Of a stretch of DNA of 32,488 bases, positions 1-32,488 are shown piece by piece. The stretch is taken from the NCBI GenBank assembly GCA_009778385.1, contig WRJX01000090.1, positions 1-32,488 of the forward strand, read 5' to 3'. A program made the position numbers and the translations under genes. This DNA is from Candidatus Bathycorpusculum sp. GTDB taxonomy: Archaea; Thermoproteota; Bathyarchaeia; Bathyarchaeales; Bathycorpusculaceae. The notes beneath the pieces are model-generated. The model ran no database searches and was not told the DNA's origin. It saw only the letters and a list, made by a program, of their open reading frames with translations. Within the stretch, counting starts at the first letter, position 1. Each line of letters begins with the position of its first letter.

Positions 1-3000
1 CATCATAAATAACACTGTACTGATCCTCCAAAACATCTGGAGTACCACTACCATCGCTATCAAAGCCCCAAACAGCAAACACCGTAACACTTGTACCATT
101 AACTATAACATAATTCTCAAACGCAGGAACCAATGCAACATCAGAAGCCCCAAGAACCGCAACCCGAGACAAACTCCAACCCATAAACACAACGGGCACA
201 GAACCAACCGATGGATGAGTCGGACCAGAAACCGACAAAGAAACCTTTGCACCATCCAACAAATTCGTAACATCCGCTGGACCCGTACCCGAATTACCAC
301 CATTCACATCATACGTAACACTGTAATACTGAAGTAATGTTGTGGACCAAGTGGCAGTTAACGTAACATGACCATAAGTACCCTCAGGAATAGTATAACT
401 CTTCTGCAAATCCTCAGATATACCGTTAGTATATGGTTCATTATATGTTACATTCCAACCAAGAAACTCATAGATGCTCATAGGATCAGCAATACTTAGA
501 GGCAAATCGCTATCCTTGTAAGAACGGGGATTATCAGGCGCATTAGTACCATCACCTAACACATAGGTAATATCATACTCAAAAATGTCTGAATTCACCC
601 ATAACGCCGGATAAACAAGCCCTCTTTCACTGGTAGAAATAGCATCTGTTTGGAATTGGAACGCTCTACCGTTGTAGGCTAAAGCTCCTGCAGTATAACT
701 GAACCTACCAGCGGAACGGAGCCACATACCATAACCATAAATCTCAGGTATGGTGATTTTATCAAAGTTTTCAACTGCAAGAGCATTGCTAAGCTGTCCT
801 TCAGGGCTCATGCCATACACATCATGTACGTTGGATAAAAATTCTGCAGATTCACTATAGCTCAGCGCGAAGGCAACATCATTACCTGTACCGACTTGAG
901 TAGAGGTTGGTGTGCTAAACCCATCGCTCAGCGCCTGCGCAGTGGAAGATGTACCAAGAACATTTGACGCATCGTTCTGCATCGTATAACTACGTAAACG
1001 AGCAGTATCACCTAAGTTATCAACAGCAGCTCCAGAGGCGAGGTTATTAAACCAATTGTTAATACCCTCGCGAACCCTGGAACCTATATAATTATTGGAA
1101 GTACCGTAGGCAACATATTGCCAAGTTGGATCACCGCCATGACCACTACCAGCGTAGACATTGAGGTAACTTGTGCGTACAATCAGTGAATAGCCGTCAT
1201 ATCTTGCAATTTCAACCCAATTGACTGTATCACCTGTCAGGTCCGGAGTAAGAATTCTACCGTCACAAACTTCTACAGAAGGAGGGGCATCATCCGGCTT
1301 AATAAACTCAACAACTGCACCAGAGGTCACAAGCTTAGAACCTATATCTGCCGAACTCGGACTACGAATGTAACCCGGCAACACAAAATCAATAGTCTCA
1401 GAAGTAAACGAGGTAATAACAGAGAAAACCTTTGCCTCTCCCTCAGCTACAGAACCAAGACCAACCATAACACCTAGTGTAACATCAAACGGAGCAGGCA
1501 CCCCAACCGTAACAACACCGCCAGACTTAGGATCAGCTGAAAACAGCACATTATTACCAATAATAGCACTGCCAATCCCAGTTAGCTGACCATGGGGCAA
1601 AATAACAAACACAGAATCAACAGCACCAGCATTACCTGTACCAATGTCCTGTGCACCAGCTACACCTCTTGCAGACACAAATGTGCCCTCACCATAAATA
1701 AGAATATTACCACTACCACCACTAGCGCCGCCGCCAATACCAGCACCGCCACCCAAAGAAGGATTAATAGTACTGCTATAGGCAGTCACAGTACCACCAA
1801 AAATAGTAATAACACCACCACTACCACTGGAACCGCCACCAACACCAGCACCACCATAATTGCCAGTGGCAGTTACAGTAGGATCACCAGAAATAGTAAT
1901 AGTACCGCCATTACCACTGGAGCCACCGCCAACACCAGCACCACCGCCAACACCAGTGGCAGTTATAGTGCCACTAGAAATAGTAATAGTACCACCATTA
2001 CCACTGGAACCGCCACCAACACCAGCACCACCAAAACCACCACTATTGGCAGTTACAGTACCGCCGGTAATAACAATATTTCCACCATCACTACCACGGC
2101 CGCCACCAACACCAGCACCATAATTACCACCTCGAGCAGTCAGATCACCACCAGAAATAACAATATGTCCACCACCAGCACCGCCAGAGCCTCCGCCAAC
2201 ACCAGCACCACCATTAGCACCAGTAGCCATCACATCACCACCAGAAATAGTGATGTCACCACCAGAACCACCGAAACCAGCAAAGGAGCCTCCGCCGCCA
2301 ATACCCGCAGCACCACCCATAGCACCATTACCACCAATAGCAGTTACAGTACCATCAGAAATAGTAATAGTACCACCATCACCGCTAGAGCCACCGCCAA
2401 CACCAGCACCACCCCAACCAGAATCACCAACACCGCCAGCACTACCATAAGCATATACAATACCACCAGAAATGTCAATAACACCACCAGAACCACCGTG
2501 GCCACCACCAATACCCGCACCACCGCCAACACCAGTAGCAGTTACAGTACCATCAGAAATAGTAATAGTACCACCATTAGCACCTAGAGAGCCACCGCCA
2601 ACACCAGCACCACCAAAACCACCAGTAGTCTCCACAATACCACCAGAAATGTCAATAACACCACCACTACCATTACGGCCTCCGCCAACACCAGCACCAC
2701 CATCACCACCATTAGCAGACACAATACCACCAGAAATAGAAATAACACCACCAGCTCCATTATAGCCGCCACCAACACCAGCAGCATTATAACCACCAGT
2801 GGCATCTACAGCACCACCCAAAATAGTAATAGCACCAACACTACCACCCATAGAGCCGCCACCAACACCAGCAGCACCCCAACCACCAGTAGCAGTAAGA
2901 GAACCAGAACTCATCTCAGAAACCACAAAAGAGGCCCCAACAGAAACCTCCAAACCCGCACGATTCATACCACTCGTAAGAACACTATCACCCTCAAGCA

Positions 3001-4984
3001 CAACAGTAACAACAGCCCCATCCCCAACCAAAAAAGCACAACCAGCCACAACATCACTTAAATCAACACTAACACCATTCAAAACAACAGTAGCCACCAC
3101 ACCATCAGTAACAACAATACAATCCGTCGAAGAAATAAACGGACTAGAAACAAACGCTGCAGGATTCATAGAAATTCTATACGTACCATCCGACAAAATA
3201 CGCAAAACCTCAGTAGAATAATCCCACGTACCACCATCAGAACTAACAACCACAAAATCCCTCACACCACCAGTAGACTCAAACGCTACAAAAGCACCAA
3301 AAGTCTGAAGCTTAACACCTGTATCAGCTGAACCAGAAACAAGACTATAACCAGACAACGCAAAATCAACAATCTCAGAAGTAAGCGTAGTAATAACAGA
3401 AAACGCTTTAGCACCAACACCAACAGGCTCAGGCCCAACACCAGACATAACCACCAAAGAACCCAAAACACCAAACGGCGAAGGCAACCTAACAACAACA
3501 TCACCAACCGAACCAGGAACAGCAGAAAACACCACATTATACCCAATAGTACCAGCACCAGCACCAATCAAATTACCAACAGGCAAAATAACAAATATAT
3601 CACCATTAACACCACCAACACCTGCACCAATAGTCTCTGCATTAGCCCCACCATTAATTGCAGTCACCCAAGTATTTTCACCATAAACAAGAATAGACCC
3701 GGAACTGCCACCATTGCCGCCACCAATACCAGCACCACCATCACCGCCAGAAGCAGACACAGTACCACCAAAAATAGAAATAACACCACCAGCTCCATTG
3801 TAGCCGCCACCAATACCCGCACCATAACCATCACTAAGAGCAGTCACATCACCACCAGAAATGGAAATAGTTCCACCATTACCATCGTAGCCACCACCAA
3901 TACCAGCACCACCATAACCACCAGTAGCCACCACAACACCATTAGAAATAGTAATAACGCCACCACTACTACCACTGCCACCGCCAATACCAGCAGCCTC
4001 ATCATAACTACCAAGGGCAGTTACAGCACCACCAGAAATAGTGATATCCCAACTAGAACCATGAGAGCCACTACCAATACCAGCACCACCATCACCGCCA
4101 GAAGCAGACACAGTACCACCAGAAATAGTAACAACACCACGGCCATAACCATGAGAGCCTCCGCCAATACCTGCACCACCATCGTCACTACCAGTAGCAG
4201 TTACATCACCACCAGAAATAACAATAGTCCAATCATCATCACACTGAGCACTGCCACCAATACCCGCACCACCACCCTGACCAGTAGCATCCACAGCACC
4301 ACCAGAAATAACAATAACACCACCATCCCAAGCACTGCCACCAATACCCGCACCATCATAACCGCCAGTAGCAGTCACAACACCACCACAAATAGCAATA
4401 TATAGAGCACGATCACCTTGGATGCCACCAATACCCGCAGCATATTCACCGCCAGTAGCAGTCACAACACCACCACAAATAATAACAGACGCACGACTAT
4501 CCCGAGAACTGCCACCAATACCCGCAGCTCCATCTGAACCAACAGCACATAGCTTACCCATGTTTTCTCCAGTAGACTGAGCATAAATCTTCAAAATATT
4601 ATTATTACTATTATAATCAACATCAATACCTCCAGATACAGTCAAATCACAGCCGTCTTTCAAAACAAGACAGACATCCCCGATAATGCCAACTTTTGTT
4701 GAGTAACTAACTTGGCCTTCAACAACATACCAACCATAATCCAGCTCTGTAGGCATATTGTCGGAGTTAATTTCAGTATATGCGCCACTATGTGTTCGCT
4801 GAACGCCAAATTCATCATAATAATCAACCCCGTCTGATGCTGCTGAGGCAGGTAATGTGAAAGTAGGTAACAGCATAATTATAAGAAGGAAAACAACAAA
4901 AACTGCAAGCACACGATTAAACTTATTCAAACTAAAGTCAGAGTTAAAATTTAAACCTAGAACTACATTATTTTTTCGATTCAT
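1..4984 (-). CDS. Giant secreted adhesin-like protein, 3' end outside window
   Basis: The frame from ATG 4984 reads open to the window edge (about 1,660 residues) in every stretch I translated, so the gene is partial at its C-terminus. Residues ~20-48 form a secretion signal with a hydrophobic core, ending near LPASAA. Next come a glycine-rich repeat array (~150-455), a linker (~460-565), a beta-rich segment like the carbohydrate-binding/adhesin domains of gut bacteria (~566-690), a second array (~690-1110) and a second copy of the linker (~1120-1220). A DUF6273-like domain (~1225-1460) follows, recognised by its MWLRSAG and VYPALWVNSD stretches. Then come two InlB-like (Listeria-Bacteroides) repeats ending in ATWS and AVWG, and an Asp-rich DSDGSGTPDVLEDQ motif at the edge that resembles calcium-binding linkers. 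It probably acts outside the cell in attachment. Ligand and anchor are not visible. Domain names come from reading patterns, not a search. Confidence 0.85.
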   Translation of the reverse strand, partial: MNRKNNVVLGLNFNSDFSLNKFNRVLAVFVVFLLIIMLLPTFTLPASAASDGVDYYDEFGVQRTHSGAYTEINSDNMPTELDYGWYVVEGQVSYSTKVGIIGDVCLVLKDGCDLTVSGGIDVDYNSNNNILKIYAQSTGENMGKLCAVGSDGAAGIGGSSRDSRASVIICGGVVTATGGEYAAGIGGIQGDRALYIAICGGVVTATGGYDGAGIGGSAWDGGVIVISGGAVDATGQGGGAGIGGSAQCDDDWTIVISGGDVTATGSDDGGAGIGGGSHGYGRGVVTISGGTVSASGGDGGAGIGSGSHGSSWDITISGGAVTALGSYDEAAGIGGGSGSSGGVITISNGVVVATGGYGGAGIGGGYDGNGGTISISGGDVTALSDGYGAGIGGGYNGAGGVISIFGGTVSASGGDGGAGIGGGNGGSSGSILVYGENTWVTAINGGANAETIGAGVGGVNGDIFVILPVGNLIGAGAGTIGYNVVFSAVPGSVGDVVVRLPSPFGVLGSLVVMSGVGPEPVGVGAKAFSVITTLTSEIVDFALSGYSLVSGSADTGVKLQTFGAFVAFESTGGVRDFVVVSSDGGTWDYSTEVLRILSDGTYRISMNPAAFVSSPFISSTDCIVVTDGVVATVVLNGVSVDLSDVVAGCAFLVGDGAVVTVVLEGDSVLTSGMNRAGLEVSVGASFVVSEMSSGSLTATGGWGAAGVGGGSMGGSVGAITILGGAVDATGGYNAAGVGGGYNGAGGVISISGGIVSANGGDGGAGVGGGRNGSGGVIDISGGIVETTGGFGGAGVGGGSLGANGGTITISDGTVTATGVGGGAGIGGGHGGSGGVIDISGGIVYAYGSAGGVGDSGWGGAGVGGGSSGDGGTITISDGTVTAIGGNGAMGGAAGIGGGGSFAGFGGSGGDITISGGDVMATGANGGAGVGGGSGGAGGGHIVISGGDLTARGGNYGAGVGGGRGSDGGNIVITGGTVTANSGGFGGAGVGGGSSGNGGTITISSGTITATGVGGGAGVGGGSSGNGGTITISGDPTVTATGNYGGAGVGGGSSGSGGVITIFGGTVTAYSSTINPSLGGGAGIGGGASGGSGNILIYGEGTFVSARGVAGAQDIGTGNAGAVDSVFVILPHGQLTGIGSAIIGNNVLFSADPKSGGVVTVGVPAPFDVTLGVMVGLGSVAEGEAKVFSVITSFTSETIDFVLPGYIRSPSSADIGSKLVTSGAVVEFIKPDDAPPSVEVCDGRILTPDLTGDTVNWVEIARYDGYSLIVRTSYLNVYAGSGHGGDPTWQYVAYGTSNNYIGSRVREGINNWFNNLASGAAVDNLGDTARLRSYTMQNDASNVLGTSSTAQALSDGFSTPTSTQVGTGNDVAFALSYSESAEFLSNVHDVYGMSPEGQLSNALAVENFDKITIPEIYGYGMWLRSAGRFSYTAGALAYNGRAFQFQTDAISTSERGLVYPALWVNSDIFEYDITYVLGDGTNAPDNPRSYKDSDLPLSIADPMSIYEFLGWNVTYNEPYTNGISEDLQKSYTIPEGTYGHVTLTATWSTTLLQYYSVTYDVNGGNSGTGPADVTNLLDGAKVSLSVSGPTHPSVGSVPVVFMGWSLSRVAVLGASDVALVPAFENYVIVNGTSVTVFAVWGFDSDGSGTPDVLEDQYSVIYD
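1665..2900 (-). repeat. Glycine-rich in-frame repeat array B of the giant adhesin
   Basis: About 13 units, mostly 28-31 codons long, each with a core like GGAGVGGGS followed by a short strand (ITISGG) and VTATG. Unit cores fall at roughly 90-bp intervals (for example near 2864, 2767, 2683, 2596, 2509, 2302, 2193, 2104 and 2017). The DNA of neighbouring units is very similar, so copy number may vary by recombination and assemblies may collapse here. The pattern suggests a beta-solenoid stalk. Confidence 0.8.
3620..4545 (-). repeat. Glycine-rich in-frame repeat array A of the giant adhesin
   Basis: About ten units of the same type as array B, with cores near 4514, 4427, 4342, 4254, 4165, 4071, 3980, 3894, 3808 and 3721 (spacing 85-94 bp). 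The consensus core is GGAGIGGS followed by IVISGG and VTATG. The unit nearest the N-terminus has Cys in place of Ser in the ICGG strand. The array is coding and in frame with the surrounding gene. Confidence 0.8.
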
Positions 4985-5035
4985 AACAACCACTCTATAG
5001 TCACCATATATCGAAAATAGAAATATTATAAACAG

Positions 5036-5052
5036 ATATATATGCATATATG
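5036..5052 (-). promoter_or_regulatory. Probable TATA region of the giant adhesin
   Basis: An AT-rich run here contains the perfect 14-bp palindrome ATATATGCATATAT (5038-5051), 54 bp upstream of the ATG at 4984. It is the best TATA-like candidate on the minus strand. A second TATA-like stretch (TTTATAATATTT) lies closer to the gene, so the exact box is not certain. Confidence 0.4.
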
Positions 5053-5094
5053 GTTCAACACTACGTCAAACATAACTATTAAGTCGAGAGTGTT

Positions 5095-5205
5095 TTAAGA
5101 TAGTGCAGTTACCATTCCTGTGACAATTCCGGAGATAACGCTAAATGCAGAGCCTTTGTTTAAGAGATATTCCAATGATGGACACGATTTTGCCAACTGG
5201 ATAGC
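5095..5205 (-). pseudogene. Possible C-terminal gene remnant
   Basis: Between the HEAT-like gene and the adhesin promoter, one minus-strand frame reads about 36 sense codons from an in-frame stop to a TAA at 5095-5097. The text looks protein-like, with a Gly/Ser/Val-rich helix ending GIVTGMVTALS. No start with a ribosome binding site is visible near its 5' end. It may be the tail of a decayed gene or chance. I do not recognise a family. Confidence 0.2.
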
Positions 5206-5214
5206 TTAGTTAGT

Positions 5215-5829
5215 TTATAAGCACTTTTTTAGTTTCAAAATTCTGCTATTCTGTGACTTGGACAATTCACTTGTTCTTGCTTCTAAAGTTTTTAGAAATA
5301 CTTCTTTGTTGCCTGAATTAATACAAACGGCTATCCGCTCAGCGTGTTGTGGAATTTCTTTTGCCCTACAATTTGCAAGATGATCAAGCAAAATAGGAAA
5401 TACCTTTGTCTGACAATCGCTGTTTGCTTTACAAAGCTGGGCAAAAACACTAATGCTGTTATCAACCGTAATTACACTGCCCTTTTTGTAGGCTGCAATG
5501 ATTTCCGGTAAGCGGTTAAATATTGCTTCTGACTTTATTTGGGCAATATAAGTTAAAGCTGTCATACTTCCCCAGACAATTCTGTTGTTTTTATCTGATA
5601 GGGCGGTAATGAAATCATCAACAAAGTCTACTATCAATTCAGGTTTTCTTTGTCCAATTTCATATAAAACCTTAATGCAATCATTAGCTACCGCTTGTTC
5701 TTCCGCTTTCAACCCGTTTGCAATTTCTTGAATTCCTTTCTTATTGTTGCTATCGCATAATTTTTGTGCAAGTTCAATATTTGGGGTCTCATCATTACGA
5801 CCAAGTCGGCAGGCTAATAATTCAAGCAT
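5215..5829 (-). CDS. HEAT/ARM-like alpha-solenoid protein
   Basis: 204 residues, almost entirely predicted helix, with HEAT-like units of about 35-40 residues: a unit around IANGLKAEEQAVANDCIKVL, one around FITALSDKNNRIVWGSMTAL and one around LPEIIAAYKKGSVITVDNSI. No catalytic motif, signal or membrane segment is visible, so a cytoplasmic protein-binding role is likely (inference). It starts 28 bp after the zinc-ribbon gene and is probably co-transcribed with it. A GAGGTG lies 12 nt before the ATG, a slightly long spacing; an alternative upstream GTG frame hits a stop at once. Function unknown. Confidence 0.75.
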   Translation of the reverse strand: MLELLACRLGRNDETPNIELAQKLCDSNNKKGIQEIANGLKAEEQAVANDCIKVLYEIGQRKPELIVDFVDDFITALSDKNNRIVWGSMTALTYIAQIKSEAIFNRLPEIIAAYKKGSVITVDNSISVFAQLCKANSDCQTKVFPILLDHLANCRAKEIPQHAERIAVCINSGNKEVFLKTLEARTSELSKSQNSRILKLKKCL

Positions 5830-5857
5830 TAGTTAAATGCACACCTCATTTGGTTTT

Positions 5858-6103
5858 TTAAGTAAAATGGTTTTTCCATGCAGGCAGATTTTTCATCAAT
5901 GATAGTGCTGCGCTTTCGGCAGTTTCACGGGATAATCCCTGTGTTTTGATGATAAAGTTTGTCATGCCTTCTTTTATTTCATCAAAAGACTTTATGGTAC
6001 CATCCGGACGGGCGCAATGGATACAGTAGTTCTTGGTTTCATCATTCATTGCAAAATCAGACGGGTTATTCATGGGCATGCTACAGGCAATACAAGTTTT
6101 CAT
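5858..6103 (-). CDS. Small zinc-ribbon protein (Zn_ribbon_2-like)
   Basis: 81 residues. Cys4 and Cys7 (CIAC), followed by Cys27 and Cys30 (CIHC), form a four-cysteine zinc knuckle near the N-terminus. The motifs SMPM and DETKNYCIHC resemble the putative zinc-ribbon family PF12674. The rest is a helical tail (FDEIKEGMTNFIIKTQGL). The start is supported by GAGGAAGG 8 nt before the ATG. It is the first gene of a likely two-gene unit with the HEAT-like protein. The role is unknown; such proteins are usually small cytoplasmic accessory factors. Confidence 0.75.
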   Translation of the reverse strand: MKTCIACSMPMNNPSDFAMNDETKNYCIHCARPDGTIKSFDEIKEGMTNFIIKTQGLSRETAESAALSLMKNLPAWKNHFT

Positions 6104-6575
6104 TTACATTACCTTCCTCTATTGATTTTAGTGGATTTAGTATTAAGATTGTTTTAACGGTTTTATTAGTGTATCGTGTCAATCTCGCATATTATGGATT
6201 GAAATTCAAAACCCGGCCCGTATTTCGTTTTTTGGATGAAATAGTTACTGCAAAATCTTGAGGTGAAAGTCTTATACGCTATAAATAACCAAATATGCAG
6301 GGCTTTATTGTGGAAATATTCGCTTAAATGAGAGAAGAAAAATACCTACACAAAATAAAAATGCCATAGCGAAAAACAAGTCACCCTTTAAGTGGCGAGT
6401 TTATATGAGAATGATTTGTTGATAAAAAAAATATGTTGGCAACACATGTAGCCTGTGTCATTGTACTGGCGGTACAGTCTTTATGTACATAATATATGCG
6501 GTATCAGTTTTTAAAATTATTTTGCAGGTTGTTTGTTTCTGTTTTACGCTATTTATAAGATGAATGATCATTACT
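6104..6575. other. Intergenic stretch between divergent units
   Basis: No convincing gene was found on either strand. The open frame on the plus strand that crosses 5959-6261 is mostly antisense to the zinc-ribbon gene and does not look like protein. The right end leads into the feo promoter. A promoter for the minus-strand zinc-ribbon gene must lie near 6130-6180, which is AT-rich, but I could not single out one box. Confidence 0.5.
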
Positions 6576-6593
6576 TTTTAGGTGTGCCTAAAA
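6576..6593. promoter_or_regulatory. DtxR-type operator 1 upstream of the feo operon
   Basis: TTTTAGGTGTGCCTAAAA: 7-bp perfect arms (TTTTAGG/CCTAAAA) around a 4-bp centre. It matches the TTAGG-n4-CCTAA layout of DtxR/IdeR-family iron boxes. It sits directly upstream of the TATA box, where binding could also block the BRE/TFB contact. Confidence 0.75.
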
Positions 6594-6603
6594 TTTATAT
6601 ATT
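6594..6603 (+). promoter_or_regulatory. TATA box of the feo operon
   Basis: TTTATATATT lies between the two DtxR-type operators. With usual archaeal spacing (about 25 bp) transcription would start near 6622-6627, inside operator 2, leaving a short leader before the regulator's start codon. Confidence 0.65.
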
Positions 6604-6613
6604 CGCATAACTA

Positions 6614-6631
6614 TTTTAGGTTAACCTAAAA
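6614..6631. promoter_or_regulatory. DtxR-type operator 2 over the predicted transcription start
   Basis: TTTTAGGTTAACCTAAAA is a perfect 18-bp palindrome with the same arms as operator 1. The centres of the two sites are 38 bp apart. Its position over the expected transcription start is ideal for repression by the regulator encoded next to it. Confidence 0.8.
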
Positions 6632-6648
6632 ACGGGGTGGAGCAAACA

Positions 6649-7356
6649 TTGCAAAAATCAACCCAGGACTACTTGAAAACAATTTACAGTCTATCCAAAA
6701 ATGGCGAAATAGTAAGTAATACAGACATTTCCCAAAAACTCGATGTCGCACCCCCCAGTGTAACAGAGATGCTAAAAAAACTAGCTGATGAGGGCTACAT
6801 AAAATATTCCCCATACCATGGCAGCACCCTCACCGAAAAAGGTCTAAAAGAAGCACAAAAAATAACCCGAAAACACCGACTACTTGAAAGCTTCCTATCA
6901 AAAATACTATGCATAGGCAACGATAAAGTACATCAGGAAGCTTGCCAAATGGAACACACCCTCTCAGATGAAGCAGAAGAATCCCTTTGCCGCTTCTTAA
7001 AACATCCCGACACATGCCCCGATGATGGCAAAACCATACCTGCCTGCGATCTGCCCTTTTCGAACTGTGAAGAATGCATACAACTACACCAAAAAGGCTT
7101 AGAACAAGTAGGAAAACGCAACAAAAACCTCACCTCCATACGAGACCTAAAAAACGGCACATTTGGCAAAATTAGCTTCATTCGAGGCGAACACAAGGTT
7201 CTTCAACGCCTCTTAGACATGGGACTCACACCTGGAACCAAAATCCAAATTATCAAAGTAGCACCAATGAACGGCCCTGTCGAAATTGCTGTCCGAGGCT
7301 CCAAACTAGCATTAGGACAAAACATTGCTTGCAACGTATTTGTAGAGACAGAATAG
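6649..7356 (+). CDS. DtxR-family iron-dependent repressor fused to FeoA domain
   Basis: 235 residues from a TTG start preceded 6 nt upstream by GGGGTGGAG. GTG at 6637 is in frame but lacks a binding site, and family members usually begin close to the KSTQDYLKTIY stretch. The DtxR winged helix occupies ~1-62. In the dimerisation/metal domain (~63-125), His76, Glu80, His95, Cys99, Glu102 and His103 match the DtxR metal ligands; the Cys in EACQMEH points to an iron-type rather than manganese-type sensor. An SH3-like FeoA domain (~165-235) follows a linker with four cysteines (123, 133, 140, 143). It probably represses its own operon through the two upstream palindromes when Fe(II) is plentiful. 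It is followed 26 bp later by feoB. Confidence 0.9.
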   Translation: MQKSTQDYLKTIYSLSKNGEIVSNTDISQKLDVAPPSVTEMLKKLADEGYIKYSPYHGSTLTEKGLKEAQKITRKHRLLESFLSKILCIGNDKVHQEACQMEHTLSDEAEESLCRFLKHPDTCPDDGKTIPACDLPFSNCEECIQLHQKGLEQVGKRNKNLTSIRDLKNGTFGKISFIRGEHKVLQRLLDMGLTPGTKIQIIKVAPMNGPVEIAVRGSKLALGQNIACNVFVETE

Positions 7357-7365
7357 TTACAGATC

Positions 7366-7372
7366 AAGGAGG
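7366..7372 (+). promoter_or_regulatory. Ribosome binding site fixing the feoB start
   Basis: AAGGAGG lies 10 nt before the GTG at 7383. The frame is open further upstream to 7329, inside the preceding gene, but only this GTG has a ribosome binding site. It therefore decides the feoB start. Confidence 0.8.
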
Positions 7373-7382
7373 ACAAAAGACA

Positions 7383-9371
7383 GTGCCCACTCATAAATCT
7401 GATTTAAAAACTAACCCTCCTACATCTGAGTGTGCAAAGTCTGATAAACAGTTTACCTTTGCGCTTGCAGGAAATGCAAATGTAGGTAAAAGTGTAATTT
7501 TTAACCAGTTAACAGGGTCAAACCAGATAATCGGTAACTGGCCAGGAAAAACAGTTGACCGCGCTGAAGGCACACTGAGTTTTGAAGGCCACGAAATCAA
7601 AGTTATCGACTTACCGGGCATTTACTCTTTTTCCACTTTTTCTATGGAAGAAATTGTTTCCCGAGATTACATTGCCCTAGAAAAACCTGATGCTGTTATT
7701 AACATAGTTGATGCCTCCGTTTTAGAACGAAACCTCTTCTTCACACTACAGCTTTTAGAAATGAATGCCCCACTGGTTTTAGTTCTAAATCAGGTAGATG
7801 TTGCAAAAAACAAAGGCATCATAATCAACAAAGATAAGCTCTCAACGCTATTGGGTATTCCGGTAGTTTTTGCTACAGCCACTCGCGGTGAAGGCATATA
7901 TGAAGCTGTAGAGGAAGCTGTAAAGGTTGCGATAAGTAAACCTAAGTCTAAACCGTTAAAATACCGAAAAAACCTTGAAGAACCTATTGAAAAACTACAG
8001 AGCCTAATTGAAAAAGAGAACTTAAATTTGGGATATCCAGCTCGCTGGGTGGCTATCAAACTATTGGAAGGCGACATGGAAATCACCCAACTTGTCGCTG
8101 AAAAATCAAAAACCATCAGTTTACAATCAAAACTTTTAGCAGGTGAACTGGAAAATCGTTGTCAAGAAAAATGTTTTTCAATAATTGCCTCAGAGCGCTA
8201 TGCGCTTGCAAATTCTCTGGTAGCCGCTTCATTAAAACAAGACGAAATACAGCGTTCTTTCACTGACAAACTAGATTGGTTTGCTACACATCGCATATTT
8301 GGTTATGTAACAGCTCTTGGCGTAATTGGCGGTTTGCTACTTTGGACATTTTTTATAGGCAATGGGTTATCCGATTTAATCTCCAAAGGGCTAAACTTAA
8401 TTCAACCAATTAACCCTGAGCTCTCAATGTCCGCACCCCTTCTAAGCATTATTCTTAACGGTTTCTGGGGCGGGTTTAACGCAGGTTTAACATTAATAAT
8501 CCCCTTTGTTATCCCCTTCTATTTACTGTTGGCATTCATAGAAGACTCTGGGTTACTTACTCGTGTTGCTTTTATGATGGATAGTGCAATGCACAAAATC
8601 GGACTCCACGGTAAAGCCTTAATCCCTATAATTCTTGGGTATGGCTGTAGTGTTCCAGCTATTCATAGCTGTAAAATCATGGAAACAAGACGTGAACGTT
8701 TACTTGCCGCCTTTGCCATAACTTTTGCGCCCTGCTCAGCCCGAACTATTGTGCTCTTTGGTATGGTTGGTTTATTTGTAGGTATACACTGGGCACTGCT
8801 TCTCTATGTTGTTAACCTTGCCATAATCTTTGCCATGGGCAGAATCGCCATGAAAGCCGTCCCAGGTAAATCCACGGGCTTAATCATGGAAATGAGCAGT
8901 TTCAAACGCCCCTCCCTAAAAGTTGTCCTAAAACAGACATGGACACGCACAAAATCCATAATATACGTCGTTTTTCCAATATACATAGCCGGCAGCGCAC
9001 TCATACAAGTATTATACATTTATGACATACTTACGCCGATAGGTAATGCACTCTATCCGCTTACCGTTCTATGGTTAGGGTTACCAGCATTTGCAGGTGT
9101 ACTTTTACTGCTTGGTGCTGTTCGCAAAGAATTAATTATCTTAGGTGCTGTGGCAATTCTTGGCACAACAAACTTACTTACAGGCTTTGCTCCCGTACAG
9201 TTAGTGGTTATGGCTCTGGTAGCTATGCTCTATATTCCATGTGTTTCAACAATGGCCATACTTGGCAAAGAATTCGGATGGAAATCAGCCGCCCTAATCT
9301 CACTGGCAAATATTGGTACAGCCCTAATAATTGGAGGCATAGCTTTTCAAATCCTAAACTTTTTTACATAA
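7383..9371 (+). CDS. feoB: Ferrous iron transporter FeoB
   Basis: 662 residues from the GTG at 7383, close to usual FeoB length. The cytoplasmic N-terminal G domain shows G1 GNANVGKS (~30-37), the G2-region GKTVDR, G3 DLPG (~76-79) and G4 NQVD (~136-139). A helical spacer follows, then the polytopic membrane part with two gate regions carrying the conserved cysteines in GYGCSVPA and APCSART. The later GAVRKELIILGA segment is also typical. It imports Fe(II) across the cytoplasmic membrane under GTPase control. It lies in one operon with the DtxR-FeoA regulator, which supplies the FeoA function; no separate FeoA or FeoC is seen. Regulation is through the twin operators upstream of the regulator gene. 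Confidence 0.95.
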   Translation: MPTHKSDLKTNPPTSECAKSDKQFTFALAGNANVGKSVIFNQLTGSNQIIGNWPGKTVDRAEGTLSFEGHEIKVIDLPGIYSFSTFSMEEIVSRDYIALEKPDAVINIVDASVLERNLFFTLQLLEMNAPLVLVLNQVDVAKNKGIIINKDKLSTLLGIPVVFATATRGEGIYEAVEEAVKVAISKPKSKPLKYRKNLEEPIEKLQSLIEKENLNLGYPARWVAIKLLEGDMEITQLVAEKSKTISLQSKLLAGELENRCQEKCFSIIASERYALANSLVAASLKQDEIQRSFTDKLDWFATHRIFGYVTALGVIGGLLLWTFFIGNGLSDLISKGLNLIQPINPELSMSAPLLSIILNGFWGGFNAGLTLIIPFVIPFYLLLAFIEDSGLLTRVAFMMDSAMHKIGLHGKALIPIILGYGCSVPAIHSCKIMETRRERLLAAFAITFAPCSARTIVLFGMVGLFVGIHWALLLYVVNLAIIFAMGRIAMKAVPGKSTGLIMEMSSFKRPSLKVVLKQTWTRTKSIIYVVFPIYIAGSALIQVLYIYDILTPIGNALYPLTVLWLGLPAFAGVLLLLGAVRKELIILGAVAILGTTNLLTGFAPVQLVVMALVAMLYIPCVSTMAILGKEFGWKSAALISLANIGTALIIGGIAFQILNFFT

Positions 9372-9511
9372 AAAAACAAACATTTCACCTTTTAGCACCA
9401 AGCGGTTATTTAATAGGCGTATAAAAAGCACGTGAATTGCAAATATTAAATCAAAAACTATAAAACTAAAAAATTTGAGGAGTTAGTTTTTTGCTCTTAT
9501 TTTGTGTTTGT

Positions 9512-11029
9512 TTATTTCCATGCTGCCTCGCTTGTGGCATACAGTCGTTCTTCACGACTCATTTTAGATAGTGAGATTACCTTATCAAGTTGTAATCCTA
9601 ACGCTTCGGCAATACGGTGTCCGTATTCTTTGTCTGCAAGGTAGCAGTGTGCGGCATGGCGGTATTTGATATTCTCAGTTACAGAAGCTATGTTTGCTGC
9701 AGTGTTTTTGATTAGTGCAGCTCGTTTATCCTCACTCATAAGGCGGTACAAATCGCCGGGTTGATAGAAGCAATCGTCGTTTATGTATGGATCATGATGA
9801 TCAATAGTACCCTCTATGGCAAGGGACGGTTCAGCATACTCTTTCTGTTCGGTCCATTCATCATAACTGTTTGGATGATAACCTTTTGTTGCACCATAGT
9901 TCCCATCAACACGCATTAACCCGTCTCTATGATAAGAATGTCGGGGACATTTAGATGCGTTAACAGGAATTGAAGTATGATTCACGCCTAAACGGTAACG
10001 TTGGGCATCGCCGTAGGAAAACAACCTACCCTGTAACAGCTTATCAGGGGAGAGACCAATGCCTGAAACAGTATTAGAGGGGTTAAAAGCAGCTTGTTCA
10101 ACATCTGCAAAATAATTCTCAGGATTCCTATTAAGCTCCAATATGCCGACTTCGATTAGCGGATATTCTTTATGACTCCAGACCTTTGTTATATCAAACG
10201 GATTATCCTTGTGCTTTTTAGCCTGCTCTTGAGTCATTATTTGAACATACATCGTCCAACGGGGGTAATCTCCTTGTTCTATGGCATAGAATAAATCATG
10301 CTGTGAGCTTTCTCGGTCTTTTGCGATGAGAGCTTCAGCTTCTTGATCGGAGAGATTTTTAATTCCCTGTTGAGTTCTTAGATGAAACTTTACCCACACC
10401 CGATTATTTTGGGCATCAAATAAGCTATAGGTGTGACTCCCAAAGCCGTGCATATGCCTATAACCGTTGGGTATGCCGCGATCAGACATCACAATTGTAA
10501 CTTGATGAAGTGCTTCAGGTAGCATAGTCCAGAAGTCCCAGTTATTTTGTGCTGAGCGCATATTAGTTTTTGGATCACGCTTTACTGCATGATTAAGATC
10601 AGGAAAATGAATCGGGTCACGGATAAAAAATACTGGCGTATTATTGCCTACTAAATCCCAGTTACCCTCCTCAGTATAGAATTTAATTGCAAAACCGCGG
10701 ATATCCCGTTCAGCATCAGCTGCACCGCGCTCTCCTGCTACTGTGGAAAAACGGACAAAAACCTCTGTTTCCTTACCGATTCCAGAAAACACTTTCGCTT
10801 TTGTGTATTTGGTCACATCTCCTGTAACGGTAAACTTACCAAAAGCACCGCTACCCTTGGCGTGCATTCGTCTCTCAGGAATGACCTCACGGTCAAAATG
10901 CGCCATTTTTTCTAAAAACCAAACGTCCTGCAAAACCATCGGACCACGCGGACCCGCCGTAAGCACGTTAGTGTGATCTGACACTGGGGCCCCGTTTTCT
11001 CGGGTCAACTTTTTCTTATTTTCACTCAT
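9512..11029 (-). CDS. katA: Monofunctional haem catalase (clade 3-like, KatA type)
   Basis: 505 residues, the usual length of small-subunit catalases. The distal haem residue His56 ([12 protein letters not shown]), the [11 protein letters not shown] asparagine (129/130) and the proximal haem ligand Tyr339 ([12 protein letters not shown]) are all present, with no truncation or frameshift. It breaks down hydrogen peroxide in the cytoplasm and needs haem. The protein reads like bacterial catalases, so transfer from bacteria is likely (inference). No DtxR-type palindrome is seen upstream, so it does not appear to share the feo operators. It lies tail-to-tail with feoB, 140 bp away. Confidence 0.95.
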
Positions 11030-11398
11030 AACCGGCTCTTCCTTACTTCTTATGTATCTATATTATTGCTATTGAATTTAAAGATAGTTTGAAGCACGTA
11101 TTTAGTTCACATCATAGAATACTACCGCTACATTTCAAAACCCGATTACCCCGCCATCAACCCCACTCTACATCCGCCACTCCAACATCTATATTTTCCA
11201 AGATTTGAGGTTGCAGAGAAAAAATTAACAGAGTACCTATAACCTGATCCGTATGCGTAGTTTAGACTTATGGATATATTTAATTTTTTGTTGCCTGAGC
11301 TCAAATATAGATGAAAATGCGAACTGATGAGTTTGACAGGGATTAGCTGTCATTGCGTCATCAGTTCACAGACGGCCATCACTATCATCAGGGTTATG
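11030..11398. other. Catalase upstream region, no gene
   Basis: 369 bp without a credible coding frame. It holds the catalase promoter (AT-rich near 11050-11100; no single clear TATA box) and, at its right end, the long two-part hairpin described separately. Confidence 0.5.
11321..11367. terminator. Two-part hairpin downstream of the MBL-fold gene
   Basis: GAACTGATGA (11321-11330) pairs perfectly with TCATCAGTTC (11358-11367). Inside it TGACAG (11334-11339) pairs with CTGTCA (11347-11352) around a 7-nt GGATTAG loop. It lies 31 bp past the stop of the 11399-12430 gene and 292 bp ahead of katA. It may end transcription of the first gene or act as an RNA structure; no long U-tract follows directly, so classical termination is uncertain. 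Confidence 0.45.
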
Positions 11399-12430
11399 TT
11401 AGGGTTTACAGTTGCCGCAAGGGGTGTATCCGGCGTCTATTGCTTCTTGGTATGTGCTAAAATATACTCTGTTTTGTTCGCCAGGTAGGGAACCGCAAGA
11501 GGGTCTATGGAGCACCTTGCTATTTTTATTGCCTATGTATTCTGTTTCGGGTGGACGAGCGGTTGGTGGAGTGTCACGGGATATAGTTACGGTTATGTCT
11601 TTTCCGTCACTGGTGAAAATTACGGTACCGTGTTGGTCGGTTCTATAAATTGCGGCATCTGTCCCAGTTAGGCGGGTCATTGCTTCAGCGTGTGGATGTC
11701 CATAAGAGTTGTCTGCACCGCAACATATCACTGCATAACTTGGAGCAACAGCAGCTAGATATTGTTGTGTACTACTTCCCCGAGAACCATGATGCCCAAC
11801 TTTGAGCACATCAGATTTTAACGAAAATCCAGCATTCAACTGCTCAGTCTCCGAGATTGTACCGGCATCACCAGTAAACAGAAAAGACGTATCACCAAAC
11901 TCTACCCGCAAAACAATAGAGTACTCATTAAGATCATCATTTTTATATGTTGGACTATTGGGAGCCAAAACCTCTACGCTTGCATCACCCCATTGGAAAA
12001 CTTGCCCAGGAGTAGGTATGGTCAAGGGTATGTCTTTTTCTTCAATAGCAACCAGTAGCTTTTCATAGGCTTGTATTGTGTGCGATTTGTCGGGCATAAT
12101 CACTGCGCCTATGCTATCCATAGCATTGACAACAGAGGCCATGGATCCAATGTGGTCAGCGTGGGGGTGAGTAGCTACAAGATAATCCAGCGTAGTTATA
12201 TTATATTCAGATAGATAGCTAAGGACAAGTTTGTCCTGTCCTGTGTTTCCAGCATCTATCAACATAGCGTGATCATCCATTTTTAAAAGTGTACAGTCAG
12301 CCTGCCCCACATCAAAAACAATGACCTGTAACTGGACGCCCTGAGTTACAGGCGGATAAATTATTATGCCTAAGGCAAGTAAAACTGTTACAATTACTAC
12401 TAATATACCAGCTATTATTTTTTTATTCAT
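11399..12430 (-). CDS. Secreted ComEC/Rec2-like metallo-beta-lactamase-fold protein with Ada-like tail
   Basis: 343 residues. The N-terminal hydrophobic segment (~5-25) is a signal or membrane anchor. The metallo-beta-lactamase fold follows (FDVGQADCTLL, then THPHADH at 87-93, later LFTGDAG and VGHHGSRGSS), as in the hydrolase domain of ComEC. The last ~45 residues (YIGNKNSKVLHRPSC... CGNCKP) resemble the Ada-type metal-binding domain, with three cysteines. The same architecture is common in Firmicutes, often described as a DNA-uptake-related or extracellular nuclease-like hydrolase; the exact substrate is unknown. The membrane channel part of ComEC is absent. Acquisition from bacteria is plausible. 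Confidence 0.85.
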   Translation of the reverse strand: MNKKIIAGILVVIVTVLLALGIIIYPPVTQGVQLQVIVFDVGQADCTLLKMDDHAMLIDAGNTGQDKLVLSYLSEYNITTLDYLVATHPHADHIGSMASVVNAMDSIGAVIMPDKSHTIQAYEKLLVAIEEKDIPLTIPTPGQVFQWGDASVEVLAPNSPTYKNDDLNEYSIVLRVEFGDTSFLFTGDAGTISETEQLNAGFSLKSDVLKVGHHGSRGSSTQQYLAAVAPSYAVICCGADNSYGHPHAEAMTRLTGTDAAIYRTDQHGTVIFTSDGKDITVTISRDTPPTARPPETEYIGNKNSKVLHRPSCGSLPGEQNRVYFSTYQEAIDAGYTPCGNCKP

Positions 12431-13017
12431 ACATAATTACCTTAAACAAGCATCCCTACATACACAATATATCCTTTTCCATAATATATTGCTAAAAGTA
12501 TCACCGCTTAACAAAACAGACGCCAAAAGGCCCAGATAGTTATCACCTACAAGGTTGCAATGATCTGAGAATGGCACCATTTTACAATTTATGAATTTTA
12601 AAAACACAAGCAAAGAACCTGCATATACCTACAAATCAAAGAGCAGTGTGACCTCAAGAGGTAAAATCATTTAGAAAACGCTTCACACCCTTATTTCCCG
12701 CCTAAACAAAAAAGGATTCCACATCCGCTAAGGCAAAGGTGGATTACGTTTAATTTCCATATGTTTGGGAACACAAACAAAACTTTAGTTATACCTCTTA
12801 CGTTTGGGCGTTTCGGGCGTTTCAGGCATGTCTTTCGGAACTTTTTCCGGAAAGGGAAAAGAGAATAATATAAAAAAAATAGAGGAAAAACTTACAAAAG
12901 TAACGCCTCAAACGCCCCAAACGCCCTCCATCTCCTTTGTGTACTCTAAAGAGTCGTCAGCCTACATGTTGTTTTTATGGCAGTTTAATTGAGAATTGGC
13001 ACTTGGGTTGAAGATCC
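12431..13017. other. 587-bp gap holding an inverted-repeat element and no clear gene
   Basis: No protein-like frame of normal composition is present. The plus strand reads a short frame at 12804-12992 (TTG start) with VSGVSG and TPQTPQTP, which is a by-product of the 9-bp repeats there, although a remnant of a coding repeat is possible. The left half is AT-rich and contains the promoter region of the minus-strand MBL-fold gene. Confidence 0.45.
12806..12926. repeat. Inverted repeat built of 9-bp units GGGCGTTTC
   Basis: The left arm (12806-12827) has two tandem copies of GGGCGTTTC followed by AGGC. The right arm (12905-12926) is its reverse complement over 22 bp with two mismatches. A 77-bp AT-rich spacer lies between. 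The arms are much more GC-rich than the surroundings. It could be a large hairpin, a protein-binding site or the remnant of a mobile element. Confidence 0.7.
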
Positions 13018-13224
13018 TCATACCACATTATAGCCTTCATCGGTAATTGCTTTCTTAAGTTCAATGGAAGAGATTAAATCGGAATTAAAGTCTAAGCAGA
13101 CCGTTTTTGTTGCCAAATCGACTTTAACGTTAAATACGCCCTTCAATTCTGATAGGGCTGTTGTAATAGCACGGACACAATGTTCACAGGACATTCCTTC
13201 AACTGTTAGTTTAATTGTTTCCAT
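13018..13224 (-). CDS. copZ: Copper chaperone CopZ-like HMA protein
   Basis: 68 residues forming a single heavy-metal-associated domain with the metal site GMSCEHC and the usual beta-alpha-beta ending in DEGYNVV. It probably carries Cu(I) to the ATPase encoded just upstream. Its ATG overlaps the stop codon of copA in the form TAATG, so the two are translationally coupled. Confidence 0.9.
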   Translation of the reverse strand: METIKLTVEGMSCEHCVRAITTALSELKGVFNVKVDLATKTVCLDFNSDLISSIELKKAITDEGYNVV

Positions 13225-15365
13225 TATATTTTTGCTCCTTTCAATCTAAGTGCATTTAGTACTACAGATACTGATGATAAACTCATAGCCGCTGCCGCAA
13301 AAATCGGAGTTAGCAGTGGACCACCAAACATGTATAGCATTCCTGCGGCCACGGGTATTCCTACAGTGTTATATCCAAAGGCCCAAAATAAATTTTGCTT
13401 AATGTTGCGTATAGTTGCGCGGCTTAGGTTTATTGCCATGGGTACCGTCATTAAGTCACTTTTCATTAGAACAATAGTTGCGCTTTCCATGGCGACATCG
13501 GTACCGCTTCCAATGGCTATGCCTATGTCGGCTTGTGCAAGCGCTGGTGCATCGTTAATACCGTCACCGACCATAGCTACTTTGCGGCCCTCCTGTTGTA
13601 GTTTCTTAATTTCATTTGCCTTATCTTGCGGTAGCACTTCCGCAAAAAACTTGTCAATACCTACTTGCTTTGCAATTGCCTCCGCAGTTTCTTTATTGTC
13701 ACCTGTAATCATTACAGTTTCAATACCCATGCTCTTGAGTTTTTTAATAACGCTATAACTACTTGTTTTCGGCTTATCAGAAACAACAATACGCCCCACG
13801 TATTTGCCGTCAACTAAAACAGTAATACCTCGCCTAATCTCAACTTTCTTACCCTCAATTAGACCCTCAACACCCTGTCCGACTACCGCCTTAAAATCAC
13901 TAACCTCCAAATACGGGCCCGTATAATAATTACAAATCGCCCTTGCAATAGGATGCTCAGAATACCGCTCTAACGATGCTGCAAGCTGTAACACATCCCC
14001 CTCAACTGCTGTCACCTCCGGCTTTCCCTCAGTTATTGTACCGGTCTTATCAAATACAACGGTATCAGTTTTATGCAAAGCCTCAAGAGCCTCACCACTT
14101 TTAATCAAAATACCGTTCTCCGCACCCTTACCCATACCCACCATAAGCGCAGTTGGCGTAGCAAGCCCCAAAGCACAGGGACAGGCAATAACCAGCACCG
14201 AGACCAATATAGTCAACGCAAACGCCACATCACGCATTACAATAAACCAGGTGAGTCCACTGAGTAATGCAATGCCTAATACAACGGGCACAAAATAGCT
14301 ACTTACAACATCTGCCAGTTTGGCAATAGGGGCCTTAGAGTTCTGCGCAGTCTCAACTAACTTGATAATCTGCGCCAACGCGGTATCTGCACCTATTTTG
14401 TCTGCACGAAATTTAATTGAACCTGTAGTGTTTATCGTCGCAGCAAATACGCTATCCCCCTCTTTTTTATCAACAGGCATACTTTCGCCAGTTAACGCAC
14501 TTTCATCAATGGAAGTACTACCTGATACAACTGTGCCGTCAACAGGAATTTTACCCCCGGGCTTAACTATTATTATGTCACCAATTTTAACGTCTTCAAG
14601 GGGTACTTCTTGCTCTATTCCGTCTACAAGTGTTGTTGCTGCTTTTGGCGCAAGTCCCATAAGCTTTTTAATCGCCCCACGGGCACGTCCTTTTGAAACC
14701 GCTTCAAGAGATTTCCCAAGTAAAACCAACGTTATAATTACACCTGCAGATTCAAAGTATAAGTGCTCCACGAACACAAAATTACCTTGTATAATTTGAT
14801 ATACCGCATATAAGCTATATAACATCGCTACTGAGGTTCCAATAGCAATGAGACTGTCCATATTTGGAGAGCGCAGCCATATTGCACGGAAACCTACCAC
14901 ATAAAAACGGTACCCTACAATAACAATTGGGATAACAAGCATAACTTGGATCAATGCGAAGTTAAGTGGATAATGCATAGGATGAAGTAATTCGGGCAAT
15001 GGTAAATGCCAACCAAACGGCAACATGTGTCCCATAGCAACATACAACAAGGGCAGACTAAACACAGCTGACACGAGAAATTTGATCCACAACGTTTTGA
15101 TTTCTTTCTCTTTACGCAGTTTATCCTCATCAACAATATCGCTCTTAATTTCCGCCCAATTATACCCAAGTTTTTCAATCGTTTTTTTGATAGTATCTAA
15201 ATCTGTTTTTACTGAGTCAAACTCAACAGTCATACGCTCGGTAGCCAAATTCACGCTACAGCTTTCTACACCGTCTATTTTACCTACTGACCTCTCAACA
15301 CGTGCAGAACACGCAGCACAGGTCATACCTATTATCTTAAGCGAGGCTTTACGGATATTTGTCAT
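13224..15365 (-). CDS. copA: Cu(I)-exporting P1B-1 ATPase CopA
   Basis: 713 residues. One N-terminal HMA domain with MTCAAC (Cys16/Cys19), then eight predicted membrane helices. TGES (292-295) marks the actuator domain, CPC (395-397) the transmembrane metal site, DKTGT starts at Asp439 (phosphorylated), SEHPIA gives the P1B His-Pro pair, and [12 protein letters not shown] the hinge. YN in the seventh helix (FGYNTVGIP) and MSLSS in the eighth identify the Cu(I)-specific P1B-1 group. It pumps Cu(I) out of the cytoplasm using ATP. It forms an operon with copZ. No copper-sensor regulator gene (CopR/CopY type) is next to it. Confidence 0.95.
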
Positions 15366-15599
15366 TTTCTCGTTTTAATCAACGGCTTCCATAATTTAGT
15401 ATTTTCTATAACAACACAAACACAGATGACAAAACTTTTCCAAACAACAAAACAAAACACCAGCCTTCACATAAACAACACCTTCAAAGAAGGGTGAAAT
15501 AGAGCCTTCGGCAACTGTAAAGGAATACTTGACAATTGCCACCAACGGAAAAAAGCTACATCACAAAACCAATTTTGATAAAAACCAAAAGCAAAAGAT

Positions 15600-15676
15600 T
15601 GGTGCGGGAACCGGGATTTGAACCCGAGTCCTAGACTTGGCAAGCCTATGTACTAACCAAGCTGTACTATTCCCGC
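15600..15676 (-). tRNA. tRNA-Gly(GCC)
   Basis: Complete cloverleaf: acceptor GCGGGAA/TTCCCGC, D arm GTAC...GTAC, anticodon loop TTGCCAA (anticodon GCC), T loop TTCAAAT, discriminator A, no intron. The 3' CCA is encoded (15600-15602). Confidence 0.95.
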
Positions 15677-15711
15677 ATATGGCATGTTGTAGTGCAATAA
15701 TCTAAGAACTC

Positions 15712-15721
15712 CTTTATAAAC
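15712..15721 (-). promoter_or_regulatory. TATA box of tRNA-Gly
   Basis: GTTTATAAAG on the minus strand, about 36-45 bp upstream of the mature tRNA 5' end. This suits an archaeal promoter with a short 5' leader. Confidence 0.55.
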
Positions 15722-15924
15722 TATTTTAGTTGTCTGTATTTAGCGTATACCAAGGGCTCCATAAACAACACCACCGCACTATTGCAATGTTGTCTGTAAG
15801 TCTGAGATAGAGTTAGGTATCATCACTGCTAAAATAACTACGTCAGGCACTACACAATTTAAGACTTAATAAACAAAAAGAGCCAGATCTTAAAAATTTG
15901 TTATTTTGTCATAATGTTACCTGT

Positions 15925-15946
15925 TTTTATATTAAAGCATATAAAT
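15925..15946 (+). promoter_or_regulatory. Likely promoter of the beta-eliminating lyase
   Basis: Two overlapping TATA-like runs, TTTTATATTA and CATATAAATT, lie 39-60 bp ahead of the ATG at 15985. Either gives a leader of normal length; I cannot tell which is used. Confidence 0.4.
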
Positions 15947-15984
15947 TATGTTAACTAAAGATGCGGAAGAGAGGAGAAGACAGT

Positions 15985-17433
15985 ATGCGAGAGTTAAAAT
16001 TCTATACCGGTAACGCTGTACCCCTTGAAATGCATAAAGTACGGGTTGTACAAAAATTAAATTTACTGCCCATTGATGACCGATTAAAAGCCATTAAGGA
16101 AGCAGGTAACAATACGTTTCTACTGCGAAATAAAGACACATTTCTAGACATGCTAACCGACAGTGGAGTAAACGCTATGAGCGATCGCCAACTAAGCGCC
16201 ATGATGATTGCAGATGACAGCTATGCCGGTAGCACAACTTTCTCAAAACTGGAAAACAAACTCGAGGAAATCTTCGGAACAAAATACGTCTTACCTGCTC
16301 ACCAGGGTCGTGCATGCGAACACATCCTCTCAAGAGTGTTTGTGAAAAAAGGCGACATCGTACCCACCAATTATCACTTCACAACCACAAAAGCCCACAT
16401 ATGCCTCCAAGGCGGCACCGTTTTAGAAGTTCACTACCCTGAAGCATTAATTGTTGAAAGCAACAACCCCTTCAAAGGCAACATGTCTCCTGAGCTTCTA
16501 AAAAAAGCCATTGACGAATATGGCGTAGAGAGAATCTCATTTGTACGCCTAGAAGCCGGTACAAACCTAATTGGCGGCCAACCTTTCTCTCTTGCCAACC
16601 TAAAAGAAATTCATAAAATTTGCAAACAACACAACCTCCTTTTGGTACTTGACGCAAGCCTCTTAGCAGACAACTTGTACTTCATCAAAATCCGCGAACC
16701 AGCTTACCAGAACGTGGACATTAGAAAAATTACTCGCGAAATCGCTGATCATGCAGATATAATTTATTTCTCAGCCAGAAAATTAGGCCACGCACGTGGC
16801 GGCGGTATTTGCACAAATAATCACGAGTTGTATATGAAAATGCGCGAACTAGTTCCACTATTTGAGGGATTCTTAACTTATGGCGGTATGAGCGTTCGAG
16901 AGATGGAAGCTATCACTGTTGGCTTAGAGGAAACAATGGATTACGATATGATAAGTCAAGGACCATTATTTATTGAATATATGGTAAATGAGTTAAAACA
17001 ACGCGGTGTACCTGTAGTCACACCTGCAGGCGGTTTAGGTTGCCACCTAAATGCCATGGAATTTGTCTCCCATATTCCTCAATCAGAATATCCCTCAGGC
17101 GCCTTGGGTGCGGCTCTATTTATTGCAGGCGGCATCAGAGGTATGGAACGCGGCACCCTCTCTGAAGACCGTGAAGCTGATGGCTCGGAGCATTATTCTA
17201 ACATGGAACTTTTACGCTTGGCTGTTCCTCGAAGAGTCTTTACACTCTCACAAATCAAATATGCAATAGATCGCATAGTTTGGCTCTACGACAACCGCAA
17301 ACTCATCGGCGGATTGAAATTTGTAGAGGAACCCAAAGTTTTACGCTTCTTCATGGGCAAACTAGCTCCAGTATCTGACTGGCAGGAAAAACTGGTGGCT
17401 AAATTCAAAGCTGACTTTGGCGACAGCCTCTAA
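15985..17433 (+). CDS. Tyrosine phenol-lyase/tryptophanase-family PLP enzyme
   Basis: 482 residues from the ATG at 15985, which has GAGGAG 8 nt upstream; the ATG at 15961 lacks a site. It is a fold-type I beta-eliminating lyase. Lys266 (SARKLG) is the PLP lysine; HQGR (106-109), Tyr80 (SYAGS) and Asp223 match the family. With a constant +9 offset to Citrobacter TPL numbering (from memory), Thr133 matches TPL Thr124, where tryptophanase has Asp. Arg389 in GMERG matches TPL Arg381, where tryptophanase has Ile. The signature is therefore closer to TPL, which makes phenol, pyruvate and ammonia from tyrosine. However, Leu226 stands where both enzymes have the PLP-contacting Arg (DATR to DASL), so substrate and activity are open. 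It likely serves amino-acid fermentation. It stands alone, without an adjacent transporter. Confidence 0.85.
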   Translation: MRELKFYTGNAVPLEMHKVRVVQKLNLLPIDDRLKAIKEAGNNTFLLRNKDTFLDMLTDSGVNAMSDRQLSAMMIADDSYAGSTTFSKLENKLEEIFGTKYVLPAHQGRACEHILSRVFVKKGDIVPTNYHFTTTKAHICLQGGTVLEVHYPEALIVESNNPFKGNMSPELLKKAIDEYGVERISFVRLEAGTNLIGGQPFSLANLKEIHKICKQHNLLLVLDASLLADNLYFIKIREPAYQNVDIRKITREIADHADIIYFSARKLGHARGGGICTNNHELYMKMRELVPLFEGFLTYGGMSVREMEAITVGLEETMDYDMISQGPLFIEYMVNELKQRGVPVVTPAGGLGCHLNAMEFVSHIPQSEYPSGALGAALFIAGGIRGMERGTLSEDREADGSEHYSNMELLRLAVPRRVFTLSQIKYAIDRIVWLYDNRKLIGGLKFVEEPKVLRFFMGKLAPVSDWQEKLVAKFKADFGDSL

Positions 17434-17450
17434 ATCAGCAAACACAAACC

Positions 17451-17480
17451 CTCCAAAGGTTCCCAAAAACTCCTTTGGAG
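17451..17480 (+). terminator. Hairpin after the lyase gene
   Basis: CTCCAAAGG (17451-17459) pairs perfectly with CCTTTGGAG (17472-17480) around a 12-nt loop, starting 17 bp past the stop. A CCTCCTTTTT run follows at 17503-17512. It may stabilise or end the mRNA between convergent genes. Confidence 0.4.
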
Positions 17481-17574
17481 TAAACCCGCTCCCTTTATTA
17501 AACCTCCTTTTTAAAACCCTCTCCAAAAATATAGGACAAATGTATGCATTTAGCTTTAACATGAGTGTAATACT

Positions 17575-19209
17575 TTAGAATCGTTTTGACATGTAAGGTC
17601 CATCAGGCTGGTAGCCAGATTTCATGTAATACCGTTTTGTGCCTAATGCGCTGATTATAAGTATCTTCGTTAAACCAGCCTCTTTTGTAATGCGTTCAGC
17701 TTGCTCTAATAGTTGTATGCCGTAACCTTTGTGTTGCCAAGCATCTGCGTTATGTCGTCCAACAGGTACAAGGGGACCGTAAACGTGTAGTTCTCTAACA
17801 ATAGCTGAGGGGGTCTCAGTGATTTCGGGTCGGTGTGCTTTCAGAGAAGGTATGCGTAATCGCAAGTAGCCCAGTAATACGTTGTTTTGAGGGTCTTCTG
17901 CGGAAATAAAGTATTCTTTACCCTCTGATGCTGTATATTGTTCTGTTAGAATTTTGATGTTTGCAAGGTCTGGTTTTACATGGTCAATTTCTATGCGGTG
18001 TCCAACTTCGCGGCAGCGGATGCATTGGCATTGGATGTTTTGTGTTTTTAGTTTTTCATGAACTATTTGGCGCAGATTACTCTTTTTTACGCCGTCTAAG
18101 ATCAGTCTTGCGGGGATGTCACGTTGTACACGCATGACTCGGACCCATTTTGGAATGAATTTTTTAACTTCTGCTATAACCTCAGCTGCCTGCTCTGTGT
18201 TATATGGTTGATATTTGCCCTCTTGTAACCATTGATAAGCTTTGGTGTTGGCAATTGCAAGGCAGGGGTAAATTTTTATCATATCAGGCTTAAAGCGCTG
18301 ATCCGTAAAAATTCCCTTAAAAGTGTCAATGTCTTTTTGAGGGTTTGAGCCAGGCATGCCGGGCATTAGGTGGTAAACAATTTTTAAACCTGCATCCTTT
18401 GCAATTTGAGTAGCCTCAACAACATCTGCAACAGTGTGAGTTCTACCTACTAAATTATAAATATCATCACAGGGGTTCTGTACGCCTAGTTCAATGCGGG
18501 TTACGCCCATGCTTAGTATTGCGTCTATGTGTGGTTGTTTTGACCAGTCGGGACGGGTTTCAACAGTTATACCAACATTGCGTATGTTACTTGCTTCGGC
18601 ATTAGCTTTTGCCTCCTCTAGATTGACAGAGTCTTTACCGGTTATAGCGTCTAGGCATCGTTGAATGAAGTGAGTTTGATACTCAACGGGTGTTGCGGGA
18701 AATGTTCCGCCCATTATGATTAGCTCTATTTTGTCTACTTTATGTCCAATAGCTGTTAGTTGCTCTATGCGGCTTTGGACTTGTAGGTATGGGTTAAAAT
18801 TGTTTTGACTACCTCGCATGGCTGCCGGTTCATGGCCCGTGTAGCTTTGAGGAGAACCCTGTGTTGGCCCACCGGGACAGTAAGCACAGGGCTCAGGTTG
18901 TGGACATGGGTATGGTTCAGTCATGGTTGCAACAACTGTTACGCCGCTAATGGTTCGCGTTGTTTTACGTCGCAATATGGGTAACAATTGTTTAGCTTCT
19001 TGAGAGGTTAAGGCAGCAATTAAGTCAGCGTTAGATATCATGGAGGATAAGTGATATTTAGCGGCTGCTTTAAGTTTCAACCTATTTACATCCTCATGAA
19101 CAGGGGATTGCATAGAAAGCAGAGTATCAATGACCTCTCTAAGAGCCTCTTTGTTGTCCAAATTAAGTAACCAGAAATACACTGTTAAATTCAAATAAAT
19201 AAACTGCAC
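17575..19209 (-). CDS. elp3: Elp3, tRNA U34 carboxymethylating radical SAM/acetyltransferase
   Basis: 544 residues if started at GTG 19209. That start would add a hydrophobic stretch not typical of Elp3 and lacks a clear binding site. A TTG at 19161 (MDNKEALREVI) fits archaeal Elp3 N-termini better. The radical SAM core holds Cys102, Cys108 and Cys111 (PYPCPQPEPCAYCPGG, residues from GTG), the MGGTFPATP stretch and ETRPDW. The C-terminal GNAT domain has RELHVYGPLVPVG and the ISALGTKRYYMKSGY ending. It builds carboxymethyl groups on wobble uridine 34 of tRNAs in the cytoplasm. It lies 52 bp downstream of the S30e gene and is probably co-transcribed. It is convergent with the lyase gene. Confidence 0.93.
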   Translation of the reverse strand: MQFIYLNLTVYFWLLNLDNKEALREVIDTLLSMQSPVHEDVNRLKLKAAAKYHLSSMISNADLIAALTSQEAKQLLPILRRKTTRTISGVTVVATMTEPYPCPQPEPCAYCPGGPTQGSPQSYTGHEPAAMRGSQNNFNPYLQVQSRIEQLTAIGHKVDKIELIIMGGTFPATPVEYQTHFIQRCLDAITGKDSVNLEEAKANAEASNIRNVGITVETRPDWSKQPHIDAILSMGVTRIELGVQNPCDDIYNLVGRTHTVADVVEATQIAKDAGLKIVYHLMPGMPGSNPQKDIDTFKGIFTDQRFKPDMIKIYPCLAIANTKAYQWLQEGKYQPYNTEQAAEVIAEVKKFIPKWVRVMRVQRDIPARLILDGVKKSNLRQIVHEKLKTQNIQCQCIRCREVGHRIEIDHVKPDLANIKILTEQYTASEGKEYFISAEDPQNNVLLGYLRLRIPSLKAHRPEITETPSAIVRELHVYGPLVPVGRHNADAWQHKGYGIQLLEQAERITKEAGLTKILIISALGTKRYYMKSGYQPDGPYMSKRF

Positions 19210-19261
19210 TAATAAAACAGTTGGTTTAAGCTTGAAAAAAGCTAATAATTAGGAGGCTTAT

Positions 19262-19423
19262 TTACATCCAGTTTTGTCCGGGTTTACGCTGCAAAATCAC
19301 ACGCTTTTCATAATTGCGTCTGCTTCTTGCTTTTGGGCTTGGAGCTACGCGCTCTTGAGCCACAATTTTTGGCGTCTGAGAACGGACTTTTCCTGCTTTA
19401 GATAACGAACCGTGAGTCGGCAT
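19262..19423 (-). CDS. rps30e: 30S ribosomal protein S30e
   Basis: 53 residues beginning MPTHGSLSKAGKVRSQTPK and ending RRNYEKRV...RKPGQNWM, which matches archaeal/eukaryotic S30e closely at both ends. It is very basic, as expected for a small ribosomal protein that binds 16S rRNA. GGTG lies 6 nt before the ATG. It is first in a likely unit with elp3. A TATA-like GATTTAAAAG lies about 30-40 bp upstream. It is diagnostic for an archaeal genome. Confidence 0.95.
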   Translation of the reverse strand: MPTHGSLSKAGKVRSQTPKIVAQERVAPSPKARSRRNYEKRVILQRKPGQNWM

Positions 19424-19627
19424 ATTTTACACCTTTTCAAATACATCAAAAAAGGTACTTTTAAATCTTACTTAAAAAATTTAAGAAACCTCACCACAAC
19501 AAACCACCTATACAAATACTAAACTAAATTACAGGATCTAGTTTTATGAACCTTACGGTTAGACTTTTCACAGCGAAGTAAACATTTTTTTTAAGGAAAA
19601 TATTTGTAAAAACGCCATTTATAAGGG

Positions 19628-19653
19628 GGCTTTATATACTGGCTTTATATACT
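19628..19653 (+). promoter_or_regulatory. Tandem duplicated TATA boxes of the TBP gene
   Basis: The 13-bp sequence GGCTTTATATACT occurs twice, head to tail (19628-19640 and 19641-19653), ending 39 bp before the ATG. Each copy contains a good archaeal TATA box (TTTATATA). A further TACTATTTAAATAG follows at 19661-19674. Confidence 0.75.
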
Positions 19654-19691
19654 CCGTGTATACTATTTAAATAGACTACACGTGAGTTGAC

Positions 19692-20255
19692 ATGAGTAAA
19701 CGAAAACCAACAATATCAATACAAAACATCGTAGCTTCAGTTTCACTTAACCAAAAAATAGACTTACAAAAAATCGTAGAAAAATTCCCACAAACCGAGT
19801 ACAACCCAAGCGTGTTCCCAGGTCTAGTCTTTAGGCTTAAAAAACCAAAAACAGCCACCCTCATATTCGGTACAGGCAAAATGGTTTGCACAGGTGCCAA
19901 ATCAGAAAAAGAATCACGGAATGCCGTAGAAAAAGTTGTTAAAGAACTCCGCAGCGAGGGCATTCAAATTACAGAAAAACCAATCGTTAACATCCAAAAC
20001 ATTGTTGCATCTGCAGAATTAGGCGGCGAAATTGACCTTGAAAGCCTTATCTACAAACTTAGCCGCGTAATGTATGAACCTGAACAGTTCCCAGGTGCAG
20101 TCTACAGAATGGATGAACCCAAAGTTGTCTTCTTAATCTTTAGCGCAGGCAAACTCGTCTGTGTAGGCGCAAAGAAAGAAGAACAAGTCTATGAGGCAGT
20201 AGATAAAATCCAGCAATTACTGGAAGAAAAAGAATTAATCTACTACCCCAATTAA
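19692..20255 (+). CDS. tbp: TATA-box-binding protein TBP
   Basis: 187 residues forming the two-repeat TBP saddle: repeat 1 ~8-92 (ISIQNIVASVSL, FPGLVFRLKKPK, FGTGKMVCTGAKSE) and repeat 2 ~98-182 (VNIQNIVASAEL, FPGAVYRMDEPK, FSAGKLVCVGAKKE). Length and both halves are standard for archaea. It is the general transcription factor that nucleates promoter recognition with TFB. It is divergent from the S30e-elp3 unit (268-bp shared upstream region) and overlaps the convergent nucleotidyltransferase gene by 4 bp. The duplicated TATA box upstream suggests strong or autoregulated expression (inference). Confidence 0.97.
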   Translation: MSKRKPTISIQNIVASVSLNQKIDLQKIVEKFPQTEYNPSVFPGLVFRLKKPKTATLIFGTGKMVCTGAKSEKESRNAVEKVVKELRSEGIQITEKPIVNIQNIVASAELGGEIDLESLIYKLSRVMYEPEQFPGAVYRMDEPKVVFLIFSAGKLVCVGAKKEEQVYEAVDKIQQLLEEKELIYYPN

Positions 20256-20971
20256 AGCCCTTTTTTTATTCGCCGACGCACAGCAGGATTTAAATCAGAT
20301 AAACGTTTAAGCGCTAACTCAAATGTTTCATCTGAAGATAACTCCTTTTTAAGAAACACACCCGTCCTACCCACTAAATCCCGCTTTGTTAGCGCATGTA
20401 CACGATCTAAAACAGTCTCAGTTGAAATACCCAAAGTTTTAGCCACAAACGCCTCTCTACCAATGACGCTACTTTCCACATGTCCGGAGGCATTGGGCTC
20501 TATTAGCATAAGTCGTTTATCCACTCCGGCAACTTTCAAATCTGCTTTAAGTTGAACCAGGTTTATTTCTCCACCAAATAAGTAAAACTCACGCTCAACC
20601 TTACGCATACCCATTAACGGAAATGAAACACTAGACACTTCATCAATTTCAATATGAGCCTTCATAGCATACGTTGGCGTAGCTTGCACCACAAACCGAT
20701 TATTAACACAGATACCTGCTTGCTCCAATGCAGTCTCTACGATGAAACTATTTTGCACATCTGGAATGAAAACATCAATATCACTACCAGCTTTTACGTC
20801 CCCTCTTGCAATACTTCCATGTACAACTGCATACAGATGAAACTCAGCTAAGGCAGACATTAAAAAAGCAGCTTTTTCCCGCAGGTTTTTAAGCAGTTCC
20901 CAGTGTTCAGTACCATAAATAATTTCTCGGTAATCGCCACTTCTACTAGGTTTAAGTGTCATTTTGTTCAT
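20252..20971 (-). CDS. Predicted nucleotidyltransferase of the archaeal minimal-NTase type
   Basis: 239 residues. An N-terminal region is followed by the nucleotidyltransferase motif HGSIARGDVKAGSDIDVFI (~51-69), with the two catalytic Asp in SDID. A C-terminal helical region (~165-239) contains a helix-turn-helix-like stretch around VAKTLGISTETVLDRVHALT. It resembles the conserved archaeal COG1665-type family; the substrate is unknown. The ATG at 20962 has a better spaced GGA than 20971, so the protein may start at MTLKPSRSG. Its stop is shared with the TBP stop in TTAA. It is divergent from the tRNA thiolase gene over 67 bp. Confidence 0.8.
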   Translation of the reverse strand: MNKMTLKPSRSGDYREIIYGTEHWELLKNLREKAAFLMSALAEFHLYAVVHGSIARGDVKAGSDIDVFIPDVQNSFIVETALEQAGICVNNRFVVQATPTYAMKAHIEIDEVSSVSFPLMGMRKVEREFYLFGGEINLVQLKADLKVAGVDKRLMLIEPNASGHVESSVIGREAFVAKTLGISTETVLDRVHALTKRDLVGRTGVFLKKELSSDETFELALKRLSDLNPAVRRRIKKGL

Positions 20972-21038
20972 TCCTTTTCATATTTTACTGGTGCACATTT
21001 ATTTAGCTAATATAAAATAAAAGAATGTTGAATGGTTA

Positions 21039-21980
21039 ATGACAGAGTCTTACTGCACGGTTTGCAAAGAACGGGAAAGCTTTTTTTACCGTAAATATTC
21101 AGGTCAACGACTATGCAAAAGATGCTTTAGCAAATCCGTTGAAGCAAAAGTTCGGGCAACTATAACAAAGTATCACATGCTCGAATTTGATGATAAATTA
21201 GCAGTAGCAGTTTCAGGCGGAAAAGACAGCCTAAGCTTACTTCATATTCTGTCTAAACTTCAAAAACGCAGACCTAAAACTACGCTTATTGCAGTAACTG
21301 TAGATGAAGGCATCAAAGGCTATCGTGATGAAGCCTTAGATATTGCAGTGGAAAACTGTAAAACCCTCGAGATCCCCCTTCATGTTGTTTCCTTTAAGAA
21401 CCTTTTCGGATTAACACTTGATGAGCTAATCACTAAAATTCGAGCGAGTGGACAAAAAACAGGGTTGACTTCTTGTGCTTACTGCGGCGTCCTGCGACGT
21501 CGCGCTATGAATGTTGCCGCCCGAGAAGTAGGTGCCACAAAAATTGCTACCGCCCACACACTTGATGATGAAGTCCAAACCGTGTTTATGAACATTCTTC
21601 GGGGAGATATTACACGATTATCCAAAGAAAAACCAGTAACTAACCAAGTTCATCCAATGTTTGTGCGCAAAATTAAACCATTCTGTGAAATCCCTGAAAA
21701 TGAAAGCGCACTATATGCTTACGTGAAAAAAATTCCCTTCCAAGACACCCCTTGTCCATACGCTTCTGAAGCTCTACGCAATGACGTCCGTGCAATGCTT
21801 AACAACATGGAAGAAAAACATGCAGGAACCAAATTCACTGTTTCTCGCGCTATGGAACGACTACGACCAATTATAGAGCAGGCCACAATAAAAGGAGACT
21901 TCAAAACGTGTATTGAATGCGGTGAGCCCTCAACACAGGAATTATGCAAAACCTGTGAAATGCTACACCAAATCAGTTAG
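21039..21980 (+). CDS. tRNA 2-thiolation enzyme, TtuA/Ncs6 family
   Basis: 313 residues. An N-terminal zinc finger (Cys6, Cys9, Cys26, Cys29) is followed by the PP-loop ATP pyrophosphatase motif SGGKDS (59-64). Cys146 and Cys149 (SCAYCG) with Cys239 (DTPCPYA) match the [4Fe-4S] ligands of TtuA. A second zinc finger lies at the C-terminus (TCIECG... LCKTCEM). It adenylates a tRNA uridine and replaces oxygen with sulphur, at U54 (TtuA) or U34 (Ncs6/NcsA). Sequence alone does not decide between them here; elp3 in the neighbourhood makes a wobble-uridine role attractive (inference). It needs a ubiquitin-like sulphur carrier encoded elsewhere. Its end overlaps the convergent zinc-ribbon gene by 4 bp. 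Confidence 0.92.
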   Translation: MTESYCTVCKERESFFYRKYSGQRLCKRCFSKSVEAKVRATITKYHMLEFDDKLAVAVSGGKDSLSLLHILSKLQKRRPKTTLIAVTVDEGIKGYRDEALDIAVENCKTLEIPLHVVSFKNLFGLTLDELITKIRASGQKTGLTSCAYCGVLRRRAMNVAAREVGATKIATAHTLDDEVQTVFMNILRGDITRLSKEKPVTNQVHPMFVRKIKPFCEIPENESALYAYVKKIPFQDTPCPYASEALRNDVRAMLNNMEEKHAGTKFTVSRAMERLRPIIEQATIKGDFKTCIECGEPSTQELCKTCEMLHQIS

Positions 21981-22198
21981 ATCCGTTCAGGTTTTGGACG
22001 AGGATTCTGGGCTTTTTTTGCTTTTAACTGCTTTAACAGCTCAGATGCTTCCATAGCATTTGCAGCTTGAGCAACTCGTTGCGCCTTCTGCAGATTAATG
22101 TTTTTACTACAGTAAGGACAGGCTTTAGTTTTTTGACTCTCCCCTGCAAGAACCAAACCACTACAGTTTAGACACTTCATGATCACTATTGGAGCCAT
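21977..22198 (-). CDS. Small archaeal zinc-ribbon protein, DUF1922-like
   Basis: 73 residues from the ATG at 22198 (MAPIVIMKCLNC); the frame stays open to a TTG at 22213. Cys-x2-Cys pairs CLNC and CPYC form a zinc ribbon. The following KNINLQKAQRV and the helix NAMEASELLKQLKAKK match the layout of DUF1922 (the MTH1184 type), a conserved archaeal family without known function. It is cytoplasmic by composition and shares its stop region (TTAG) with the tRNA thiolase gene. Confidence 0.75.
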   Translation of the reverse strand: MAPIVIMKCLNCSGLVLAGESQKTKACPYCSKNINLQKAQRVAQAANAMEASELLKQLKAKKAQNPRPKPERI

Positions 22199-22368
22199 TA
22201 CGGTATCTTCCAAGCTTTACCTTAAACAGCCCCTTTAAGTCTACTATGTAATATTTCTTTTTCTCTTTATTACAAACTTGACTAATGTAGCGTACGCTAA
22301 AGATTTCTTTGATTACTGCTTAGCGCTTTCATACAATGTAACGCCTATAAAAATTAGGCAACTGGAGG

Positions 22369-23712
22369 TTACTCTTGAAATCGTATGATGTTCTGATAAT
22401 CTGATGATAAGGGGTAAGCTGAATCGTCATATACTATGTCAAGTGCATAACCGTATTTGTTTATGGTTGACTGGGTGAACTCCCAAATTCTGCCGGTGGT
22501 CTCGTCAGCTTTAAAGACGCCCCAAACGATGTCTTCACGCCATCGTAAACCTCCGCCAAAGTTTCTGGGCAAAACTAGTACTGAATCAGCCTTAACCATA
22601 CCGTGAACAACATTAGGATTTTGGACAACATCACGCCAGAAACTCTCTAAAGCAGTAAAATGTTCATCCTTAAGGGTACCATAGGGGTTTGATGCACCTT
22701 CCTCATAAAAGTTAAACAGTATCAAATATTTTGCGCCACCCTCATATGCTGTTTTTAGCTGATCGTAGATTTCTTCTCCGCTATCAAGATACGGAGGAGA
22801 GTTATATCGCCAGGTGATTATAGCCCCCCAATCTTTTCCCTGTGCGGTTGCTGCTCCACGACAAAGCGAGATTTGCTGATTAAGCGAAATATTCCAGCCG
22901 AGCTGTGTGAGAAGTACGTCATAGCCTGCTTGATAATCATACCAGTAAAGGGCATAATCAGAACTAAAAACAGTGGTTAAGTTTTTTAGAAAACCGATTT
23001 CCCTATGGTTTTTAGTTAAAAACTGTTGAACTACTTCATTGCTATCCTTAAATGGCTTAACGTCTAAGAGCTGCTTATAAGTAGTTGACGCCTCCATACC
23101 CGGTCTACTAAAGATTACTGTGCCATTAGGATAATAAGTTGAATATACGCCGTCTACATCGCTTATGGGTTCATAGAGGTTAATTTTACCGTTAAGTTCA
23201 TAATGTATAGTTGCACCGTTTGCTTTTTCTACAACAATATCGCTATAACGGGTCTTCATTATAGAGTCACCAGTAACTGGGTCAATGAATTTGGAGTAAT
23301 CATCAAGCATTTTACCACCTAACTCATCACTATAGTAGACTCCAAGCAGATGATCTCCCCAACGCTGTTTTGCAGAATCAAACCAAACAGAAAACGTATC
23401 CTCAATATAAATACCAAAATAGGGCAAAAAATACATACCAGACGCAACCGCATAATCACCCACCTCATTTATAGAGGCGGTATCTCTTTGCAAGGTACCT
23501 GACTGAAGAACAAAAAGATTCGTATAAGATTTAACTTTGTCTATAAGCATTTTAGCTTCAGGTACAGAGTTACCACCGTAAGATACACCTACAAATACTT
23601 GAGCGGAGTCACGACTTTGTGTACCAGATTGAACAAACAGTATAGTTACTGAAACAATTATCACAATTAATATTATAGCAAGAATACTTTGCTTTTTTAG
23701 CCTACGTTGCAT
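22369..23712 (-). CDS. Membrane-anchored extracellular protein of unknown function
   Basis: 447 residues. A short positively charged start (MQRRLKKQS) is followed by one hydrophobic helix (~9-28), so the bulk lies outside the cell. The body alternates strands and helices and is rich in aromatic residues (FVGVSYGG, YFLPYFGIYIED, DYALYWYDYQAGY, GAIITWRYNSPPYLD). That is reminiscent of TIM-barrel glycosidase-like proteins, but I see no family motif that proves it. An Asp/Glu pair in YYSDELGGK is a possible active-site candidate (speculative). It is divergent from the S-layer-like gene over 196 bp and may work at the same surface. Confidence 0.7.
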   Translation of the reverse strand: MQRRLKKQSILAIILIVIIVSVTILFVQSGTQSRDSAQVFVGVSYGGNSVPEAKMLIDKVKSYTNLFVLQSGTLQRDTASINEVGDYAVASGMYFLPYFGIYIEDTFSVWFDSAKQRWGDHLLGVYYSDELGGKMLDDYSKFIDPVTGDSIMKTRYSDIVVEKANGATIHYELNGKINLYEPISDVDGVYSTYYPNGTVIFSRPGMEASTTYKQLLDVKPFKDSNEVVQQFLTKNHREIGFLKNLTTVFSSDYALYWYDYQAGYDVLLTQLGWNISLNQQISLCRGAATAQGKDWGAIITWRYNSPPYLDSGEEIYDQLKTAYEGGAKYLILFNFYEEGASNPYGTLKDEHFTALESFWRDVVQNPNVVHGMVKADSVLVLPRNFGGGLRWREDIVWGVFKADETTGRIWEFTQSTINKYGYALDIVYDDSAYPLSSDYQNIIRFQE

Positions 23713-23840
23713 AGACTTGTTTATGTCGCTTACAAGTTAAAAGTTTCTCATTTTTGAAATATTTTCTGGAAAAAAAAGTTTAGCAGAGTAAAAATTAGCT
23801 AATTATAGAGTTTCAATATACTGCTAAAAGCAAAGTTGAT

Positions 23841-23873
23841 AGAATATTACAGAATATTACATCAAATTTAAAT
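23841..23873 (+). promoter_or_regulatory. Promoter of the S-layer-like gene with tandem 10-mer
   Basis: AGAATATTAC is repeated directly (23841-23850, 23851-23860), just ahead of the TATA-like AAATTTAAATA (about 23864-23873). The ATG follows 36 bp later. The 10-bp period places both copies on the same face of the helix, as for a regulator or TFB-region element. Confidence 0.5.
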
Positions 23874-23908
23874 AGCGTCTAAATACACATTAATTGGAGA
23901 TTTAGTGC

Positions 23909-26467
23909 ATGTTAAACAAAAAAGTCAGACTTCTTCTCATATTCGCATGCGTAATGGCAATTATTATTCCAACACAAATCAGCATCGTTAACTCATCTGC
24001 AGGCATGATTAGGATAAACAGAACTACAGCAAGCGCCTTAAACCAGCAGGTAACGGCCGGTGACAACGTAAACCTGTATTTTGGAGACCCAAGTATAACG
24101 TGGTCAGGTAGCCAGTTTTATCTCTTTTTAAGTCGTGATCTTTCAACTACAGCTTCATCAGGCGACTATGTCTACTCGCCAGCGTTTTCAGTAGCAAACC
24201 TACAAAGCCCATATAGCACTCCTTATTCAAATAATGATGGCTCATGGGTAATTGGAAGTAACTGGGTAAATGGCACCTTTGCTAGTAATATGACGGCAGG
24301 AAGGTATTCAGTTAAAGCTTTTGATTTTGGCGCAGCAGGTTCAGTAACAGATACGGGCACAGTTGCAGTAACCGACACGTTCATAACTGTAAATACTCCT
24401 CAAACAGATCAATTTAACTTCCAAATCACACCAAATGAGGGCCCAGGTGGAATTCCAGTTAAATTTAGCGGCTCAGGATACCCAGCATTTTCAACAATTG
24501 ACATAGCATATTATGATCCTACATACTCAGAGTATAGAGCTTGGAGAAAAGAAACAACTGATGCGTCAGGAAGCTTTTCATTTACTGCAGAGATGCCTGA
24601 CTTAGGGAAATCCAATTATCAGGGCGATAATCCTGAAACATTTAATCGAGTACAATTTAAAACACAATGTCAGGGCTTAACGTATAGTTTTGCGACCTAT
24701 AATCAGTATGCACGAGGACTTAAAACAATTGGCGATCAAACAGCTTATGGACTTTATGGAAACAATAGCAATCTGATTTCAACTGTTAAAGTCAAAGCGG
24801 GTGATACATTTACAATTACAGGCAAATGGTTCCATCCCGGCGCAATCTATGTTTTACTTGACAGCAAAGCAACCGTGGGAACAGTAACTCATAGTCAATG
24901 GAATGATGCAATACGAATTGGTAGCGCAATAGCTAACAATTTAGGCAATTTTGAGGCAAAAGTAACTATTCCCGACTCAACTGACGGAGGCGAGCATTAC
25001 ATAGCTATTGAGGACTCAGATGATACTCTTATAGTAAAGATATTAGTAACCTCAGGGTCACTTCAGATTTCACCCTCCTCAGGTCCAGGAGGAGCAAAAA
25101 TACAGTTCACAGGTTCAGGCTATCCACCTTCAAGCTCTGTTGACATAAACTATCGTGATAATCTTTACAGTTCATGGAATTACTGGACAACCATACGGGC
25201 AGATACCGCAGGAAACATAAACTTGAGCGTTGAAATTCCAGACTTGAAAAACTCTTGTTATTCAGGTGACTCTTATGAGACTTATACACAGATATCATTT
25301 ATGTCCGAAGTTAACGGTAGAGCCTTCGCGTTTGCAGATTATACACAGTACGCACGAGGACTAAAACAAGTTGGAAGCAAAACAGCATCAGCCCTTTATG
25401 GTAGCTCCACAAACTTTGCCAATTACGATCTAAAAGTTAAATCCGGTGACTCCATAACAATCTCCGGCCGCTATTTCCATCCAGGCGTCATTTATGTCCG
25501 ATGGGACGGAGAAGCAGTCGTAGGCACCGTAACAGCAGACCAATGGCGTAACGCATCAATAATTGGAACATCAGTTGCCAATGCCCAAGGCTCCTTTGAG
25601 GTAACAATAACAATTCCCACCTCAGATAACGGAAACCACTGGGTATCCATAGAAGACTCACAAACCAATTTCATAATCCAATTACCCGTCTCAGACTCAG
25701 CCGCACCCCAACCAACACCAACACCAAACCCAGATAAACCGACACCTGTAATCAATTTTCAAGGTAAAAGCACACCCATTGACAACGGATTCCGAGTAGA
25801 CATCAGTGGCATACTTTCAAACAATAATGTAGGACTTGCAGACAAAGCAATACAGGTCTACAATAGTAAAGATGGCGGCAGAACCTGGGAAACTCTAACT
25901 ATAGTTAACACAGATAACGAAGGCAAATTTAGCGTCTCCTGGGTGTCATCATCATCAGGAATCTTTTTGTTTAAAGCTGAATGCGCCGCAGACATAGAGT
26001 ACAATTGGGCGATAACAACAGTAAACGTTGCCATTGAACCAGCCTCAGAAAGCAACAGTAAAGAAAACGTATTCACTATGACATCTAACTCAACTATCTC
26101 ACAACTTAGCTTCAACTCGGAAACCAGCGAATTAAGCTTCAAAGCATCCGGAGAAACAGGCACCACAGGCTATGTCAGCGTAAACATGCCAAAAACACTC
26201 ATCAACAACATCTCAAACCTTAAAGTCTACCTTGACGGAAACGAATTAACATTTAGCAGCTCACAAGAATCAGACACATGGACCATTACCATCACATACA
26301 CACATAGCACACATACAATCGTCATGAACCTAGCCAAAGACTCACAAAACCAGAATAACCCGCAACTCCCAACAGAGATAATTATTGTAGCAAGCATTAT
26401 AGGTGCAATACTAATCGCAGCTGCCATTGTTACAACTCGAAAGAAAAAGCATCATAACCAAACCTAA
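23909..26467 (+). CDS. S-layer-like surface protein with C-terminal membrane anchor
   Basis: 852 residues. Signal peptide ~1-31; N-terminal beta domain ~32-165; two long homologous modules at ~168-380 and ~383-594 (shared: PGG, SGSGYP, YARGLK, WFHPGAIYV/YFHPGVIYV, GTVT, IEDS); a Pro-rich linker PTPTPNPDKPTP (~602-613); Ig-like domains ~614-705 and ~720-810, the last with the HSTHTIVMNL ending seen in many archaeal surface proteins; then a membrane helix ~822-842 and a basic tail KKKHH. Many N-x-S/T sites suggest N-glycosylation. It is probably a main cell-surface or S-layer component (inference). The start has TTGGAGAT upstream of the ATG. A T-rich stretch 15 bp past the stop may end transcription. 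Confidence 0.85.
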   Translation: MLNKKVRLLLIFACVMAIIIPTQISIVNSSAGMIRINRTTASALNQQVTAGDNVNLYFGDPSITWSGSQFYLFLSRDLSTTASSGDYVYSPAFSVANLQSPYSTPYSNNDGSWVIGSNWVNGTFASNMTAGRYSVKAFDFGAAGSVTDTGTVAVTDTFITVNTPQTDQFNFQITPNEGPGGIPVKFSGSGYPAFSTIDIAYYDPTYSEYRAWRKETTDASGSFSFTAEMPDLGKSNYQGDNPETFNRVQFKTQCQGLTYSFATYNQYARGLKTIGDQTAYGLYGNNSNLISTVKVKAGDTFTITGKWFHPGAIYVLLDSKATVGTVTHSQWNDAIRIGSAIANNLGNFEAKVTIPDSTDGGEHYIAIEDSDDTLIVKILVTSGSLQISPSSGPGGAKIQFTGSGYPPSSSVDINYRDNLYSSWNYWTTIRADTAGNINLSVEIPDLKNSCYSGDSYETYTQISFMSEVNGRAFAFADYTQYARGLKQVGSKTASALYGSSTNFANYDLKVKSGDSITISGRYFHPGVIYVRWDGEAVVGTVTADQWRNASIIGTSVANAQGSFEVTITIPTSDNGNHWVSIEDSQTNFIIQLPVSDSAAPQPTPTPNPDKPTPVINFQGKSTPIDNGFRVDISGILSNNNVGLADKAIQVYNSKDGGRTWETLTIVNTDNEGKFSVSWVSSSSGIFLFKAECAADIEYNWAITTVNVAIEPASESNSKENVFTMTSNSTISQLSFNSETSELSFKASGETGTTGYVSVNMPKTLINNISNLKVYLDGNELTFSSSQESDTWTITITYTHSTHTIVMNLAKDSQNQNNPQLPTEIIIVASIIGAILIAAAIVTTRKKKHHNQT

Positions 26468-26664
26468 TACAATTATCTCCATTTTTTATCTTCTTAACCT
26501 AAAGTTTACAACATAGCAACATAGCATAAGGACATTAACCATAGAGTGAGTCTATCATGCGTAGCCGAAGTAAAGATTAGTTATTCTATACAGCGCCTTC
26601 CACTCACAAAATAAAGAGCAGTTTTATGGAGTTAATCAGCCAAATAATAAAAAGAAACATTACA

Positions 26665-26681
26665 GGATGATTTTTTCATCC
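26665..26681. terminator. Short hairpin between convergent surface genes
   Basis: GGATGA and TCATCC flank a run of five T, 28 bp beyond the stop of the second adhesin (minus strand). It is small, and could serve either gene. Confidence 0.35.
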
Positions 26682-26708
26682 AGTAACGGTATTGTTGATA
26701 TTTGTTTG

Positions 26709-29700
26709 CTATACGAGGTAGCAGGCGCGTATTTGGGTGTTGCCTTTGGTGTCTACGTATACCTTGTAGGAGCCAACGGTGTATGTGTCTGCCGCATTGT
26801 TATTGATACTAAAAGTCTGCGAAATGACGTTTGTTGTTCCATCGGAAAACTTTTCTGTAATAGTGATCGTTAAATCGTTCTTGTTACCATTGAGTTGCTT
26901 AACAAAAGCTTCAGGAGTTACACTGACAACTTTTACAGCAGGCAACACATAACCAGAATCAACATAGTACTGCAAATAATACGACTCAAGCTGACCAGGA
27001 GTAGTGAAATCATCATAACCAACAACCGCACCGTAATCAAACGCAAACGAAGCAGAACCACTAGTCACACACACTAAACCATGCATAAGACCACCTCGCG
27101 CCACCCAATCAGCATACGCCGCATCAACAGCAACCCAATCAATCAAATCACCCTCATTCAACGTCTGCCAATAGAAAGAAGTACTCAACACCGCATCACC
27201 AAACATATAGTACCCAATAAACCCAACGGGTTTAACAACTGATACAACAGGAACATACTGATCATTTACAATAGTCACAGTGATTACTTGACCATTCGCC
27301 GAAATTGTAAGCACAATCTGTTGCCAATCATTAGTCTTTACAGCATCAACATAAGAATACTCACCAGTATAACCAACCCCAGACACCCAAGTCTTAGCAC
27401 CATCCAAAACTACACCATCAAACACTACTGCTTTTCCATCCATAACAGCAACAACATTTTCAATAGCAACCGGATACGAGAACCAAACACGGAAAAAGCC
27501 ACCCAAATCATACACATTTGCAAAAAGCTCAGGAACCTCCTTCAGCTTAAGAACAGCCTTCATATCAGCAACAGCTTGCGTTAGTATATCAGTTCCTTCT
27601 TTAACAGCAGCTACATCGTCAGTTTCATCAAAACGCCCAACAGAAAGCTTACCATACGCAGCCAACAAGTCTGCATGGGCTTGACCTGCAGAGTTCATAA
27701 TTGCTTCAGCTTCCACAACAGATTCATCAGTATAACCAGCAAACAGGTCTTTACGGAATTGCCAAGTTGCAGTATCGTAATAGGAGCTAAACTCATCATG
27801 TGCAACATCATAAAATGTCATGTCAACCCTAAGGACTGCCTTCATATCATCAATTGCACCATTAAGAATTCTAGTTCCTTCTACAATAGCATCTACAGGG
27901 TCAGCTTCATCAAAACGCCCAACAGAAAGCTTACCATACGCAGCCAACAAGTCTGCATGAGCCTGACCAGCAGCACCCATAATCCCTTCAGCCTTAAGAA
28001 CTGAATCAACCGTATAACCAACAAACAAATCCCTACGGAACTGCCAATTCAAAGTATTATAGTATGAACTAAAGTCAGCATGTGCCTTGTTATAAGCCAT
28101 TATAACATCATCTGAAACGGCTTCGCGAGTTACGGAGATTGTATAGGTTTTCATTTCACCATTTTCAGCGGTTACGATAACATCAAAGCTATTTTTGCCA
28201 ACTTGAAGGATTTTCATTCCCGCACCAAATACCGTCGCTTTCACATCAGTAGCCACAGCAAAGATTTCAACACCATCAACAGCATATGGAACAGAAACAG
28301 CATAACTCAATTCCTCAGGATCAAACATAGGAACAAGTACACCCACACTAACAGAAAGCTCAGAAAGCGTCGCAACATCAGACACCAATGAAATCCCGCC
28401 TACAACAGCCCAATCAGACTCATAAACATCAGGATGATTCCCACTACCATCACCAATCAGAATAGTCGCATCTGCCTCATAAAACTCACCAGACACTACC
28501 ACCCAAACACTGGAAACATCAGGGAAACCCTCTACTGACAAAACACCACTGGAATCAAAAACCCAATCAAGCTCTATCACATGATTCCGAGGCCCAGCAC
28601 CCCACGGAAACGCCATAACAGTACGAATATGCACCTCAGAACCCACATACGAAATTTCCGAATCATCCAAAGACACAACCGACTCAGAAACCCGCCCCAA
28701 TCTTTCATGCTCAACCACAATATAGAGCCCATTAGGAACAACAACACCAGCATCAGTCATCAAAGTCTCCGCAAAAAAGGCCTCAATAGTTACTGACGCC
28801 TCAGCTGTAGGCACATACCAATAAGCCAACGCCATACGACCAGAACCACTATAAGGCCCCGCCTCACGAGTCACAGTAAGTACATACTCTAACTGACAAC
28901 CATTCTCCGCAGTCACAACAATAACAAACCTATTCAGACCAACAACAAGCTCTTGCACACCAAAATCACCAGTCACTTTTGCATTCACATCAGTAGGCAC
29001 AGCAACAATCTCAACACAATCAACATCATACGCAACATCAACACTATACACCAAAGTCAAAGGATCAAACCCAGAAAGCAACACACCATCAACAGAAAGC
29101 TCAGAAAGCGTCGCAACATCAGACACCAAAACATTCACCATGACGTTAAATGCGACGGTTTGCGTCACGCCACCCTCGGTATAGCTAACTCTAACAAGTT
29201 GTACACCAACCTCATCAAGAACTGTACCATCTATCGGATCCGTTGTATAATCTAAAACTTGTTTTGTGTTTCCGTTACTGTATGTGGCAATCACAACCAA
29301 ACCGTCAAGATCAAGAACCTCATCTTTAACGTACGCCGTCTTAAAAGGAGATTCAGTAACCTCAAGACCTGTAAGCACAACTAATTTGAAATTCGCTGTA
29401 ACAGTCACCGATTCCGCAGGCATAACAAAAGTGGTAGCAACACTAGAATCATCCTCAAAACCAACCGCAGCAGAACTCGCCACCCAACTCTCAAACTCAG
29501 AACCCTTCGGAGCAACACCAGCATAGACACCCACAGTCTCACCAGCCACAAAACTACCACTACCTATCGTACCCGTTCCATCACTCACAACCACAACTGG
29601 ATAAAGCACAACAGGCACCGTAGACCTCCCAACAACAGCCCATTCAGACTGATAAACCGAACTATGAGGAGGACCACCAGTCCCAATTTGAATATCCGCA

Positions 29701-31979
29701 TCCGCCACATAGAACTCACCAGACCCTGACACCCAAACACCAGAATAGCCAACATAACCATCTAATGACGAACCAGACTCCAAATCAAAAGTCCAATCAA
29801 GAGTTATCAGGTGATTCCTGTCTGAACTAACCCATGGAAAAGACATCGTAGTAACAACATGCACTTGAGAACCATCCCGCGAAAGCTCTGAATCACTTAA
29901 AGATATTACCGCCTCAGAAGTCCGCCCCATCCCCAAATGGACAACTCTAACATAAAGCCCATTCGAAATAACGTCACCACCAGCAAACTCCAACTGCTCC
30001 GCAAAAACAGCATCAATAATCACTGTCGGCTCAACCCAACGAGCCATCGCAACCTGAACAACCTCCGACACTAACTGCCAACCTGCAAACAAAGTAACAT
30101 CCTCAGCAATTGGCATATCAAAATCAAACGCTACTTCTGCACCAGCATCTTCAAACCAACCAAGGAACTCATAACCTTCCCGCACCGGATTATCAGGTCT
30201 CTCCACAGTAGCACCATTAGCAACAGGCACCTCATCAGCATCAGGAGCACCAACATAATTATAATCAAACGTCACCACAAATATTGTAGATATTGGTGTC
30301 CAGTTCGCTGTGGCAACAACATTTTTTGCGGGCATTCTGAAAATTGAAGTTTGGCTATTTAGATTTATTATACCCATGCCACCAGTCACATCAAATTCCC
30401 ACCCAGAGAATGTGTAACCTTCTCGGATTCCAGCGTTTATGGTGACAAAATCGTCTTCTAGGTAGTTGCCTGTGCCGGATAATTCTGCGTAGCTGTCATG
30501 TACAGTTACAGTGTAGTGGTCTCTAAGTGGTAAAAAGTCGGTGACGTAGCTGATGTCATAATTGTTGTATCCCTGTTGTAGAGGTTCAGTCCAAGTGGTA
30601 GCAAATATGTGTGTGTTATACGCATCGTCATAATCGGGATCTCTGTCGGTGGCTGTAGAGGCTTGGTTTCTTTCAAACACCATATCAGCACGAACAAATA
30701 ACTTGTCAAAATCATCTGTACTAAGCCAAATACCACCACCATCACTCACTGCAGTGTTATCCGAAATTACACCATCAATCAAATCTGCGAGGTAAAACAT
30801 CTGAAGATATAAACCACCCCCACAATCAGCGGTGTTATACGAGATCTCACCACCAAACATACTAAAAAAAACACCAAAATGAGCCACACCACCGCCACCA
30901 AGTTCAGCGGTGTTATAAGCAATCATTGCATCGCCCTTCATCTCAAAATTACCCATATTGACCACACCACCACCAAGTTCAGCGGTGTTATACGAGATCT
31001 CACCACCAAACATACTAAAAATACCAGCACAATTATACACACCACCACCAAGTTCAGCGGTGTTATACGAGATCTCACCACCAAACATATCAAAAGAATC
31101 CGCAAGAACCACCTCAGTAACACTATCCAAACTTACACCACTGACATCAGTAGCATACACACCACCCCCATAACGAGCATTATTATTCGAAATCACACCA
31201 CCAAACATACTAAAAGAACCATGATAGTTACACACACCACCACCCAAGCCCTGATCACCATATGCGGCATTATTTGAGATCTCACCACCAAACATATCAA
31301 AAGTACCTAACATATTGCACACACCACCACCCTGACTAGGCATAAAAGCAAAAAGTCCAGTACCAGCAAAAACATTATTGTCTGAAATTATGCCACCATA
31401 CATATCAAATGTGCCCTCGTTATACACACCAGCCCCATAAAACCCATAAATCATACTACCACCTGCAAGTATATACTCCATATTGACAGTAATTGTGTTA
31501 CCTGAAATTTTGCCATCAACCATAACAAGTTCACCACCAGAATTAACAATCACACCATTACCAATAGCTCCATTGTTATGAGTTACAACAATACCAGCCA
31601 AAGTCAATACTCCATGATCCTCAACCACAATAGTGGCCTTATTAGATGGGCCGATCAATTTAAAAAATTCATCACCATCAGCATCACTCATCAAAACAAT
31701 ATTTTTGTCAGCAGGAATTCTAAGCATCTCTACAAGTGCAATATCTTGAAGAAAAACAATACCCGTAGGCACACCATTGTCTGCATTATTGATAGCACCT
31801 TGAAGTTCCTCTGCAGTTCTAACATGTACATAAACATTCACTAAAGAAGAATCATCAGCTCTTGCCATCAACACACAAGAAGATACACAAGAAATCAACA
31901 ACACAAACAATAAAGAAACACACAACAAACTTTTACGGAGACCATGTAACTTAAAGTTGGAATTTAATAAACTTACCAT
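26709..31979 (-). CDS. Giant secreted adhesin-like protein with PMP-like beta-helix
   Basis: About 1,756 residues from the ATG at 31979, which has AGGTG 9 nt upstream; in-frame ATG 31985 and GTG 31991 are too close to that site. Numbering here is from the GTG. Signal peptide to ~45 (LMARA). A beta-helix with PMP-like units (GGGVYN, FSMFGGEISYNTAE) spans ~145-430. InlB-like repeats lie at ~492-565 and ~570-638. A recurring ~145-residue domain occurs at 646-790 and 1053-1198. Another InlB/bacterial-repeat domain (~798-868) and an Ig-like domain (~870-955) lie between them. Cadherin-like sandwiches occur at ~957-1045 and ~1203-1293. Two 94-residue helical repeats span ~1299-1486. The C-terminal ~270 residues are beta-rich and end without a membrane anchor. 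It is likely an extracellular adhesin; target and attachment are unknown. Confidence 0.88.
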   Translation of the reverse strand: MVSLLNSNFKLHGLRKSLLCVSLLFVLLISCVSSCVLMARADDSSLVNVYVHVRTAEELQGAINNADNGVPTGIVFLQDIALVEMLRIPADKNIVLMSDADGDEFFKLIGPSNKATIVVEDHGVLTLAGIVVTHNNGAIGNGVIVNSGGELVMVDGKISGNTITVNMEYILAGGSMIYGFYGAGVYNEGTFDMYGGIISDNNVFAGTGLFAFMPSQGGGVCNMLGTFDMFGGEISNNAAYGDQGLGGGVCNYHGSFSMFGGVISNNNARYGGGVYATDVSGVSLDSVTEVVLADSFDMFGGEISYNTAELGGGVYNCAGIFSMFGGEISYNTAELGGGVVNMGNFEMKGDAMIAYNTAELGGGGVAHFGVFFSMFGGEISYNTADCGGGLYLQMFYLADLIDGVISDNTAVSDGGGIWLSTDDFDKLFVRADMVFERNQASTATDRDPDYDDAYNTHIFATTWTEPLQQGYNNYDISYVTDFLPLRDHYTVTVHDSYAELSGTGNYLEDDFVTINAGIREGYTFSGWEFDVTGGMGIINLNSQTSIFRMPAKNVVATANWTPISTIFVVTFDYNYVGAPDADEVPVANGATVERPDNPVREGYEFLGWFEDAGAEVAFDFDMPIAEDVTLFAGWQLVSEVVQVAMARWVEPTVIIDAVFAEQLEFAGGDVISNGLYVRVVHLGMGRTSEAVISLSDSELSRDGSQVHVVTTMSFPWVSSDRNHLITLDWTFDLESGSSLDGYVGYSGVWVSGSGEFYVADADIQIGTGGPPHSSVYQSEWAVVGRSTVPVVLYPVVVVSDGTGTIGSGSFVAGETVGVYAGVAPKGSEFESWVASSAAVGFEDDSSVATTFVMPAESVTVTANFKLVVLTGLEVTESPFKTAYVKDEVLDLDGLVVIATYSNGNTKQVLDYTTDPIDGTVLDEVGVQLVRVSYTEGGVTQTVAFNVMVNVLVSDVATLSELSVDGVLLSGFDPLTLVYSVDVAYDVDCVEIVAVPTDVNAKVTGDFGVQELVVGLNRFVIVVTAENGCQLEYVLTVTREAGPYSGSGRMALAYWYVPTAEASVTIEAFFAETLMTDAGVVVPNGLYIVVEHERLGRVSESVVSLDDSEISYVGSEVHIRTVMAFPWGAGPRNHVIELDWVFDSSGVLSVEGFPDVSSVWVVVSGEFYEADATILIGDGSGNHPDVYESDWAVVGGISLVSDVATLSELSVSVGVLVPMFDPEELSYAVSVPYAVDGVEIFAVATDVKATVFGAGMKILQVGKNSFDVIVTAENGEMKTYTISVTREAVSDDVIMAYNKAHADFSSYYNTLNWQFRRDLFVGYTVDSVLKAEGIMGAAGQAHADLLAAYGKLSVGRFDEADPVDAIVEGTRILNGAIDDMKAVLRVDMTFYDVAHDEFSSYYDTATWQFRKDLFAGYTDESVVEAEAIMNSAGQAHADLLAAYGKLSVGRFDETDDVAAVKEGTDILTQAVADMKAVLKLKEVPELFANVYDLGGFFRVWFSYPVAIENVVAVMDGKAVVFDGVVLDGAKTWVSGVGYTGEYSYVDAVKTNDWQQIVLTISANGQVITVTIVNDQYVPVVSVVKPVGFIGYYMFGDAVLSTSFYWQTLNEGDLIDWVAVDAAYADWVARGGLMHGLVCVTSGSASFAFDYGAVVGYDDFTTPGQLESYYLQYYVDSGYVLPAVKVVSVTPEAFVKQLNGNKNDLTITITEKFSDGTTNVISQTFSINNNAADTYTVGSYKVYVDTKGNTQIRACYLV
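27624..27959 (-). repeat. Helical repeat pair with 54-bp identical DNA
   Basis: 27624-27677 and 27906-27959 are identical over 54 bp and 282 bp (94 codons) apart. They encode the shared AHADLLAAYGKLSVGRF stretch of the two helical modules, which are clearly less alike elsewhere. Confidence 0.85.
30965..31089 (-). repeat. Beta-helix repeats with 50-bp identical DNA
   Basis: 30965-31014 and 31040-31089 are identical over 50 bp at a 75-bp (25-codon) step. A third, partial copy (AGCGGTGTTATACGAGATCT onward) lies near 30830. They encode the GGEISYNTAELGGG unit. Confidence 0.85.
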
Positions 31980-31991
31980 TGACATATACAC

Positions 31992-32402
31992 CTACATGAT
32001 ATGTTTTAATAAGAGAATAAGCGCTTGCACCTAATAAACGTTAAAAACACACAATACATAGAACAGAATATGGTAGAAATTTTTATAGCCCAAACATATA
32101 ATCAAAATCATTACAATACCAAAGCCAGTATCAAGCAAAAAAAGGGTAACTATTGTTAAGCACACGCACATGAACTAAAAGAAACATCGCATAGAATGAT
32201 CTGGGTGTTTGTGGAGTGTAACACATGTTTGGAATAAAAAAATACAGCTATAAATCTAATTAAATTATAACCACTTATTTCCACAAAAACTACAGAACTA
32301 TAACTTCATAAAAAACCAAGAAAAATGGAGTAGTGACAGTTTACCGCTTTTTGAGTTTTTTGGGAATTTAAATGATGAAGGAAAACGAAAGGATCTGAAA
32401 GG
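31992..32402. other. Upstream region of the second adhesin, no gene
   Basis: 411 bp of AT-rich sequence with no credible coding frame. On the minus strand GGCTATAAAAATTT (about 32077-32090), roughly 100 bp upstream of the ATG at 31979, is the best TATA candidate; it would give a fairly long leader. The right end abuts the 3' end of tRNA-Ser. Confidence 0.45.
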
Positions 32403-32487
32403 CGCCGGGAATGGGATTCGAACCCATGCGGACCGGATGATCCACGGGCTCTCAAGGCCCGCGCGTTAACCACTCTGCCATCCCGGC
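32403..32487 (-). tRNA. tRNA-Ser(UGA)
   Basis: Complete class II tRNA: acceptor GCCGGGA/TCCCGGC, anticodon stem CGGGC/GCCCG with loop CTTGAGA (anticodon TGA), long variable arm, T loop TTCGAAT, discriminator G as usual for serine tRNAs. The following bases are CCT, so CCA is not encoded, unlike in the tRNA-Gly gene. No intron. Confidence 0.93.
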
Positions 32488-32488
32488 A

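Follow-up and report, generated by a model that had tools for sequence, protein, structure and literature searches.

The window, by which we mean the whole 32,488-nucleotide stretch of DNA analyzed here, is contig 90 of a 2.18-Mb genome (97.7% complete) from a termite-gut archaeon. Its nearest named relatives are Candidatus Bathycorpusculum MAGs, in which the regulator described below is 86-90% identical, which places the genome in the Bathyarchaeia, and the genus has been recorded from arthropod guts (PMC10684969). The locus of interest carries a gene for a DtxR-type regulator followed, after a gap of 26 bp, by feoB (Table 1); the two genes probably share one operon, and the same gene order was found in the relatives whose flanks were examined for feoB. 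The first-pass annotation had read a DtxR protein fused to FeoA downstream of two palindromes, and the domain matches bear this out: a DtxR N-terminal domain (PF01325, 80.8 bits), a dimerisation domain (PF02742, 95.1 bits) and a C-terminal FeoA domain (PF04023), with FeoB_N, FeoB_Cyto, Gate and FeoB_C domains in the product of the next gene. The start codon of dtxR-feoA is likely TTG 6649, since a related locus (L016) has ATG at the same codon, and this TTG comes after a GGGGTGG; the longer frame from GTG 6637 is less probable. A structural model of the regulator (pLDDT 87 overall) was weaker in a four-cysteine linker discussed below; its PDB matches were SloR, IdeR and ScaR, and the fold is also like that of DtxR.

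Table 1. Features of the dtxR-feoA-feoB locus (window coordinates).
Feature	Position	Strand	Basis
Operator box 1 TTTTAGGTGTGCCTAAAA (core TTAGGYNNRCCTAA)	6576..6593		Exact match; kept in 36/36 orthologous promoters, distance to TATA fixed
TATA box TTTATATA	6594..6601	+	Sequence; TTTAWW between the boxes in 36/36 promoters
Operator box 2 TTTTAGGTTAACCTAAAA	6614..6631		Exact match; covers predicted transcription start
Probable Shine-Dalgarno GGGGTGG for TTG 6649	6634..6640	+	Sequence
dtxR-feoA, 235 aa from TTG 6649	6649..7356	+	PF01325, PF02742 and PF04023 all over cut-off
feoB, ferrous-iron-type GTPase transporter	7383..9371	+	TIGR00437 540.6 bits vs cut-off 315.65

Several other genes in the window deserve a brief description. 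A haem catalase gene (9512-11029, minus strand) is convergent with feoB in a host expected to be an anaerobic gut archaeon, and a P1B-type metal ATPase with an HMA domain (13224-15365, minus) lies near feo, with no DtxR box before the gene. At one end of the window, positions 2-5047 (minus) encode a repetitive protein of more than 1680 aa with beta-helix repeats and 87-90 bp DNA repeats, probably a surface protein, that runs off the contig; positions 26709-31991 (minus) encode a 1760-aa protein with InlB-type B-repeats and cadherin-like domains that is likely a surface adhesin-like protein. An Rfam search of the window found no riboswitch and two tRNAs only.

Upstream of dtxR-feoA, the two identical-armed 18-mers claimed by the first-pass annotation, TTTTAGGtgtgCCTAAAA and TTTTAGGttaaCCTAAAA, are present with zero mismatches and lie 38 bp apart, start to start and centre to centre, leaving a gap of 20 bp. 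They also flank the TATA box as described: box 1 adjoins it on the upstream side, covering the expected BRE, and the expected transcription start (near 6624, TATA centre + 26.5 bp) falls within box 2. Both boxes contain an exact match to the half-site TTAGGNNNNCCTAA, the consensus for binding of a single IdeR dimer (PMC8464063). The classical 19-bp DtxR box TTAGGTTAGSCTAACCTAA, with four half-repeats for two dimers, is not matched, as each box has two half-repeats only, and the 19-bp pattern breaks off outside the 14-letter core.

Palindromes of this kind might arise by chance in an AT-rich promoter, and this promoter is AT-rich; we compared the boxes with shuffled sequence and with orthologous promoters. 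The window has two matches at up to two mismatches compared to 0.21 expected from shuffles, and the exact 18-mer occurred in none of 200 shuffled windows. Both boxes were found in all 14 Bathyarchaeia loci recovered by protein search. A class-wide protein search, with duplicates removed and regulator identity of at least 60%, gave 36 distinct orthologous promoters, and every one carried the boxes (two in 33, three in 3), counts that are not those of independent events because the orthologues are related by descent. In contrast, shuffled promoters had at least one box in 0.8% of trials and two boxes in 0% (first-order Markov, 10,800 trials). Between promoters, the arms were 93% identical, compared to 42-52% for the spacer tetranucleotides, 32% for the upstream flank and 30% for the stretch between the boxes. 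Thus, conservation of this sequence refutes a chance origin, to which we assign a negligible probability. The spacer is constrained at its ends, its first base being a pyrimidine in 68/68 exact boxes and its last a purine in 66/68, and therefore the operator is best written as TTAGGYNNRCCTAA. A tblastn search of plasmids returned relatives below 60% identity only. Among Bathyarchaeia orthologues at 40-52% identity, most promoters have a single box, before or after the TATA box, or two boxes 24-25 bp apart; since many have only the one, two boxes are not essential to the scheme.

Across the 36 promoters, each box keeps its place at one element of the core promoter. In all of them the TATA box begins 2-3 bp past the end of core 1 (0-1 bp past the 18-mer), and the predicted start lies at most about 6 bp from the centre of box 2, which itself begins 19-30 bp after TATA. 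Box 1 is therefore tied to the TATA box and BRE, and box 2 to the start. The outer spacing of the boxes, however, ranged from 36 to 47 bp (modes 40 and 41). The first-pass annotation had suggested that the 38-bp spacing, about 3.6 turns, might allow cooperative binding; since the spacing drifts over this range with no constant helical phase, cooperativity that depends on phase is unsupported as a general rule and we rejected it. A regular step, of 20-22 bp, was seen only in the three promoters (L054, L086 and L089) that have an additional box covering TATA itself, and in eight promoters the TATA box has the form TTTATTAGG, which contains a half-site.

We considered that only box 2 might be a repressor operator, with box 1 serving as an activator site or as the BRE itself. 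The fixed distance between box 1 and TATA in 36/36 promoters would suit an element that TFB recognises, and the CCTAAAA arm ends A-rich, in a manner that appears BRE-like. However, both arms of the palindrome and its Y..R spacer are kept in box 1 just as in box 2, which would be needless for a BRE alone, and in some other orders (L106, L108 and L109) a lone box lies upstream of TATA. Thus, we regard a purely activating or BRE function of box 1 as improbable, and take both boxes to be putative operators.

If the boxes are bound by the regulator encoded next to them, box type might be expected to follow the recognition helix. We compared the two in 95 distinct homologues, scoring a box as present with at most one mismatch; 11 of these fell in neither of two helix classes. 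Regulators with a P-x-S-[VIL]-T-[EQ]-M helix had TTAGGnnnnCCTAA upstream in 63 of 65 cases and TACGAnnnnTCGTA in none, whereas those with a [GSA][TS][VIL]TN helix had TACGAnnnnTCGTA upstream in 19 of 19 and the first box in none. The association, 63 versus 19 with no crossover among 82 regulators, is strong (Fisher 5e-19, without correction for relatedness). Thus, box type tracks the recognition helix, which ties the box to the protein. The 19 regulators of the second class belong to a second DtxR clade in the phylum (L135-L141, L207-L213, L219 and L220), in which TACGAnnnnTCGTA is the operator upstream of the regulator's own gene.

The first-pass annotation had proposed a genome scan to define the regulon, and reasoned that a palindrome frequent at unrelated positions would speak against its reading. 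This is not the case: every exact copy in the genome lies at feo, as do nearly all copies in the family. The exact 18-mer has three copies in the genome, and a fourth site has one mismatch; all four are at two feo operons, two here and two (C82:22126 and 22167) at another such operon. The fifth and last site at up to one mismatch lies within a nitroreductase-like ORF. Of 91 genomes in the family, 42 contain TTTAGGYNNRCCTAAA one or more times, while a reversed-pattern control gave one match each in 2 genomes. Sites away from this operon lie within ORFs in G129, G138, G173, G217 and G220, and between ORFs unrelated to feo in G172 and G207:C337; in G017 the core lies between an Nramp-like ORF (identified by ORF reading, with no profile search) and a DtxR homologue. 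We also considered a wider regulon and rejected it, as the other sites at up to two mismatches that were examined (about 15 were left out) are in ORFs or beside genes without an evident link to metals. From this distribution across the genome and the family, the regulon seems limited to feo and the regulator dedicated to it.

The second dtxR-feoA/feoB operon (C82:22126-24930) shares 79% DNA identity with the first over 2.8 kb. Relative to the first copy, its reading frame is lost within the FeoA domain, leaving an open frame of 190 aa with the domain continuing in another frame, and the feoB of this copy carries both a stop codon in frame and a frame change; its twin operators are intact. Because three lesions fall in one operon, they point to a copy in decay, with errors in the draft assembly also possible. 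A glycine hydroxymethyltransferase-like gene neighbours this second operon. In another genome (L190, about 1987 of G097:C6), a box lies beside a glycine hydroxymethyltransferase-like gene without a feo operon there, and is possibly a relic of a lost operon copy.

The residues predicted to bind the metal bear on the choice of iron as the signal in the first-pass annotation. The regulator has D11, H80, E84, H99, C103, E106 and H107 (numbered from the GTG start), which match the family ligands of DtxR (M/D10, H79, E83, H98, C/E102, E105 and H106); the last six are present in 36/36 orthologues and the Asp in 34/36. Compared to the Met10 and Cys102 of the IdeR/DtxR iron branch, the Cys is present and the Met is replaced by Asp, whereas the manganese regulators SloR and ScaR have Asp and Glu at these positions. 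The primary site is thus a mixed Asp/Cys/Glu/His set, the same as in P. gingivalis MntR, which binds DNA more strongly with Mn(II) and more weakly with Fe(II) (PMC4805248).

These residues make a serious rival of a regulator that represses its own operon in the same way but responds to Mn(II) or to the Fe/Mn balance, with FeoB as a manganese or mixed transporter. PgMntR shares the ligand set and a FeoA-domain C-terminus, and the FeoB homologue encoded in its operon, FB2, is a characterised manganese transporter (PMC4805248). Moreover, the manganese regulators SloR, ScaR and DR2539 are among the nearest relatives of known structure, by sequence and by fold (the best PDB relatives by sequence being manganese regulators), we found no Nramp gene in the genome as an alternative metal route that might supply manganese, and the G017 core adjoins its Nramp-like ORF, as read from the ORF. 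On the other hand, FeoB proteins are mostly ferrous transporters, the genome's two FeoB loci both belong to these operons and one is decayed, so that iron would otherwise have no Feo route, and the Cys that replaces the manganese-type Glu at a key position is an iron-type residue. The Asp at position 10 is a weak guide alone, since orthologues at 40-52% identity have Glu there. Because the transporter is of the FeoB type and the genome has no FeoB locus besides the two feo operons, we favor iron, as Fe(II), as the likely effector, and consider a manganese response distinctly less probable but worth serious attention.

The FeoA domain raises a second possible function for the regulator. The genome has only two FeoA domains, both in the two dtxR-feoA genes. 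Across the genus, the domain was found in 28 of 32 genomes, and was the C-terminus of DtxR wherever the frame was followed; for 25 of the 28 we saw no FeoA gene apart from it. Extra matches, in short frames, occurred in G009, G154 and G207 only, and in G009 and G154 they form a FeoA pair adjoining another FeoB. In G225, the gene after DtxR-FeoA encodes a stand-alone FeoA. Work on a fused bacterial system found that FeoA lowers the rate at which FeoB hydrolyses GTP (PMC8980893); DtxR-FeoA fusions are widespread rather than peculiar to this archaeon, and that study had to remove them from its data set. We also noted a Cys4 linker, CPDD..C..C..C (window 7015-7080), between the dimerisation and FeoA domains. 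Its cysteines C123, C133, C140 and C143 (numbered from the TTG start) are invariant in a 58-sequence alignment, and three of the four are mostly absent in divergent homologues at 27-40% identity. Because no separate FeoA gene was seen in 25 of 28 genomes, the regulator might also act as a transporter subunit, binding and tuning FeoB as FeoA does, and it might hold a second sensor in a Cys4 zinc or Fe-S centre; we consider this combination rather unlikely. If it were true, the Cys4 centre would give repression a second input.

Taken with the conservation, geometry and regulator-operator co-variation, autorepression of feo, as first suggested, is a well-supported inference. We think it very probable that each box is an operator of the DtxR/IdeR type for one dimer of DtxR-FeoA, the product of the same operon, which would shut off dtxR-feoA-feoB when metal is replete. 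The sequence, conservation and geometry of the boxes, their co-variation with the regulator and their restriction to feo are observed; binding, repression, the metal and the blocked step we infer as follows. Metal-loaded DtxR-FeoA, most likely with Fe(II), would place one dimer on each box, that on box 1 next to TATA and over the TFB-recognition element and that on box 2 covering the start. Loading of TFB and RNA polymerase would be blocked and the operon silenced; under metal scarcity the apo-protein would leave, allowing FeoB and the regulator to be made. The regulon would be essentially this one operon.

Operators at TATA or the start, and autoregulation, are reportedly also features of the archaeal DtxR Feo regulons and of Archaeoglobus MDR1. 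Those regulons (Leyn and Rodionov 2015), as described in papers that cite them (PMC10317159; PMC11349517), likewise place metal uptake under a metal-dependent DtxR protein, as does MDR1, with which RNA polymerase is reported to be blocked while TBP and TFB remain bound (PMC2995911). Compared to these, the system here belongs to a Bathyarchaeia clade and has two boxes locked to TATA and start. Actinobacterial IdeR/DtxR (PMC8464063) shares the three-domain architecture, the half-site and a Cys-x-x-Glu-His metal motif, but has a 19-bp box for two dimers, compared to 14 bp per dimer here, and Met rather than Asp as its first metal residue; IdeR lacks the Cys4 linker and controls many genes, whereas the Bathycorpusculum regulator has the linker and apparently controls one operon. 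PgMntR resembles our regulator in its Asp/Cys/Glu/His site, FeoA C-terminus and FeoB in the same operon, but has two FeoA domains, responds to manganese and is bacterial (PMC4805248). SloR of S. mutans also uses several palindromes per promoter at sloABC and mntH, one covering a core promoter element, and cooperative binding is reported; unlike our regulator, it is a manganese regulator with another operator sequence at a bacterial promoter (PMC12096823).

Thus, this well-conserved and very probably self-regulated archaeal feo operon is of a kind already known, and is new in this lineage; its operator and geometry are now defined more sharply than the first-pass annotation allowed. The locus gives an operator and its cognate regulator for an uncultured archaeal class, at well-defined positions with respect to TATA and the start, which makes the transcription step blocked by each operator directly testable. 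The Asp/Cys site is a good test case for metal response, and the two operator codes matching two helix types form a ready set in which to study change in DtxR specificity.
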